A stretch of 64,000 nt of DNA from an uncultured Ignavibacteriota bacterium (GTDB lineage: Bacteria > Bacteroidota > Ignavibacteria > UBA10030 > UBA8401), in contig CAIOTF010000054.1 in the NCBI GenBank assembly GCA_903861125.1, positions 62,001 to 126,000 on the forward strand. Direction: 5' to 3'. A program made the position numbers and the translations under genes. Under the pieces are notes generated by a model, which made no database searches, was not told the DNA's origin, and saw only the letters and a program-made list of their open reading frames with translations. Positions 1 to 64,000 of the stretch are shown here, in pieces (position 1 is the first letter of the stretch; each line of letters begins with the position of its first letter).

Positions 1-240
1 GCCGTCGGGATAGATATCGGCGTCGGCATTCTTCACGATAAAGAAACCGGCAACAACTATCGTTAATGCAAAATGGATCATCGGGGGAAATATTGAAACG
101 TACCCCGCCAGCATCGATGCGCCGGCACACAGCGCGCAGGTAATAAGTCTCGCTTCCAGTTTCCGGAATTTGAGAGCGGCATAATAGAGAATTCCCTTCA
201 GCACCAGATCGATCAGCGGTATGAAGAGTTCGATCTTCAT
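1..240 (-). CDS. Truncated membrane protein (N-terminal part)
   Basis: This reading frame starts at an ATG at 240 and runs off the left edge after 80 codons, so only the N-terminus is visible. It is rich in hydrophobic residues and shows about two to three likely membrane segments (around residues 6-22, 35-50 and 54-68). Its ATG overlaps the stop codon of the upstream QueF-like gene as ATGA, which suggests translational coupling and perhaps a shared role. I do not recognise the family. A transporter or small integral membrane protein is possible. Confidence 0.6.
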   Translation of the reverse strand, partial: MKIELFIPLIDLVLKGILYYAALKFRKLEARLITCALCAGASMLAGYVSIFPPMIHFALTIVVAGFFIVKNADADIYPDG

Positions 241-650
241 TTTTTCCGGTGATATTCCGTTTCAACCGTTATTGCGATCCCGCCGCGGACAGCATATGCA
301 GCCGTCACTTTACAGCGGCGCGGCTTCAGCACCGCGACAAGATCATCAAGAATAACATTTACAACATGTTCGTAGAACGTCTCTTCGTTACGGAATGCTT
401 GGAGATATAATTTCAGTGATTTCGATTCGATAATGAAGGTATCAGGGACATATTCGATCTGTAGTGTAGCAAAATCGGGCTGACGGTTCACAGGACCAAG
501 CGTTGTGAATTCGTCTGTTGTGAGCGTAATAGTATAATTCCGCCCGGCATGATGATTCGGAAATATCTCCAGATTCTTCTGAGGTTCAGAATCCCTGCCA
601 AGAAGCGACAGAGATTGCAGATCTTTTTTTGATGTTCGTTTTTTTATCAT
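237..650 (-). CDS. QueF-like T-fold protein lacking the catalytic Cys and His
   Basis: The 137-residue protein resembles NADPH-dependent preQ0 reductase (QueF), which reduces the nitrile of 7-cyano-7-deazaguanine in queuosine synthesis. Conserved blocks are QPDFATL (57-63), ESKSLKLYL (75-83), FRN (86-88) and RGGI. Compared with my memory of B. subtilis QueF (C55, D62, H96, E97), Asp59 and Glu94 are kept, but the Cys position is Gly52 (codon GGT) and the His position is Tyr93 (TAC). It also lacks the C-terminal tail of the roughly 165-residue B. subtilis enzyme. The start at 650 is chosen because the family begins near it; upstream in-frame codons reach into the preceding gene. It is probably not a normal preQ0 reductase; the actual reaction is unknown. 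It is coupled by ATGA to a membrane protein gene. Confidence 0.8.
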   Translation of the reverse strand: MIKKRTSKKDLQSLSLLGRDSEPQKNLEIFPNHHAGRNYTITLTTDEFTTLGPVNRQPDFATLQIEYVPDTFIIESKSLKLYLQAFRNEETFYEHVVNVILDDLVAVLKPRRCKVTAAYAVRGGIAITVETEYHRKK

Positions 651-678
651 CGAAACAGTACCCCCGGTAGTACAATGA

Positions 679-1572
679 TTAATGGATATTCTGCAATTTG
701 CTCGAAATAAGATAGTCGCGGAATTGACGTCGAACGGCAAGAACATCATTATGCGTCAATTCGGTATGGATGAAGATCAGACGGTTGTTTTTCAGGTCGT
801 TTAACGACAGATCTTTTTCTTCTTTGGCACAAAACGTTTTTCCCCATCCTTTCAGATCTGCCATCAGGCTTTCGGATTCATTCTTTGTTCCGCCGCTGTC
901 GGTGTAAATATTTACGAATCGGCCTTTATAGTTATCAATCCAATATGCAAATTTTTCCGTTTGTCCGTATAGCGCGTCAAACAGAATCACATCGGAAATA
1001 TTTTTTGTGACACCCCCGCGCATAAGAGCATACGATATCACACGGTACGCGCCACTGTGTCCGGCCAGAATAATCTTTCCCATATTCGTCGATCTGATTC
1101 TCTTCTTTTTTTTCAAAAACATCAAGACATCATTCACAAGATTTTTTAATCCACCGGTCTCTTCCACGCGTCCGCCGAATGAATCGGGGGAATCTTTCGG
1201 CCCTTCAGGAAAAACAAAGAGTGCGTTCTTTTTTGATTCGGCAAACTGTTCGATCAATTTGAATTGTGCACAGGCGCTGTCGAGATTATTGTACCATCCG
1301 TGGAAATAGACAACAATGTCAATATTTGCGGTTGGCTTGAATCCTTTTGGAATAAAAATAGCAACACTACTATCGGTGTAATGCTCTCGTGCGGAGAATG
1401 TCTGATTATTATAGAGCCTGCCTTGTGCGCGATCCGGATGCGGAAACGGAGAAGACGATAATTGCGGAACAAACATTTCCCCAAGATGTGAATACCGTTC
1501 GGTAAGCGGCTGGGCTGAAATGATGCGGTTGATCATAACACAAGCTGCGATAAGAATGAATGTTTTCTTCAT
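679..1572 (-). CDS. Secreted alpha/beta hydrolase (esterase-like)
   Basis: A 297-residue protein with an N-terminal signal peptide (MKKTFILIAAC... ending near ISAQ) and an alpha/beta hydrolase core. The nucleophile elbow GHSG sits in the string ILAGHSGAYR, an acidic residue follows in LFDALYG, and a late His is found in ELTHNDVL, giving a plausible Ser-Asp-His triad. The early YFHGWYNN string would form the oxyanion-hole region. A Shine-Dalgarno-like AAGGA lies just before the ATG at 1572. It is transcribed divergently from the small exported protein at 1681. The substrate cannot be read from the sequence; esterase or peptidase-like activity outside the cytoplasm is an inference. Confidence 0.7.
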   Translation of the reverse strand: MKKTFILIAACVMINRIISAQPLTERYSHLGEMFVPQLSSSPFPHPDRAQGRLYNNQTFSAREHYTDSSVAIFIPKGFKPTANIDIVVYFHGWYNNLDSACAQFKLIEQFAESKKNALFVFPEGPKDSPDSFGGRVEETGGLKNLVNDVLMFLKKKKRIRSTNMGKIILAGHSGAYRVISYALMRGGVTKNISDVILFDALYGQTEKFAYWIDNYKGRFVNIYTDSGGTKNESESLMADLKGWGKTFCAKEEKDLSLNDLKNNRLIFIHTELTHNDVLAVRRQFRDYLISSKLQNIH

Positions 1573-1680
1573 ATATGTCCTTATGTGAGAATCGAAATAA
1601 AATACAAAATCTTTTATTGTCTTTTCATCCTTATATCAATATGTTTCAGCAATTCTCACTGCTCTCCTATAAGGAAATGT

Positions 1681-2190
1681 ATGAAAATCCTCTCTCTATG
1701 TATATCTTTTTTCATTATCGCAATGTTATCACCTTTGCAAGCGCAGAAAAAGAGTGTTGCAACATCCGACCTGCAGCGTATCAGCAATGATGCATCGTAC
1801 GAATTCTCAAACATAAAAATGTATAAAGATGAAGGATCGTGGCGAGGCAGAACGGTTGCATTCAGCGGTATCATCCAAAAAACTCCGGTCATCGCAAAGA
1901 CCAAAGGGGAATATCTGCAAATTGCCGGACAAACAGCAAATGGAGCTGTTAATATGGTGGTCTTTTTGGATTCACCGATCCCAACCATCGACAATTATGG
2001 AAATCAGGTGCCGACAATCACTGCCGGAATGGAGGTGAGAGTATTTGTTCAGATCAATGGTCTCATGAATTTTACATCTGAATCGGGTTATCTGCTGAAT
2101 CTTCCGACGGGTGACGGATTGATGATCTTTTCCAAAGATGATTATTCTATGACCAATCCGATTTGGGCGAGTAAATTTCTAATGCGTTAG
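1681..2190 (+). CDS. Small exported protein of unknown function, possible OB-like fold
   Basis: The 169-residue product has a clear signal peptide (MKILSLCISFF...PLQAQ), then a domain with alternating beta-rich stretches. I chose the ATG at 1681 because it is preceded by an AAGGAAA ribosome site and gives a normal signal sequence; the open frame continues upstream to 1585. Strings such as WRGRTVAFSGIIQKTP and EYLQIAGQTANGAVNMVV look like the small beta-barrel of exported OB-fold proteins, but this is weak. No catalytic motif is visible. It is divergent from the hydrolase gene at 679-1572 and may share its control region. Confidence 0.6.
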   Translation: MKILSLCISFFIIAMLSPLQAQKKSVATSDLQRISNDASYEFSNIKMYKDEGSWRGRTVAFSGIIQKTPVIAKTKGEYLQIAGQTANGAVNMVVFLDSPIPTIDNYGNQVPTITAGMEVRVFVQINGLMNFTSESGYLLNLPTGDGLMIFSKDDYSMTNPIWASKFLMR

Positions 2191-2206
2191 ACTGAATTGG
2201 ATAACG

Positions 2207-3319
2207 CTATTTCATTTTTCTTGTCACCTGTTCGATCACTTCCATCGTCTTCTCAGCACCGATCTGCCAGTCAAATTCTTTGGAACGTTTTAACGCGTTA
2301 GACGTGAGTCGTTCGCGCAAATTTGTGTCGCGTAGCGATAATATGATCTTTTCAGCCAGCTGCTCACGGTCGCCGTATTCGTACAGCAACCCCGTCTCTC
2401 CGTCGATCACCGCGTCGCGCAATCCCTGTACATTGCTGGATACGGTCGTCGTTCCGCAGGCATTTGCTTCGATCGCGGTCAGTCCCCATCCTTCTTTTGC
2501 CGATGTGTTCACGGCTACGTGCATTCTGTTGAGCCATTGTACTTTCTCGGCTTCGCTGACAAATCCGGTAAACGTTACGCTCTCTTTCAATCCCAGTGTA
2601 TTCGTCAGTTCCATCAATCGCGGCTTATCATCGCCGTCGCCAACTATAACCAGTTTGGAATCCGGTACGATCTTTTTGACGATAACAAATGCTTCCAGAA
2701 GATGATCGAATGATTTGTATTTTTTCAGCCGGCCGAGTGCGCCGATAAGCGGCACCGAAGATTTTTCTATTCCGGTCTGACGGAACAGACTGTGGTTCAT
2801 TCCGTACGGAACGTAATGAACCCTCTCCGGCGAGAATCCGTTTGCATTCACTTCCGTTACGGTGCTCGGAGAATGGATCATAAAATGGATCTTCCGGTAT
2901 AATGGAAGCGATGCACGTTCAGCAAGATACACGTACGATGCAAGCGGAAAGACCGCTTCTTTGAAGACGCTTGTTCCGAGAAGATGATGGAGTTCTCCAA
3001 GAACAGGTTCGGCAACATAAGCGGGAGTGCAGAACGGGATCTTGTTCACATCATCAACAATCAGATCGAATTTCTGATTCTTGAATGTTGAAAAATATTT
3101 CTGCATCACAACATAGTTGAAAAGAAAACGTCCGCCCTGACGGATGATCTTAATTCCGTTTGATTCGTCGGTTGGTTTTGCGCCGTCGTACGATGAACAG
3201 AAGAGCGTAACATCGTGTCCCATGTTCGCGATGCGCGAGTATGTTTCGTGCAGATGAACTTCGGCGCCGCCGGCAAGCGGATGAGATAGATCCTGCCAAT
3301 TGAAGATGAGGATTTTCAT
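2207..3319 (-). CDS. GT4-family glycosyltransferase
   Basis: This 370-residue protein transfers a sugar from an activated donor, probably at the cytoplasmic face of the membrane during glycan assembly. The N-terminal Rossmann half contains the AGGAEVH motif typical of GT4 enzymes. The C-terminal half holds ALGRLKKYK, VIVGDGDDKP and the E-x7-E signature EGWGLTAIEANACGT with the following VSSNVQGLRDAV, which bind the nucleotide sugar. The ATG at 3319 is preferred over a GTG two codons upstream. It lies 72 bases after a methyltransferase gene and near a DUF2723 mannosyltransferase-like gene, so a role in surface glycan or protein glycosylation is plausible. The acceptor and donor are unknown. 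Confidence 0.85.
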   Translation of the reverse strand: MKILIFNWQDLSHPLAGGAEVHLHETYSRIANMGHDVTLFCSSYDGAKPTDESNGIKIIRQGGRFLFNYVVMQKYFSTFKNQKFDLIVDDVNKIPFCTPAYVAEPVLGELHHLLGTSVFKEAVFPLASYVYLAERASLPLYRKIHFMIHSPSTVTEVNANGFSPERVHYVPYGMNHSLFRQTGIEKSSVPLIGALGRLKKYKSFDHLLEAFVIVKKIVPDSKLVIVGDGDDKPRLMELTNTLGLKESVTFTGFVSEAEKVQWLNRMHVAVNTSAKEGWGLTAIEANACGTTTVSSNVQGLRDAVIDGETGLLYEYGDREQLAEKIILSLRDTNLRERLTSNALKRSKEFDWQIGAEKTMEVIEQVTRKMK

Positions 3320-3391
3320 ATACACAATAGATAATGCTTAACCGATTGCAGATAATGAACGATTGTCCATTATCTGCGGTCAATCATTTTG

Positions 3392-4162
3392 TTATTTCTT
3401 TTTTCCGATCACGCCCATCGACAGCGCAGTGTAGGTTGTCAATGTGCTGTCCTTTACGGCATCGCGGAACGCCTTGCGAATATTGTACAGCACAGGGATT
3501 TTCGGATTGAGAGGAAGTTTAATCTTCACCGCCCGCAGTGCTTCGCGGGTCATGCGATAAAATAAGCTTGGATACATCCATTCACCGTAGGTATGCACGG
3601 TCTGCAGTCCCAGTTTTTCCATCTCTTTTTTCAATTCGGGCACGGAGAACGACCGCTCCCAGCCGGCAAACCATTGATCGATCGCGATCAGAAATGTTTT
3701 GATGAGTGTATATATGTGGTACCGCTGCGGAACGTCTACGCAGAGCAGTCCGCCGGTTTTCAATACACGGATGTTCTCTTTCAGCAATGCCTCCGCTTTT
3801 TCATGGCGGAAATGCTCCAGCAATCCCTGATGAAAGATGATGTCGAATGTTCCGTCCTTAAACGGCAGGCGGAACGTGTCGCCGCCGATGATCCGGACAT
3901 CCATCTTCTCTTCTTCGGCGATCCGTTTCATGATCTTCAAAGAGTTCATTGAATAATCGAGCTGATACACCTCGGCGCCTCGTTCAACCAGCGGAAAACT
4001 ATCGCGTCCTGTTCCGGCGCCGATCTCCAGTATCTTTTTTCCTTTCACGTCGGTCACTTTAACCAGATTGCGCACAACGCGGTCGGAGTTGGAGTAGACC
4101 TCTTTAAATTCTTTTTTTTCTTCCCAAAAATTATCCCAGTGTTCTAAACGAGATTCTTTCAT
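3392..4162 (-). CDS. SAM-dependent class I methyltransferase
   Basis: A 256-residue methyltransferase. Motif I is ILEIGAGTGRDSFPL near residue 45, followed by an acidic residue in YQLDYS that would contact the SAM ribose, and motif IV is DIIFHQGLLEHF. The C-terminal half is longer and more hydrophobic than a minimal enzyme and may form the acceptor site. The gene sits between a GT4 glycosyltransferase and a DUF2723 membrane enzyme on the same strand, so methylation of a sugar or lipid-linked glycan is a reasonable guess. The substrate is not shown by the sequence. Confidence 0.8.
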   Translation of the reverse strand: MKESRLEHWDNFWEEKKEFKEVYSNSDRVVRNLVKVTDVKGKKILEIGAGTGRDSFPLVERGAEVYQLDYSMNSLKIMKRIAEEEKMDVRIIGGDTFRLPFKDGTFDIIFHQGLLEHFRHEKAEALLKENIRVLKTGGLLCVDVPQRYHIYTLIKTFLIAIDQWFAGWERSFSVPELKKEMEKLGLQTVHTYGEWMYPSLFYRMTREALRAVKIKLPLNPKIPVLYNIRKAFRDAVKDSTLTTYTALSMGVIGKKK

Positions 4163-4213
4163 AACGGCAAACGATTAGATGATAAATTACAAATAGTGAA
4201 ACGTGCGTACAGT

Positions 4214-4248
4214 AAAAAAAGGATGAAGATCGCTCTTCACCCTTTTTT
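4214..4248 (-). terminator. Rho-independent terminator after the DUF2723 gene
   Basis: Read on the minus strand, a hairpin with arms GGTGAAGA and TCTTCATCC around a four-base loop is followed by a run of seven T. It begins about 35 bases after the stop of the DUF2723 gene at 4282 and before the methyltransferase start at 4162. It should end transcription from the upstream gene, so the methyltransferase probably has its own promoter. Confidence 0.75.
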
Positions 4249-4281
4249 CATTATTTTTTTGACGATGCGTATTCTACCACG

Positions 4282-7050
4282 CTATTTCTTCGCCACAGAA
4301 TCTTTACTTGCGCTTCCCTTCAATGCCATCTGTGCCTGTATCTGGCCTTTTTGACCTGCCACCCATTCCGGTAGTCCTTGCACGCCGGTATATGTTGCAC
4401 TGATCTTATCAAGAATGTTAAGAGCTTTATCATATTCCTGACGGGTCTGATATAAGGTGAACAGCATGTAATACGGATGATATTGATTTGTGAACGGCTC
4501 ACTGATCGGCTTCGATACAACATCAAGCAATTTGGCTTCGAGATTTTTCGTCATCTCTGCATACCGTTCCTTCGCACCGGCGAATTGGTAAAAATTCGTA
4601 ATATCAAATTCTACACGATAATCCATCGGAAGTACGGTTGAAGGAAGCTTTACATTCATCGAGTCTAGCGTTTCAACAGCTTTTGCATTATCATGCGCGG
4701 TGTTGATATAGTACAGCGCAAGACGCATGAACGCATTGCGGTAGTTCATTGCAAGGCGAACCACGTTCTCGTCGTAATGTACAGCCGTATTGCGCAGACC
4801 GCGGTACCGATACCCACGCTGGAAATTGAGATTTGGTACGGCGGGTTCGTTCAGCAGGTTCGCTGACAGGATCTTCGGATCAATTACCCCTTCATCGCTT
4901 GGAGTGGTATACGGGATCAGTTTCATTGCTAAACCGTCCATACGGAAATAACGGTCGAGTCCGATCTTCGAATCCGGCGTCGATGTAACGGCCATATAGA
5001 TCGGACGCACCCAGTTATTCGTGCGGATGATGTCGTATGCCATAATATCCTGCGCGCGGATCGCTTTGATCACTTGTCCGCCGGCCTGCGGGAACGAGAT
5101 CGTGTTCGGTAGAACAAACCGTATCTCTCCTGCCTTAACCGTTGTATCATTTTTTACGGTCGGCTGCTTCGGACGGTCCGAGAACTGCAGATATTCACGC
5201 ATCACGTCTGCGGGAACGGGGATCGTCATTTCGCGCGGCTCCCATTGCATCGGACCAATCTGTTCGATCTCCTGATCGCTCAGGCTGATCGGCACTTTTT
5301 TTGCACCGAACGGTTCGCCATGTTTCAACTGAGCGATATACCACGAAGTGTTCACCAAACTCAGGTTCACTATGCGGACATCACGGCGGACACCTTCTAC
5401 ATCCTGCAAGTACCAAAGCGGGAATGTATCATTATCGCCATTGGTAAACAGAATCGCATCGGGTTCGCACGACTGCAGAAGATTGTATGAATAATCCCAC
5501 GCTACATAATCTCCGGAACGGTCGGCGGATTTGAAATTTGTCCGGGCCATATTAACGGGAACAAACGCCAGGCAGAAAATAAGCGCTCCGTAGGTCAGAT
5601 ATTTTTGCAGTTGTTCATTCTTCACCGCGTCGCGGATGGAATCGATGATACCGATGGTGCCGATACCGATCCACAAAGAAAAGACAAAGAATGCGCCGAC
5701 AAAGAAATAATCACGTTCGCGCGGCTGTGGATTCTGCATATTGAAATACAGAGCCATGATCAGTCCCATCAACAGAAAGAAGTTGAAGAAGACCCACCAC
5801 ATGACCTTGTCTTTTTTCCAGTGATAATAGAATCCGAACAGACCGATAATCAGCGGAATGCCCCACAGTTGTTTCCAGTTCACGCCGGCCCCTTGGAAAT
5901 CCCCTTCGCTTCCGGCATACTGCCACAAGAAATATCGCATGAACATTTCGTCCAATTGATAACGCACCAGATAATCCCAATCGCTCTTGTAGTTTGTATA
6001 GATTCCCTGATGCTGCGGTTCCTGACTCCAGCGGCGTTTCATGAAAGGAGCGTCACCGTACTGTTCACGATTTAAATACGAAACCAGTTTTTTCAGTGTG
6101 CTGGGATCGTTCTCGTTCATTGGTGTATTAGCATTTGCACGAATGATCACCTGCGTATATGTTGAATATCCGAGGATGATCAGTAAAAATGATAACGACG
6201 CAATATTCAGCATCTCGCGTTTATGCCGTATGGAATACCATACACCATAAATCGCGGCAATGATCGCAGCGATAGGAACCATGGTCCATAACGTGCTTTT
6301 CGATTCCTGTCCTCCTCCGATTGCATATTCGCCGTCAAGCATGTTCGGCAAAATTTTGACGATACCGGGATAGACGATCGCAAAAATACCAATGGCTATG
6401 AGACCAAAAATGATGTAGTTGCGAATTGAGAATTCGTAGCGGCGAAAAAAGACGATAATAAGAAACGGAAAAATCACCATCAGCGCCAGCAAGTGAACGC
6501 CAAGCGACAGTCCGATCATATACGCAATAAGAAATATATATTTTTGATGACTGGGAGTATCGGCACGTTCATTCCACCGAAGAGCAAGCCAGATCAAAAG
6601 ACCGATGAAAAACATTGCCGCACCGTACACTTCCGCTTCGACAGCATTGAACCAGAAGGTCGGACTGAAGGTGAGAGAAAAAGCACCAATGGCGGATGCG
6701 CCGTACAGGGTAATTTTATTCCACCAGTCTTCCGTTCGCGGACGCCACATTGCAATAAGCTTTACGATGGACAGATAGAGAAACATCGATGTGAATGCAC
6801 TGCAGAGTGCAGAGACAAGGTGAACGCGCACCGCAGGATCGCTATAGGTCGGGATCATGCTGAACACCTTCCCGATCAACAAAAAGAGGGGTGAGCCGGG
6901 CGGATGGGGAACCTGCATAAGGTATGCGGCCGAAATGAACTCGCCCACGTCCCAAAATACGACCGTATCCGAAAGTGTTAAAATATAGGTAAGCAGCGAT
7001 CCGAGAAAAACGAATCCCGCAACGAATTTATTCAGTTTAGTGTGCTCCAT
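4282..7050 (-). CDS. DUF2723 membrane glycosyltransferase (TMEM260-like)
   Basis: A 922-residue integral membrane protein with a dozen or so hydrophobic helices in the first 520 residues and a soluble C-terminal part. The N-terminus (DTVVFWDVGEFISAAY, VPHPPGSPLF) carries the acidic and PHPPGxP signature of DUF2723 proteins, which resemble dolichol/polyprenol-phosphate-dependent O-mannosyltransferases; human TMEM260 belongs to this family. The last 200 residues look helical and repeat-like, perhaps TPR-type (LYQTRQEYDKALNILDK). A good AAGAGGATG ribosome site precedes the ATG at 7050. It is followed by a strong terminator. Transfer of a sugar to exported proteins is inferred from the family. 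Confidence 0.8.
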   Translation of the reverse strand: MEHTKLNKFVAGFVFLGSLLTYILTLSDTVVFWDVGEFISAAYLMQVPHPPGSPLFLLIGKVFSMIPTYSDPAVRVHLVSALCSAFTSMFLYLSIVKLIAMWRPRTEDWWNKITLYGASAIGAFSLTFSPTFWFNAVEAEVYGAAMFFIGLLIWLALRWNERADTPSHQKYIFLIAYMIGLSLGVHLLALMVIFPFLIIVFFRRYEFSIRNYIIFGLIAIGIFAIVYPGIVKILPNMLDGEYAIGGGQESKSTLWTMVPIAAIIAAIYGVWYSIRHKREMLNIASLSFLLIILGYSTYTQVIIRANANTPMNENDPSTLKKLVSYLNREQYGDAPFMKRRWSQEPQHQGIYTNYKSDWDYLVRYQLDEMFMRYFLWQYAGSEGDFQGAGVNWKQLWGIPLIIGLFGFYYHWKKDKVMWWVFFNFFLLMGLIMALYFNMQNPQPRERDYFFVGAFFVFSLWIGIGTIGIIDSIRDAVKNEQLQKYLTYGALIFCLAFVPVNMARTNFKSADRSGDYVAWDYSYNLLQSCEPDAILFTNGDNDTFPLWYLQDVEGVRRDVRIVNLSLVNTSWYIAQLKHGEPFGAKKVPISLSDQEIEQIGPMQWEPREMTIPVPADVMREYLQFSDRPKQPTVKNDTTVKAGEIRFVLPNTISFPQAGGQVIKAIRAQDIMAYDIIRTNNWVRPIYMAVTSTPDSKIGLDRYFRMDGLAMKLIPYTTPSDEGVIDPKILSANLLNEPAVPNLNFQRGYRYRGLRNTAVHYDENVVRLAMNYRNAFMRLALYYINTAHDNAKAVETLDSMNVKLPSTVLPMDYRVEFDITNFYQFAGAKERYAEMTKNLEAKLLDVVSKPISEPFTNQYHPYYMLFTLYQTRQEYDKALNILDKISATYTGVQGLPEWVAGQKGQIQAQMALKGSASKDSVAKK

Positions 7051-7126
7051 TACATCCTCTTAAGTGGGAAAACAAACAGCAATAGTGGATAAATATACTT
7101 TGAAAGTGCCTCTTTTCAAAAGAAAA

Positions 7127-8269
7127 TCACAATATCAATTTTGCCGCGACCTCGTCGCAGACGGCGTATCCACGGGAAGTGAGGGAAATAATATTGTTTT
7201 GACGTGTACAAATTCCTTCCTGTTCCATCTCAGAAAGCATCGCCCGCTTAATGGAAAAAACATTCTCTCCGTAGAGCAAATACAGTTTTTTCAGGTCGAT
7301 TCCGGTGCTTCGCAGACCTAAAAAAATCTCTTCTGTTAGGAATTTATTTTTATCGATAACTTCGCTCCCGGCAGCCGGAAATTCCCCTTTTTCGAGCGAT
7401 TCGCAATAACTTTGTATGCTCCGCACGTTCCACCACCGCTTACCGCTGGTTGATGAATCCTTACAGAATGAATGTGCCGATGGTCCAAAACCGATATAGT
7501 TGCTGTGATTCCAATAATTAAAATTATGCCGTGAAAGAAATCCCGGCTGCGCAAAGTTGGAGACTTCGTACTGCTTGTATCCGTTGGCTGTCATTGTTTC
7601 AATAGTGATTTCATACAGCTCTGCATCTTTTTCGTCGGTAAGGGGTGCAACGACTCTATCCTTAACCATTACCGCCAGCGGTGTCTGTTCTTCTACAATA
7701 AGGGCATACGCTGAGATATGTTTCGGCTTCAGCGCGACCGCGCGCCGAAGGTTCTCCTTCCATCGCTCCGGCGTTTGGCCAGGCAATGCAAAAATAAGAT
7801 CACAGCTGACATTGGTGAAGCCGGCTTTGTATGCACTTTCAATGGCGCGCTCCGCCTCTCCTGCGGAATGAATGCGGGTAAGAAATTTCAGGTCGTCATC
7901 GTGAAAGGACTGAATGCCGAAACTGATGCGGTTGAATCCGGCGGAACGGAATTCGCCAAGCTTGTTCAACTCCACGGTTCCGGGATTCGATTCGCAGGTG
8001 ATCTCAGCATCCGGTTCTATGCGGTAATTTTTTTGCAGCAAAGAAAATATTTTTTCGAATTGTTTTGCAGAAAGCAGCGACGGCGTACCGCCGCCGAAGA
8101 AGACCGATTCTATCGTTTCATTTCCCGGCAACGTGCGGGACCGGAGTATTATTTCCTTCTCCAGCGACGCGAGGAAACGGTCCATCGAACTCATATTCTC
8201 TATGGAATAAAAGTCGCAATAGATGCATTTGTGTTCACAGAAAGGAATATGCAGATAGATTGAAGCCAT
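7127..8269 (-). CDS. hemW: Radical SAM protein HemW (heme chaperone)
   Basis: A 380-residue radical SAM protein. The Cys cluster CEHKCIYC (C11, C15, C18) has the CxxxCxxC spacing and sits in the IYLHIPFC context of the HemN/HemW family. Further family motifs are FFGGGTPSLL and RISFGIQSF, and the C-terminal domain is present (EEIFLGLRSTGID). The short N-terminus, without the extra residues of true HemN, favours HemW, which delivers heme to respiratory proteins, over coproporphyrinogen dehydrogenase. This would fit a genome with the cytochromes seen at 36793-39407. It is last in a minus-strand run lepA-lepB-lepB-hemW. Confidence 0.85.
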   Translation of the reverse strand: MASIYLHIPFCEHKCIYCDFYSIENMSSMDRFLASLEKEIILRSRTLPGNETIESVFFGGGTPSLLSAKQFEKIFSLLQKNYRIEPDAEITCESNPGTVELNKLGEFRSAGFNRISFGIQSFHDDDLKFLTRIHSAGEAERAIESAYKAGFTNVSCDLIFALPGQTPERWKENLRRAVALKPKHISAYALIVEEQTPLAVMVKDRVVAPLTDEKDAELYEITIETMTANGYKQYEVSNFAQPGFLSRHNFNYWNHSNYIGFGPSAHSFCKDSSTSGKRWWNVRSIQSYCESLEKGEFPAAGSEVIDKNKFLTEEIFLGLRSTGIDLKKLYLLYGENVFSIKRAMLSEMEQEGICTRQNNIISLTSRGYAVCDEVAAKLIL

Positions 8270-8321
8270 AGTTTACGTTGTTACCATCGAAATATAAAAA
8301 GTCTAAGCATTAAACGATTTT

Positions 8322-9062
8322 TTACCGGATAATATTTCCAATGCGGCCCCATTGAATTCCGTCGCTGTTCTTTGACCAATAAATCAGCATTGCTTTGCCG
8401 ACGATATTCTCTTCGGGGATGAATCCCCACGCGCGGCTGTCCGAACTGTTGTTGATGTTGTCGCCGAGAGCAAAATAATAATTATTTTTTACGGCATACG
8501 ACGAGGTCTCTTGTTGATCGATAAATATTTTTCCGTCACGAAGCTCTATACTGCCGCCTTCCCTTTGAATGAACACCTTCCACTTCAAAAAGTTTTTCGC
8601 GTTCAGACCGATCGGCATTCCTTGGTGCGGTACAACAACGGATGGAAAATCCGTTTTTGCATGATCGAAATAATTCATCCTCATTCCGTTCACGCGGACG
8701 CTGCCGTTCACGATATCGATCGTATCGCCGGGCAAACCAAGACAGCGCTTAACAAGAAAAAGATTTCGGACCGGAAAAACTTCGTTCGGTTCGCCGGGAA
8801 AATCAAAGACGATCACATCGCCGCGCTGAACCTCTTTTAATTTCGGGAACTGAAACTGCGGAAGAGAAATATAGAAAAACTTTTGGGGAGTGCGGGCGCC
8901 ATAGATAAACTTGTTCACCAGCAGGTAATCACCAATGCGGAGCGTGGTGTTCATTGATTCCGACGGAATCTTGTAGGCGTCAATAATACATGACTTTAGA
9001 CCGGCGGCGAAAAACAAAGTGAAACAAAATATGAAAAGAACATCCTTGACCTTACGCCACAT
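8322..9062 (-). CDS. lepB: Signal peptidase I (shorter paralogue)
   Basis: A 246-residue membrane protease that cleaves signal peptides on the outer face of the inner membrane. One N-terminal membrane segment (VLFIFCFTLFFAAGL) is followed by the catalytic Ser in IPSESM, the Lys in FLVKRCLGLPGD and the conserved box GDNINNSSDSRAWG. It lies 12 bases downstream of a second, longer signal peptidase gene, so the two are almost certainly co-transcribed. They differ strongly in the central beta-domain, which suggests different substrate preferences. Confidence 0.9.
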   Translation of the reverse strand: MWRKVKDVLFIFCFTLFFAAGLKSCIIDAYKIPSESMNTTLRIGDYLLVNKFIYGARTPQKFFYISLPQFQFPKLKEVQRGDVIVFDFPGEPNEVFPVRNLFLVKRCLGLPGDTIDIVNGSVRVNGMRMNYFDHAKTDFPSVVVPHQGMPIGLNAKNFLKWKVFIQREGGSIELRDGKIFIDQQETSSYAVKNNYYFALGDNINNSSDSRAWGFIPEENIVGKAMLIYWSKNSDGIQWGRIGNIIR

Positions 9063-9074
9063 TGTTCTTCCGCC

Positions 9075-10085
9075 TTAGCCGATCAATGTGCCGACACGGC
9101 CAAAGCGGATCGTTTCGGGGTTGAACAGTGTAACGACAAGTTTTGTAACGATATCAAGAATCATATTGTGGCCGGAGAATGTCGTATAGATCCATTCCAT
9201 TCGCATCGTTTCGCCACGCATGGCAAGTTGTTCACGGTATTCATCCGTCAGTGTAACGGAAAAATAAACGAACATTGGCGTTCCCACAATATTTTCCCGC
9301 GGAATGAATCCCCAGAAACGGCTGTCTAAAGAATTATCGCGGTGGTCACCCATACCGAAAACATAATCTTTTTCGACAACGTATGTATCAGTCACTTTTC
9401 CATCAATAGCAACCGTACCATCGGAACGGAATTCCGGCGTATGTCCATCCCGTTTAATGAATGTTTCCCACATTCTGAAATTATCGGGGGTGATCTTCAT
9501 TGCCATCCCTTTTTTCGGAACAACAAGCGGTCCATAATTGTCTTCGTTGAACAGCGCTGTCGGCGGGAACGACCGGTCATCCTGATACGAAGGCGGAATG
9601 ATGCGAAGATTATCGAATTTCATGTTCTTTGGCACCGGTGCGGCCTGACCATTGATATAGACAACGCGGTTCCTTATCTGCAGCGTATCGCCGGAGACCG
9701 CCATGCATCGTTTCAGATAGAAAGTGAACGCTTCGGGCTTTACTTCGTCTCTCATTCCCGGAAACTCGAACACGATCACATCTCCCCGTTTCACGTCTCT
9801 GACTCCCGGAAGCGTTGTCCACGGAAGCCGTATATCGGTAAACATGATGTTGCGCGGAGTTGATGCTCCAAAAATAAATTTGTTGACCATCAGAAAGTCG
9901 CCGGTCAGCACTTCGTTCTCCATGGAACCGGTCGGCACAAGGAAGGATGCAATGATAAAATTATTGAGCAGAATAAATCCGCCGAAGACGATGACAAACT
10001 CCTTCACCTGAGCGATGATATTTTCTTTCCACGTCAGCGGTTTTTTCGGTTCTTCTTTATTGATCTCTTTTTCTTCTTTTGCCAT
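9075..10085 (-). CDS. lepB: Signal peptidase I (longer paralogue)
   Basis: A 336-residue signal peptidase I with a charged Lys/Glu-rich N-terminus, one membrane helix (FVIVFGGFILLNNFIIASF), the catalytic Ser in VPTGSM, the Lys in FYLKRCMAVSGD and the box GDHRDNSLDSRFWG. It is longer than the neighbouring paralogue because of an insertion in the middle and about 50 extra C-terminal residues that include a hydrophobic segment (LDIVTKLVVTLF). The ATG at 10085 has AGGA about five bases upstream, and is preferred to the TTG two codons earlier. It lies 56 bases after lepA. Confidence 0.9.
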   Translation of the reverse strand: MAKEEKEINKEEPKKPLTWKENIIAQVKEFVIVFGGFILLNNFIIASFLVPTGSMENEVLTGDFLMVNKFIFGASTPRNIMFTDIRLPWTTLPGVRDVKRGDVIVFEFPGMRDEVKPEAFTFYLKRCMAVSGDTLQIRNRVVYINGQAAPVPKNMKFDNLRIIPPSYQDDRSFPPTALFNEDNYGPLVVPKKGMAMKITPDNFRMWETFIKRDGHTPEFRSDGTVAIDGKVTDTYVVEKDYVFGMGDHRDNSLDSRFWGFIPRENIVGTPMFVYFSVTLTDEYREQLAMRGETMRMEWIYTTFSGHNMILDIVTKLVVTLFNPETIRFGRVGTLIG

Positions 10086-10141
10086 TGACAATCCTATGAA
10101 TATTTTTTTGTAAGTCTGCTCGGTATTCCCGGGGACTATTC

Positions 10142-11947
10142 CTAATCATCACCCATTTTCAATACGGCAAGAAATGCTTCTTGCGGAAGCTCTACTCGTC
10201 CCACCTGTTTCATCCGCTTCTTTCCTTCTTTTTGTTTTTCAAGAAGTTTGCGTTTACGGGAAATATCGCCGCCGTAACATTTGGCAAGCACGTTCTTCCG
10301 CATGGCGGAGATCGACGTCCGCGCGATGATCTTGCTGCCGATGGCCGCCTGAATGGCAACTTCAAACATTTGACGTTGGATAAGCTCTTTAAGTTTCACA
10401 CACAGTTTTTTCCCTATTTCAAAGGCTTTGTCGTGATGGACAATCGTTGAAAGAGCGTCAACCTGTTCTGTGTTCAGCAGAATATCGAGCTTCACGAGAT
10501 TGGATTCGCGGTAGTCCAGATACTCATAATCAAGCGAAGCGTAACCGCGCGTTAATGATTTCAGCTTATCATAAAAATCAAAAATGATCTCCGATAACGG
10601 AAATTCATACGTAAGATCGGCGCGTGTCGGATCGAGATACGACGTATCTTTCCAGATGCCGCGGCGGTCGGTTGCCAGTTTCATAATGTTGCCGATGTAT
10701 TCCGTCGGCGTAATTATCTGCGCTTTAATAAAAGGTTCTTCAACCCGTTCAATCTTTGTCGGATCGGGCATATCGGCCGGATTATCTACTACGATCATTT
10801 CGCCGCTGGTGAGGATCACGCGGAACTCCACGTTCGGAACCGTTGTGATAAGGGATTGATTGAACTCGCGTTCCAATCGCTCCTGAATGATCTCCATGTG
10901 AAGCAGTCCGAGAAATCCGCAGCGAAAGCCGAATCCCAATGCGCCGGATGATTCCGGAACGTAGATGAGGGACGAATCATTGAGAGCAAGTTTTTCCAGT
11001 GAATCGCGCAGTTCAGCAAACTCGTCGCTGTTCGTTGGATACAATCCGCTGAACACCATCGGCTTTACGACTTTGTAACCTGCAAGAGCTTCGGTTGAAC
11101 CGTGATATTGTGTGGTGATTGTATCGCCCACTTTTGTATCACGCACATTTTTCAATCCCGCAATAACGTACCCAACGTTACCGGCCGTCAGTTCTTTTGT
11201 GCGGCTTTTATTCATATAGAGAACGCCGCACTCTTCCACTTCCGCTGTGTTGCCGTTGTTGATAAATTTTATTTTTTCTTTTTCCTTCAGCACTCCGTCC
11301 ACAACGCGCACGTATGCAACCGCGCCGCGGTAAGCGTCGAACTTCGAATCGAAGATCAGCGCGCGCAGCGGTTTTTCCGGATCACCTTTCGGCGCGGGAA
11401 TTCTGTTCACCACCGCTTCAAGGATATCCTCAATTCCGATCCCTGCTTTTGCGCTTGCGCGGATAATATCTTTATCTTCGCATCCCATCAGTCCGATAAC
11501 TTCATCTCTTACGGTATCCATCATCGTTGCGGCCGATGGAAGATCGATCTTATTCATGACGGGAATAATTTCCAGACCGGAATCGATCGCCAGATATAAA
11601 TTGCTGATCGTCTGCGCTTCCACTCCCTGTGATGCGTCAACCACCAGAATTGCTCCTTCGCATGCAGCTAACGAGCGTGAAACTTCATATGTAAAGTCAA
11701 CGTGACCGGGGGTATCAATTAGATTGAGCGTGAAGGTTTCGCCGCTTTTTGCCTTGTATTCCATCTGAATGGCGTGCAGCTTGATGGTGATACCGCGTTC
11801 CTGCTCAAGATCCATATCATCAAGAACCTGATTTGTCGTCAGATCCCTTTTTGTAATGCGTCCTGTAAATTCGAGTAAACGGTCGGCCAGCGTGGATTTG
11901 CCGTGGTCAATATGGGCTATAATGCAGAAATTTCGAATATTATTCAT
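10142..11947 (-). CDS. lepA: Elongation factor 4 (LepA), ribosome back-translocase GTPase
   Basis: A 601-residue translational GTPase. The G1 loop AHIDHGKST is near residue 10, G3 is DTPGHVDF, and G4 is MNKIDLP. The C-terminal LepA-specific domain ends with the conserved [24 protein letters not shown] region. The start at 11947 gives [16 protein letters not shown], matching the usual N-terminus and the family length of about 600; the open frame continues 31 codons upstream without support. It heads the run with two signal peptidases and hemW, a lepA-lepB linkage known in many bacteria. Confidence 0.95.
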
Positions 11948-12070
11948 TTTTCTATGGAAATCCGTGGTAATCGTTGAGTGTATGTTTCGTTTAATAGTTG
12001 AGAATTCCGATGACGGTATCTCATCTACGTATATACTCAACTGCTTTTTACCTGCTCTCTAAACAAAAAT

Positions 12071-12138
12071 CCCTGCCGAAATGCCTGCCTACCCTTCGAA
12101 AATCCTTTAGGGCTATCAGGCAGGCTACATAGGCAGGG
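12071..12138. repeat. REP-like imperfect palindrome in the lepA/M1 intergenic gap
   Basis: In the 363-base gap between divergent genes lies a 68-base element with nested inverted repeats. The outer arms are CCCTGCC (12071-12077) and GGCAGGG (12132-12138). The inner arms are GCCTGCCT and AGGCAGGC. The loop carries short complementary CCC and GGG runs. The form resembles dispersed palindromic repeats (REP or MITE-like). No second copy was spotted in this window, so dispersion is not shown. The rest of the gap shows only AT-rich sequence that presumably holds both promoters. Confidence 0.5.
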
Positions 12139-12310
12139 TTTCTGAATGTAAAATACTAATAATAGAAAGGAATCGCAAGGAAGGAGTTTTGAAGAAAATC
12201 TGCAACAAAGTCCGGTTTTATCGTATCCATATACTCCGTATATTCATTCGCTGAAAAACCATATTCGGAAACTTACTAACTGATTACTATATCTCTCTAT
12301 CGTTAAAACT

Positions 12311-15300
12311 ATGAAACCATCAACCGCTTTTCTTCTTTGCTGCATAACATTATTCACCCTGATGCTGCCTGCCCAGGAAATTACCCGGCTTCCGAACGGA
12401 AAACCTTCTGCTGCATACTGGCAGCAGCGAACCGATTACAGCATCAAGGCGACTTTGAATGCTGAAAAAAAGCTTCTTACCGGAACGGGAACGGTCACCT
12501 ACTATAATAACTCCCCCGATACACTGAAAACGATCGTCTGGCATTTGTACCAGAATGTCTTCCGGAAAGATTCTTCACCGCGAAAAAATGATGAGGCTTC
12601 CACGCGTGCGTTCAGCGTCACAAAAGGAATCGAGATCGAAGCGGTAACGATCAACGGATCGAAAAGCGATCCACGAATCGATGAAACGATTATGGAAACA
12701 CCGCTGTCAGTTCCGCTCCCTCCAAAAACTTCCGCAACCATCTCGGTGTCGTGGAATTATGAGATCCCTAAAGATCCGGGACTGCGTACCGGCAGCGAAG
12801 GGAAGGATTTCGGAATATGCCAATGGTATCCTCAAATTGCAGTATATGATGACATTCGCGGCTGGGACCGGACGCAATATCTCGGAATAGCGGAATTTTA
12901 TACTGAGTACGGAAACTGGAGCGTAGAACTGACCGTTCCGAAAAACTATATCCTTGCTTCAACAGGCACTCTTTTAAATCCGAATGATGTTCTTACACCC
13001 TCTCAGCTTAATCGATTCAATTCCATAACAAAGGATTCTACCGCCCGCATCATCCTTCCCGGCGAAATCGATTCAACGAGCGGCATGATCAGCAAAGACT
13101 CCCTCGTATGGAAGTTTTCCGCGGAGAATGTCCGCGATTTTGCGTGGGCGGCTTCACCGAATTATGTTTGGGACGGAACAGTAACGAATGACGGTGTGCG
13201 CATCTATGCATTCTATCACCCAAAAGAGTTCCGCGCTTCGGTTCCGCTGCTGATGAGCGACGCAACCAATTGGGACGATGGGGCGCAGATGGCGAAACAA
13301 TCCATCGAACATTTTTCGAAAAACTTCGGGAAATATGTTTATCCTCAGGCGACCGTTGTCTCAGGTCCTGTTTCGGGAATGGAGTATCCAATGATGATCT
13401 TTGCGGAATCGGGCGACGCAATATCAAACCTGCTGTATTATACCATTGCACACGAACTCGGACACGAATGGTATCCGATGATGATCGGGAACAACGAGAC
13501 AAATTATCCGTTTATGGATGAAGGATTCAACACATACATTACCGCAACGGCCGCAGAAAACAGGTACGGCAATAACGGAATGCTGAATAAGGATTTTCTA
13601 AAGGAATACTCCTGGATGAATCTGCCGGAAACAAATGTGCGGCTGTTCGAACAACGCATGTATCTGATGTCGGCACGCGCAAATAACGAGGCCACGGTAA
13701 TGGCGCATCCTTATGAAATTCCTTCGTCACAGTACGGCGTGATGGCATATCAAAAGCCGGCATCAGTATTGGTGATGCTGGAAGATATGCTGGGAAAAGA
13801 GACTTTCTCCAAAGGCATGAACGAATATTATTCCCGCTGGATATTCAAACATCCGTATCCCAACGATTTCTTCAATACCATGGAAAATGCTGCCGGACGC
13901 GATCTTGACTGGTTCTGGAATCAGTGGTTCGACCAGACTTGGAAGCTCGACATGGCTGTCGGTGATGTGAACAATGCAGAACATAACGGAATCTGGAAAT
14001 CAACGATCGTGCTGCTTAATGAAGAACAGGCGGTAATGCCGGCAACGCTGCGTCTAACGCTCGACGACGGAACAACACGTGATATCCGGTTTTCCGAGAA
14101 AGTATGGGCCAAAGGAAGCCGCGCTGAAATCGTTGTTGATTCGCTCCCTGCGAAAGTGAAAAATGTTGTGATCGATCCGGATATGAAACTTTCCGAAGCT
14201 GATCGATTAAATAATTCGTGGTCTATGCCTCCCGTTGTATTCGACTACGGATTCAATATCGTTAATACACTCACCTATCCGCTCGATGCATACCGGATCA
14301 ATGCGGGTCCCGCCCTCGGTTTCAATCTTCGCGACGGTTTTGAACTCGGCACATCCATCAATGGAAGTTATATGGTAAGCGATCACAACATTACTCTCAA
14401 CGCAAAATATGGAACTCGCAGCAATGTTCCCGACTACGAACTTTTTTATTCAACACCCCTCAGAATGTGGGATCCAATGATGATTTTGTCCGGGCGGTTC
14501 TTCCGTTTGGACGGATTCAACGGTTGGCAATGGACGATTGAGAAAACATTCAATCATCAAAAAAATCTTGCACGCAGTTACCGCCGTTCATTCGCCTTCA
14601 GCACGAGCATCATTTCCATCAGTGTGAACGATGCGCGGTATCTCGGCAACCGTGCGGAGTGGAACACAACAGGACATCTTGATGCCGGTTTCATCAGTTT
14701 AAAATATTTTGAAAATTATTCCTGGGGAAGATTCTTTCTGCGGCTGGAGGATGAGTTCGGCACGCCGACGTCGTCGTTCAGTTATTCAAAACTGACAAGC
14801 GAGGCAAAGTTCGATCATCCGTTTTTCCTGGGCATGAAGGTCAACTGGAGAATGTTCTTCGGAAATTCAGCCGGAACGGTTCCTGCTCAAACAGCTCATT
14901 CGCTGACACAAGCAACGCCGCTGGAGAGGTTTGACAGTTGGTTCTTCCGCACGCCGGTTGTCGGACAATCGCTTCGCGACAACTTCGCGAAATCGGGAGG
15001 CGGAAATCTTTTTTTGCAGCACGATACCACAGCAATGAATGTTGCCGCGCTGAATGTTGCGGTATCGAGCGGACCGTTTGTTCTGTTCGCCGATGCGGGA
15101 ACATTGTGGGATACGACGACAACACGGTTCAAACAATTCTATTATGATGCCGGAGCGGGTTTGCAGCTGAATATCGGGAACATTGGCATTGCTAATTTCA
15201 GCTCCGGTCCGATCGGACTTGGAATTTATTTTCCGATCTATCTTAAGGATCCCACGCGGCCGGCTGATAAAGAAATAGATTACCGCTGGAGGGTTGTCGT

Positions 15301-15316
15301 CGGAGTACGGTTGTAG
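12311..15316 (+). CDS. M1 metallopeptidase fused to an outer-membrane beta-barrel
   Basis: A 1001-residue exported protein. After a signal peptide (ending near LPAQE) comes an M1 gluzincin domain: an N-terminal beta-sandwich, the exopeptidase-type GMEYP motif, and the zinc site H381-E-L-G-H385 with the third ligand Glu404, the exact HExxH-x18-E spacing. Residues from about 640 on are a series of alternating amphipathic strands ending in YRWRVVVGVRL, like an outer-membrane barrel of the surface-antigen type. The enzyme would thus be anchored in the outer membrane, with the peptidase domain either periplasmic or outside. A terminator follows at 15344. The peptidase call is firm; the barrel call is from strand patterns only. 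Confidence 0.85.
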   Translation: MKPSTAFLLCCITLFTLMLPAQEITRLPNGKPSAAYWQQRTDYSIKATLNAEKKLLTGTGTVTYYNNSPDTLKTIVWHLYQNVFRKDSSPRKNDEASTRAFSVTKGIEIEAVTINGSKSDPRIDETIMETPLSVPLPPKTSATISVSWNYEIPKDPGLRTGSEGKDFGICQWYPQIAVYDDIRGWDRTQYLGIAEFYTEYGNWSVELTVPKNYILASTGTLLNPNDVLTPSQLNRFNSITKDSTARIILPGEIDSTSGMISKDSLVWKFSAENVRDFAWAASPNYVWDGTVTNDGVRIYAFYHPKEFRASVPLLMSDATNWDDGAQMAKQSIEHFSKNFGKYVYPQATVVSGPVSGMEYPMMIFAESGDAISNLLYYTIAHELGHEWYPMMIGNNETNYPFMDEGFNTYITATAAENRYGNNGMLNKDFLKEYSWMNLPETNVRLFEQRMYLMSARANNEATVMAHPYEIPSSQYGVMAYQKPASVLVMLEDMLGKETFSKGMNEYYSRWIFKHPYPNDFFNTMENAAGRDLDWFWNQWFDQTWKLDMAVGDVNNAEHNGIWKSTIVLLNEEQAVMPATLRLTLDDGTTRDIRFSEKVWAKGSRAEIVVDSLPAKVKNVVIDPDMKLSEADRLNNSWSMPPVVFDYGFNIVNTLTYPLDAYRINAGPALGFNLRDGFELGTSINGSYMVSDHNITLNAKYGTRSNVPDYELFYSTPLRMWDPMMILSGRFFRLDGFNGWQWTIEKTFNHQKNLARSYRRSFAFSTSIISISVNDARYLGNRAEWNTTGHLDAGFISLKYFENYSWGRFFLRLEDEFGTPTSSFSYSKLTSEAKFDHPFFLGMKVNWRMFFGNSAGTVPAQTAHSLTQATPLERFDSWFFRTPVVGQSLRDNFAKSGGGNLFLQHDTTAMNVAALNVAVSSGPFVLFADAGTLWDTTTTRFKQFYYDAGAGLQLNIGNIGIANFSSGPIGLGIYFPIYLKDPTRPADKEIDYRWRVVVGVRL

Positions 15317-15343
15317 CTTTCCATAATATATTCGGCAGTTCCG

Positions 15344-15369
15344 GAACCCCGAAGAACAATTCGGGGTTC
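15344..15369 (+). terminator. Rho-independent terminator after the M1 peptidase gene
   Basis: A ten-base-pair perfect stem GAACCCCGAA / TTCGGGGTTC with a six-base loop is followed by TTTATTTTAT. It lies 28 bases after the stop codon of the M1 peptidase gene and clearly separates it from the sigma-factor unit that begins at 15477. Confidence 0.85.
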
Positions 15370-15476
15370 TTTATTTTATCTGTGGATACATCTGCGTACA
15401 CTGTATCGTCTGAACCGTCTTTTGCGGAATCAATAAAATCATTTACAATATCTTTCTTCCATTATCGTCTGTTACT

Positions 15477-16088
15477 GTGAGTATAACTGATAACAATACG
15501 GAACATTCAGTGGTCAATGCGATCGCATTAGAAAAACAGCCTCACGCCCACATCGCAGCGGAACAGACATTCCGGACGGAACGAAAACGCCTGTTCGATT
15601 TCATCCGCCGGCGCGTGCGGACAAACGAGGATGCGGAAGATATCATGGAGGATGTCTTCTATCAACTGCTCTCCAGTTACAGTGTTACGGAACCGATCGA
15701 GAAAATGACATCGTGGCTTTTCACTGTTGCCCGAAACAAAGTGATCGATTGGTACAGAAAGAAGCGTCCCGAATCGTTGCCGCGCGACAATGATGATCCA
15801 TCGCTTCCGTTGAACCTGGAAGACATTCTGTACGACCCAACACAAAATCCCGATCAGGTCTATGCACGTTCTCTCGTCTGGACGGAACTTGCCGAAGCTC
15901 TGGACGAACTGCCGGAAGAACAGAAACAGGTCTTTGTGATGCACGAACTGGAAGGTAAAAGTTTTAAGGAGATCGCCGATATCACCGGTGAACCTCAGAA
16001 CACGCTTCTTTCAAGAAAACGATATGCCGTGCTTTACCTGCGTGAACAGCTGCAGGAGTTATATGATGAATTCGATTTTCATGCTTAA
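15477..16088 (+). CDS. ECF RNA polymerase sigma factor
   Basis: A 203-residue sigma-70 family protein of the extracytoplasmic function type. Region 2 is around residues 35-105 (FDFIRRRVRTNEDAEDIMEDVFYQLL, SWLFTVARNKVIDWYRKKR) and region 4 around 140-195 (LPEEQKQVFVMHELEGKSFKEIADITGEPQNTLLSRK). The first codon is GTG at 15477; no better ATG gives the whole region 2. No zinc anti-sigma gene is adjacent. Instead the next gene, 27 bases on, encodes a small membrane protein that may act as its sensor or target. The regulon is unknown. Confidence 0.85.
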   Translation: MSITDNNTEHSVVNAIALEKQPHAHIAAEQTFRTERKRLFDFIRRRVRTNEDAEDIMEDVFYQLLSSYSVTEPIEKMTSWLFTVARNKVIDWYRKKRPESLPRDNDDPSLPLNLEDILYDPTQNPDQVYARSLVWTELAEALDELPEEQKQVFVMHELEGKSFKEIADITGEPQNTLLSRKRYAVLYLREQLQELYDEFDFHA

Positions 16089-16115
16089 AAAAAATTACTT
16101 TAAGGAGATATAACA

Positions 16116-16460
16116 ATGAAATACTGGTGGATAGGAAAAGCTGCAAAATTTATTCTCTTCGTTACCGCAATGATCGCATTGTTCGGATTTGCCGTGATGC
16201 AGTTATGGAACTGGTTGATCCCGGAGATTTTTCACGGACCAGCCGTCACCTATTGGCAGGCGATGGGTCTGCTGCTGCTCTCACACATTCTCGTGCGCGG
16301 ATGGCACGGACACAGCGGAATGGGTTGGAAATCTCACCGGTGGAAACACCGCATGGAAGAAAAACTTGCCGCCATGACTCCCGAAGAACGGGACCAGTTC
16401 AAAACTGAATGGAAACGCCGATGCGGACATTATCCCGGCGAAGAAAAAAAAGAATCGTAA
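16116..16460 (+). CDS. Small membrane protein paired with the ECF sigma factor
   Basis: A 114-residue protein with two membrane segments (about residues 9-32 and 45-62) and a cytoplasmic or periplasmic tail rich in His, Trp and Lys (GWHGHSGMGWKSHRWKHRM) and ending in a charged MTPEERDQFKTEWKRR helix. A near-perfect AAGGAGATATA ribosome site precedes the ATG. It is the only gene behind the ECF sigma factor, so it may be an unusual anti-sigma or a target. The His-rich stretch could bind a metal. I do not recognise a named family. Confidence 0.65.
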   Translation: MKYWWIGKAAKFILFVTAMIALFGFAVMQLWNWLIPEIFHGPAVTYWQAMGLLLLSHILVRGWHGHSGMGWKSHRWKHRMEEKLAAMTPEERDQFKTEWKRRCGHYPGEEKKES

Positions 16461-16469
16461 TACATGCGC

Positions 16470-16500
16470 CGTCATGCTGAACCAAATTCGGCATGATGGT
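16470..16500 (+). terminator. Possible hairpin after the small membrane protein gene
   Basis: An imperfect stem, TCATGC...GCATGA flanked by GAA/TTC pairs and wobbles, lies ten bases after the stop codon of the sigma-partner gene. There is no clear T run, so termination is uncertain. It may instead mark a processing point before the reductase gene at 16554. Confidence 0.4.
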
Positions 16501-16553
16501 GTTGTATCATTAACAGATTTTATTCACAACAATTTCAATCATTGGGGGGAAAA

Positions 16554-17240
16554 ATGAATATCGGAATACTCGGTACCGGCGGCGTTGCCCGCGCAATTGC
16601 TGCAAAACTTGTTTCGCTCGGACACTCTGTGATGCTTGGAACACGTAATGTGGAAGAAACAAAGAGCAGATCAACGGGAGACACTATGGGGAATGTCTCT
16701 TTTCGGGAATGGTCACAAAAGAATAGTGCCGTTACAGTCGGTACGTTTTCCGATGCGGCAGCGTTCGGAACAATGCTCGTTAATGCAACCACGGGCAGCG
16801 GATCACTTCCCGCTCTGGCTGCGGCCGGAGAAAATAATCTTAATGGAAAGATCCTCGTCGATATTTCCAATCCGCTCGATTTTTCTAAAGGATTTCCCCC
16901 ATCGCTGACCGTTTCCAATACCGATTCGCTCGGAGAACAGATCCAGCGGACATATCCGAAATTGAATGTAGTGAAAGCGTTTAACACTCTTTCCAGTCCG
17001 CTGATGGTGAATCCATCGCTCGTGAATAACGGCGATCATACGCTGCCCATATGCGGCAATGATGCCGAAGCGAAGAAAAAAGTTGTTTCCCTTTTAAACA
17101 CCTTCGGATGGAAGAACGAAAATATTCTTGATCTCGGCGACATCACCAACGCCCGCGGAACCGAAGCATTCCTTTTGCTGTGGATACGTATGTTCGGCGC
17201 ATTCCAAACACCGATGTTCCAAATGAAAATTGTAAAGTAA
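16554..17240 (+). CDS. NADP-binding reductase of the F420-dependent NADP oxidoreductase type
   Basis: A 228-residue Rossmann protein starting MNIGILGTGGVARAI, the dinucleotide-binding loop, with the basic residues of TRNVEE that prefer NADP. It resembles the NPD/F420-NADP reductase-like group often labelled NAD(P)-binding domain protein. A conserved DISNPLDF string and VVKAFNTL follow as expected for this group. The ATG at 16554 has a GGGGGA ribosome site. Its stop overlaps the next start as TAATG, so it is coupled to the SDR gene. No evidence for F420 synthesis is seen here, so the substrate is open. Confidence 0.75.
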   Translation: MNIGILGTGGVARAIAAKLVSLGHSVMLGTRNVEETKSRSTGDTMGNVSFREWSQKNSAVTVGTFSDAAAFGTMLVNATTGSGSLPALAAAGENNLNGKILVDISNPLDFSKGFPPSLTVSNTDSLGEQIQRTYPKLNVVKAFNTLSSPLMVNPSLVNNGDHTLPICGNDAEAKKKVVSLLNTFGWKNENILDLGDITNARGTEAFLLLWIRMFGAFQTPMFQMKIVK

Positions 17241-18079
17241 TGAACGGAAAAATCTGCCTTATCACCGGTGCAACCGGAGGGATCGGAAAAGAGACTGCGC
17301 TCGGACTCGCACAACAGGGAGCAACGGTCGTCATCGTCGGACGGGACGAAGCAAAGACCACTTCTGTGGTTGAAGAGATCAAACGCGCGTCAAACAATCC
17401 CGGAATCCATTATCTCATCGGTGATCTTTCATCCCAACAGGATGTGCGCGCCGTTGCGCGGCAATTCAAAGAACGGTTCACGCGGCTTGATGTGCTGGTA
17501 AACAATGCCGGCGGAGTTTTTTCCGGACGGCGAACAACCGTTGACGGAATTGAATATACTTTCGCGCTGAATCATCTTGCATATTTTCTGCTGACGAATG
17601 AATTGATCGATCTTCTGAAACAAAGCACCCCTTCCCGTATCATCAATCTTTCATCGGAAGCTCAGCGGGGAGCAAGGCTCAATTGGAACAATCTGCAAGG
17701 CGAGAAGCACTACAATTCGTTTGGACAGTACTGCTTCACAAAACTGGCAAACATTATGTTCACGTATGAGCTGGACCGGCGGCTGCGCGGAAGCAATGTA
17801 ACCGTTAATGCCGTTCATCCGGGTGTTGTGTCATCCGGTTTCGGCACCACGCTCGGACGCCGCATGCAGATCTTGTATTCCTATATTCGTCCCTTCATGC
17901 GATCCTCGAAAAAAGGTGCGGAGACGGTGATCTTTCTTGCCTCGTCCCGCGAAACGGCAGGGATCAGCGGAAAATATTATTTTGATAAAAGACAGATCCG
18001 GTCTCAACAGGTAACATATGATGAATCTGCTGCGAAAAAACTTTGGCGGATCAGCGAACAACTTGTCGGGCAGGAGTAA
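17240..18079 (+). CDS. Short-chain dehydrogenase/reductase
   Basis: A 279-residue SDR enzyme. The cofactor loop is TGATGGIG near residue 9, the structural motif is NNAGG, and the active site has the Ser of NLSSEAQ and the YCFTK (YxxxK) pair. The arrangement resembles the retinol dehydrogenase-like SDRs (RDH/WWOX type) of bacteria. Its ATG overlaps the stop of the preceding reductase gene, which implies a two-step or linked redox job. The substrate is not evident. Confidence 0.85.
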   Translation: MNGKICLITGATGGIGKETALGLAQQGATVVIVGRDEAKTTSVVEEIKRASNNPGIHYLIGDLSSQQDVRAVARQFKERFTRLDVLVNNAGGVFSGRRTTVDGIEYTFALNHLAYFLLTNELIDLLKQSTPSRIINLSSEAQRGARLNWNNLQGEKHYNSFGQYCFTKLANIMFTYELDRRLRGSNVTVNAVHPGVVSSGFGTTLGRRMQILYSYIRPFMRSSKKGAETVIFLASSRETAGISGKYYFDKRQIRSQQVTYDESAAKKLWRISEQLVGQE

Positions 18080-18090
18080 TTTTAATTTCT

Positions 18091-19314
18091 ATGAACGATT
18101 CTCAACAAACTAAACGGAAATCCATGCCAATAAATGCTCTGTTCTTTCTCTGGATCGGAATCATGGTCACCGTTCTCAGTCTCGGCTACTATTATATGGG
18201 ACAGCGGATCATCATTCCTTTCAAACTTGAGGCTCCGTATAAACAGATTGCCTGGAGCGTTTTAACGCTGATGTATCTTATTCCGTTTAGTTCCTTCTTT
18301 CTTCTTCGCGTTGCGGAAAAATGGAGCGATTTTTTTTCCTGGATTGGCTACGTAGGACTTGGTTTTCTTTCATTTGTTTTTGTCATGCTCTTCTTTCGCG
18401 ATATTGCGTGGTTGGCGGGATTGGCCGGACAGAAACTCTTCTCACTCCTCTCCTCTTCACCGCAGACGGTCGATGCGGCAAAAAGGGAATTTCTGCTGCA
18501 GACGACAAATCTTGGCGTGCTTGGAGTTGCGGGAACGCTGACGGCGTACGGAGTATATGAAGCACGAAAAACTCCGGGAATCGTCAATGTTGATATTCCG
18601 ATCGCGAAACTTCCGCAGGAGTTCGACGGATTCAGGATCGTGCAGATCAGCGACATCCACGCAGGACTTACCATTAAACGTGATTTCATTGAAGTTATCG
18701 CCGACGAAGTGCGGAAACTTGCTCCCGATCTGATCGCCTTTACCGGCGACATGGCGGATGGTTCTGTTCCTCATTTGAAGAACGACCTTGCACCGCTTGC
18801 CGATGTCTATGCTCCGCACGGAAAATTTTTTGTTACCGGAAATCATGAATATTATTCCGGCGCCGATCAATGGGTTGCGCACGCACGCGAAATGGGGTAC
18901 GATGTGTTGATGAACGAACACCGACTGGTAACAAAGAACGGCGCGTCGTTTGTTCTTGCCGGAGTCACCGATTACAGCGGAGGAGGTTTCTCACCGGCCC
19001 ATAAATCCGATCCGGCAAAAGCGCTAAACGGAGCGCCAAAGGATCTGGCAAAAATTTTGCTGGCGCATCAGCCGCGCACATTGTTCCATGTGAACGACCT
19101 CGATCTGGATCTGGTGCTGATGGGACACACACACGGCGGACAATTTTTTCCGTGGAATCTTGTCGCAACAATCGGTCAGCCGTTTATTAAAGGATTAAAT
19201 AAATACAATGACCGGACATGGGCGTATGTGAGTAAGGGAACGGGTTATTGGGGTCCGCCGGTGCGTGTCGGAGCTCGGTCAGAAATTACAGTGCTGACGT
19301 TGAAAAAAGCATAA
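18091..19314 (+). CDS. Membrane-anchored metallophosphoesterase (YkuE-like)
   Basis: A 407-residue protein with four to five N-terminal membrane helices (residues 10-140) and a calcineurin-like phosphoesterase domain. Metal ligands are seen in ISDIHAG, TGDMADG, TGNHEYYSG and MGHTHGGQ, the standard D-x-H / G-D / G-N-H / G-H-x-H set. Proteins of this layout act on the membrane surface, possibly on lipid phosphates or phosphodiesters. The ATG at 18091 is chosen because the open frame before it overlaps the SDR gene. A terminator follows at 19348. Confidence 0.85.
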   Translation: MNDSQQTKRKSMPINALFFLWIGIMVTVLSLGYYYMGQRIIIPFKLEAPYKQIAWSVLTLMYLIPFSSFFLLRVAEKWSDFFSWIGYVGLGFLSFVFVMLFFRDIAWLAGLAGQKLFSLLSSSPQTVDAAKREFLLQTTNLGVLGVAGTLTAYGVYEARKTPGIVNVDIPIAKLPQEFDGFRIVQISDIHAGLTIKRDFIEVIADEVRKLAPDLIAFTGDMADGSVPHLKNDLAPLADVYAPHGKFFVTGNHEYYSGADQWVAHAREMGYDVLMNEHRLVTKNGASFVLAGVTDYSGGGFSPAHKSDPAKALNGAPKDLAKILLAHQPRTLFHVNDLDLDLVLMGHTHGGQFFPWNLVATIGQPFIKGLNKYNDRTWAYVSKGTGYWGPPVRVGARSEITVLTLKKA

Positions 19315-19347
19315 ATAAAAACGGGAATTTTAGAAAAGATTTTGCAG

Positions 19348-19367
19348 ATGCGGACAGATGTCCGCAT
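19348..19367 (+). terminator. Terminator between the phosphoesterase and ureohydrolase genes
   Basis: A nine-base-pair stem ATGCGGACA / TGTCCGCAT with a two-base centre is followed by TTTTATTTT. It lies 33 bases after the phosphoesterase stop codon and 31 bases before the 3' end of the convergent ureohydrolase gene, so it may serve both strands. Confidence 0.8.
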
Positions 19368-19398
19368 TTTTATTTTAAACATGGCGGAAGAAAAAAAT

Positions 19399-20373
19399 CT
19401 AACGGTTTGCAACACCGGTAAGAAAGTACATCATGGCAAGTGCGGCTAATTTTGCGGTTCGTCCATCCTGATCAAATTTAGGATTGAGTTCAACAATATC
19501 GATAAGTTGAGTTTTGCGTCGTTTTCCGGCGAAGAGGGCTGCAGTAAGAAATTCCTCGGCGGTAAATCCGGTCGGCAACGGTGCTGTTACTCCCGGTGCA
19601 TCGGCGCTGTGCACTACATCCAGATCAAAGCTGACATAGAGTGCATCAACAGATGAAGTAGACAGTTCGTATGCAAGTTCGAGTGTTTTTGAAATTCCCT
19701 CGGCCCGCACATCGCGTAGCGAAAAGACGGTCGCTCCCCGCTCAATCAATTCGGCATAATGGGCGGCAGAATTTGCGAATGATTGAATTCCAACTTCAAC
19801 AAGGTTCATGGCGTTCAGAGCCGAGCCCTGCAGATCCAGCATCTGGCGGAATGAGGTGCCGCTGTTCCGTTTCGGTATCGGTTTCCGGAAATCCAGGTGG
19901 GTATCAATATTGATCACGCCGACATTCTTCTTCCCTTTGGAAAGACCGAGGAAATTCGGAAATGCTATATCGTGTCCTCCCCCGAGCACAATCGGTATGA
20001 TACCGGCGGTAACAAGGGTGTTTACTACTTCTGTAAGTGTTTCATGAGTTTCTTCAAGCGTTTTCCCCGTTTTAACATTACCAAAATCGAATATTGGCAG
20101 GTTTGAAGGCGAATTTTCTTTGCCGATGACAAACGGCGTCCGTTTATAGAACTCCGCCCGTATCGCATCCGGTCCATCCTTTGCGCCGATCCGACCGCCG
20201 TTGCGCTTTACTCCCTCATCCGTCGGCACACCGATAATGCCGATCTTCACATCATTGGTGAATTTTCTCTCACCGCGAAGCACGATGTCTCCCATCCGCG
20301 GATCGGAAGCATCCTTGCGGGAGAAAAAGAGTTTGTCGTTCGGTGCAATCAGGGATTGGAAAATTTTGCTCAT
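19399..20373 (-). CDS. Arginase/agmatinase/formimidoylglutamase-family ureohydrolase
   Basis: A 324-residue binuclear manganese hydrolase. Metal-binding motifs are GGGHD, DTHLDFR (DxHxD) and SFDLDVVHSADAPG (DxD), in the proper order. The context GVPTDEGVKRNGGRIGAKDGPDAIR is closest to formimidoylglutamase (HutG) sequences, which hydrolyse the formimino group in histidine breakdown, but arginase or agmatinase cannot be excluded. No other hut gene is near. The ATG at 20373 (MSKIFQSLI) is chosen; the open frame upstream is hydrophobic and improbable. It is divergent from mreD. Confidence 0.8.
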   Translation of the reverse strand: MSKIFQSLIAPNDKLFFSRKDASDPRMGDIVLRGERKFTNDVKIGIIGVPTDEGVKRNGGRIGAKDGPDAIRAEFYKRTPFVIGKENSPSNLPIFDFGNVKTGKTLEETHETLTEVVNTLVTAGIIPIVLGGGHDIAFPNFLGLSKGKKNVGVINIDTHLDFRKPIPKRNSGTSFRQMLDLQGSALNAMNLVEVGIQSFANSAAHYAELIERGATVFSLRDVRAEGISKTLELAYELSTSSVDALYVSFDLDVVHSADAPGVTAPLPTGFTAEEFLTAALFAGKRRKTQLIDIVELNPKFDQDGRTAKLAALAMMYFLTGVANR

Positions 20374-20492
20374 ACGTAATGCTAAAGTTATGAAAGTTCC
20401 TGCAAGATGCAAGTAAAGTTTTTGCATATTGTTCCAATTTACTGTAATATTCATAAAGTTCTTCAAATATCTGTCACGACGAATCTACCTTG

Positions 20493-20981
20493 ATGCCGAA
20501 ACACGTACGCTTAATTCTCATCACCCTTATTCTTGTAACACTGCAAACAACCATCGTCAGTTTTACATCAATCGCAAATATCATTCCCGATGTGATGCTG
20601 ATCTGGATCGTCTACATTGCTATTACGCAAGGACAGATACCGGCAACAGTGTACGGTTTTGCGATCGGTCTGCTGCTCGATCTGATCGGCGGACAGTTCC
20701 TTGGTTTGTCCGCATTGTCGAAAACGGTTGCGGGTTTCCTGGCGGGATATTTTTACCACGAAAACAAGATCGATATCAATCTGGCGAATTATCAGTTCCT
20801 GATTTTTGTCGGTGCGTCCTCTGTTTTGCACAACCTTATTTATTTTATCATCTTCACCAGGGGAAGCGATGTGGGTCTCTTGACAGCGGTCTTCCGGTTC
20901 GGTTTGTTGTCTGCATTGTATACCACGTTCGTCGCAACAATACCGATGTTCATCAGTGCACGCAGACCATCCTTGCGCTAA
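20493..20981 (+). CDS. mreD: Rod shape-determining protein MreD
   Basis: A 162-residue polytopic membrane protein with about five hydrophobic helices, including the QGQIPATVYGFAIGLLLDL segment typical of MreD. MreD is a membrane part of the elongasome that works with MreC, PBP2 and RodA. The identification rests on the helices, the family-like Gly/Asp spacing and on mrdA and rodA directly downstream. mreB and mreC are not next to it here: the gene upstream is on the other strand. Confidence 0.85.
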   Translation: MPKHVRLILITLILVTLQTTIVSFTSIANIIPDVMLIWIVYIAITQGQIPATVYGFAIGLLLDLIGGQFLGLSALSKTVAGFLAGYFYHENKIDINLANYQFLIFVGASSVLHNLIYFIIFTRGSDVGLLTAVFRFGLLSALYTTFVATIPMFISARRPSLR

Positions 20982-21037
20982 CAGTTTAAACGGATATTTC
21001 GTCTTCCGGATCGGCAACCTTTATAACGCATGAGAAT

Positions 21038-22867
21038 ATGATCGATGATTTTGGTTCCGCCGACAGGCGGTTCGTTATCAGGGTAATACTGGCATCAGGA
21101 TTTCTTATTCTGTTTGCACGGCTGTTCCAGCTGCAGTATGTGAACGCCGAAATATACGGAAAGGAAGCGGAGGAGAACTCGATCCGCAATGTTCCGAAAG
21201 TGGCAATCCGCGGATATATCTACGACCGGAAAGGAAAGCTGCTTGTTGACAACCGTCCTTCGTACACCGTCATGCTCACGCCGGTCGATTTTGACAAAAA
21301 ATACCTCCCGCTGCTTTCCAAAATTCTTTCGATGCCGGAAGAAACAATCATAGAAAAGATAAAACTTGGGCATAAATATAATGCATTTATTCCAACACGC
21401 ATTAAACGCGACATCACCTTCGCGGAACTTTCGATGCTTGAAGAGCACAAGGATAAATTGTACGGTGTGGAGATACAGATGGAATCGAAACGGTCGTATC
21501 CGACCAGTGCACATGGAAGCCACCTGTTCGGGTATGCAAAGGAAATTTCGGACGCACAACTTGAAAAACAAAAGAGCGATGACTATCAGCCGGGCGACAT
21601 CATGGGGAGTACCGGCATAGAAGCGAAATATGAACAGATGCTCCGCGGTATGAAAGGATTCGAGTTCATTTCGCAGAACGCCAAAGGACAGATCATCGGA
21701 AATTTTGACAATGGCAAGCACGATATTCCCCCCATCGACGGACTCGACCTGCATCTAGCGATCGACGGTGACGTACAGGCGATGGCCGAATCACTGCTTG
21801 CGGACAAACGCGGCGCCGTTGTTGCCATCGATCCGCGCAACGGAGGTATCATTGCCCTCGTCAGTAAACCGGACTATGATCTTTCGTTGATGAGCGGAAC
21901 AACAACACCGGAAATATGGCGGTCGTTAAACAACGATGAGGGAATTCCTCTTTATAACCGTGCAACACTTACGCGTTATCCGCCCGGATCAACATTCAAA
22001 ATGCTTCTTGCACTTGTTGCGCTGGACAAGAAGGTCATAGATGAAAACTGGATGATAACTTGTTCCGGTTCATTTCGATACGGCAACAAGGTCTTCAAGT
22101 GCGAGCATGTTCACGGACGGGTCAATGTGGTTGACGCAATCCACCGTTCGTGCAACGTCTTTTTCTACCAACTGATGCTGAAAGTGGGATTGGATGATTG
22201 GAGCGAGATGGGAAAACAGTTCGGGTTCGGCAAGCAGACCAAGATTGACATTACGGAAGAAAATTCCGGACTGATGCCCGACAGAAATTATTACGACCGC
22301 ATTCACGGAAAAGGAAAATGGACACAGGGATATCTGATCAGTCTTGGCATCGGACAAGGTGAGGTCGGCGTAACACCGTTACAGATGGCAAATTATGCTT
22401 CCATGCTTGCAAATAAAGGAAAATTCTATCAGCCGCATGCAGTGAATACCGTTGTGAACAAACGAACGCAACAGCGAGAGCCGGTAAAAGTGGAACAACG
22501 GCAGATCGATATCTCTGAACATGCGTGGTCATTGGTGCGCGAAGGAATGCGCAGAGCGGTGATGGAGGCGGGCGGAACCGGACGGGCAGCCCGCGTTCCC
22601 GGAATTGAGGTTGCCGGCAAGACCGGAACGGCGCAGAATCCGCACGGTAAGTCGCATGCATGGTTTATGGGATTTGCACCGTACGAAAATCCGAAGATCG
22701 CCATCTGCGTGATGATTGAGAACGTAGGCTACGGCGGAGCATTTGCCGCTCCGATCGCAGGATATTGTATAGAAGAATTTCTGTACGGCGAAATTATCCG
22801 GAACGGAAAAAATCCGCTGCCGATGGAACCAAATCTGCCCGACGAAGAAGCTGTTGCAGTCAACTAA
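21038..22867 (+). CDS. mrdA: Penicillin-binding protein 2 (elongasome transpeptidase)
   Basis: A 609-residue class B PBP with an N-terminal membrane anchor (VILASGFLILFARLF), the dimerisation domain, and a C-terminal transpeptidase domain. The active-site Ser is in GSTFKM (SxxK), the second motif is SCN, and the third is KTGTAQ. It crosslinks peptidoglycan during side-wall growth with RodA. It starts 56 bases after mreD and ends 23 bases before rodA, in the order usual for this cluster. Confidence 0.95.
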   Translation: MIDDFGSADRRFVIRVILASGFLILFARLFQLQYVNAEIYGKEAEENSIRNVPKVAIRGYIYDRKGKLLVDNRPSYTVMLTPVDFDKKYLPLLSKILSMPEETIIEKIKLGHKYNAFIPTRIKRDITFAELSMLEEHKDKLYGVEIQMESKRSYPTSAHGSHLFGYAKEISDAQLEKQKSDDYQPGDIMGSTGIEAKYEQMLRGMKGFEFISQNAKGQIIGNFDNGKHDIPPIDGLDLHLAIDGDVQAMAESLLADKRGAVVAIDPRNGGIIALVSKPDYDLSLMSGTTTPEIWRSLNNDEGIPLYNRATLTRYPPGSTFKMLLALVALDKKVIDENWMITCSGSFRYGNKVFKCEHVHGRVNVVDAIHRSCNVFFYQLMLKVGLDDWSEMGKQFGFGKQTKIDITEENSGLMPDRNYYDRIHGKGKWTQGYLISLGIGQGEVGVTPLQMANYASMLANKGKFYQPHAVNTVVNKRTQQREPVKVEQRQIDISEHAWSLVREGMRRAVMEAGGTGRAARVPGIEVAGKTGTAQNPHGKSHAWFMGFAPYENPKIAICVMIENVGYGGAFAAPIAGYCIEEFLYGEIIRNGKNPLPMEPNLPDEEAVAVN

Positions 22868-22890
22868 TTATTGCTGTTTTTTAATAGATC

Positions 22891-24111
22891 ATGAATTCAT
22901 TTTTTAAAGAATATTTTGACCGGACGATTTTCTTCAGCGTACTTTCGCTGGCAGGAATCGGTCTGCTCTCCATCTACAGCGCAACGTTCGATGCCTACGA
23001 AGGACGCGATTTCTTCCGGCAACTGATGTGGGTTGGCGTCGGTTTTGTTTCCATGATGACCATGATGCTGCTTCCGCTCCGTTGGCTGCAGCGCAACGCA
23101 TTCCGGATATTTTTTTCATCACTCACCCTGCTTCTGCTGGTGCTCGTTGCCGGAAAACGCGTGTATGGTTCGCAAAGCTGGCTGGGATTTGGCGGACTGG
23201 GAATTCAGCCGTCCGAGTTTGTAAAGATCTCCACCATGCTCGCGTTAGCTTCATTCCTGAGTCAAAGCGATGTGAAGGCGACCGATCTGAAAGATCTTGT
23301 AAAGACAAGTGCAATTGTTGCTCTGCCGATCGGCCTTATCATGCTGCAGCCGGATTTCGGCACTGCAATGACATTTCTTGCAATGTATATTCCGGTACTG
23401 TATTGGGCGGGCGCATCAAAATTTCTTATCATCATTATTATCGCTCCCGCCTTCGTTGCCGCCGCGTCGGTCTTTGGAACCACACCGTTCCTGATTGTCC
23501 TGATTCTGCTCGGGATCGGTCTCTACATGCTGCGCGACGAAAACAGTTTCTTTGCAATACTGGTCTTCGGCGTCAATGTTGTCATAGGATTTATGGTGCA
23601 GATCGTCTACGGCAAACTCCCGCTGTATCAGCAGAAACGTATTACCACATTTCTCGATCCCAATAATGATCCCCTTGGGGCGGGGTACAATGTTATTCAA
23701 GCAAAAGTGGCGATCGGTTCAGGCGGATTGCTGGGAAAAGGGTTTATGCGCGGAACGCAGACACAGCTTAGTTTCATCCCGAAACAATGGACCGATTTCA
23801 TTTTTTGCGTACCCGGAGAAGAATTCGGTCTGCTTGGGGGAATTATTGTTCTTGGTTTGTTCGCCGGTCTGTTATTCCATGGTGTGCGTCTCGCCTCCAT
23901 CGCAAAAAACAAATTTGGTTCACTTCTGGCAATCGGTTTTACTTCGTTGTTTGCATTTCACGTATTTGTTAATATCGGCATGTCTGTAGGATTGATGCCA
24001 GTGATTGGCATACCGCTCCCGTTTCTGAGTTACGGTGGTTCTTCGCTTGTTTCCTACATGATGGTGGCAGGATTGATGATGAATGTCTATGCCAATCGGA
24101 AAGAATATTGA
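22891..24111 (+). CDS. rodA: SEDS peptidoglycan polymerase RodA
   Basis: A 406-residue SEDS glycosyltransferase with ten or so membrane segments. Recognisable family strings are [17 protein letters not shown] and, near the C-terminus, [10 protein letters not shown]. It polymerises lipid II into glycan strands with PBP2 during elongation. It directly follows mrdA on the same strand. Confidence 0.95.
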
Positions 24112-24218
24112 TATCAATTCTCTGTAGCATGCAATAACAACAAAAAAGCCGTTTGAGGTTGTGCTGTGTAGTTTGTATTTTCTTAACGGTTATACATTAA
24201 TCGGAGAGCAGTTGTGTT

Positions 24219-24884
24219 ATGAAAAAAATTGCCGTGTTGTTTCTAGTGATCATTGGTACCGGATGCAAGGATGATCAGCTCGTAGCGATCACCGACGGAA
24301 AGGTCTATTCCCAGTTAAATGTTCGTTACGATAAGAATACCAATAAAACTGCAGCAACAGCAGCCTTTTGGAAGGAATCGCAAAGCGGACAGCGCCTTAT
24401 CTTCAACGGAAATGCAAAAATACTGTTCGAAGACGTTACAATGGATTATCGGGCGGGCGATTATACATACATCAAAGAATTGGACAATCTTCGTACGCCT
24501 GCTGTTTTCAAAATCACTGATGTCAACAATAAGGTCTTTACAAATACCACAACGGTAAACACTATTGATTTCCCCACGGCACAGAAACTGGATACGATCG
24601 ATTCTTCGAAACCGCTGACCATCGCGTGGAGCGGTATTCCTCTGGAGAAACTCGAGATCGTTACGCTGCGCATCGGAACAGTAAGCGCCGCGCAGGACAC
24701 AACCGGAAAAACGAGCGTAACATTTTTACCGTCGCATTTTACGCAGCTTGGTTCCATTAAAAATACGATCGTTGCTGTATCACTCGAGCGCTCAAAATCT
24801 CCCGGCCTCACAAACGATCTTGGAGGAGGAGGAACAATGACCTCTCAGTATGTTGCCCTGACGAAATCCGCTTTCTTAAAATAA
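24219..24884 (+). CDS. Predicted lipoprotein of unknown function
   Basis: A 221-residue protein with a short hydrophobic N-terminus and a lipobox ending at Cys16 (IGTGCKDD), so it should be lipid-anchored. The Asp residues after Cys may keep it in the inner membrane by E. coli rules, which may not hold here. The body is beta-rich without known catalytic motifs. It begins 107 bases after rodA on the same strand, with no clear terminator between them, and is convergent with the hydrolase at 24937. Confidence 0.6.
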   Translation: MKKIAVLFLVIIGTGCKDDQLVAITDGKVYSQLNVRYDKNTNKTAATAAFWKESQSGQRLIFNGNAKILFEDVTMDYRAGDYTYIKELDNLRTPAVFKITDVNNKVFTNTTTVNTIDFPTAQKLDTIDSSKPLTIAWSGIPLEKLEIVTLRIGTVSAAQDTTGKTSVTFLPSHFTQLGSIKNTIVAVSLERSKSPGLTNDLGGGGTMTSQYVALTKSAFLK

Positions 24885-24936
24885 CTCTCTGCGGGTGTGG
24901 CCGGACCGCCGCTCCTCGGTTGCTGGTAGAAGAACA

Positions 24937-25977
24937 TTACCACTCTCTGGTTTCACCCAGTTTTAGCCCCCAGAAATCATCCTTTGGCAGCTGCTTCTGA
25001 GCAACTATTTCGTACATTTTTTTCGGCGGTTCATTCATCGGTTCATCGGTCAGCACAAATGTTCCCCAGTGGATACCAAGCAGTTTCTTCCCTTTCACGT
25101 CCATAAATGTCTGCACTGCTTCTTCGGGATTCATGTGAACCGGCTTCATCAGTTTTCTCGGTTCATAGGCGCCGATGGGAATGAGCGTAAGATCAAACGG
25201 ACCGAATTTCTTGCCGATATTTTTAAAGTGAGAACAGTATCCCGAATCACCGGCGAAATAGAATTTCTTTTCCCCCAGCACCGTCCACGAACACCATAGC
25301 GTCTGGTTCTTGTCGTTCAGCCATCGGCCCGAGAAATGCTGCGCCGGTGTGCAGACGATCTTTAATCCGTTGAACGTCGCACCTTCCCACCAGTCGAGTT
25401 CTTCCACATTCCGTATGCCCCGTTCTTCAAACCAGTCGCGCACTCTCAGCGGAACAAAAAATTTTACATGCGGATTTTTATCCACAATATCTTCGATGGA
25501 CGATTCGTCAAGATGGTCGTAATGATTGTGTGAGATCAGAATAAAATCGATCGGGGGAAGTTTTTCAATGGAAAGTCCCGGTTCCGAAATCCTCTCGCTT
25601 CCCGCCCATTTGAACGGACCGACCCGGTCGGCCCAGACGGGATCGGTGAGAAAGGTTTTACCTTCCATCTGAATCAGCACCGTTGAATGTCCGATCCACG
25701 TTGCGGTGTATGGTTTATTGCCGTTGATCAATGCGCCGTCATTTGTTTCGCGCGGAATCTCGACGTTCTCGGAGGGCGAAAATGTCTGAGGAATTTTTTT
25801 TATGATCCACGGGGCCATCTCTGAGAACCCCGCTTCGACAAAATCGGGATCTGTGTTAATGAAACCATTCTCACCATGATGCAGCGGAAGACCGGAATGG
25901 TCCTGCGCCAGCGCGGTAAGCGAAGGAAGCATAAACGGAGTGACAACAAGCTTTTTTAAGACAGAGCGACGATCCAT
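24937..25977 (-). CDS. Metallo-beta-lactamase-fold hydrolase (NAPE-PLD/UlaG-like), exported
   Basis: A 346-residue MBL-fold enzyme. The metal motif is ISHNHYDHLD (HxHxDH), with the next ligands in GDSGYCSHF and GIHWGTF. The sequence resembles bacterial homologues of NAPE-hydrolysing phospholipase D and UlaG-type lactonases. The N-terminus MDRRSVLKKLVVTPF carries a twin-arginine-like RRSVLKK followed by a hydrophobic stretch, so Tat export after folding with metal is likely. The substrate is unknown. Confidence 0.8.
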   Translation of the reverse strand: MDRRSVLKKLVVTPFMLPSLTALAQDHSGLPLHHGENGFINTDPDFVEAGFSEMAPWIIKKIPQTFSPSENVEIPRETNDGALINGNKPYTATWIGHSTVLIQMEGKTFLTDPVWADRVGPFKWAGSERISEPGLSIEKLPPIDFILISHNHYDHLDESSIEDIVDKNPHVKFFVPLRVRDWFEERGIRNVEELDWWEGATFNGLKIVCTPAQHFSGRWLNDKNQTLWCSWTVLGEKKFYFAGDSGYCSHFKNIGKKFGPFDLTLIPIGAYEPRKLMKPVHMNPEEAVQTFMDVKGKKLLGIHWGTFVLTDEPMNEPPKKMYEIVAQKQLPKDDFWGLKLGETREW

Positions 25978-26163
25978 AGGGAAAAGTATGAACTAAATTC
26001 TATCAAGCGCAAGGAATACCGGCAAACTTCTGTGTAATACAACACTATTCAAAACGGCTAAACCGGAGTATAGTTTCACCCATAATTTGTATTGAATTCA
26101 CACTCTTTTTTCTCTATTCTTTTCAATAATCGCATCCTTTTCCGGTCTCAATGCATCAAACTC

Positions 26164-26757
26164 ATGAAAGAAACTCCGGAACCTATTAACGAAAAAGAGC
26201 TTATTGCCAGGGTAAAAAATGGCGATGAACGTGCGTTTGCCCAGTTGGTAAAACTGTACGAGCAGACCGTGTGGGGGTTTGCATTCAAACTCTGCCGCAA
26301 CAAAGAGAAGGCCGATGAATCGTACCAGGATACATTCATCAATGTCTACCGGAAGATAGATCAGTTCGATTCGCGTTCGAAGTTTTCCACCTGGCTCTAC
26401 ACGATTGTTGCCAACAACTGTTTGATGAACCGGCGGAAAAGAAAAATGGACGGATTGCTTGAATCGCTTGATGATGCACCGGATGTTGGAAACGAAGACG
26501 TACAGAAACAATTGGCAGTGTGGGACGATTCGCCGATCGACACCATGATGAACAAAGAAATGCGCGAACAGATGGACGCGGCGATCCAGGAACTTCCGGA
26601 TGAGTATAAAGTGGTCTTTGTGCTGAGGGATCTGGAAGATAAAACGGCAGAAGAAACAGCAAAGATCCTGAACCTTACCGTTCCCGCAGTGAAATCGCGG
26701 CTGCGGCGCTCAAGAATATTTTTACGGCATAAACTACACGGTTTGATGAAGGCATGA
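26164..26757 (+). CDS. ECF RNA polymerase sigma factor (RpoE/SigR type)
   Basis: A 197-residue sigma factor with region 2 (GDERAFAQLVKLYEQTVWGFAF, DTFINVYRKIDQFDSRSKFSTWLYTIVANNCL) and region 4 (LPDEYKVVFVLRDLEDKTAEETAKILNLTVPAVKSRLRRSR). The ATG at 26164 is chosen over an open upstream frame of hydrophobic residues. Its stop overlaps the ATG of a zinc-binding anti-sigma gene, the usual layout for a thiol- or stress-responsive pair. The sulfur and redox genes that follow are the obvious candidates for its regulon. Confidence 0.85.
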   Translation: MKETPEPINEKELIARVKNGDERAFAQLVKLYEQTVWGFAFKLCRNKEKADESYQDTFINVYRKIDQFDSRSKFSTWLYTIVANNCLMNRRKRKMDGLLESLDDAPDVGNEDVQKQLAVWDDSPIDTMMNKEMREQMDAAIQELPDEYKVVFVLRDLEDKTAEETAKILNLTVPAVKSRLRRSRIFLRHKLHGLMKA

Positions 26758-27041
26758 AGCATTTACACTCACACATACAAAAACATATCCATACACTCTC
26801 CTGCGGAGATGTGTATGAGCATTTATGCGATAATTTGGACTCTAAACTGGATTCCGAATCGTGCCGCAGAATCAAAGCGCACATGCAGGGATGCAAGAAT
26901 TGTTCGGCTATGCTCGATTCACTGAAAAAGACCATCCATTTATACAAACAGTATCCCGCCCCGGTTCTGCCCGAAAAAACGCGTAAAAAGCTCTTTGCTG
27001 TTATTCAAATGAAGAAAACAAAAAAACGCCCGGTCCGCTGA
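26754..27041 (+). CDS. Zinc-binding anti-sigma factor (ZAS/zf-HC2)
   Basis: A 95-residue soluble protein overlapping the sigma gene as ATGA. It has the ZAS motif H-x3-C-x2-C in AHMQGCKNC, plus earlier Cys residues at SCGD and DSESC that may complete the metal site or act as redox switches. No membrane helix is seen, so it is of the soluble RsrA-like kind that releases its sigma factor when thiols are oxidised. That mode is inferred from the family, not shown. Confidence 0.8.
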   Translation: MKHLHSHIQKHIHTLSCGDVYEHLCDNLDSKLDSESCRRIKAHMQGCKNCSAMLDSLKKTIHLYKQYPAPVLPEKTRKKLFAVIQMKKTKKRPVR

Positions 27042-27208
27042 ATCCTTTTCCGTTTAATAGCATCATACTATTACAAAACAAAGAACAGCGAGTCGAAGTC
27101 CCGCTGTGCGTGATGTCCCGTTTTTCGGGATTCCCAAAAAAGCGGAACCGCACGGCGGCACATATATATTCCTGCGTAACATCACAAAATAATTTAAGGG
27201 GATCCACA

Positions 27209-27415
27209 ATGAAAAATAATATTGGAAAAATCGAACAACCGATCCGTATAGCGCTTGGTTTATTCATTACCTCGCTTGCGTTTTGGGGACCCGCAACACC
27301 ATGGGCGTATGCCGGACTCATATTTGTTGCAACTGGTTCTGTGCGCTATTGCCCCATCTGGCACATGATCGGTGTGAATACGAATAAAAAAATTGAAACC
27401 GAAAAATTAAAATAA
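27209..27415 (+). CDS. DUF2892 (YgaP-type) small membrane protein
   Basis: A 68-residue protein with two membrane helices (about residues 12-28 and 33-48) and the RYCPIWHMIG C-terminal string typical of DUF2892. This domain is found fused to rhodanese in YgaP-type proteins, so its place beside two rhodaneses is coherent. A strong AAGGGG ribosome site lies before the ATG at 27209. It starts a tightly packed eight-gene run. Confidence 0.8.
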   Translation: MKNNIGKIEQPIRIALGLFITSLAFWGPATPWAYAGLIFVATGSVRYCPIWHMIGVNTNKKIETEKLK

Positions 27416-27431
27416 CAGGACGGGATTCGTT

Positions 27432-27806
27432 ATGACAGAAGCATTAACAAAAGAGACATTTTTAACAAAGGTATTTGATTTCGAAAAAAACCAGGAGTGG
27501 CAGTTCAACGGTGAACTACCTGCAGTTGTGGATTTCTGGGCACCGTGGTGCGGTCCGTGCAAAATGGTCGGACCGGTCATTGATGAACTGTCGGACGAGA
27601 TGAAGGGACAGGTGAATTTTTATAAGGTGAATACCGATGTTGAACAGGAACTCGCAAGCGTTTTCGGGATCCGTTCGATTCCATCGCTCCTTTTCATTCC
27701 CAAAGAAGGAAAACCGATGATGGCTGCCGGCGCACTGCCGAAAAACGAATTGAAGAAGGTCATCAACGAAAATTTATTGTCGAAAAAGATCATCACTCTC
27801 TCATAA
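27432..27806 (+). CDS. Thioredoxin
   Basis: A 124-residue thioredoxin with active site W39-C40-G-P-C43, the preceding DFWAP, and the cis-proline loop SIPSLLF. It lacks a signal peptide, so it is cytoplasmic. It reduces disulfides and could reduce persulfides carried by the adjacent rhodaneses. It lies 16 bases after the DUF2892 gene and 14 before the FmdB gene. Confidence 0.95.
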   Translation: MTEALTKETFLTKVFDFEKNQEWQFNGELPAVVDFWAPWCGPCKMVGPVIDELSDEMKGQVNFYKVNTDVEQELASVFGIRSIPSLLFIPKEGKPMMAAGALPKNELKKVINENLLSKKIITLS

Positions 27807-27820
27807 GGAAACTAACCGCC

Positions 27821-28063
27821 ATGCCAACGTATGAATACCGCTGCACAGATTGCAGCAAAGAATACGAAGTCTTCCACAAGGTAAAAGAAGTTGAAGATGA
27901 TGTTGTCTGTCCGGTGTGCAGTTCGGCGTCGCATGCACGACTCATCTCTGTCACGGGAATGTCAATGAACAGTTATTCATCTTTATCTTCCTCGTCGGGT
28001 TACAGTTCGCCGGATTCATGCAGCGGCGGCGGTTGCTGTGGCGGATCGTGTGGGGTCAATTAA
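27821..28063 (+). CDS. FmdB-family zinc ribbon protein
   Basis: An 80-residue protein with an N-terminal zinc ribbon (YEYRCTDC ... VVCPVCSS, two CxxC knuckles) characteristic of FmdB regulators, and a Ser/Gly-rich tail that ends in a Cys-rich GGGCCGGSCG string. The tail may bind metal. FmdB-type proteins are thought to be regulatory, though their action is poorly known. It stands inside the redox operon with only short spacers. Confidence 0.85.
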   Translation: MPTYEYRCTDCSKEYEVFHKVKEVEDDVVCPVCSSASHARLISVTGMSMNSYSSLSSSSGYSSPDSCSGGGCCGGSCGVN

Positions 28064-28064
28064 T

Positions 28065-28478
28065 ATGAATAAAAAAATCAAATACGGTGCTGTGATTCTT
28101 ATTGTAGCAATACTTGGGCTCTTCATCGGGGCACAACAAAGCGGGAACAGCGATACGACGATCCAGGCAAAAGAGGCCCGCACACAATTAGCGAACGATT
28201 CAACCGTTGTTCTCTTAGATGTACGGACCACAACCGAACACCTTACAGAACGCATTGCTGACACTCCGTTAATCCCTCTGCAGGAGTTGGAACAGCGTAT
28301 TCATGAACTGGACTCTTACAAGGGCAGAACAATCATTGTCTATTGCCGTTCCGGCAACAGAAGCGGATCTGCCGTAAAGATTCTTCGCGAGCACGGCTTC
28401 AAAGCACTGAACATGCTTGGAGGCATCAATCATTGGAAATCAGAACAATTCCCAACCATTACCGGGCCAACCAAATGA
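28065..28478 (+). CDS. Membrane-anchored rhodanese (first copy)
   Basis: A 137-residue single-domain rhodanese behind an N-terminal membrane anchor (residues 8-22). The active-site loop has Cys94 in VYCRSGNRSGSA, which would carry a persulfide. The domain is probably periplasmic, given the short positive N-terminus. Its stop overlaps the ATG of a second rhodanese as ATGA. Confidence 0.85.
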   Translation: MNKKIKYGAVILIVAILGLFIGAQQSGNSDTTIQAKEARTQLANDSTVVLLDVRTTTEHLTERIADTPLIPLQELEQRIHELDSYKGRTIIVYCRSGNRSGSAVKILREHGFKALNMLGGINHWKSEQFPTITGPTK

Positions 28479-28846
28479 CATCAGAACAGATATTTTTATA
28501 TGCACTAATTGCACTTCTGGCAATGTTTTCTATCCGGAAGCAATTGCTAGCGCGGTCACTCAACAATTATTCGGGTTCCGAAGCTAAACAAAAAGTGAAA
28601 GACGGCAGTATTTTGCTGGATGTGCGCACGGCCGGCGAACGTAGTTCGCTTTCCATCCCCTCGTCCATTCATATTCCGCTGCAGGAACTTTCAACGCGGA
28701 TGAAGGAGTTGGAAAAGTACAAAGCGAAAGAGATCATCTGCTATTGCGCCAGCGGATCGCGAAGCGTGAGTGCAGGATTAAAATTAAAGAAAGCAGGATT
28801 CACGGTTGGAAATCTTAAAGGAGGAATCTCCTCGTGGAATTTCTAA
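28475..28846 (+). CDS. Membrane-anchored rhodanese (second copy)
   Basis: A 123-residue rhodanese with one N-terminal membrane segment (residues 5-20) and the active loop CYCASGSRSVSA with Cys91 as the expected catalytic residue and another Cys at 89. It overlaps the first rhodanese gene by four bases and the DUF6132 gene by thirteen. The two rhodaneses differ enough to be old paralogues, which could pass sulfur between them. Confidence 0.85.
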   Translation: MTSEQIFLYALIALLAMFSIRKQLLARSLNNYSGSEAKQKVKDGSILLDVRTAGERSSLSIPSSIHIPLQELSTRMKELEKYKAKEIICYCASGSRSVSAGLKLKKAGFTVGNLKGGISSWNF

Positions 28847-29082
28847 AACAATTACCATTGTGGCAGAAGCGCGGAATTGCTTCGGTCCTTGGCGGCATTG
28901 CCGGTTTCTCTTATTACTATTATATTGGCTGTGCTAGCGGCACTTGTGCTATCACCAGCAATCCATATATCTCCACAGGATACGGTATGCTGTTTGCCGC
29001 ACTGCTCATCAGCAAACCAAAAGCAGATCAGAAAGAAGAGACCAATGGAACCGACACCTCAACAACCGATCAAAAAATTTAA
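28834..29082 (+). CDS. DUF6132 small membrane protein
   Basis: An 82-residue protein with the string YYYIGCASGTCAITSNPYIS that marks DUF6132 proteins of Bacteroidota, two likely membrane helices and a charged tail. The two Cys residues in GCASGTC could handle thiol or sulfur groups. The start is GTG at 28834, preceded by AAAGGAGG inside the rhodanese gene. It overlaps the OsmC gene by 38 bases. Confidence 0.75.
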   Translation: MEFLKQLPLWQKRGIASVLGGIAGFSYYYYIGCASGTCAITSNPYISTGYGMLFAALLISKPKADQKEETNGTDTSTTDQKI

Positions 29083-29506
29083 GACATTTACGTATCACAC
29101 CGGCGTCGAATGGAAATCGGAGCGTCAGGGTTTGCTCCGCTCCGAAGGAAAACCGGATGTTTTGGTTTCCAGTCCTCCCGAATTTAAAGGTATCCCCGGT
29201 GTCTGGACTCCGGAAGATCTATTCGTAGCGGCTCTTGAGATATGCCAAATGTCCACGTTCCTGGCGTTCGGTATACGAAAAGGAATCCCGCTCAAATCGT
29301 ATAAGAGTTCTGCTGAAGGATTGCTTGAGAATGTTGACGGAAAGTACCGCTTTACCAAAATCACGGTAAAACCGGAAATTGTTGTGGAACAGAGTTGGAC
29401 GAAAAAGCAGGTTGAAGAACTTGTTCATACCGCTCACGAAAACTGTCTGATCGGCAACTCGATATCCGCCGAAGTTCTTGTTGAGCCGACGATCATTCTT
29501 CAATAA
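29045..29506 (+). CDS. OsmC-like peroxide/thiol stress protein
   Basis: A 153-residue OsmC/Ohr-superfamily protein with the two expected redox Cys residues: Cys67 in ALEICQMSTF and Cys134 in AHENCLIGNS. The spacing matches OsmC-like enzymes that reduce organic peroxides or detoxify thiol oxidants. The ATG at 29045 has AAGAAGAGA before it, and the start lies within the DUF6132 gene. It fits the thiol theme of the cluster. Confidence 0.85.
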   Translation: MEPTPQQPIKKFKTFTYHTGVEWKSERQGLLRSEGKPDVLVSSPPEFKGIPGVWTPEDLFVAALEICQMSTFLAFGIRKGIPLKSYKSSAEGLLENVDGKYRFTKITVKPEIVVEQSWTKKQVEELVHTAHENCLIGNSISAEVLVEPTIILQ

Positions 29507-29567
29507 GGCGACTCTGGTACTTCGTATATTTTTTTTCTCACGCTCACCTCATAGGATTACCAATATT

Positions 29568-29951
29568 ATGAATTACGGATTCTCTAAAATTGTGGCGCTC
29601 TCATTCGATCAGGCAATTGAAAAGGTGACCGAAGAACTGAAAAAAGAAGGTTTCGGCGTACTTACTGCGATTGATCTCAAAGAGACATTAAAGAAAAAAA
29701 TCGGTGTCGATGTACCGCGGTATACGATCCTCGGTGCCTGCAATCCGCACTTTGCTCACAAAGCGCTTCAAACCGAAGTTGAAGTCGGCCTCCTGCTCCC
29801 CTGCAATGTGATCGTCTACGAAAGCGACGGCGCTACGCATGTTTCTGTTTTCGATCCGCTGGTGATGGAAAAAATTATTGAAAATCCCGCTATGAAACCG
29901 ATCGCCGAAGATGTGCAGCAGAAACTTCGGCGGGTAATTGCCGCAGTGTAG
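29568..29951 (+). CDS. DUF302 domain protein
   Basis: A 127-residue DUF302 protein (AIEKVTEELKKEGFGVLTAIDLKETLKKKIG, YTILGACNPHFAHKAL, LLLPCNVIVYE). The conserved ACNP and LPCNV strings each hold a Cys. DUF302 proteins are widespread beside thioredoxin and rhodanese genes, but their reaction is unknown. It closes the redox run and is convergent with nosY. A gap of 131 bases before nosY shows no clear terminator. Confidence 0.85.
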   Translation: MNYGFSKIVALSFDQAIEKVTEELKKEGFGVLTAIDLKETLKKKIGVDVPRYTILGACNPHFAHKALQTEVEVGLLLPCNVIVYESDGATHVSVFDPLVMEKIIENPAMKPIAEDVQQKLRRVIAAV

Positions 29952-30082
29952 ACATAGAGGTTCTTCACTGCACCATCCAAATTCGTGTCGTGAAATGATT
30001 CGTTGATAATTCAAACATTTCTCTGATGCTGCATTTTTTCCATTCTGGTAGAACCGGCGCGGGAACTTCCGTTGTATCAAAA

Positions 30083-30922
30083 TTATATATCCTGTTTATT
30101 CAGCAACCGCCGCGAGATTACAAGGGGGATGACAATCCACAATAATAATGATCCTGTCAGCAGCGTGATGCTCAAACCGCTTCCTCCGAGGAACCGGAGC
30201 AGGGCGGCTCCGGCCGCTCCAAAAATCGTTACGTTATCAAGAATGATCAGCGATGCAACTCTGACCATATCGACCGGATTGCCGAAGAGCGATAAAAACA
30301 ATATGATATTTGCGGTTTGTCCTTTGAACAATAACGATACGCCAAGAACGATCAGATCGTAGAATAGAACGAAAAAGAACCATGCAAAGAGCGAAATGCC
30401 GAACGCTCTGGATGTGCGGTTATTTGTTGTGGCGATCAGCACGGCTACAACCAGAAAGACAAGTGCAAGCAATAAGGAAAGTATCACAAACATTGCATAT
30501 TGCAGCAGCCCTTCCCCTCCGGTCACCGACGAGATAATCCCTCCGGCCACAACAAAACCGATGACCATGGAGAGTGTAAGGGAAAAAAATAAGCCAAGCA
30601 CTTTTCCCAGAAGAACTTCTGCGCGAAAGACCGGCTGTGAAAAAAGCAGTTCCGTTGTACCCCGGTCGCCGGTAAAACTGAGCGTACCCATGATCAGCGA
30701 AACAAGCGGAACAATATACAGGACCAGATTCAGCATGCTTGCCGACGTGCGCGTAAAATTCTGCATACCGGAAAAACCTTCCGCCACGATACCGATGTAC
30801 GAGATGCCAACAATAAGAACTCCGAAGACAACCGCGAAAATAATCGTCCACTTGTTCCGGATGTTTACCAGCAATTCCTGACGCGCAATGCGGGTTATGA
30901 GCAATAGATTCATGGTGTTCAT
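30083..30922 (-). CDS. nosY: NosY ABC transporter permease
   Basis: A 279-residue permease with six membrane helices and the ARQELLVNIRNKW N-terminus of the ABC-2 type NosY family. With NosF it forms the NosDFY complex that helps build the CuZ copper-sulfur site of NosZ. The start at 30922 overlaps the nosL stop by one base (TAATG); the open frame before it lies inside nosL. It is the last gene of the nos operon. Confidence 0.9.
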   Translation of the reverse strand: MNTMNLLLITRIARQELLVNIRNKWTIIFAVVFGVLIVGISYIGIVAEGFSGMQNFTRTSASMLNLVLYIVPLVSLIMGTLSFTGDRGTTELLFSQPVFRAEVLLGKVLGLFFSLTLSMVIGFVVAGGIISSVTGGEGLLQYAMFVILSLLLALVFLVVAVLIATTNNRTSRAFGISLFAWFFFVLFYDLIVLGVSLLFKGQTANIILFLSLFGNPVDMVRVASLIILDNVTIFGAAGAALLRFLGGSGLSITLLTGSLLLWIVIPLVISRRLLNKQDI

Positions 30923-31365
30923 TATTTTTTGTCCGTAGCACAGCATGCTGCACCATTCATCTCCGCCAGATTTGGCGGGAATTGTTCGTGCAATTCTTTT
31001 GCACGCTGCTGGTCCGCTACCGCAATCTGTCCGGATCCCATCGGCGTTTCGATGCCTGTTTGAACAATGATGCTTGTTCCGAACGGGATCCATTCTTTTG
31101 TATCATAATTTTTTACGAAGATGGCCGCAAATTCATCCACGCTGTGCGTCTTGCGGTAGTTCTCGAAACACTGAAGATCGTCGAACTTTACTGCCGAACC
31201 ATCCTTGTTGATAATCTCCGAAGCAAACTGCGCATTCGATACGCTCATGCGGCACGCAGAACATTCATCCTCCGGATAAAGTTCTACCGGCATGATCTGC
31301 TTGGGAGCACACGATAAAAGAAGAAATGCCGAAAGCAGGTTCAAGGTGAGCTTTTTATTTTTCAT
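30922..31365 (-). CDS. nosL: NosL copper chaperone lipoprotein
   Basis: A 147-residue lipoprotein with a lipobox at LLLSCAP and the copper-binding region DECSACRMSVSNAQFASEI of the NosL family. It supplies copper to NosZ maturation in the periplasm. The C-terminus has an additional Cys pair (GAACCATDKK) that could bind metal. It overlaps nosF by eleven bases and nosY by one. Confidence 0.9.
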   Translation of the reverse strand: MKNKKLTLNLLSAFLLLSCAPKQIMPVELYPEDECSACRMSVSNAQFASEIINKDGSAVKFDDLQCFENYRKTHSVDEFAAIFVKNYDTKEWIPFGTSIIVQTGIETPMGSGQIAVADQQRAKELHEQFPPNLAEMNGAACCATDKK

Positions 31366-32077
31366 AGTGAGAACTCCCTACATAATGTAAATACAGATCT
31401 TCGATCGTTCCTGTTTTCAGAAATGTTGTGCGAAGATCGTCAATGGACTCAAGTGCGCCGAGTTTTCCCGAAACAAAGATGGCTACGCGGTCCGCCAGCT
31501 GTTCGGCTTCCGCAAGCAGATGCGTGGAAAAAATTATTGTTTTCCCTTTTGCTTTTTGCTGCAGAATAAAATCGCGGAACTGTTTCACCCCCTGCGGATC
31601 AAGATTTGCCGTCGGTTCATCCAACAATAGAATGGGGGAATCGGGAAGAGAAATTACCGTCATACCCAGCCGTTGGATCATTCCGCCGGAGAATTCGTTC
31701 ACCGGTTTATCGGAAAAGCCATTAAATCCTGCGTTCGCCAGCGCCTCATCGGCCGCAACCCGCGAGATGTTCCGAATCGAACCATAGAAGCGGACAACCT
31801 CACTCGCCGTGAGCGTTTCCGGAAAAATAACGCGCTGCGGAAGATAGCTGATAAGATTTTTCGCTTCTTTCGGCCGCTTCCGGACATCCAAACCGTTGAC
31901 CAGTATCGTGCCGTGCGTTGGAAGGCAAAGACCCACAATCGATTTCAGGGTTGTTGTCTTTCCACTACCGTTTGGACCAAGAAATGCAAAGACTTCACCC
32001 TGCTTCACATCGAACGAGACATCGTTCACCGCGGTGAATTTTCCATATTGCTTTGTGAGATGCTGAACAGAGATCAT
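31355..32077 (-). CDS. nosF: NosF ABC transporter ATPase
   Basis: A 240-residue ABC ATPase with Walker A GPNGSGKTTT, the signature EFSGGMIQRLGM, and Walker B ILLLDEPTANLD. Its position between nosD and nosL, overlapping both (4 and 11 bases), marks it as NosF of the NosDFY complex. Confidence 0.9.
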   Translation of the reverse strand: MISVQHLTKQYGKFTAVNDVSFDVKQGEVFAFLGPNGSGKTTTLKSIVGLCLPTHGTILVNGLDVRKRPKEAKNLISYLPQRVIFPETLTASEVVRFYGSIRNISRVAADEALANAGFNGFSDKPVNEFSGGMIQRLGMTVISLPDSPILLLDEPTANLDPQGVKQFRDFILQQKAKGKTIIFSTHLLAEAEQLADRVAIFVSGKLGALESIDDLRTTFLKTGTIEDLYLHYVGSSHYEK

Positions 32078-33426
32078 ATTGTTGTTCCCTTCCGTGCGCG
32101 GACAACAGACACGATCAGGACCGAAAGAAGCAACGGTATAAGTATTGAAACGATAGAAGCCGATGTTTGTTTGTTCTGTTCCTTACTGTCGCTGTTCATT
32201 TTTTGATTGAACCACGTGAGCGGAACAGGTTCTATAAGGGGCCATTGATCACACTCACCGGACACATCCAGAATCGGAAATGCTTTTGACGAGACAGCCA
32301 GAGCCTGTGAAGCCGGACTGTACAAATAAAGCCGGACATTGGAATTCTTTGATTCAAGATACGAGAAGACATTTTCGATCTTCATTGGTATGTCGCCGAT
32401 ACCGTTGGTGTCCATGTCATATCCCGTATATGAACTCCAGTAATTCCCCCGGCCGTTCATATTCCAGAATGATTCGGTCCGTCGTCCAACGATGGTGAGC
32501 GGATTCAGGTTGTCGATAAAATTGTTTCCGGTGAATGTATTATGAACGGCATTCTGGAACATCTCCAGCGCCAGGTCGTTCCGCGCAATAATGTTGTTGC
32601 GGAAAAGATTGTTGGTCGACGACTCGAAGAATATTCCGGTCACATTATCGGAGATGATGTTCGAATCTGCGGTGCAAAAGTGGCAATCCTGCAGCAGCAT
32701 GCCGTAGGATGCAAATCCGCGATTGCGCAAAAATATATTGTGTTTCATTACGATACCGCGGGTAAACATGATTGCTGCGCCGGCAACATTATCGCGGAAG
32801 ATATTCCGTAAAAACGTGTTCGAATCGGCATACATATAATGCAGGCCGTACCGCAAGTGGTGAACTTCATTGTCCTGAATAAGAGTATGATTTGCATTTT
32901 GAATATAGAAACCGTCCCGTGTTTCGGAGACGATATTTCTTTCCAGAATATTGTAATTGGAATTCCACAGATGAATGCCGCTCCCCCGTTCGCCTTGGGT
33001 CAGAGACTTCCGTCCGGTAACAATGTTCCGTGAAATATTATTTGAATCTGATTTGAGGAGGTAAATTCCAAAGAGAATATCGCTGAGTGTATTATCCCTT
33101 ATGGTATTATTGTTCGATTTGATCAATATCCCGGCATCTTCATTGACGAGCATGTTTCCGCAATGTTCAATCATAAAACCGGACAATGTGCATTGCGGAG
33201 AAAGTATGGTAACAATACTTCCTTTTCCTGTTCCGCGGAGAACGGGAGATCCTTTACCTATGAGATGGACTTTTTTTGCGATAACGATATTTTCAATAAA
33301 TGTTCCGCCGTCGACCACAAGCGTGTCGCCATCCTGTGCGCGGTCGATACGAACCTGCAGTTGTGCATTGAGCAACTGAGCAACCATTATCACGACAGCA
33401 ATATATGAGAGCCTGTTCAAGACCAT
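32074..33426 (-). CDS. nosD: NosD periplasmic copper-maturation protein
   Basis: A 450-residue exported protein with a signal peptide ending near LLNAQ, then a right-handed beta-helix made of NosD/parallel-repeat units with Asn-rich turns (NNTIRDN, SNNISRNIV, NTFLRNIFRDN). A membrane helix lies at the C-terminus (VSILIPLLLSVLIVSVV). NosD receives material through NosFY for the CuZ centre. It overlaps nosF by four bases and the YwiC-like gene by ten. Confidence 0.9.
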   Translation of the reverse strand: MVLNRLSYIAVVIMVAQLLNAQLQVRIDRAQDGDTLVVDGGTFIENIVIAKKVHLIGKGSPVLRGTGKGSIVTILSPQCTLSGFMIEHCGNMLVNEDAGILIKSNNNTIRDNTLSDILFGIYLLKSDSNNISRNIVTGRKSLTQGERGSGIHLWNSNYNILERNIVSETRDGFYIQNANHTLIQDNEVHHLRYGLHYMYADSNTFLRNIFRDNVAGAAIMFTRGIVMKHNIFLRNRGFASYGMLLQDCHFCTADSNIISDNVTGIFFESSTNNLFRNNIIARNDLALEMFQNAVHNTFTGNNFIDNLNPLTIVGRRTESFWNMNGRGNYWSSYTGYDMDTNGIGDIPMKIENVFSYLESKNSNVRLYLYSPASQALAVSSKAFPILDVSGECDQWPLIEPVPLTWFNQKMNSDSKEQNKQTSASIVSILIPLLLSVLIVSVVRARKGTTI

Positions 33427-34223
33427 GTGAACATCAATAATACTCCAAAGACAATTGACTGCGCCAGAAGAAGGAATCCAAGTTTTTTAAATCTCACTCG
33501 TTCGTTCAAACGAATTGTTCCATACACTGCATGAACAATCATCGGAACAAAAGCGACAACAACGGTGGAAGCCGTCCAGCGAAAAAGCGACAGAAGAATG
33601 ACCGCAGCAATAACGAACACATGATAGAGAATATTCATTTTCCCCAGTTTCATTTTTTCCTTTGCCGAAAAATGTTCCGCTGAACGCGATGCCGCGCCGA
33701 TCTTCATGTGAACGTAAAAGACACTGCAGCCGAAGAACAGAAAGTTCAATATCCACAGCACCGCTCCATTCAGGTCGAACGATCCTGTGGAAATATAATA
33801 AGCAGCCGGAGCACTCAGCGTCAGCCCTGCAACGGCCGTCAGATCGCCTGCAATTGATTTCCGGCCCTTGTGCGACAAAATATAGTTGCCGAAAAACGCC
33901 AGCGCACCAAGCGCGGCAGCGGTGAACAGATGAACGTATCCTTGAAGAACTAGCGGGCAGGCGAAGACAAGACCGGCCAGCATGTAAACGGCGCCCCATA
34001 AATAAGAGGCGGCAATCTTTTCTTTCTCTTGCGGAATCCCGTTCAATTCCCGAAGGATCGTATGGAAAGGAATATAACTTAAGAAAACGCCCAATACGGA
34101 AAACGCCAGCAGAATATTGTTGAATGTTGCTTTTCCGGCATAGGCAATGCCGACGATCATCGGAACGAACAGCACCGCCCACGACCCATGTTCACGCGTT
34201 AACAACGGTTTGGGAAATTTCAT
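33417..34223 (-). CDS. YwiC-like integral membrane protein in the nos operon
   Basis: A 268-residue protein with about eight membrane helices. The N-terminal string REHGSWAVLFVPMIVG is the hallmark of the YwiC-like family. In Bacillus, ywiC sits near fnr and nar genes, so a link to anaerobic nitrogen-oxide respiration is known by context; the activity is not. Here the gene is squeezed between the NosB-like gene (3-base gap) and nosD (10-base overlap), which makes a role in N2O respiration or copper/quinone supply likely. Confidence 0.75.
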   Translation of the reverse strand: MKFPKPLLTREHGSWAVLFVPMIVGIAYAGKATFNNILLAFSVLGVFLSYIPFHTILRELNGIPQEKEKIAASYLWGAVYMLAGLVFACPLVLQGYVHLFTAAALGALAFFGNYILSHKGRKSIAGDLTAVAGLTLSAPAAYYISTGSFDLNGAVLWILNFLFFGCSVFYVHMKIGAASRSAEHFSAKEKMKLGKMNILYHVFVIAAVILLSLFRWTASTVVVAFVPMIVHAVYGTIRLNERVRFKKLGFLLLAQSIVFGVLLMFTWS

Positions 34224-34226
34224 ACA

Positions 34227-34862
34227 CTATTTCCGTCCTGCCAGCCACGCTTTTCGGGAGAACCACATTGCCGCCAGCAGCAGCACCGGCATTGCCGAAA
34301 TAAAGTACGAACCTGTTGAAGGGTAGCAATACACTTCAAAATTTGCCATCGTCTGATGTCCGAACATCGGCGGAGTGAACGGCGGTACTTTTATTGCGGC
34401 GGTGGGATCGAGTTCGTGACCGTAGATGTACATTTTATAATAGAAACTCCACAACGAGAAAATGCCGAAATAGGTGAACATCACGAACAGATCGACGAGC
34501 TTCGACATCTTTCCAAGCACGATCACCCTCAAGGCAAGAAGAATCGTTCCGCCGATCACGAACGGGATCCATTTGAATTCCGTAAAATCCGTGTCGATAA
34601 GGGGACGCATGCCGATATAGTGATTCAGCGAGTTGATCTCCTTCAGATCGTCCTGGTTTGGCGTCTTCCTCCCCTCAAGCTTATAGGTGTAGATATTCAA
34701 AATCAATCCATCGGGGAACTGATTGGAATACAGTGTCATCTTCCACAGCGGTGTAAAGAACGACGGCAGCAGCATGGCGGCGGCGAGAATAATGATCAGC
34801 CGGCTGCGCATATCAATCGGTATCTCAAAAAACAAATTTGCTTTTTCTATATAGTGCTGCAT
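34227..34862 (-). CDS. NosB-like membrane protein downstream of nosZ
   Basis: A 211-residue protein with about four membrane segments (near residues 20-38, 105-122, 130-148, 185-202). In clade II N2O reducers such as Wolinella a membrane gene, nosB, follows nosZ; this gene has that position. The call is by place and topology only. A hairpin in the gap after nosZ (34883-34913) and a GGAG ribosome site lie just upstream. Confidence 0.55.
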   Translation of the reverse strand: MQHYIEKANLFFEIPIDMRSRLIIILAAAMLLPSFFTPLWKMTLYSNQFPDGLILNIYTYKLEGRKTPNQDDLKEINSLNHYIGMRPLIDTDFTEFKWIPFVIGGTILLALRVIVLGKMSKLVDLFVMFTYFGIFSLWSFYYKMYIYGHELDPTAAIKVPPFTPPMFGHQTMANFEVYCYPSTGSYFISAMPVLLLAAMWFSRKAWLAGRK

Positions 34863-34882
34863 TATTACTCCTTCAAAAGAAT

Positions 34883-34913
34883 CAAGAAAGGGCGGATTTC
34901 GCCGCCCCTCTTG
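34883..34913 (-). promoter_or_regulatory. Intercistronic hairpin between nosZ and the NosB-like gene
   Basis: Arms CAAGA/TCTTG and GGGCGG/CCGCCC form a stem of eleven pairs with a small bulge and a six-base loop. It starts eight bases downstream of the nosZ stop codon. There is no strong T run on the minus strand. It may protect the 3' end of nosZ mRNA or cause partial termination, so that the catalytic protein is made in excess of the assembly proteins. Confidence 0.6.
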
Positions 34914-34920
34914 TCGTACA

Positions 34921-36756
34921 TCACTTCACAAGCATGTAACCTTGCATCTCCTGATGGAGAGCCGAACAGAAGTTTGTGCAGTAATATGCATACACTCCCG
35001 GTTTATCGGCTGTGAATTCAATGGTCTTCGTCTCGCCCGGATCGACCACAACGTTGATGTTGTATTCCAGAATTCCAAGACCGTGCAGTTCGTCGGTTGT
35101 TTGTTCGATGTTCGTCATATGAATGGTGACCTTGTCCCCTTTGTTCACCTCGATCTTGTTCGGTTCGAAACTTGAGCGAACCAGCACCATGAACACCTCA
35201 ACATTTTTTCCGTTGCGGACCACTTTCGCATCTTTTACATCCCAGATCGCCTTCGGATCCTTATTGTCTTCTTTCGGATAGACTTCGATCGGATGCAGCT
35301 TGTCCGCTTTGATCATTTGCGCATTGTGCGGTTCCGGTTCGGTGAATGCATCATAAAGCACGGACATCTTTTCGCCACCGATGTCGATCAGTTGCGATGC
35401 TTCCGGCTGCGACGGTCCGACGCTGAGATGGCGGCCGTGGGAGAGTTTATTCAAAGCAACAAGATATTTACCGTCGGGGCTTTTCGTGTCCCCTTCTGCT
35501 GCGCAAAGATGACCGATATTGTATGCAACGGGAACCTTGTCGACAACTTCCCATGTGCCGAGTTTCCACTTTGCCACGGCGCTTTCAACGAAGAGCGAGG
35601 TGTAGGCAAATCCTTTATCATCAAACTGTGTATGCAGAGGACCAAGGCCAACATTGATTTCGGCTTCTTTTACGGAATTGTAATTCAACACGGGAATTCC
35701 GTCTTCGTTGCCGGTGAAATCTTTTTTCTCAACAGCGGTCAGTATTTTTTCGATACTGAACACGGTCGTGATGCTCTGAAGTTTTCCGCTGCCGACAATA
35801 TATTTTCCGTCGGGGGTCACATCGACACCGTGCGGAGATTTTGCGATGGGAAGAAGATAGACAATTCCTTCGGCGGTTTTCGGATCGAGCATTTTTACGC
35901 CGTCCACCATTTTTGCTTTGCCGGCTGCGAGCGCTTCTTCAACTTTTTTCCAGTTGACAGCGGCAATATAATCGCGGTCTTTTTGCGTTGATGTCACTTC
36001 CAGTTTACCGATCGCTCGTTCGCTGTTATAGCATGTCCAGAATGCCCAGCCGTTGCTCGGACCTTTTCCGGCATCGCCGAGATCGTAGTTGAACGGCGGC
36101 ATCAGGATCTGCCAGCCGACCGACATGTCTCCCGATTTCGGATCGACTTTAACAGCGCAAACAACACCATTGTATTTGGTTGCATACTCTTCGATCTTTT
36201 CAACCCGTCCCTTCGGCAGCGGTATGGAGAATCGCGAAGCAGAAAGAATGTACTCGCTGTTCTCCGTCACGAATGTTGAGCCGTGGTTACCGGAAATATT
36301 GGGAATGGGTCCAAGAATCTGCTTCGTCTTAAAGTCGCGCAGGTCGATGCGGGCAAGCCTGTTGTTCGCATTGTCGTTGACGAACAGCCAGCGGCCGTCA
36401 TAATCACCGTCTGTTTCGCTGAGCGCCGGATGATGAACATCTCCCCAGGTAAATCCCCCCAGCATCGCTTTTGATTCCTTATCAAATCCATACCCGGTTG
36501 CGGCATACGGCGCAAACACCGGAATAGTGGAAAGATGGCGCATGGAAGGAACGCCGTAGATATACACCTGGCCCGAATGACCGCCGGAGGCGAAGAAATA
36601 ATATTCATCCAGATCACCCGGCGCCACATATGTTTTTTGCGCTGCTTCCTGAACATCGGAACGGACTGCCCCGCGTCCTTTCTTATCGCCGCCGCATCCG
36701 GCAGCCATTGCCGTTATGAATAGAGCAATCAGTAATACGTTTACTGTGTTCTTCAT
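34921..36756 (-). CDS. nosZ: Nitrous oxide reductase NosZ, clade II type, lipid-anchored
   Basis: A 611-residue copper enzyme that reduces N2O to N2 in the periplasm. The signal is of Sec type with a lipobox ending at Cys21 (AMAAGC); there is no twin-arginine motif, which places it in clade II. CuZ ligand candidates are His108-His109 (DVHHP) and the His of NHGST, SPHGVD, GPLHTQ, GHLC and EPHNAQ, seven in all. The CuA site is C593-x3-C597-x3-H601-x2-M604 near the C-terminus. No nosR is seen, as usual in this clade. Confidence 0.95.
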   Translation of the reverse strand: MKNTVNVLLIALFITAMAAGCGGDKKGRGAVRSDVQEAAQKTYVAPGDLDEYYFFASGGHSGQVYIYGVPSMRHLSTIPVFAPYAATGYGFDKESKAMLGGFTWGDVHHPALSETDGDYDGRWLFVNDNANNRLARIDLRDFKTKQILGPIPNISGNHGSTFVTENSEYILSASRFSIPLPKGRVEKIEEYATKYNGVVCAVKVDPKSGDMSVGWQILMPPFNYDLGDAGKGPSNGWAFWTCYNSERAIGKLEVTSTQKDRDYIAAVNWKKVEEALAAGKAKMVDGVKMLDPKTAEGIVYLLPIAKSPHGVDVTPDGKYIVGSGKLQSITTVFSIEKILTAVEKKDFTGNEDGIPVLNYNSVKEAEINVGLGPLHTQFDDKGFAYTSLFVESAVAKWKLGTWEVVDKVPVAYNIGHLCAAEGDTKSPDGKYLVALNKLSHGRHLSVGPSQPEASQLIDIGGEKMSVLYDAFTEPEPHNAQMIKADKLHPIEVYPKEDNKDPKAIWDVKDAKVVRNGKNVEVFMVLVRSSFEPNKIEVNKGDKVTIHMTNIEQTTDELHGLGILEYNINVVVDPGETKTIEFTADKPGVYAYYCTNFCSALHQEMQGYMLVK

Positions 36757-36792
36757 GAGTGTGTCTCCTTTGGTTATGAGTTAGCGTTTCTG

Positions 36793-38016
36793 TTATTTGT
36801 TTTTTACCACAGATTGTCTCTCTTTCTTTTTCAATTCATACGCTTGACGCAGTTTCCCGATCGCTTCCAGCCGTTCTTCTTTCGTCAACGGGATCATGGT
36901 GGACAATACGACATCCATTGTCCCGGTCGGTTTCATCAGAAAATCATCAAGCGTTCTTCCGAACCGCGACTGCACATCTTCAACCGCTAATGCAAGATCG
37001 GGTCCGATCTGCGCCGCCGCTTCAACGCCGAGCGATGAGACGGAATGACACACAAAGCACCGCCGTTGCACAAAGAATGCGCCGGGACCATTTTTCATCC
37101 GTTCTTCTTTCTCACTTTCTTCGCTCGACGGGATATCCCTGAAATTATTCCCCGGTATGTACTCAATGGGCAATTTTGCTTTTTTCCAGCTCATCACCAG
37201 CAATGCTAGCGACTGGGCGTCGGACGAAGAAAAACCAAAACTCGGCATCACGGTTTCCGGCACAAGTTCTTTCGGATTTTTGAAATGCGTCACATGCCAC
37301 GTGAACATCGATGCAAAACCTTTGATGCGTTCATAATTGAACTGCTCGGCGGATTTTTCTCCTTCGTACGTAAGATCCGGACCAACCGTTCCGCCTCTGC
37401 CGTTCACAATGTGGCATGCACGGCATCCCTTGTTGTTGATGATCTGTTTTGCATTGTTGATCACATCCATCCCGTTTGTTTCTTTTTGATAGCGATGGCA
37501 TGTGTTGCAGTTCATCTGCATCATCGCTTTTTTATTGCTCACAACATAAAATTCCGCCAATTCCTTTCCTAACAACGGCTCCTCCCAAAACGGTGCAAAT
37601 CCGTGAGCGGACTGCATCTCGGTTGCATATCCCTGACCGCCATGGCACGGCGTACATCCGAATTTACTGATGGGATGTTTTACCAGTATCTCTTTAGGAT
37701 GAGAGCGGTACGGATTTTCGGTGTTCTCCATCCCTTTCCATTCCATTCCCATGTGACATGTGATGCAACGGTCGGTCACTCCAAGATCCTTTACATAGAC
37801 CTGTTGAAGGCCGCCGCGGACGGTCGCGGCCCGGTCAACGCCGAGTTTTTCCTCCACCACCGACTGAAATTCGTTCTGATACATCTTCCACTCCGGCGTC
37901 ATATAATTGAACACAATGTAGCCGGTAACGATGAAAAAAATGATGCTCACAATACTGACAATAGTCTTGTCCTTGATGACAAATTCCAGTTTCTGCTTCA
38001 TGTTCTTATGGTTCAT
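36793..38016 (-). CDS. Membrane-anchored pentaheme cytochrome c
   Basis: A 407-residue cytochrome with one N-terminal membrane helix (TIVSIVSIIFFIVTGYIVF) and five CxxCH heme sites: CITCH, CTPCH, CNTCH, CRACH and CFVCH. It lies between cytochrome b and nosZ, so it most likely takes electrons from the Rieske/cytochrome b pair and hands them to the CuA site of NosZ. The ATG at 38016 is used; another in-frame ATG is at 38001. I do not know a standard name for this fusion. Confidence 0.85.
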   Translation of the reverse strand: MNHKNMKQKLEFVIKDKTIVSIVSIIFFIVTGYIVFNYMTPEWKMYQNEFQSVVEEKLGVDRAATVRGGLQQVYVKDLGVTDRCITCHMGMEWKGMENTENPYRSHPKEILVKHPISKFGCTPCHGGQGYATEMQSAHGFAPFWEEPLLGKELAEFYVVSNKKAMMQMNCNTCHRYQKETNGMDVINNAKQIINNKGCRACHIVNGRGGTVGPDLTYEGEKSAEQFNYERIKGFASMFTWHVTHFKNPKELVPETVMPSFGFSSSDAQSLALLVMSWKKAKLPIEYIPGNNFRDIPSSEESEKEERMKNGPGAFFVQRRCFVCHSVSSLGVEAAAQIGPDLALAVEDVQSRFGRTLDDFLMKPTGTMDVVLSTMIPLTKEERLEAIGKLRQAYELKKKERQSVVKNK

Positions 38017-38081
38017 TTCTCATCTCGTAGTTGAGCGGTTGATAAAATGATTCAATGCGGCTGCGCCGGTGTTGCACTCAA

Positions 38082-39407
38082 TTAAAATTTTACCGGCATC
38101 GTCGGCCATGATTCCCACGGCCAATAGAAGTTCCAATACGGTCCCCGCAGGAATGTGCCGATGACCGTAAAGATGATGATGACAACACAGATTCCGATGA
38201 ATGCATAGTTTTGTTTTTTCCGTTCGGAAGAGAACCACACGCCGGCACTCCCTGTTCCCGATGGATCACGGTACGGCCACCATACGGCAAGCGCGATGAG
38301 CAATGTCGGCAGAACAATGCCGCCGATAAATGCTCCGTTGATGGTAATGAATCCAAGTTTCAGCGTTGTATCGGTGACGATCTCCTGCAGCCAGAGAAAA
38401 TACCATGGAGCTTTGGCGGGATTCGGCGTTACCGAAGGATTTGCCGCTTCTTCAAGCGGAGCAGTAAACAGGATCGCCAGAAGGATCGTTGCCGCTGTTG
38501 TTGCCAGCGTTACCAGCCAAAGGCGGCGGATCAGATGCGGCACCGATGAAACAGTATTCTCCTCTTCGTTCACCATGGTGGTCTGCACATGCACGCTTGT
38601 TCCGTTGGTAATGCCGAGCAAAGAATATGTTTTAGACTTTACGGGAAGCGCCTTTTCCGGTTTTTGATTTAAAGATTCATGATCAGCAATTGCCAGTCCA
38701 CCGTCCTTACGGATGCGCCACATGTGATACAAAAAGAGGAACAATACGAGCACCGGCAGAAAAAATACATGCAATACATAGAACCGTATGAGCGCGTTCT
38801 GGTTAATAGTGTTGCCCCCGAGAAGAAAGAATCGGATTTTTTCACCGACGACCGGAGCTGAACTGGCAATATTCGTTCCCACGGTGATCGCCCAATATGC
38901 CAGCTGATCCCACGGCAGCAGGTATCCGGTAAATGAGAGCAGCAATGTTGAAAGGAGCAGAACGATCCCGACGATCCAGTTGACCGGACGATTGGAACCG
39001 ACCGACGTACCGTTTTTATACGCACCGGTCAGAAATACACGCACCATATGAAGGAATACTACCGCAACCATCAAGTGGGCCGATATCCGGTGCACAGAAC
39101 GCAACAGCCATCCGAATGCAACGACAAATTCAATATCCTTAACGGAACTGTATGCCCGTTCTACCGACGGCACATAGAGAAACATTAGGATCATTCCGGT
39201 AACGGTGAGGATAGAAAAAAGAACGAAGGAAACGGTGCCGAGATAGAATGAATAGTTCCAGGACAAGCTCCCTTTCGAGATCTTGTTCGGGAACCAGTGA
39301 AGCAGAATATTCTTTACGATGGCGTCGCCGGATTCTTTTTCGCTTCCCGGATTCCATGTCCAGACCAGTTTGTTATAGATCTTCTTTGCTTGTTCTGCAA
39401 ATTGCAT
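38082..39407 (-). CDS. Cytochrome b of a Rieske/cytochrome b quinol-oxidising complex
   Basis: A 441-residue protein joining the b6-like N-terminal and the subunit IV-like C-terminal parts. Heme ligand His pairs are seen in SVHRISAHLMVAVVFLH (13 residues between the first and last His) and LHVFFLPVLVLFLFLYH (14 between). GYLLPWDQ and the quinol-site string KAPWYFLWLQE are conserved. It would oxidise quinol and pass electrons to the Rieske protein and the pentaheme cytochrome. It starts 24 bases after the Rieske gene. Confidence 0.9.
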   Translation of the reverse strand: MQFAEQAKKIYNKLVWTWNPGSEKESGDAIVKNILLHWFPNKISKGSLSWNYSFYLGTVSFVLFSILTVTGMILMFLYVPSVERAYSSVKDIEFVVAFGWLLRSVHRISAHLMVAVVFLHMVRVFLTGAYKNGTSVGSNRPVNWIVGIVLLLSTLLLSFTGYLLPWDQLAYWAITVGTNIASSAPVVGEKIRFFLLGGNTINQNALIRFYVLHVFFLPVLVLFLFLYHMWRIRKDGGLAIADHESLNQKPEKALPVKSKTYSLLGITNGTSVHVQTTMVNEEENTVSSVPHLIRRLWLVTLATTAATILLAILFTAPLEEAANPSVTPNPAKAPWYFLWLQEIVTDTTLKLGFITINGAFIGGIVLPTLLIALAVWWPYRDPSGTGSAGVWFSSERKKQNYAFIGICVVIIIFTVIGTFLRGPYWNFYWPWESWPTMPVKF

Positions 39408-39431
39408 TGTCCGCTCCGTGTTAAAGACCGT

Positions 39432-39974
39432 TTATACCGTCAATCGAAAATTTTGTTCAACTTCTTCGCCCAGATCCACGATCAGCTGACCGTCGTCGGG
39501 GGATTGTTCCAATTTATACCATCGCAGTGGACGCGGTGCGGGTCCCGCAAAGTTGGTGCCGTCCGCATAGAACTTCGACCCGTGGCACGGACAATGGAAT
39601 TCAAAATTGATCTTCTTCTTCAGTCCGTCTACTTCTATATCTTTTGGCTGATTCAATTTGGTGTACTTCACGGTACAGCCAAGGTGCGTGCAGGCCCCCG
39701 AAATTGCGTAAAAAGTTTTTCCTTCCTTAAAGACATACAATCGTCTGTCTTCTATGAATGTCACCCCTTCGGATATCTGCGCGGGATGCCCGATCTTGAA
39801 CCGCTCGGATGCTTCATAAAGAATATCCGGAATAAGAGCCCGCACCGATTGAAATCCGGTTGCACCTGCCCCCAGCAGAACGCTGCCAACGCCGATTTTT
39901 TGCAGAAATGCGCGGCGTGAGTTCTTGTCCTTTTCCGTTTCTTTCGGTGATTGAGCAGAATCTGATTCGTTCAT
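39432..39974 (-). CDS. Rieske iron-sulfur protein
   Basis: A 180-residue Rieske protein. The [2Fe-2S] ligands are in CTHLGC and CPCHGS, the standard C-x-H / C-x2-H pair. The N-terminus has a twin-arginine motif (SRRAFLQKIG) and one membrane helix, as expected for a Tat-exported Rieske subunit. A GAGGG ribosome site lies before the ATG. It heads the electron-transfer part of the nos operon. Confidence 0.9.
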   Translation of the reverse strand: MNESDSAQSPKETEKDKNSRRAFLQKIGVGSVLLGAGATGFQSVRALIPDILYEASERFKIGHPAQISEGVTFIEDRRLYVFKEGKTFYAISGACTHLGCTVKYTKLNQPKDIEVDGLKKKINFEFHCPCHGSKFYADGTNFAGPAPRPLRWYKLEQSPDDGQLIVDLGEEVEQNFRLTV

Positions 39975-40035
39975 AAATTTTTCCCTCGTTGACGTAACCG
40001 TTGTTTCATGATTTGTAAAAATGTCTCAGTTCACA

Positions 40036-41931
40036 TTATCCATGCTCTTCGTAATAAAAGAGTTCCATCGTCATTGCATCGGTCGGACACCGCACGGCGC
40101 ACAATCCGCAGCGGATGCATGTCTCGTCATCTTTGATCATCGCCGTAGCCTGTGAAAACGGATCGACATTATAATGCTCCAGCAGCTGCGTTTTCATTCC
40201 GGCGTCAATATCCAGATCGGCCAGCGGAACAAGTTTCAGACAGTATTCCGGACAAACATCCACGCACCGGTTGCACATCACGCATTTGTCGGCATCATAG
40301 ATGGTCTGCACATGACAGGAGAGGCAGCGTTCCGCCTGCCGTTTCGCCTGTACTTCCGTATAACCAACTTCCACTTCCGAAATTCCGGTGCGGCGGTTCA
40401 AGTCGATTGTCGGCGGCGCTTCACGCGTGAATTGTTCGAAATCCTCGGGACGGGTGAATCTTTTCGTAGGAATTTTTTCAATGGAAAGATCGAACGACGC
40501 TGACGCAGATTTACCATTCAAAAATTCATCGATGGAAAGGGCTGCTTTTTTTCCGTTGGCAACCGATTCAATAATGTTGCGTGGTCCGAATGCCGCGTCG
40601 CCACCGGCAAAGATTCCCGGTGCGGTTGTTTCCAGTGTTTCGGGATTGATCTTCAGGAAGCCGGCAGGAGATATTTCCACTTTATCGGCGGAGGCGATGA
40701 ACGAAAGATCTGTTTTTTGACCGATCGCAAGGATCACTGTATCAACATCAAACCATTCCGTCTGCGATTCATCAAAGACAGGACTGAATTTTCCGTTCTC
40801 ATCGTACGTCCGCGTAACACCGACGAATTCAACCCCTCGCAGCTTACCGTTCTCGCCGATGAATTTTTTCGGACCGCGCTGCGGATGGAAGACCACCCCT
40901 TCGCGTTTGGCCTCTTCGAATTCTTCGTAACCCTGTACGGAACGAAGCACCGGCATTTCGGCAAACGATTCGAGGCTTGCAATATGCACTTCCTCCGCAC
41001 CCGATCGCCGTGCAACGCGCGCCGCATCGACCGCTTCATGGATCGTTGTATCCGATTCCGGCATGGTGCGCAGTGCGGAGCGGGCGGCATCGAATGCCAC
41101 AAATCCGCCGCCGATCACCAAGACTTTCTTTCCAAGATGTACCCGGTAACCGTTGTTCACATTCAGCAGGTAATCAATGGCTTTAACAACTCCATCAAGA
41201 TTCGATCCTTCAATGTTTATGTCGCGTCCTTTTTGTGTGCCGACAGAGATGAAGACAGAATCGAATCCTTGTTTCTTCAATTCTTTAAGACCGAATGTTT
41301 CCGTCAGCGGCGTGTTATACCGTATCTCAACACCCAGTGATTTTACTTTATCGATTTCTTTGTCGATCAATGTTCGAGGAAGCCGGTATTCCGGTATTCC
41401 ATGACGAAGCATTCCTCCGCCAACCGATGTCGCCTCAAAGATCGTTACGCTATAGCCCATCAATGCCAGATCGTGTGCACATGATACACCCGTCGGCCCG
41501 GAACCGATCACGGCAATTTTTTTTTTACTGCCGGCAAGACTTTTCTTTTTTTCGTTCTGCATCGGCAGATGCCAGCGCCATTTATTTCCGGCATCGGATT
41601 CGCCGTTCAATAAGGCATTCACCGTATCGGGTTCGAGAGACTCTATCCCGTATTTATCCGTGACGAACCGTTTCAATGCACGGATGGAAACGGGGGCATC
41701 GATCTTTCCCCGGCGGCACCAGTCTTCACACGGAGCGGCGCAGACACGTCCGCACACACTGGCAAATGGGTTGGGGGAACGGGCGGTGAGAAATGCTTCT
41801 TTGTATTTTCCTTCTCCAATTTGCTGCACATACCGTCCGGCATCCGTATGAATAGGGCAGCCGATCTGGCAGGGAACAAGATTCTTCCAAAACTCTATAT
41901 CCGGTACTTTCAGTGAATATTTATCAGCCAT
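40036..41931 (-). CDS. GltD-like NAD(P)-linked flavoprotein with two 4Fe-4S ferredoxin sites
   Basis: A 631-residue cytoplasmic protein of the glutamate synthase small subunit type. An N-terminal Cys-rich Fe-S region (CQIGCPIHT, CGRVCAAPCEDWC) is followed by the FAD loop VIGSGPTGVSCA, the NAD(P) loop VIGGGFVAFDAA and two C-terminal clusters CVMCNRCVDVCP and CIRCGLCAVRCP. The frame before 41931 begins at a TTG; the ATG gives MADKYSLKVP. It could feed NAD(P)H electrons into, or draw them from, the quinol chain, though its real partner is unknown. No glutamate synthase large subunit is near. Confidence 0.85.
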   Translation of the reverse strand: MADKYSLKVPDIEFWKNLVPCQIGCPIHTDAGRYVQQIGEGKYKEAFLTARSPNPFASVCGRVCAAPCEDWCRRGKIDAPVSIRALKRFVTDKYGIESLEPDTVNALLNGESDAGNKWRWHLPMQNEKKKSLAGSKKKIAVIGSGPTGVSCAHDLALMGYSVTIFEATSVGGGMLRHGIPEYRLPRTLIDKEIDKVKSLGVEIRYNTPLTETFGLKELKKQGFDSVFISVGTQKGRDINIEGSNLDGVVKAIDYLLNVNNGYRVHLGKKVLVIGGGFVAFDAARSALRTMPESDTTIHEAVDAARVARRSGAEEVHIASLESFAEMPVLRSVQGYEEFEEAKREGVVFHPQRGPKKFIGENGKLRGVEFVGVTRTYDENGKFSPVFDESQTEWFDVDTVILAIGQKTDLSFIASADKVEISPAGFLKINPETLETTAPGIFAGGDAAFGPRNIIESVANGKKAALSIDEFLNGKSASASFDLSIEKIPTKRFTRPEDFEQFTREAPPTIDLNRRTGISEVEVGYTEVQAKRQAERCLSCHVQTIYDADKCVMCNRCVDVCPEYCLKLVPLADLDIDAGMKTQLLEHYNVDPFSQATAMIKDDETCIRCGLCAVRCPTDAMTMELFYYEEHG

Positions 41932-41985
41932 AGATACGTCAACGTAAGGATGCAAAATGCATGTCGGTCAATGGATCACCGACCG

Positions 41986-42729
41986 TCAATTCCGGTTCTT
42001 TGCGGACAATTCTTTCTCCATCAGTACTGCTGCCGGGAAAAGAATGTTGTTCTCTAAATGAACGTGTTCGTGAAGATCGCGTTCAAAATCCTGCAGTTCC
42101 TGAAAACAGACGCGGTATGTTGTGCACGCATCATCCGGAGGAGTGTACCCGTTGCTCAGTGCGCGGATCGCATACATTTCATCGCCGGCATTCTGGTGTT
42201 CTGCTTCCATCATGCGGATGGGATTCTGCACGGTGCCGAACGGAGGAGTTTCTACTCCGGTATTTTTCTTCTTCCCTTCGTGCAGCAGCGTGATGTACGG
42301 GAACAGCAGTTGTTCTTCCTTTCCCATGTGCTGATGCATCTCTACCGCAACCGTTTCAAAATGGCGGGCGATCTCGATCACTTCGGGATAATTCATTCCA
42401 TGTACGGTGGCGACTTTTTGCGTGTGTGTGTAAATAATCGGTATCATCTTCCGCACGTATGCATGATGATGCTCTACAATATATGCGGCCAGAATATCGG
42501 GTTCCCATTCGGCAAATCGCGGCTTGTCGTTATTTGCTGCAAATGCAACTGATGATAGTTCGTTCAGCAGCACAATGGCATCGATCCCTTTTTCTTTACA
42601 CGCTTGTTCAATCGTCTTTCCACCACGGCAGCAAAAGTCAAGCGAGAATTTTTCGAATACCGCGGCCGTCTGAAAATTATCGGTGACGATTTCTTTAAGG
42701 GTTTGCGTCTGAATGTTTGAATTGATCAT
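41986..42729 (-). CDS. Di-iron iron-sulfur cluster repair protein (RIC/ScdA/YtfE)
   Basis: A 247-residue protein with an N-terminal DUF542 region (FEKFSLDFCCRGGKTIEQACKEKG) and a hemerythrin-like domain with many His ligands (VEHHHAYVRKM, RHFETVAVEMHQHMGKEE, HQNAGDE, LHEHVHLEN). The family repairs Fe-S clusters damaged by nitric oxide or oxidants. The ATG at 42729 has GGAACAGATC before it. It is first behind the palindromic box at 42804 and leads the nos genes with a 54-base gap, linking nitrosative-stress repair and N2O respiration. Confidence 0.9.
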   Translation of the reverse strand: MINSNIQTQTLKEIVTDNFQTAAVFEKFSLDFCCRGGKTIEQACKEKGIDAIVLLNELSSVAFAANNDKPRFAEWEPDILAAYIVEHHHAYVRKMIPIIYTHTQKVATVHGMNYPEVIEIARHFETVAVEMHQHMGKEEQLLFPYITLLHEGKKKNTGVETPPFGTVQNPIRMMEAEHQNAGDEMYAIRALSNGYTPPDDACTTYRVCFQELQDFERDLHEHVHLENNILFPAAVLMEKELSAKNRN

Positions 42730-42775
42730 GATCTGTTCCTTTGTTACCTGTTGTGAGCGCGGTAATTGTGGGAAC

Positions 42776-42821
42776 AATATAGCCGAATAGCGCTGGAAGG
42801 AGTTTATGACTTACATCATAA
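42776..42821 (-). promoter_or_regulatory. Candidate Fnr-type operator and -10 for the nitrous oxide operon
   Basis: A perfect inverted repeat TTATGA-N6-TCATAA lies at 42804-42821. On the minus strand a TATATT hexamer follows at 42781-42776. The centres are about 34 bases apart, close to the layout of class II Crp/Fnr-activated promoters. The arms are like, but not identical to, the Fnr half-site TTGAT. The adjacent Crp/Fnr gene is an evident candidate to bind it. The site lies about 75 bases before the repair-protein start. Confidence 0.6.
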
Positions 42822-42923
42822 CATGGAAATATACTGCGCTCATGGCGATGCGCAGAAAACATCGCTGATGCCATTGGTCTTTTTCTGCCGGTTGGTAACG
42901 ATTGGGGTGTGCTTTGCTGAGGA

Positions 42924-43535
42924 TTACTTCGAAAGTTGTTTCCAGATGATCTTGCCGTCAAGATCAATTTCAAGCTGCCGTTTCTGTTCTAGGGATTTGA
43001 TGGAGCGGATCACGGTTTCTACGCGCAATCCCGTCATATCGGCCAGTTGTTGACGGGTAAAAGCAATCTTTACCGGTTTGTCGGACCGGTGGGATTCGTG
43101 TTCAACAAGATATCGTATCAGGGTAAGCAAGCGGTGTTCCGCCTCCTCAATGGCAAGCTCGGAAAGCATTGTGGATTTATAGACCAGGCGATTGCATAGT
43201 GTCTGCATCAGTTCAAGATGAATATCAAAGTTGTTCTTCAGCAGCAATAAGAAATCATCGTAAGGAATTTTCCATACATCGCTTTTTTCCATGGCAATTG
43301 CAGAGGCGGGATAATTCCCTTTTGAAAAGAACGGCGGTTCGCCAAAACTCTGTCCATCGGTGAAATATCCCTGAACAAATTCACGTCCATCGTCACTGTA
43401 ATTGGACATTTTGATCCGCCCGGACCGGACGATGAAGAACGCTGACGCAACGTCGCCATACTGAAACAGCATATCGCCTTTGTTCAACGTAACGATGATT
43501 GCATGATATTGGGACAAGATAGAATCGTTGATCAT
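42924..43535 (-). CDS. Crp/Fnr-family transcription regulator
   Basis: A 203-residue regulator with an N-terminal cyclic-nucleotide-binding type beta-barrel (LNKGDMLFQYGDVASAFFIVRSGRIKM) and a C-terminal winged helix (FTRQQLADMTGLRVETVIRSIKSLEQ). There is no N-terminal Cys cluster, so it is not a classical 4Fe-4S Fnr; a DNR/NNR-like heme or NO sensor is possible. The ATG at 43535 gives MINDSILSQY. It lies just upstream of the repair and nos genes and is divergent from rplU. Confidence 0.85.
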   Translation of the reverse strand: MINDSILSQYHAIIVTLNKGDMLFQYGDVASAFFIVRSGRIKMSNYSDDGREFVQGYFTDGQSFGEPPFFSKGNYPASAIAMEKSDVWKIPYDDFLLLLKNNFDIHLELMQTLCNRLVYKSTMLSELAIEEAEHRLLTLIRYLVEHESHRSDKPVKIAFTRQQLADMTGLRVETVIRSIKSLEQKRQLEIDLDGKIIWKQLSK

Positions 43536-43628
43536 GAATGTAAAATAACAGTATTCACGGAATTTACAAAACGGGAAAAACCCGATCCGCACCGGTCAAA
43601 AATCATATAACGACCATACAGTTTTTCG

Positions 43629-43657
43629 TTGACTTGATCACACTTTTTTTGTATTAT
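43629..43657 (+). promoter_or_regulatory. Sigma-70-like promoter for rplU-rpmA
   Basis: A -35 element TTGACT (43629-43634) and a -10 element TATTAT (43652-43657) are 17 bases apart, the optimal spacing. They lie about 55 bases before the rplU start codon. The match is to the general bacterial consensus; many Bacteroidota use a different one, so this is a candidate only. Confidence 0.55.
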
Positions 43658-43711
43658 TGTAGTCCAAAATTGAAAAACAGAGTCACAGTTCTAATGGAAG
43701 GAAGTTATACA

Positions 43712-44020
43712 ATGTACGCAGTAGTGGAAATTGCAGGACAGCAATACAGAGTGAATCCGTCGGAAAAGCTCTATGTATCGAAACTCGACAATGCTATCGA
43801 TAGCGTCGTTACGTTCGATAAAGTGCTGCTTCGTGCGGATGAAAAGACCGTCACGGTCGGAAATCCGGTTGTTAAGGGCGCTTCGGTTGAAGCAAAAGTG
43901 CTTGCACACAGCAAAGATGATAAAGTGATCGTGTTCAAGAAGAAACGCCGTAAAGGCTATCGCGTAAAACGCGGACACCGTCAGCAATACACACAGATCG
44001 AAATCACGTCAATCAATTAA
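43712..44020 (+). CDS. rplU: 50S ribosomal protein L21
   Basis: A 102-residue protein with the typical start [14 protein letters not shown] and the C-terminal [23 protein letters not shown] motif of bL21. It binds 23S rRNA in the large subunit. The ATG at 43712 is preceded by GGAAGGAAG. It is followed after 26 bases by rpmA, the usual pairing. Confidence 0.95.
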
Positions 44021-44046
44021 GTTTACGTTTTAGAGGAGTTTGAACA

Positions 44047-44304
44047 ATGGCACATAAAAAAGGGGCCGGAAGTACTAAGAACGGACGCGACAGTAATGCG
44101 CAGCGTCTTGGTGTAAAGCGTTTCGGCGGCGAATTGGTCAGCGCGGGAGAGATCCTGGTACGTCAACGCGGAACAAAATTTCATCCGGGCGATAATGTCG
44201 GACGCGGCGGAGACGATACCTTGTTTGCACTGAAAACAGGACGCGTGAAATTCCATATGATCAGTAAAACACGTCAGGCTGTTTCTATTATCCTTGCACA
44301 GTAA
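44047..44304 (+). CDS. rpmA: 50S ribosomal protein L27
   Basis: An 85-residue bL27 protein. It begins [24 protein letters not shown], matching the family without the longer N-terminal propeptide found in Firmicutes, and has [10 protein letters not shown]. It reaches toward the peptidyl-transferase centre. A GAGGAG ribosome site and a downstream terminator define the end of the rplU-rpmA unit. Confidence 0.95.
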
Positions 44305-44332
44305 GTTTTACAGACAATGATTATGTTGTATG

Positions 44333-44357
44333 AAGCGTCCGCCCTTGGTGGACGCTT
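44333..44357 (+). terminator. Rho-independent terminator after rpmA
   Basis: An eight-base-pair stem AAGCGTCC / GGACGCTT with a nine-base loop is followed by TTTTTATTTT. It lies 28 bases after the rpmA stop codon and separates the ribosomal genes from malate dehydrogenase. Confidence 0.85.
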
Positions 44358-44473
44358 TTTTTATTTTGGGTCATGTTCAGGTGGTAACAATCGTGCTTCG
44401 GCGGACTTGACGCTAACCCGAAAATTGAACAGACCTTCAACACATTAATGAAGAAAGCGTTACTTCACATTAA

Positions 44474-45412
<939 letters not shown>

Positions 45413-45440
45413 GAACAATGCTGTAGATTGCTTGTTTAAC

Positions 45441-45472
45441 AAAATGCCCCACAGATTTTTGCGGGGCATTTT
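45441..45472 (+). terminator. Terminator between mdh and the RsbW-type gene
   Basis: A ten-base stem AAAATGCCCC / GGGGCATTTT with a twelve-base loop is followed by TTTATTTTTT. It ends mdh transcription and, being flanked by A and T runs, might also act on the convergent gene at 45510. Confidence 0.85.
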
Positions 45473-45509
45473 TATTTTTTCTTAGACCAAATTACTTACC
45501 AGGAAAATC

Positions 45510-45920
45510 CTACAGTTTCATCACCATCGTCACTTCGTTCCCCTTTTTATTATACTTCACGGACTGCATGAATGCCTTCATCAGAAATACGCCGCGGCCT
45601 CCGGTATTCAACAGATTCTCCTCCTTCAGCGGATTTGCAACAGCATCAGGTGCAAAACCTTCCCCTTCATCCTTCACTTTTACCGTCAGCGTTTTCCCTT
45701 TCATGGAACAGCTCAGTGTGACATATTTAGATTCATTATTTTTGTTGCCGTGAATAACGCCATTGTTGACCGCCTCCGTTACGGAGACAAGCAGCGCATG
45801 CAGTTTTTCTTCCGGCAGCTGAAATTTATCATTCATCGTGCGGAAAAATTCCTCCACAAGATTGATGTTCTTTCGGCTGCTGGGAATTGAAAGTTTGTAT
45901 ATCCGGTCTTTTGCTGTCAT
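45510..45920 (-). CDS. RsbW-type anti-sigma factor / histidine-kinase-like ATPase
   Basis: A 136-residue HATPase domain protein. The N box is VSVTEAVNNGVIHGN, the G1 box is VKDEGEGFAP, and the G2 region is NTGGRGVFLMKAF. Such proteins phosphorylate an antagonist (STAS domain) and bind a sigma factor in partner switching. No STAS or sigma-B-like gene is near in this window, so its partner is unknown. Its start is 31 bases from the stop of the barrel gene. Confidence 0.85.
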   Translation of the reverse strand: MTAKDRIYKLSIPSSRKNINLVEEFFRTMNDKFQLPEEKLHALLVSVTEAVNNGVIHGNKNNESKYVTLSCSMKGKTLTVKVKDEGEGFAPDAVANPLKEENLLNTGGRGVFLMKAFMQSVKYNKKGNEVTMVMKL

Positions 45921-45951
45921 TGTCCGTTCATTGTATTTTCAGATGTTCCTG

Positions 45952-47850
45952 TTAAAAATAATACCGCACATTCATGGACATATTGGAATATTCCTGCACT
46001 CTTCCGCCGCTTTGATGCTGAAACTCTTTCCACCCCCGTATCTCAACCAGCGAAATTGGGGAGAGATGTATTGCGATACTTGTTGTCGGTCCGGCGCTGA
46101 GAAACGTGCTTTCAAACTGCCGGGTGTTGTTCACATATTTGAATTTCTTCTGTGCAAACGAGCGGAAGCCGAACGCAAAATACCATCGACCATCAATGGA
46201 GTAACGGAACTGCGGCGAAAAAGTTACTTCTTCGATCCGCTGCAGAGGCCGTTCGGAAAATTCCTGCCAGCGGAGTTCTCCCCGTTCGAAGACCCGTACG
46301 TAGGCCACCACGTCCAAGCCGACCCGTTTCGTCATATCATACGAGGTAGAATCAAGAAATGCAACCTGCCGATACGAATAACTTTTTACCGACGGAATGA
46401 GCGATTCAAAATCGAATACCGTATAATTGGCAAGCACTTCAAATGCATTAAACATTCTAAAATTCTCGGACGGACGGTAGGACATATCGGGGGTCAACCG
46501 GAATATCCTGTTCCAATTGTTGTTGGCACTTTTATCGCGTAAAAGATAGACAAGATGCGCGATGGTGGCCTCAGCCGTGAGCGAAGCGGAAAAAACCGAA
46601 CTAAACCGGTGCGTCTCCTTTAAAGAAATATTCACCAGCAATTCATCCCGGTCGTCCGTGTTGACCGTATCGGGCGTATCATACCGGAGAATGCTGGCTG
46701 AACTTAAGAACAATACTTGATCGGCCGGCGAAATATCGCTGAACACATTCACGCTGACCATGGTCCGGAATGCCGTATTGTCCAGACGCGATTCCTGGCG
46801 TGCGCGGCTATCCTGAACATTGTTGTCTATGCCGTTAATTTTTTCGATACGATGTTTTTCATCCCTCTCGGCTATTCGAAATCCCAACGATGCAAGAGTC
46901 GACTGCATTGCATAATTTATTTTCATTCCCCCTTCAATATTGAATTCATTCACCGCCGTATTAAATGAAACAGAGGACGGATCGCTCAGCACATTGTAAC
47001 GAAATGCGTTTTTAATCGAACGGGATTCAACATTGACGGTAAGTTCCGTGCCAAGACCCTCCCCCACATCGTAGACCAGAATATTTTCCACGCCGTATAA
47101 TTGTTCGCTCCGTGAACGGATGTTGGACGAAACACCAAATACACTTTTTACCGTATCGGCTGCCGTAATAAAAAATTCACTTTGGTTGCGGATCCAATGC
47201 ACGCGGACACTATCCGTGGAACCCTGTGCAAATTGAGTTGCAATGTTCACTCCGGCACTGTCGTTCTTGAAGTAGCGTCTGCCAAGATCGCTTTGATTAA
47301 GGTGTCCCGACATTTCCGCCCGATAACCGCCAATATCAAGCGAATCTGCGTTTGCATACAAACGGTAGTTCAGTCCGTTATCGGTCTCACGCTGCTGTTT
47401 GTCATATCTCATTCCGAGAAGCGGTGTGATGGAAATGTTCGGCTCGGGCTGATAGGTTATTCCCATAACACCGGAATGGATTCCGGCATTGCTGCTTCCG
47501 AGCGTTTGTTTGTCCGAAAGGATGAATGACTGCGATTCAATGGCAAGAGAAAGCGGTTCCGAGATCTTCTTCGATGCACTGAGCGAGATATTCTGCTCAT
47601 CGCGGAAAGAACTGTACTGACTACGGATGAACGAGGAAGTAAATTTTTCGCTGAGGTTGACGAACTGATCGGAATCATTGTACCGGTACGCGGCATCGGC
47701 GTTCCAGAGATAGGTATTGACATTCCGTTCGAACCGAAGTGCTGCAATATTTGAGTCGGGCAATAGAGGTACACGTGAATGGAATCCCGTTTGCGCAAAC
47801 GCAGAGGTAAGAACAAAAAGAAATGCCGCTGTCGGTATTCGAACGTTCAT
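45952..47850 (-). CDS. Outer-membrane beta-barrel protein of unknown function
   Basis: A 632-residue protein with a signal peptide (ending in SAFAQ) and then many alternating amphipathic strands with aromatic girdles, ending in YSNMSMNVRYYF; a C-terminal Phe is a usual barrel assembly signal. No plug or TonB box is seen. Its ATG overlaps the stop of the epimerase gene as ATGA, an unusual pairing. It is large enough for about 26-30 strands, though the number is a guess. Confidence 0.75.
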   Translation of the reverse strand: MNVRIPTAAFLFVLTSAFAQTGFHSRVPLLPDSNIAALRFERNVNTYLWNADAAYRYNDSDQFVNLSEKFTSSFIRSQYSSFRDEQNISLSASKKISEPLSLAIESQSFILSDKQTLGSSNAGIHSGVMGITYQPEPNISITPLLGMRYDKQQRETDNGLNYRLYANADSLDIGGYRAEMSGHLNQSDLGRRYFKNDSAGVNIATQFAQGSTDSVRVHWIRNQSEFFITAADTVKSVFGVSSNIRSRSEQLYGVENILVYDVGEGLGTELTVNVESRSIKNAFRYNVLSDPSSVSFNTAVNEFNIEGGMKINYAMQSTLASLGFRIAERDEKHRIEKINGIDNNVQDSRARQESRLDNTAFRTMVSVNVFSDISPADQVLFLSSASILRYDTPDTVNTDDRDELLVNISLKETHRFSSVFSASLTAEATIAHLVYLLRDKSANNNWNRIFRLTPDMSYRPSENFRMFNAFEVLANYTVFDFESLIPSVKSYSYRQVAFLDSTSYDMTKRVGLDVVAYVRVFERGELRWQEFSERPLQRIEEVTFSPQFRYSIDGRWYFAFGFRSFAQKKFKYVNNTRQFESTFLSAGPTTSIAIHLSPISLVEIRGWKEFQHQSGGRVQEYSNMSMNVRYYF

Positions 47851-48704
47851 TGCTTCTTTAGCAGATCGTTCACGGAATATTGCGGTTCATATCCCAGCAG
47901 ACGTTTTGCTTTCCCGTGTGAGATGATCGCGGAAGCACCGGAATAATCACCGGCATATTTTTGCACTTCCGGATAAAATTGCAATAGCAGATCTTTGGAT
48001 TCTTTTCCCGTCCAATTTTCCCGTGCAGTGATAAAAAATATCTCATGAAGATTCTCAAGATCGTGTTCGAGCGCTAACCGGTGTGCACGCGCAACATCAT
48101 ACACGTGAACGTATGTCCAGAGATTCTTATGCCAATTGCGGTATTCGTTCACCAGTGTTGCGTAGAAGGGAAGTTGTTCCTGTTCAGGAACCCAGATCCA
48201 CGGTTCGCGCAGACAAACCGTGCGGATCCCGTATTTGGCCGAATATGTCCTGCAGATCTGCTCGCCAATCACTTTGCTCAGTCCATACGGATCCTGCGGA
48301 CGCATTGGATGGAGTTCATCGATCGGAATGTATTCCGGCACCATCCGGTTCACCATGAAGGCAAAACCAAGGGTCGATTCACTCGACGTAAACACTACTT
48401 TTTTAATGCCGTTTCGTGCGGCAGATTCAAGAACATTGAACGTTCCGTTCACGTTTACATGGAAAACGCGTTCGGCTGGATCGTTCAGCGGATGAGGGAT
48501 TCCGGCAGTGTGAACAACGGCATCGTATCCTTTCATCGCCTGCTCAACATCCTGAAGAATACACATGTCCGTTTTGTGAAAGACAACATTCTTCTGTTTG
48601 GGGGGATTCAGATCCAGAACGCCGACGGAATGTGCGTGTGCCAGCAGTTCGTCGACGATGTATTTTCCGACAGATCCGCTGCCGCCGGTCACGAGAATGT
48701 TCAT
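47847..48704 (-). CDS. NAD-dependent epimerase/dehydratase
   Basis: A 285-residue extended SDR protein. The cofactor loop is GGSGSVGKY near residue 7 and the active site has YGLSK (YxxxK) with a Ser in FTSSEST. It resembles UDP-glucose 4-epimerase-like proteins of uncertain substrate. It is translationally coupled to the outer-membrane barrel gene that follows. Confidence 0.85.
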   Translation of the reverse strand: MNILVTGGSGSVGKYIVDELLAHAHSVGVLDLNPPKQKNVVFHKTDMCILQDVEQAMKGYDAVVHTAGIPHPLNDPAERVFHVNVNGTFNVLESAARNGIKKVVFTSSESTLGFAFMVNRMVPEYIPIDELHPMRPQDPYGLSKVIGEQICRTYSAKYGIRTVCLREPWIWVPEQEQLPFYATLVNEYRNWHKNLWTYVHVYDVARAHRLALEHDLENLHEIFFITARENWTGKESKDLLLQFYPEVQKYAGDYSGASAIISHGKAKRLLGYEPQYSVNDLLKKQ

Positions 48705-48732
48705 GGGGGATCGTCCTCTATTCCCTTAAAAG

Positions 48733-48748
48733 GGAACATTTTTGTTCC
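48733..48748 (-). terminator. Small hairpin after the SIMPL gene
   Basis: GGAACA / TGTTCC with a four-base loop lies between the SIMPL gene and the epimerase gene, and overlaps a second possible stem TTCCCTT / AAGGGAA at 48721-48736. On the minus strand CCTTTTAA follows. It may be a weak terminator; the two stems exclude each other, so attenuation is also possible. Confidence 0.35.
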
Positions 48749-48797
48749 GTTATTGCAGTCCAATGCAGGAAAAATCAGGATGTCGCGTTTCTTTCCA

Positions 48798-49487
48798 TTA
48801 TTTCAGATCCCAGACAATCGTCACTTCATCCGAGAATGATACTTCCTTCACGTCGAAACCGGATGCCTGATCAGAATCTGCCGCACCGCGTTTGAGCATT
48901 GCCGTCTGATAGACCGGTGTCTGCGCCATTGTTCCATACAAAATATGCTTTACGGTGCCGATCTTTTGCTGCGCAGCTGCTGCCAGGATTGCTGCTTTCG
49001 ATTGCGCATCTTTCACTGCGCGGTCCAGCAGTTCATTCTTTACCTGTTTCGCTTTTTCATCGGACACAATGAATTGAAAAGAGAAACGGACGTCGTTCTC
49101 GCTACCCATGAATGATGTGATGATCGCGGCAATCTTTTCTTTGGTGTTAGGAAATTCCACTGCGATCGTTTGCCGGGCAGCATACCCTTTGTCAATATTG
49201 GAATTATTTTCCCACACCACATTTTTGGAAACGTTAAAATCGGTTGTTTTAATATCTTCCTTTTTGAATCCGGTCATCTGCAGTTGTGTAATAAGCAGTT
49301 CTGTTTTTTGGTTCAGTAGTTTTACCGCCTCGGCAAATTTTGGATTGACTACTGTGGCATCAATCGTCAGCACGCCAAGATCGGGAATGGTTGTATAGGA
49401 TCCGGATCCTTTTACTTCAAGGGTCCGTTCGCCGGGCTGAGAAAAAACTGCAGCCGAAAAAATGAGAATGGCAATGAACTGTTTCAT
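48798..49487 (-). CDS. SIMPL (DUF541) domain protein, exported
   Basis: A 229-residue protein with a signal peptide (ending AVFSQ) and a SIMPL domain: RTLEVKGSGSYTTIPDLGVLTIDATV at the start and the helical AVKDAQSKAAILAAAAQQKIGTVKHI segment later. Proteins of this family are periplasmic or surface-linked with unclear roles, sometimes tied to oxidative stress. The gene has an AGGAAACGC ribosome site. It stands alone between the CDGSH gene and the epimerase unit. Confidence 0.85.
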   Translation of the reverse strand: MKQFIAILIFSAAVFSQPGERTLEVKGSGSYTTIPDLGVLTIDATVVNPKFAEAVKLLNQKTELLITQLQMTGFKKEDIKTTDFNVSKNVVWENNSNIDKGYAARQTIAVEFPNTKEKIAAIITSFMGSENDVRFSFQFIVSDEKAKQVKNELLDRAVKDAQSKAAILAAAAQQKIGTVKHILYGTMAQTPVYQTAMLKRGAADSDQASGFDVKEVSFSDEVTIVWDLK

Positions 49488-49556
49488 AAGCGTTTCCTCG
49501 ATGTCAGCTGTAATGAAAGCGGTGACTCATGAACACAGCATCCATCAGTATTGTAT

Positions 49557-49790
49557 TTATTGTTTTGGTGTGATCGGGGGGAGTTCGTATGCCTCGCACA
49601 CGGATTGAAAACCGCCGGATTTATGTGCAGCATCGCAGAACGGTTTCGTTTTGCTGAGTCCGCATCGGCACAGCGAGATTCGTGTCCGCCCGTTTAGATT
49701 ATAACGGTTGCCGTTCATATCAACGATCTCAATATCTTCCCCTTCAAGACGAAAGCTTCCGTTATTATTCACAACTATCTTTGTTCCCAT
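49557..49790 (-). CDS. CDGSH-type iron-sulfur protein
   Basis: A 77-residue protein with the [2Fe-2S] site C-R-C-G-L-S-K-T-K-P-F-C-D-A-A-H; the three Cys and one His ligands are kept, though the family's G-S is A-A. Proteins of this type move electrons or clusters. The stop codon of the upstream permease and the start of this gene are one base apart, so it is co-transcribed with the ABC export operon. Confidence 0.85.
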   Translation of the reverse strand: MGTKIVVNNNGSFRLEGEDIEIVDMNGNRYNLNGRTRISLCRCGLSKTKPFCDAAHKSGGFQSVCEAYELPPITPKQ

Positions 49791-49791
49791 A

Positions 49792-50964
49792 TTATGATGC
49801 CCTCAATGCGTTGATGATGTTCATGCGCGAAGCACGAACTGCCGGCAAAAATCCGCCGAAGACCCCCATGATCAGTGAGAAGAGAAGTGTTGATCCTACG
49901 ATACGAAGTGACAAGGAAAATCCGAAGGCAAGTTCCGAAAACGTTCCGAAATTTGTCGTTGAGAATGAGACAAACTGCATGAATGACGCAAGGATCAATC
50001 CGATCACTCCGCCGACGAATGATAATGCAAGAGCTTCGATCAGGAATGCGGTGAGAATGCTCCGGCGCCGGAAACCGAGTGCGCGCAGCGTGCCGATCTC
50101 CACTGTCCGGTTTGCCACGGCGGCGTACATTGTTATCATTGCGCCAATCATTGCACCAAAGCTGAAGATGATGGTGATGACCAGTCCGAGCGCTTTAATG
50201 AATACCGCCATTCCCGCCGATTGTTCAAGGTAAAACTGCTGTTCCCGTTTCACTTCCAGATCCTGCAGACGCTGTTCGGTCTCCAGTTTTGTTTTGATCG
50301 TTTCGTAATCGTTGATATTCTTCAGCTTGAATGTGTACGAAGAGAATGTTGCTGTACGGCCGAATTCCTGCATAATGTTATCAGCATCCGCCCATATTTC
50401 TGATGCAAATCCGGTTTTTCCCGCCTCGGCTACCCCGACGACCGTCCACAACTTTGATCCGATTTGTACCTGCTGTCCGATATCGATATTCTCAAATTGA
50501 TCGTGGATCTTGTTTCCGATGACGATCTCCATTGAACCCTGCCGGAACCATCTTCCCTCTTGTATCGAAACCTGAGAACGGAGAGAAAATGCGCCCGGTG
50601 AAACTCCGCGCACCGTGATGTTTCCCATATCATTCGTTTGTTTCTTCCGCAAATTGATGATCGTAACAACATCGGACGTGCCGAACGGTTTCCCGTCGTT
50701 CGTTACGGCAATTTCGGAAAATGTTGAAATAATGCCGATCTGATCACGGCTGACTGCGCTGAGCATCTCGCCGGATGAACCTTTGCGAAGAATAATGACG
50801 TTATCATTTGAACCTGTTGCCACCATCGTGTCTTCAACTCCCTGCGCGAGCATCAGAACAGCGGCAAACACAAAGACAACAAGCGCAATGCCGGTAACGG
50901 TCAGCGCCGTTGTTAACCGCCGGGTCCAAAGATTTCGGATATTGTACGAAAATGGGATCTTCAT
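49792..50964 (-). CDS. MacB/FtsX-type ABC permease (second copy)
   Basis: A 390-residue permease with one N-terminal helix (TALTVTGIALVVFVFAAVL), a periplasmic domain of about 220 residues and three C-terminal helices, the FtsX/MacB topology. The C-terminal part contains RTVEIGTLRALGFRRRSIL, the coupling-helix string. It lies 33 bases after a related permease and would form a heterodimer with it, driven by the ATPase at 52206. Confidence 0.85.
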   Translation of the reverse strand: MKIPFSYNIRNLWTRRLTTALTVTGIALVVFVFAAVLMLAQGVEDTMVATGSNDNVIILRKGSSGEMLSAVSRDQIGIISTFSEIAVTNDGKPFGTSDVVTIINLRKKQTNDMGNITVRGVSPGAFSLRSQVSIQEGRWFRQGSMEIVIGNKIHDQFENIDIGQQVQIGSKLWTVVGVAEAGKTGFASEIWADADNIMQEFGRTATFSSYTFKLKNINDYETIKTKLETEQRLQDLEVKREQQFYLEQSAGMAVFIKALGLVITIIFSFGAMIGAMITMYAAVANRTVEIGTLRALGFRRRSILTAFLIEALALSFVGGVIGLILASFMQFVSFSTTNFGTFSELAFGFSLSLRIVGSTLLFSLIMGVFGGFLPAVRASRMNIINALRAS

Positions 50965-50997
50965 AAAAAATTTACTGTATGTTTAAAAAATATTACA

Positions 50998-52161
50998 TCA
51001 ACCGATCTGCCGTAATCCGTCAACGATTGTCATCCGCGCAGAACGGTATGCCGGAAAGATCGCTGCGACCACTCCGACAAGAACGGCAAACGACATCGCC
51101 ATAACCATTGTTGAAACGGCAACTTTGAACACCGGAAAGAGCGTTGAGAATTGCGCGCCGAATCCCTGGCATATGGGAAACGTCAACAACAGGCCGACTG
51201 TTCCGCCGATCATTGAAATGAAAAGCGATTCCCCCGCAATCAAACCGACAATGTGAAACGACGTAAAGCCCAGGGTCTTCAAAACCGCATATTCGCGGAT
51301 GCGTTCCCGTGCCGACATGATGATGGTATTTGCGAGCACCATTAAAATGATGCCGATGATAACGTACGAAACCAGTTCAAGCGATGTAATGATCGCACCG
51401 GAGAGAGAAACGAAACTTTGCTGGAATGCTTTTTCCGTTTCCGTTTTTGTCTTGGCGGCGGAATTGGCGAAAATAGCATCGACCGCTTCCGAGACCGCCG
51501 GTGCCTCGTTCATATTTCCGATCTGAATGATATACCAACCTACATGATCGGTGGCCCACGATGCGACCTGCCGGCTTCGCTCATTCAGATATTCCCATTG
51601 AAAGAACATTTGTGTTTCATCCGCCGATTTATCCTTGCCGGAATAAACTCCTGCTACAACAAATTGCCACTCCCCGGGATAAATATCTCCGGTAACATTG
51701 ATGATATCGCCGATCTTGAAACCGTATTTTTCCACAAGTTTTTTTCCGACAATACACGAGTTCCGCTGCTTCTTGAAGTTTGTCAATTGTTCCTGCGGAA
51801 CGGTATATTCCGTGTACACATCGAAGATCGTTTCGGGATCCACGGCTACACGCGGAAAGAAATTCTCGAACCTCTGGTCCTTGAATGTTCCCTGGAACCA
51901 GTTTGCAAACGATACCTTTGTTACGCCGGGAATTGCTTCAATCTGACTTCGGTACGAATACGGAAGAGGAAAGATAAATGAAACGGCGTGCCGTGTTATC
52001 AATCTGTTCGCCGACGATGCTTCCACCCCGTACGACCACGATGTCACCACCGTGCGCAGAAGGCCGAATGCAAGTACCGCAACCGCAATACCGAGCATGG
52101 TCAGCAGACTCCGCAATTTATGACGGAGAAAATTTTTATAGATAAGCTTCAATACATTCAT
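50998..52161 (-). CDS. MacB/FtsX-type ABC permease (first copy)
   Basis: A 387-residue permease with the N-terminal string LRSLLTMLGIAVAVLAFGL, a periplasmic MacB domain and three C-terminal helices with RERIREYAVLKTLGFTSFHI. It resembles the neighbour at 49792 but is clearly a separate paralogue. It starts 44 bases after the ATPase gene. Confidence 0.85.
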   Translation of the reverse strand: MNVLKLIYKNFLRHKLRSLLTMLGIAVAVLAFGLLRTVVTSWSYGVEASSANRLITRHAVSFIFPLPYSYRSQIEAIPGVTKVSFANWFQGTFKDQRFENFFPRVAVDPETIFDVYTEYTVPQEQLTNFKKQRNSCIVGKKLVEKYGFKIGDIINVTGDIYPGEWQFVVAGVYSGKDKSADETQMFFQWEYLNERSRQVASWATDHVGWYIIQIGNMNEAPAVSEAVDAIFANSAAKTKTETEKAFQQSFVSLSGAIITSLELVSYVIIGIILMVLANTIIMSARERIREYAVLKTLGFTSFHIVGLIAGESLFISMIGGTVGLLLTFPICQGFGAQFSTLFPVFKVAVSTMVMAMSFAVLVGVVAAIFPAYRSARMTIVDGLRQIG

Positions 52162-52205
52162 AACGTTGTTCTTTATTTTTCAAAAGAGGTATCGAATCGA
52201 ACAGA

Positions 52206-52883
52206 TCAATTGGCGGTCAGTTCGCCTTTATCCAAATGCCGGATGATGCGTGCGCTTTGGGCAGCATGCGGATCGTGCGTTACCATAATGATCGTTTTCT
52301 TAAATTCCTTGTTCAGGCGTTCCAGCAGTGTCAGGATCTCTTCGGCCGATTTCCTGTCGAGATCTCCCGTCGGTTCATCGCCGATCAGCACCGTCGGGTC
52401 AGTCACTACGGCGCGGGCAATGGCTACGCGCTGCTGCTGTCCGCCGGAGAGCTGTTTCGGATAATGCTCCATCCGGTCATCAAGACCGACAACCTTCAGC
52501 ACCATTTCAACGCGCTCTTTTCTTTCTTTCTTTGTCAGATTCGTAAGCAGCAGCGGCAGTTCGACATTTTCGTATGCCGTGAGCACGGGAAGAAGGTTGT
52601 AGAACTGGAACACAAATCCGATATTCCGCGACCGCCATTTTGCCAGCGCGGATTCATTCAGCCGTGAAATGTCGGTTCCCGCAATAACAATTGCGCCACT
52701 CGTCGGCTGGTCGATGCCCGAGATAAGATTGAGCAGGGTCGTCTTGCCGGAACCGGACGGCCCCATCAATGCAAGAAACTCCCCTTCGGGAACATCAAGC
52801 GAAATATTTTGAAGAACAGGGATTTCCAGTGTATCGCGATGATACACTTTTGTAACATTTTTAACTTCGACAAGAGTTGCCAT
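52206..52883 (-). CDS. LolD/MacB-type ABC ATPase
   Basis: A 225-residue ATPase with Walker A GPSGSGKTTLLNLI, the LSGGQQQRVAIARA signature, Walker B VLIGDEPTGDLD and the switch His in VTHDPHAAQ. It powers the two FtsX-type permeases. It follows the C39-like gene by 30 bases. Confidence 0.9.
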   Translation of the reverse strand: MATLVEVKNVTKVYHRDTLEIPVLQNISLDVPEGEFLALMGPSGSGKTTLLNLISGIDQPTSGAIVIAGTDISRLNESALAKWRSRNIGFVFQFYNLLPVLTAYENVELPLLLTNLTKKERKERVEMVLKVVGLDDRMEHYPKQLSGGQQQRVAIARAVVTDPTVLIGDEPTGDLDRKSAEEILTLLERLNKEFKKTIIMVTHDPHAAQSARIIRHLDKGELTAN

Positions 52884-52913
52884 AAGAGAATAGTGTTGTT
52901 GTAAGAAGGAATA

Positions 52914-55331
52914 TTATTTCAAAATAATCATTCGTTTCGTATCGGAGAACTGTCCGGCACGCAGTGTGTAGAAATAAACACCGCTCGGTATTTCACCGTG
53001 CAGCATTGAAAAATAATAACGGTGCTGTCCGGCATTCTGTTCCTCGTTGATCAGGTCCGCTGTTTCTTTCCCCAGCACATCGTACACTTTCAGCGACACG
53101 GCTGTCCGGACCGGCAGGCGGTATTCGATCACGGTAGACGGGTTGAACGGATTGGGATAATTTTGATCAAGCGTAAATATTTCCGGAAGCGCCTTTTTTG
53201 CGGCGACCGATGTCGGCAGCATGCCGCGATAATTCCACTTTACCGCATCAAAAATAATTCCCTGTTTTGTTGTATCACTGCCGTCGCCAAGACGGACATA
53301 ACCGCTCTTCCCCTGACGAAAGGGAAATGTTCCAAGTGAAACCCAATCATTTTTTATCAACTTTTGATCGATAACAACAGTGTGCATGCTGTCGTTTGCG
53401 GAGACAATATATTTTGCTTTAGTGGCATCACCGTACGGAATATATGCCGAAACTTCATACAATCCGTCTTTGGCAAGGGTCGGCGTCCATGTTGCATAGC
53501 ACGTATCGCTCATTTTCGTTCGTGTCCACCAAAAATGACCGTTGTAGTAGCCGCCACTCTTTTTATCGTACCATCGTGTTACTGATGACGGAGAAGTTGT
53601 GTGCAGATAAAACCCTTTGTCCATTTGTGCGTCATCAACAATGGAATCCGCTTGAGAAACTTTTGTATACCGCACGGTTACGCCCCAGTAGATCCTGTTC
53701 AGATTTCTGTATCCGTTGTTATACCCGACCCAATCATACTTCACTCCTTTTCCGTTCAGGCTGGGATATGTGCCGGAATTTTTATTCCCGTACGGATCGT
53801 TGACGATGACCGTTCTGTTGTTCACATCGTATCCGTTAATAACAATGATATGCCCTGCTGTTGTCAATCCGTTACAGATGGTGAACGGATATCCTGAATC
53901 AACATTGGCAATGGCTGTTTCAAAAAAGGTTGCATTGGAATCATACCGCACGGCACTCAATCCATGATTACCGTAATAATCCACCATGCGTGAATACGGA
54001 CTGTAGCTTCCTGTCCACATAAAACCGTAACCGCCATACGATGTTTTGCCGTTCGGGTCGCTTGCCGTATAGGAATAGGATAGTTCTCGGAAACCGTATA
54101 TCTCGCACACGTAATTCCCGTATGGACTATTGTGAGAGGGAGATGATCCTGATGCAGAACACCAGACATTCCACCGGGGCACAATATTATAATATGCGAT
54201 CACCATGATCGATGAAGTTGCACCACATGCCGAACTTCCGTTATACCAATCCGGTGTATCCCACACCTGATGAACGTATGGCATATCAAGGGATACGGCG
54301 GCAGGTGTCGACGGTGACACCGGCACGGCCGATCGCGCTAAAATTGTTTTTTGTAATACCGCGTCGTCGTACGCTATTTTTTCTTGTTCTCCGGCAAGTT
54401 TGTTTTCACCGGCCAATGTGCGCGAATAGATTCCGCCTCGTTTTGTATCTGTATAGATAATGGAATTAGTGCGTGCATCGAACGACGGGTCCGCTTCAAA
54501 GTATTCATCCGTACTGGTCCACTGACTTTTCTTCATCGTGCCGGTGTTGATGCAATAAAGATCGGCAGAAACAAGCTGCTGATGGTCGATGATTTTTCGG
54601 GAAAAAACGATAAGGGAATTATCGGCCCACGATGGTGATTCACCTTCACCAAGAGATGCGGTGGATCGTGCGGTAAGTGAATACGTAAACATCGACCCGT
54701 TGAGCCTCGAGTAGAGAATCTGCGATCCGTCGGGCGACCATTGTGGCAGAGCGTAACTGCCGTTGTGGTCCGTGATTCGCGTTCTCTCCTGTGTTGTGAG
54801 ATCCATCATCCACAATTGATCGGCATCATCATTGTAGACAACAAATTTTCCATCCGGAGAGATCGGCGCAATATTGGAATATGTTCCCAAAGAATATTTT
54901 TTTTCTTCGCCGCCGGAAATCACAATAAGATCGTTTTCTATCGTACATCCCACCGATCCATCCCGCGCAAAACTGATCTGGCCGATTCGTGAAGAACCTC
55001 GGTGCAGCTCTGTTTTCGTATTGTTCGTCAGGTCGTACAGCACCGGTATTTGCATTCCATTTGCCTGCACTTCCTTAAAGCCGGCAAAATTTCCGTCCGG
55101 AGAGACAGTATAATAGAGTGCGCTGCCCGGCACATTTGAAAGGAGAGCAATTCCCGAATTAGATGCCAGAAACAATCCGTTTGAGAGCTGATCGGAAAAA
55201 AGAATCCCCGCTGCCGTTGACCTGGGAGCGGAAAAGAATTTTTCCGGCTCAACGTTTTTTTGCGCTACAGTGGTTGAGATGCATAGAGCAAGAAAAATAA
55301 TTTCAAGTCTTATATTAAAACGTACGTTCAT
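52914..55331 (-). CDS. T9SS-exported protein with beta-propeller and C39-like peptidase domains
   Basis: An 805-residue secreted protein. Order: signal peptide (ending VAQ), a PD40/WD40-like propeller of about 300 residues (FARDGSV, ISPDGKFVVYN, WSPDGSQILYS), then a C39-type papain-fold domain with Cys369 in SACGATSS, His494 in AGHIIVING and an Asp/Asn in VNDPYG, then a beta domain, and a C-terminal type A sorting domain from about 715 with QNYPNPFNP. The sorting domain directs export by the type IX system to the cell surface. The gene overlaps the adaptor gene by four bases, so both are made together. The substrate is not known. Confidence 0.85.
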   Translation of the reverse strand: MNVRFNIRLEIIFLALCISTTVAQKNVEPEKFFSAPRSTAAGILFSDQLSNGLFLASNSGIALLSNVPGSALYYTVSPDGNFAGFKEVQANGMQIPVLYDLTNNTKTELHRGSSRIGQISFARDGSVGCTIENDLIVISGGEEKKYSLGTYSNIAPISPDGKFVVYNDDADQLWMMDLTTQERTRITDHNGSYALPQWSPDGSQILYSRLNGSMFTYSLTARSTASLGEGESPSWADNSLIVFSRKIIDHQQLVSADLYCINTGTMKKSQWTSTDEYFEADPSFDARTNSIIYTDTKRGGIYSRTLAGENKLAGEQEKIAYDDAVLQKTILARSAVPVSPSTPAAVSLDMPYVHQVWDTPDWYNGSSACGATSSIMVIAYYNIVPRWNVWCSASGSSPSHNSPYGNYVCEIYGFRELSYSYTASDPNGKTSYGGYGFMWTGSYSPYSRMVDYYGNHGLSAVRYDSNATFFETAIANVDSGYPFTICNGLTTAGHIIVINGYDVNNRTVIVNDPYGNKNSGTYPSLNGKGVKYDWVGYNNGYRNLNRIYWGVTVRYTKVSQADSIVDDAQMDKGFYLHTTSPSSVTRWYDKKSGGYYNGHFWWTRTKMSDTCYATWTPTLAKDGLYEVSAYIPYGDATKAKYIVSANDSMHTVVIDQKLIKNDWVSLGTFPFRQGKSGYVRLGDGSDTTKQGIIFDAVKWNYRGMLPTSVAAKKALPEIFTLDQNYPNPFNPSTVIEYRLPVRTAVSLKVYDVLGKETADLINEEQNAGQHRYYFSMLHGEIPSGVYFYTLRAGQFSDTKRMIILK

Positions 55332-56563
55332 TTATTTTCCATTGATATTTTGTTGCCGGTGGCCAGTTTCTCCGACGGATGGAGAACAACTTTTTCGCCC
55401 GGAGCGACACCTTTTTTTATCTCGATGCGGTTTCCCATTACTTCGCCAAGCGTTACCGCGGTCTCTGTAACCTTTTCACCGCTGACAACAAAGACTACTT
55501 TCTGTCCGCTGCGCGATGTAATTGACGAAGCGGGAACAGAGATTTTCGGCGATGTATTTTTTTCTTTCTGTTCTTTTTCTTCTTTTAGAAAATTCACCTT
55601 TGCACGCATTTCCGGAAGCACTCGTTCGTCGCGATCCTTAAATCGCACTTTCGTCAGCACGGTTGCTTTCGCACGGTCCGCCGTGGGAACGATCTTGTTC
55701 ACATATCCGGAATATCGTCGATCGGGATACGCATCAAGCGTGATCTCGCAGGACATTCCTTCTTTTATTTTTTCAATGTTGGATTCCGACACATCAGCTT
55801 CAACTTCCAGCGAAGTCATATCGGCAACGGTGACAATGGCACCGCGCGACCCGACGGCGGCACCGAACGGAGAAATAACCTCGCCGACGTTAGCGTTCTT
55901 TGTCATCACAACACCGTCAAACGGAGCGCGGATAAGTGTGTATTCAAGCTGCACTTCCGATGCGCGCACATTTGCTTCGGCATATTTGATTGATGCTTCA
56001 GCCGATGCCGCAGCGGCAACCGACCGTTTATACCGCGCATTTGCAGCGTCATATTCCGCGCGGGAAATTGAATTCTGCGCGAACAATGTTTTCTGGCGAT
56101 CAAAATTCGAAGTTGCCTCTTCCAGTTCTGCTTTCACGCTTTCCAGTCCTGCCTTTGCAACGGTAAGATTTGCTTTTACCTGTCCGAGCGCCGCTTCAAC
56201 ATCCCGATTCTCCAGACGCCCGATTACTTGACCGGTCTTTACACGATCCCCTTCTATAACACCGAGATATTCCAGTCGGCCCGTTCCTTTCGAAGCAACG
56301 GCGGCCTTTCGCTGCGCAACAATATATCCGCTGGCTGTCAGTATGGCGCTTTCCTGCCCGGACGTGGTTAGCACTACCGTGCCGAGTTCAACAACTTCTT
56401 TGGCCGGCCCGGAAACGAGAACATAGAAGAGTATGATCGCGACAAGAAATATTCCGGCGACTGAAAAGAGAATTATTTTTTTGGATGAACCGCCGCCCGA
56501 TTCGCTGGGAGCGTCGCGGTTTATTTTTAAGAATGAAAGGTCTGTGTTCTGATTTTCCGGCAT
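55328..56563 (-). CDS. HlyD/MacA-type periplasmic adaptor
   Basis: A 411-residue membrane fusion protein with one N-terminal helix (KIILFSVAGIFLVAIILFYVL), a biotinyl-lipoyl-like domain (VEGDRVKTGQVIGRLENRDVEAAL-like region), a coiled-coil hairpin of about 100 residues rich in Ala/Glu and a beta-barrel. It would bridge the ABC permeases and an outer-membrane exit. It heads the operon and is four bases overlapped by the C39-like gene. No TolC-like gene is beside it. Confidence 0.85.
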   Translation of the reverse strand: MPENQNTDLSFLKINRDAPSESGGGSSKKIILFSVAGIFLVAIILFYVLVSGPAKEVVELGTVVLTTSGQESAILTASGYIVAQRKAAVASKGTGRLEYLGVIEGDRVKTGQVIGRLENRDVEAALGQVKANLTVAKAGLESVKAELEEATSNFDRQKTLFAQNSISRAEYDAANARYKRSVAAAASAEASIKYAEANVRASEVQLEYTLIRAPFDGVVMTKNANVGEVISPFGAAVGSRGAIVTVADMTSLEVEADVSESNIEKIKEGMSCEITLDAYPDRRYSGYVNKIVPTADRAKATVLTKVRFKDRDERVLPEMRAKVNFLKEEKEQKEKNTSPKISVPASSITSRSGQKVVFVVSGEKVTETAVTLGEVMGNRIEIKKGVAPGEKVVLHPSEKLATGNKISMENK

Positions 56564-56601
56564 TGGGTTACGTATCCTGTTTATTCTCTTATCATTAAAA
56601 G

Positions 56602-56617
56602 AACACTTGATAGTGTT
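56602..56617. promoter_or_regulatory. Perfect palindrome upstream of the efflux adaptor
   Basis: AACACT-TGAT-AGTGTT is a perfect inverted repeat of 16 bases ending 39 bases before the adaptor start codon at 56563. Short symmetrical sites at this place often bind TetR- or MarR-type repressors of efflux operons, but no such regulator gene is in the window. It could also form a small RNA hairpin in the leader. Confidence 0.45.
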
Positions 56618-56798
56618 GATTTGTTCAATAATATCCCAAAATTATGAGGAAAAAACAACGAACGGTTTTATAGGAAATACCCTTTCGCCATTATATTGAA
56701 GAAAATTACAGAGAAGTGAGATGTCCTGAAAAGGATACCCTGCACATTGATGGAGCTCGGCGGAGTATTGCTTCCATGAAAAGCCTGCGCGCGCAGAA

Positions 56799-57506
56799 TT
56801 ATTTTTGAGGAAAGAACAATCCCTGTCCATCCAAAGCGGTCATCATCTCATCCGCAACAAAACGATTACCGGCATCATTAAGATGCACACCGTCGGTTGT
56901 AAGAATATCCTTTTCCGCATTGGCGGGATTGCTGATGCGAAGATAACCGATGAATGCTTTTCGAAGGTCGCACAATGCGGATCCGGTTTCCTGCGCCACC
57001 TGTCGTGAAACTGCGCTGTATGAATCAAGCATTGCATCATATTTGTTGGAGCCGTCATTTTTTTCACCGATTACACTTGGTGTGCAGAGGATTACTTTCG
57101 CTCCGGCGGATTGAATTCCGGTGATCAATTTTTTCAAGCCTGCTTCGAATTTTTCTTTGGGCGTACCGCTTATTCCTCTCGATACAAATTCAAAATGCCA
57201 GACATCATTGATCCCGATATAAATAACAACAATCGATGGTTTCTTCGCAAGCACATCGTTCTCCACGCGGGAGAGAAGATCGGATATTTTATTTCCGCTG
57301 ATTCCTGCACCGATGACCTCATGGCGGTAACCGGTTGCTGCAAGCGAATCCCGTATAATGGTGACGTACCCATTCGGTTTCACCCCCTGTTCAGTGATCG
57401 AGTCGCCAAAAAAAATGATCCGTTGCTCCGACCGGAGTGCGCTATTGCGGGATGCGCATCCAAACAAAGAGGCAAGCAATGTGATGATTACCATAATCCT
57501 TTTCAT
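56799..57506 (-). CDS. SGNH/GDSL hydrolase, predicted lipoprotein
   Basis: A 235-residue SGNH hydrolase. Block I is FFGDSITEQG, block III is GINDVW (with the oxyanion Asn), and block V is TDGVHLNDAG with the catalytic Asp and His. The N-terminus carries a lipobox, SLFGCASR, so it should be lipid-anchored. Likely activity is esterase or acyl hydrolase on envelope sugars or lipids. A GC-rich palindrome just past the stop (56785-56796) might help end transcription. Confidence 0.85.
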   Translation of the reverse strand: MKRIMVIITLLASLFGCASRNSALRSEQRIIFFGDSITEQGVKPNGYVTIIRDSLAATGYRHEVIGAGISGNKISDLLSRVENDVLAKKPSIVVIYIGINDVWHFEFVSRGISGTPKEKFEAGLKKLITGIQSAGAKVILCTPSVIGEKNDGSNKYDAMLDSYSAVSRQVAQETGSALCDLRKAFIGYLRISNPANAEKDILTTDGVHLNDAGNRFVADEMMTALDGQGLFFPQK

Positions 57507-57589
57507 GATTTCTTTCCCTTATTGAAACGGCGGAATGACAAATTCTTGAGTAAGACTGTACCGCAGGACGGACATTCGGGTGAATGTCT

Positions 57590-58066
57590 TTACCAATGCA
57601 AACGATCCCGCAGCGACTGGATATGTCCGCAATGCTTTTCCCCGTGATTGGAATATATCAGCAGCATTCTGTCTATCGTTACCGTTCCGTTCTCCGGATG
57701 TTCTGCGGTTCGGTTCCAGCCTTTTTCATCAACCGTCTCCAGCATCATTGCCCAGCGTTCATGCAATCCCCGAATAAGATGCAGAGATTCAAAGACGGGA
57801 AGTGCATATTCCGGAGAAGTCGCCCATGTATCCTGATTGTATGTTTTTATTTTGGGATTTTCTTCGGTCAGCATCCATTTAAACCGAAGAAATGCATTCA
57901 TATGCGAATCGCATATATGATGAACAACCTGACGCACGGTCCACCCGCCATCACGGTACGGCGTATCCAATTGTGCGTCATTTAATCCTTGTATGGTTGC
58001 TTCAAGCATTTCCGGCAGCGATCGTATCTTTTGGATCATTTTTTTACGTTCTTCCATGGTCGGCAT
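57590..58066 (-). CDS. DinB/YfiT-family putative metal-dependent thiol transferase
   Basis: A 158-residue four-helix DinB-like protein. The YfiT/BstA group motifs LDTPYRDGGWTVRQVVHHICDSHMN and YSNHGEKHCGHI are complete and provide the three His metal ligands. Homologues in bacillithiol-producing bacteria link thiols to electrophiles. The start at 58066 is preferred because AAAGGA precedes it at good spacing; the frame could begin at 58129 with 21 more residues. Confidence 0.85.
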   Translation of the reverse strand: MPTMEERKKMIQKIRSLPEMLEATIQGLNDAQLDTPYRDGGWTVRQVVHHICDSHMNAFLRFKWMLTEENPKIKTYNQDTWATSPEYALPVFESLHLIRGLHERWAMMLETVDEKGWNRTAEHPENGTVTIDRMLLIYSNHGEKHCGHIQSLRDRLHW

Positions 58067-58176
58067 TACGGGATTCCTTTCACTGGCATGTGTGGAGAAT
58101 TTGTATAGTAAATGTGTAAAGGTAGACATTGGCGGTGAGATATGCCAACAGGAAATTGGTGTTCAATACAAAATAA

Positions 58177-58200
58177 AGCCGGGCAATGAATCGCCCGGCT
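58177..58200 (-). terminator. Rho-independent terminator after the nucleotidyltransferase gene
   Basis: On the minus strand, AGCCGGGC / GCCCGGCT with an eight-base loop is followed by TTTATTTTG. It lies 36 bases after the stop of the sugar nucleotidyltransferase gene at 58237 and before the start of the YfiT gene. Confidence 0.85.
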
Positions 58201-58236
58201 GTGAATAAGCATGTATTTGCTTACCCTTTCTGCACA

Positions 58237-59208
58237 TTACTGCACAACAATGACGGTTTCTTCCTCATCCTCCTTAAACACATGCTCCTGATGTTCGAGA
58301 AAATCAATATCGATCCTAATGCGGAATTCGTCTCCCCAGTCGTTCCAATACACTCCATCCATCGGCAGCACACACAATTTTTCCGGTATCTTTTCCAGAA
58401 CGCTTTGGGAGAAGTTGACCGACGGTATCAACCTGAAGACATCTTCCGTTACATCGGATTCAAATGTTGTCCCAATGGAATTCGCAATGCGCTTAAACGG
58501 AACGAACACACTGCTCATATGTTCTTCCATCAGATTCAAAAAGTTTTGCGATGTTCCGACCAAGATCATCGTATTCCACAAACATTTCTTTTCATTCAGG
58601 TAGTGCATCATCTGAGCATCGGGTTTTTCCCAGAATTTTTTTACGGTATATATACCCTCGGCACACGAGGGTTCGCCTTTTTCAATCCATCCGTAGCCAT
58701 GCTGCTGTGAGGTCGGATTGATGCCGAGCGTAACAATCTGTTCCGGGTGTTTCGAAACGAATTCAATCGCCCTGGCAACAAACGAGCGGTATCGTTCCTC
58801 CTGCAGAATAAAATGGTCGGACGGAAATAGTGCAACAATGGATTTCGGATCTGCCCGGTGCACATGAAGGAGCGGAAGAAGGATCCCCGGTCCCGTTTCA
58901 CGATTGAACGGTTGAATGATCACTGTTCCCGGTTTGCGGTCGCGGAGATCGTTGTACGCCCACGTGAGATGCTGGGCGCTGACCGTTGTCAGCAGATGAT
59001 CGGCGGCAAAGAGATAGGAGACCCGGTCTATGGTATGACGAAGCATCGATCGTTTCCCGATCAGCGCGCAATATTGCTTCGGACGGTACTCGCCGAACCG
59101 TGCTTTCATGAATTGTAAAAGACGTGTTCCGTTCCCGCCGGCAAGAACTATTCCCCAGTGGTGGTCTGTTTGCGGATGAAGCGCAGCGAACCAAGACTTT
59201 TGTCTCAT
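58237..59208 (-). CDS. Sugar nucleotidyltransferase (mannose-1-phosphate guanylyltransferase-like)
   Basis: A 323-residue nucleotidyltransferase with the pyrophosphorylase loop LAGGNGTRL, PKQYCAL, and the ALFPSDHFI string that marks mannose-1-phosphate guanylyltransferases. It would make GDP-mannose or a related sugar nucleotide for glycan synthesis. The ATG at 59208 is chosen because AAGGAGG lies eight bases upstream; an ATG at 59214 is too near. The loop lacks the usual xPL after TRL (LQFMKARFG instead), so the exact sugar is uncertain. Confidence 0.8.
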   Translation of the reverse strand: MRQKSWFAALHPQTDHHWGIVLAGGNGTRLLQFMKARFGEYRPKQYCALIGKRSMLRHTIDRVSYLFAADHLLTTVSAQHLTWAYNDLRDRKPGTVIIQPFNRETGPGILLPLLHVHRADPKSIVALFPSDHFILQEERYRSFVARAIEFVSKHPEQIVTLGINPTSQQHGYGWIEKGEPSCAEGIYTVKKFWEKPDAQMMHYLNEKKCLWNTMILVGTSQNFLNLMEEHMSSVFVPFKRIANSIGTTFESDVTEDVFRLIPSVNFSQSVLEKIPEKLCVLPMDGVYWNDWGDEFRIRIDIDFLEHQEHVFKEDEEETVIVVQ

Positions 59209-59633
59209 GCTCATACCCTCCTTTAATGTTAGAGAGACGGCTACAACAATGTTTGGTGCGGGACCGCGGTGCGCTTGTGATGATGCACGTACGAGGGAAG
59301 AACTGTTATGCAAACATGAGAGAATAGGTCGGCCCCTTCTCTACGCCGAGTTTACACTTTGGGGCAGAGAAAGTCAAGCACAGGGGGAAAATATAATTAT
59401 TTATTTTTGAGATATTTCCAATTTCGGACTTTCTCCTCCGACATTCATTCTACCGCTGCTGTCATTCGGTGTTTCTACGGCACACCGGTCTTGGCTTCCG
59501 TCACCATTGGACATATTTCATTTTTGGGGAATAACTGAACTCTTTGAACACAACCGATGCATTTTTTTACGAAAGAAATTCTTCGAGCGCCGTTAGGTCG
59601 AATATATTTTTCATGTATCACTCAATAAATAAA
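59209..59633. other. Gap of 425 bases without a gene
   Basis: Between the nucleotidyltransferase start and the end of the YdjM-like gene I see no credible reading frame, RNA gene or repeat. The part next to 59208 must hold the promoter and the AAGGAGG ribosome site of the nucleotidyltransferase. The remainder is AT-rich and featureless to my eye. Confidence 0.4.
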
Positions 59634-60296
59634 TCAGTTGGTCATTGATGTTGCGCTTCTGTTTTTATCAATCCACCATCCCCACAACACAAAGAGCCAC
59701 ATGGCATTTCCGGCAACGGCGATCATCGTTACGTTTGGCGGAGGCGGACCAAACAGATTGCCGAGATGGATGACCGACAGAAGAGCAAGAAGTGAGGCAA
59801 GCGCATACTTTCCCGTTTTGTTCCTTGCTGACGTTGCACTATAATAGAGATACGCGCCGAGTGCGAACAATCCGAACTCGACAACAAGCGTTCCCGCAAC
59901 ACTGTTCCACAATCCCAATCCAAATTTCGTTGATTCATTGTTTATCAGCGGAAGATCGGGACGGTGCGTGAAAAGATCGAGCAACCAGTGACTGAAAACA
60001 ATAAGAGCCACAATGACCGCTTCGCGCGGCATTTTTTTCCACAGATAATATCCCCCTCCGAACAGCAGCGACCAGCCCAGCGCACCGGCAAGACTGTGTG
60101 TGATCGGATAATCGTAAAAATCGAGCGGTGTCACGGCGGTATTGCCAAGCTCGATCCGTACATGCTCCCATCCTAACATTAAAAACAACGGCCAAAGAAG
60201 ATCGACCAACTGCGACGCCGCGATTAATGCGGCCAGCGACGTTTTCGGCGCCACTTTTTTTGCAGCAAGAGCTACGGCAAAATGTCCGATGAACAT
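59634..60296 (-). CDS. YdjM-like membrane-bound metal-dependent hydrolase family protein
   Basis: A 220-residue protein with five to six membrane helices. The start MFIGHFAVALAAKK and the SHWLLDLFTHRPDLPL string with conserved His and Asp residues are typical of the YdjM/DUF457 family, whose members are named metal-dependent hydrolases though little is proven. Its ribosome site AAGGAG lies inside the end of the GNAT gene two bases upstream, so both are co-transcribed. Confidence 0.75.
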   Translation of the reverse strand: MFIGHFAVALAAKKVAPKTSLAALIAASQLVDLLWPLFLMLGWEHVRIELGNTAVTPLDFYDYPITHSLAGALGWSLLFGGGYYLWKKMPREAVIVALIVFSHWLLDLFTHRPDLPLINNESTKFGLGLWNSVAGTLVVEFGLFALGAYLYYSATSARNKTGKYALASLLALLSVIHLGNLFGPPPPNVTMIAVAGNAMWLFVLWGWWIDKNRSATSMTN

Positions 60297-60298
60297 GG

Positions 60299-60778
60299 TT
60301 ACTCCTTTTCTGAATTGCTAACAGAACCGGTCAGCATTCGAGTCATAAGTATGCGATGATGATCCGTAAAACCGAATTTGCGGTACAGCTCGGCAGCGAC
60401 GATGTTCCGGTGCTCAACTTCCAGATGCAGCGCCGTAATATTCATCTTCTTTGTTTCTTCAATCACGTACTCCATAATTTTTCTCCCGATCCCCATCCCG
60501 CGATATTCTTCTTCCAGATAGAATTCATCAATAAATGCATTCCGTCCGCCGAATTCGAAACAAAAATTATACGCTAAAATAATATAACCGATGTGCTCCT
60601 GTTTAAATGCAATCATCCAAATTCTGCCAAGACGTTCATCGGCGATGAAGTCATTAAGAGCATGCTTTGTTCTCTCGAACTGGAAATCGTAATGATCGAT
60701 GGCGTAGAAACGCTCCATGAAGGTAAGAAGAACGGTAATATCCGTCGGTGTTGCCGGTATGATCTTTAAGGAATTCAT
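60299..60778 (-). CDS. GNAT-family N-acetyltransferase (first)
   Basis: A 159-residue acetyltransferase. The acetyl-CoA-binding motif is EEEYRGMGIGRKIMEYV (R/Q-x2-G-x-G/A) followed by the LHLEVEHRNIVAAELYRKFGF region. The acceptor is unknown. It is two bases ahead of the YdjM-like gene. Confidence 0.85.
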   Translation of the reverse strand: MNSLKIIPATPTDITVLLTFMERFYAIDHYDFQFERTKHALNDFIADERLGRIWMIAFKQEHIGYIILAYNFCFEFGGRNAFIDEFYLEEEYRGMGIGRKIMEYVIEETKKMNITALHLEVEHRNIVAAELYRKFGFTDHHRILMTRMLTGSVSNSEKE

Positions 60779-60921
60779 GATGTGGAAAACAATCTACGAC
60801 AGACTCATTGTGAGTGCAAGAAAAGAAATAGGAATTATTCTTTGAATCTCCGCGTTGAGGCCGACGAAATGAGGGTGCGTCTTGTGTTGCCGGGGATAAA
60901 TATTGAGCAATATCACCACGT

Positions 60922-61335
60922 TCATTTCTTTATGAGCTTTGGATAATGCAATTCCTTGCATTCGGGACACAATCCATGTGACAGCATTGCTTCGGAATGA
61001 TTGCTTACATACTCTTCCAGGGAGATCCAATTATTTTTTTCGCGGATCTTTTTACAGAACGAGCAGATCGGTATCAATCCGTCAAAGAATTTTAACCGCC
61101 GGATCAAATACCAGGTAAACGTTACAGAGAATATTGCCAGCACCAGAATATATCCTGATTCAATATAGATCTCGGCCCAGTTGACCGGTGTCGCCATCTG
61201 ACCAAAAACGGTATGGGGAAAGTCGAACACTTCGTCGCCGGTGATCAAAAAAAGAAGTATGGCATATCCGGCGCTTTGAAAAATAAGAAGACGTACGAGA
61301 AGATATTTTTTGGTAAAAAAGACGTGCAGTTTCAT
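60922..61335 (-). CDS. Small membrane protein with a C-terminal Cys-pair module usual in sensor kinases
   Basis: A 137-residue protein with two membrane helices (about residues 10-30 and 60-80) and a cytoplasmic tail. The tail IPICSFCKKIREKNNWISLEEY then SHGLCPEC matches a short module, with two CxxC pairs, that I know from the C-termini of PAS/GAF and histidine-kinase proteins. Here it stands alone. The ATG at 61335 has AGGAGG upstream. It is probably a zinc site, and its role is unknown. Confidence 0.65.
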   Translation of the reverse strand: MKLHVFFTKKYLLVRLLIFQSAGYAILLFLITGDEVFDFPHTVFGQMATPVNWAEIYIESGYILVLAIFSVTFTWYLIRRLKFFDGLIPICSFCKKIREKNNWISLEEYVSNHSEAMLSHGLCPECKELHYPKLIKK

Positions 61336-61398
61336 GAGAGCCTCCTCCAAAGAGTAAGCCGCATCTGTAACCATGCTGATATTAAGGTACGGATATTT

Positions 61399-61887
61399 TC
61401 AGCAGAGGGCCAATTCCATATACACGACCTCGTCCATCGGATTATTATAATAGGCGGGAATAACGGTAAATCCACGTTTTGAATAAAGAAAACGGGCTTT
61501 TTCCATCCGCTGAAGCATATCAAGTCTCATTGTGCGGTATCCGGTCTCCCTGGCATCGGCGATGATTCTTTCGGTAAGAATTCTGCCGACTCCCTTTCCG
61601 CGGAATTCTTCGCGGACAAAGAGCCGTTTCATTTCGCAGATCCCCTCCTCATCCATCGGACGGAGTGCGATACACCCGGCAATCTTTCCGTCGAGTACTG
61701 CGATATATAATCGTCCTTTGGGAAACGAATATTTTCCGGGAAGAGCGGCCAGCTCCTGATCGAATCCTTGAAAAAAGAGCGAAACGCCGAGCCACTGCTG
61801 ATATTCGGTGAACAAAGAGCGAATCGTTTTGAACTGTTCCGGTGTTGCCGCCGAAATTAATTTTATTGTGCTATTGAGAGCGTTCAT
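61399..61887 (-). CDS. GNAT-family N-acetyltransferase (second)
   Basis: A 162-residue acetyltransferase with the CoA-binding motif REEFRGKGVGRILTERI and the C-terminal FLYSKRGFTVIPAYYNNPM. The family resembles the bacterial MEKARFLYxKxGF group of small-molecule acetyltransferases. The start at 61887 is chosen because the frame upstream overlaps a terminator hairpin. Confidence 0.8.
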   Translation of the reverse strand: MNALNSTIKLISAATPEQFKTIRSLFTEYQQWLGVSLFFQGFDQELAALPGKYSFPKGRLYIAVLDGKIAGCIALRPMDEEGICEMKRLFVREEFRGKGVGRILTERIIADARETGYRTMRLDMLQRMEKARFLYSKRGFTVIPAYYNNPMDEVVYMELALC

Positions 61888-61940
61888 TGTATAACATTTC
61901 TTTTCCCGGATGGAAGCAATGTGCGGCATAAACATAAAAA

Positions 61941-61972
61941 CGAAAGCCGCAAATTTCTTCTTGCGGCTTTCG
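61941..61972 (-). terminator. Rho-independent terminator after the M28 peptidase gene
   Basis: A perfect twelve-base-pair stem CGAAAGCCGCAA / TTGCGGCTTTCG with an eight-base loop is followed on the minus strand by TTTTTATG. It lies 22 bases after the peptidase stop codon and separates it from the acetyltransferase gene. Confidence 0.9.
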
Positions 61973-61993
61973 GAGAACAATACTGTTGAAAAT

Positions 61994-63580
61994 TTAATTT
62001 GTACGGTTCGGCCGCGTATCCGGTTTGTGCGGAAGTTTTTCATTGCGCATCGCAGCATCATACGCAAATGCCGCCATCAGTATCGCGGCTTGTTTCAGAT
62101 CCTCTTCCGGAACACGGTCGAACAGGTCCATGGTGGTGTGGTGAGTGCGTGTTTCATATTCAATGGGATCCTGAATGAACTGAAATCCCGGAATACCGAC
62201 CGCATCGAACGAAAGATGATCTGTACCGCCGGTGTTTTGCAATGATAGCGTCGTTGCTCCCATATCTTTGAACGGCGAGAGCCAGGCGCGGAAAACAGGA
62301 CGAACGGCTTCATTCCCCTGCATATACATCCCCCGGACTTTTCCGCTCCCGTTGTCGTTATTAAAATACGCAGCAATTTTTTCTGCTTCCGGTTTCAATG
62401 AATCTCTTGTGCCGAAATGCTGTTTTACATACGCTGCAGAACCAAGCAATCCCTCTTCTTCGGCTCCCCATAATCCTATGCGGATTGTCCGGCGCGGTGC
62501 TGCACCTATGCTCTTCAATATTCTCATCGCTTCCAAGCAGACAGCCGATCCGGTTGCATTGTCGGTAGCACCGGTTCCCCCGTGCCACGAATCAAAATGT
62601 CCGCCGATGATCACCACTTCATCCTTCAGGTCTCCTCCCGGAATTTCGGCGATCACGTTATACGAATCTTCATCCTTTGCGGTCATGGTCACTTCCAACT
62701 CCACGGCAAGTTTTATCTTCTCACCTTTCTGCGCCAAACGGACGAGGCGGTTGTAATGTTCGGCACCAACTTCGATCTGCGGCGGAATGAGGGGTGCTTT
62801 GCTGCTTTGCGCGGAAACACGGTACGGTGAACCATAGGCAGTGTCCGGATGATTGGGAACGTATGCCTGTGCCACAGAAACACTGCCGCCGGAATTTCGT
62901 GTTGAATATGAAGAGGTAAGAACTGCGGCAACATTCTCCTTCATCAGCAGCTGCCATTTTTCATACGTCAGCAGAGCGGCCTGCCGCATGGCCTCGTTGG
63001 GACGGATATTTCTTCTCCCGCTCCGCTGAGCATCGGCATTTGCCATGTTCAGCAGCGACGAATCCGCCTCGCGAACTGCCAGCGGTTTCCAATATGCGGC
63101 AACATCACCGGATTTCGTAAGAAGAACAAATTTTCCTTTTAATTTTCCTCTGTATGCATCAAGCTGACCGGCTGAATCTGCGTCAAGGTAAACGACATCC
63201 GCCTCCACCCGTCCTTTTAGTCCTGGCGACCACGCTTTCGGATACGAGATAAGCGGTTGTATCTGTCTGCCGATCATCGTTGCAGAAAATTTTTTCAGTT
63301 CCCAGCTTTTGCCGAACGGTCCCCACGATTCAAGATGGGCGTTTTGAAGACCAATCTCTTTCATCTTTCCCACCGCCCAGTTTGCAGCCGCGAGATATTG
63401 CGGCGAACCGGCAAGGCGCGGTCCGTATACATCGGAAAGGATCCACAGAATATCCTTTGCCTGCGAATGATCCCATCCTTCCGTGCGGATCGCCGCCATC
63501 ATTGCGCTGTCAACTTTTTCCTGCGCAACCATCAACTGAATAAATAAAACTGCAACCAGACATTGAATCACTTTTTTCAT
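61994..63580 (-). CDS. Exported M28-family aminopeptidase
   Basis: A 528-residue secreted zinc peptidase with a signal peptide (ending VAQ). Metal and catalytic motifs are GGHFDSWHGGTGATDNATG (His and bridging Asp), GAEEEGLLGS (general base and ligand Glu), FNNDNGSG, and a late His in GGTDHLSFD. A PA-like insert lies near residues 130-260. It would trim peptides outside the cytoplasm. The ATG at 63580 has AAGGAGAG before it; the longer frame to 63766 overlaps the next gene upstream. Confidence 0.9.
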   Translation of the reverse strand: MKKVIQCLVAVLFIQLMVAQEKVDSAMMAAIRTEGWDHSQAKDILWILSDVYGPRLAGSPQYLAAANWAVGKMKEIGLQNAHLESWGPFGKSWELKKFSATMIGRQIQPLISYPKAWSPGLKGRVEADVVYLDADSAGQLDAYRGKLKGKFVLLTKSGDVAAYWKPLAVREADSSLLNMANADAQRSGRRNIRPNEAMRQAALLTYEKWQLLMKENVAAVLTSSYSTRNSGGSVSVAQAYVPNHPDTAYGSPYRVSAQSSKAPLIPPQIEVGAEHYNRLVRLAQKGEKIKLAVELEVTMTAKDEDSYNVIAEIPGGDLKDEVVIIGGHFDSWHGGTGATDNATGSAVCLEAMRILKSIGAAPRRTIRIGLWGAEEEGLLGSAAYVKQHFGTRDSLKPEAEKIAAYFNNDNGSGKVRGMYMQGNEAVRPVFRAWLSPFKDMGATTLSLQNTGGTDHLSFDAVGIPGFQFIQDPIEYETRTHHTTMDLFDRVPEEDLKQAAILMAAFAYDAAMRNEKLPHKPDTRPNRTN

Positions 63581-63624
63581 AACTCTCCTTTTTACCGTTT
63601 GATGGAGAAAAAATATTGTTTGTG

Positions 63625-64000
63625 CTATTGTACCAGCAGAGAGTCTGCCGACGGAGTTGCCGGCTGTTTCTTTACCTGCACATCGCCGATAGAATTCAGA
63701 AAATCCTTCCTCATATTTGCGGCTACACGTATATCGGAACCATTGTGCCATATCTTTCCGTCCCATACGCGGGATTCTATCTTGAACTCGAATTTTTTCT
63801 TGTCCGGTGTAAATTTTGCTACAATGCGAATCTGGTACCGTTCGTTTTGAAGGTCCTCGGAAAAATAGGTCTGACCATAAGCCGAGCGGACGTATCCATC
63901 TTCTTTTGAGATCATATCCAGTTCAAACTTCTTCGTAATAATATAGATAACGCGCTGCCATGCATCTTCATATTTTACTGCCGGTTTTATATCCATCGAT
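63625..64000 (-). CDS. Hypothetical protein, truncated at the window edge
   Basis: About 124 codons are seen; the frame stays open to the right edge, so the true N-terminus is probably outside. The visible part is beta-rich with charged strands (YQIRIVAKFTPDKKKFEFKIESRVWDG) and contains no catalytic motif. It looks like the soluble body of a lipoprotein or exported protein of unknown function. It lies 44 bases upstream of the M28 gene on the same strand. Confidence 0.5.
   Translation of the reverse strand, partial: SMDIKPAVKYEDAWQRVIYIITKKFELDMISKEDGYVRSAYGQTYFSEDLQNERYQIRIVAKFTPDKKKFEFKIESRVWDGKIWHNGSDIRVAANMRKDFLNSIGDVQVKKQPATPSADSLLVQ

Follow-up and report, generated by a model that had tools for sequence, protein, structure and literature searches.

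QueF carries out what was, as of 2017, the only known biological reduction of a nitrile (PMC5372742). In the route set out in that account, preQ0 is bound, a cysteine attacks its nitrile to form a thioimide, hydride from NADPH gives an imine, and a second NADPH yields preQ1. The available text of the same work places the QueF active sites between subunits, supplies the B. subtilis residue numbers used below, and defines the QueF motif as E(S/L)K(S/A)hK(L/Y)(Y/F/W). Its survey of the family required Cys55, Asp62, Glu97 and the QueF motif, with sequences lacking any one of these being dropped; the cysteine was treated as defining QueF, and proteins without it were left out of the survey.

QueF-Like archaeosine synthase (PDB 5jyx and 5k0p) is a relative of QueF with the same fold and an altered chemistry. 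As described in the available text of PMC5485725, it keeps the cysteine (Cys21, conserved in QueF-L) and the thioimide, and uses ammonia in place of hydride. GTP cyclohydrolase I (FolE) has the T-fold in common with these enzymes and binds purines or pterins. QueF folds that lack the cysteine have been engineered: according to their PDB titles, Cys-to-Ala mutants bind preQ0 (4fgc) and preQ1 (3rzp). In the open-licence literature we found no account of a natural QueF clade that lacks the cysteine. Here we describe a member of such a clade, encoded at the start of a window from an uncultured Ignavibacteriota bacterium; the window is the whole stretch of DNA that was analysed, 64,000 nucleotides, and belongs to a genome of 4.19 Mb in 54 contigs (G000).

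A QueF homologue with glycine at the cysteine position

The features discussed here are the following.

1..240, minus strand: membrane protein, 106 aa, running off the window; its membrane nature was read from hydrophobic stretches
237..650, minus strand: Cys-less QueF homologue, 137 aa, predicted T-fold, from profile matches and a structure model
279..287, minus strand: Arg122-Gly-Gly, kept in all compared members
369..371, minus strand: Glu94 codon, the base-anchoring Glu (B. subtilis Glu97), kept
372..374, minus strand: Tyr93 codon, a variable column (Q/F/Y/H/N in Cys-type QueF) and non-diagnostic
381..383, minus strand: Glu90 codon; Gly in 63/63 relatives, Glu in 10/10 clade members
405..428, minus strand: QueF motif ESKSLKLY, residues 75-82, the NADPH-binding signature, kept (motif as defined in PMC5372742)
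474..476, minus strand: Asp59 codon, the acid/base position (B. subtilis Asp62), kept
483..485, minus strand: Arg56 codon; Gly in 63/63 relatives, Arg in 10/10 clade members
495..497, minus strand: Gly52 codon, where B. subtilis QueF has the thioimide Cys (Cys55)
679..1572, minus strand: upstream alpha/beta-hydrolase-like secreted protein, named by reading the sequence

The QueF-like reading frame runs from 650 to 237, with its ATG at 650..648 and its stop at 239..237. The longest in-frame version begins at 749, within the end of the upstream gene; we chose the start at 650 because most homologues have a Met at the same place. The 137-aa protein scored 109 bits against Pfam QueF (PF14489; cut-off 27.3) and 147.2 bits against the NCBIfam equivalog TIGR03139, 'preQ(1) synthase' (cut-off 86.9). 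These profile scores place it in the QueF family far above chance, and they bear out the relationship proposed in the first-pass annotation. Both collections report QueF, and neither gave a GTP cyclohydrolase match at E <= 0.1.

An AlphaFold2 monomer model, built on a 71-sequence alignment from which the very divergent rows L045 and L046 were omitted, had a mean pLDDT of 86.1 and the T-fold order strand-strand-helix-helix-strand-strand. Its nearest solved structures were those of B. subtilis QueF, 4fgc (C55A with preQ0) and 4f8b (thioimide), both at Z 19.1 with an rmsd of 1.3-1.5 over 117-118 residues, so that the protein is predicted to adopt the T-fold of unimodular QueF. Next came an E97Q mutant (Z 16.8), QueF-Like (Z 16.4, 19% identity) and GTP cyclohydrolase I (Z <= 15.6, 10-17% identity by structure).

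With unimodular QueF (TIGR03139; PDB 4f8b, 4fgc and 5udg, from B. subtilis) the window protein has in common the T-fold, the QueF motif, the active-site Asp and Glu, and the RGG segment, with 43-46% identity over the domain; it differs in being without the catalytic Cys and in carrying Arg and Glu for the pocket-loop residues Gly56 and Gly90. Alignment with the B. subtilis enzyme pairs Gly52 with Cys55, Asp59 with Asp62, Glu94 with Glu97, and Tyr93 with the His preceding Glu97, in agreement with the first-pass annotation that the nucleophilic Cys had become Gly52 while Asp59 and Glu94 were kept. Because the survey rule requires Cys55, the protein is not a QueF by that rule, although the QueF motif is present and Asp59 and Glu94 are invariant in its clade. 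Gly52 likewise takes the place of the thioimide-forming Cys that marks QueF-Like, of which the clade is the reverse: the Cys is gone and the NADPH motif is kept. Whereas 4fgc and 3rzp are laboratory mutants, the clade protein is natural and also carries G56R and G90E. It is plainly a QueF descendant.

Distribution of the Gly type

Ten distinct proteins, spread over three genera of a single family, have Gly at the Cys position: those of the window genome and of six other species in the same genus (G001, G002 and G004-G007), of G010 and G018 in a second genus, and of G015 in a third. No queF was found in G003, which belongs to the window's genus and is 79% complete. When all 22 genomes of the family were scored, 10 had the Gly type (at least 236.9 bits), four a close Cys type (180-199 bits), one a distant Cys type (46.8 bits) and seven no queF. 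A PF14489 match was present in 58 of the 60 genomes searched (the window's and 59 relatives), in a number of them only of the weak, folE-like kind.

Wider sampling gave a similar picture. Among 211 matches in a phylum sample of 395 genomes, the window's own was the only one above 204 bits, and the 29 other loci read from these matches all encode Cys. A scan of 84,980 species with the patterns QK[KN]LE[VIL]FP and GP[VI]NRQPD returned 150 stretches, 10 of which encode a relative: nine from the Gly clade, in MAGs labelled Ignavibacteriae, Ignavibacteriales, Bacteroidota or Bacteroidetes, and one ordinary Cys-type QueF in a Nitrosospira MAG. The pattern scan and the phylum sample could both miss more divergent Cys-less QueFs. 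A very divergent Cys-type QueF lineage, remote in the tree, lies near queC in two genomes of the order (L045 in G040 and L046 in G009).

Sequencing or assembly error is ruled out, since the Gly trait recurs in nine relatives from separately deposited MAGs; with Gly52 in 10/10 distinct clade proteins, the first-pass annotation was right to discount a simple sequencing error. A phage or plasmid origin was rejected on identity, the best matches among 30 phage and 62 plasmid records being below 60%, and a scan of viral contigs with the two clade patterns gave 61 stretches with no relative among them.

The Gly type has a single origin and is under selection

In trees of 17 and of 73 rows the Gly type formed one group (support 100/99), and in the 73-row tree, rooted at its midpoint, it was nested among the Cys type. 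It lies near Cys-type proteins from its own family and from one other family in the class, with a weak sister fork (80/26); the trees rest on few columns and many other forks are unresolved.

The median dN/dS within the Gly type was 0.061, taken over the 15 of 45 pairs with a defined dS, and pN/pS was 0.171, compared with 0.164 in seven Cys-type sisters (21 pairs). Judged by these sequence measures, the Gly-type gene is under strong purifying selection, and the values argue that it is not a decaying gene. We therefore see very little likelihood that it is a relic, decaying after a switch to preQ1 import. Such a history would suit the failure to find a de novo pathway (below) and the existence of some relatives that yielded no queF, but it is at odds with a dN/dS of ~0.06 accompanied by much synonymous change, with a frame that is open in 10/10, and with the absence of relaxation at any column that Cys-type QueF conserves.

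Residue changes in the clade

We then compared the 10 Gly-type proteins with 63 Cys-type proteins, a non-random sample made up of 35 from relatives, 27 from the phylum search and the one from Nitrosospira; L045 and L046 were retained in these column counts and in the 73-row tree. Three columns were unanimous on both sides, C52G, G56R and G90E, and these were also the only columns altered in the clade out of the 27 with at least 95% conservation in the remaining rows. Kept among such columns are D59, E75, S78, K80, Y82, R87, E94, N98, D103 and R122-G-G. At two more columns the clade has a residue that is absent from the Cys-type proteins: Asn55, where they have T/S, and Thr91, where they have V, I, A, L or M. 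Ten control groups (nine families or parts of families and one combination, with 3-13 rows each) had no fixed change, one of them having a single mixed I/V column.

G56R and G90E sit in the same two loops as Gly52 and Tyr93, and had been overlooked in the first reading. That reading had instead taken His to Tyr93 as a second, independent catalytic loss, which the comparison does not uphold: the 63 Cys-type proteins have Q in 28, F in 15, Y in 12, H in 6 and N in 2, and a column so variable, with no conserved His, gives Tyr93 no weight. Of the Gly/Tyr pair that the first-pass annotation proposed to test as a clade trait, there remains Gly52, present in 10/10 and of single origin, while Tyr93 is ordinary.

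Queuosine pathway genes point to salvage

Full-length QueC was found in 0/10 Gly-type genomes; some of them have partial matches that pass the Pfam cut-off of 22 bits, the best reaching 29.6 bits over ~60 of 210 positions, but true QueC scores at least 200 bits and these were counted as absent. QueE, searched with one G012 protein named by reading, was found in 0/9 of the Gly-type genomes tested, beyond one 19.5-bit partial match. The window genome was also searched for a second complete queF, as had been suggested, and has none; its other PF14489 match, a weak one, is the genome's own folE by reading. PTPS is present as one copy in 8/9 Gly-type genomes tested, and in G000 it adjoins folE, outside any queuosine cluster. 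At that locus (L136:4368-6813, on contig C17) PTPS, FolE and two SDR-like genes lie in a row (SDR by reading), with the PTPS-FolE pair intact, and this row suggests a tetrahydropterin route apart from queuosine.

The later steps are better represented. Tgt was found in 8/10 Gly-type genomes, in pieces in G010, and QueA in 10/10, in pieces in two. The genomes with no Tgt match, G004 (rated 100% complete) and G007 (82%), both have QueA; the absence could be an assembly gap or a real loss, and it weakens the tie of the clade protein to queuosine. The Tgt of the window genome carries the segments DEC and GGLAVGE. In the Z. mobilis enzyme, Cys158 and Val233 are described as suiting preQ1 over queuine (PMC3660597, available text), and the two segments, matched by reading to this Cys and Val, make the window genome's Tgt preQ1-type. 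From its gene content, then, the window cell apparently requires preQ1, but no route of synthesis and no Cys-type QueF are seen in it. Since QueC, QueE and another QueF were not found while a preQ1-type Tgt and QueA are present, we infer salvage.

Relatives of the window genome show other arrangements. In G012, of the same family, queC, queE, queD and queF lie together (queE by reading), and this queF is Cys-type. Three genomes of another genus (G008, G016 and G021) have no full-length QueC; each has a Cys-type queF and a full-length YhhQ/Vut_1 gene, which overlap in G016 (L138:5046-6304) and directly adjoin in G008 (C323) and G021 (C29), an association that fits a compact preQ0 salvage pair. 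Further relatives, for example G011, G013 and G014, have Tgt and QueA with no queF found, which suggests that a cell can manage on imported preQ1 without QueF.

According to the available text of PMC11130926, queuosine precursors are transported by Vut_1/YhhQ proteins, whose specificities differ. A short divergent Vut_1 protein (172 aa and 53.4 bits in G000) was found in 9/10 Gly-type genomes, in 4/7 genomes of the family that yielded no queF, and in 0/5 with a Cys-type queF; a Fisher test on transporter type gave p 0.002, ignoring shared ancestry. By this correlation, the short protein is a candidate preQ1 importer. Such proteins, of ~170-180 aa, are encoded at L127:3854-4372 (G000:C18), L132:2972-3511 (G013) and L133:3125-3634 (G014), and by reading they adjoin isoprenoid-type genes in G000, G010 and G013.

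The setting of salvage bears on two accounts of the clade protein in which preQ0 or preQ1 remains its ligand. In the first, it would be a non-catalytic binder of salvaged preQ1 or preQ0 (a store, a sensor, or a means of delivery to Tgt) without redox chemistry. The Cys-to-Ala mutants crystallised with preQ0 and preQ1 (by PDB titles), the retained base-anchoring Glu94, genomes that look like salvagers with a preQ1-type Tgt, and the distribution of the short Vut_1 all agree with this. It is not evident why a pure binder would require the NADPH motif and the acid/base Asp, both of which are kept in 10/10, and the relatives with Tgt and QueA but no queF found manage without such a protein; on balance we think this account unlikely, although it deserves consideration.

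In the second, reduction of preQ0 to preQ1 would persist, either without a thioimide or by means of another nucleophile. In its favour, preQ1 seems to be required by the cell, whose genome yielded no other QueF; moreover, all strongly conserved residues except those of the Cys pocket are kept, and Cys113 is invariant in the Gly clade. This residue is present in all seven aligned Cys-type sisters too, and so is no new replacement nucleophile. The mechanism established for QueF runs through the thioimide, and the same Cys serves in QueF-L (as described in the available text of PMC5372742 and PMC5485725), and G011, G013 and G014 live with Tgt and QueA and no queF. We accordingly consider a Cys-free preQ0 reductase improbable, and agree with the first-pass annotation that normal thioimide-type preQ0 reduction is not to be expected, the loss of the Cys being fixed across the clade.

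Neighbouring genes

The stop codon of queF overlaps the membrane-protein gene as ATGA at 240..237. This overlap, from which the membrane protein had been proposed to transport the ligand of the QueF-like protein, is real; the proposal itself fares less well, for the membrane protein has no Pfam match at E <= 1 and adjoins queF in only 5/10 Gly-type genomes (G000, G001, G004, G005 and G007). Weaker homologues, with 24-33% identity, occur in ten other genomes, and nine of these, all but G010, have no Gly-type queF. The homologues show that the membrane protein belongs to a wider small family, and with its limited adjacency to queF it is probably outside the QueF system.

The alpha/beta-hydrolase-like gene at 679..1572 is a neighbour of queF within the genus, and does not evidently belong to the QueF system. 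A cupin gene, beside queF in 8/10 Gly-type genomes, is the only widely kept neighbour, and in most a phosphotransacetylase-like gene adjoins it (both named by reading); this looks like plain synteny, with the cupin apparently unrelated. Each of the 10 Gly-type genomes contributed one locus to an Rfam search, and no family reached its gathering score, which argues that no known (preQ1) riboswitch lies near the gene.

A proposed function

We tentatively propose, at somewhat less than an even chance, that the clade protein is a QueF repurposed after loss of preQ0 synthesis, and now acts as an NADPH-dependent reductase of a substrate that does not need a thiol. In one branch of one family, as the sequences show, the thioimide Cys was exchanged for Gly along with G56R and G90E in the pocket loops. 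The T-fold ring would be kept, presumably with base sites at the subunit interfaces, and a 7-deazaguanine-like base (or a pterin) and NADPH may still be bound. Without the Cys, capture of a nitrile would be lost, and hydride would instead pass to a substrate without need for thiol activation, for example to a C=N or C=O group. The preferred chemistry would resemble the last step of QueF, from imine to amine, since that final reduction presumably needs no Cys. Queuosine in Gly-type cells would then rest on imported preQ1 and not on the clade protein.

A reductase of this kind is favoured over a pure binder because the clade retains the NADPH motif, the base-anchoring Glu and the acid/base Asp, and has only a few altered residues, in the Cys loop and the loop before Glu94. 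The NADPH residues could instead have been kept for structural reasons. A more specific form of the proposal, which we hold slightly more loosely, is a new T-fold oxidoreductase, with NADPH as reductant, that acts on a C=N or C=O group of a 7-deazaguanine or a pterin, in a pocket rebuilt by Arg56 and Glu90.

T-fold enzymes bind pterins, and one NADPH-dependent C=N reduction that might be considered is that of a missing dihydrofolate reductase, for which the clade protein would substitute. The intact PTPS-FolE pair, followed by two SDR-like genes (by reading), would accord with such a role. DHFR itself is present at 149 bits or more in 8/9 Gly-type genomes tested, and at 30 bits in G015; the genomes that lack it are six other members of the order, all six of which have a Cys-type queF. 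We give this substitution hardly any credence, the presence of DHFR in Gly-type genomes speaking against it.

Implications

Because the window protein scores so far above the TIGR03139 cut-off, automatic annotation would call a Cys-less protein a working QueF, and probably assigns it the wrong job. Recognition of the clade corrects an annotation that misstates the route of Gly-type genomes to queuosine. A natural, selected branch without the Cys provides a direct way to ask what the QueF scaffold does without its nucleophile, and the clade may hold a new NADPH-dependent reaction.
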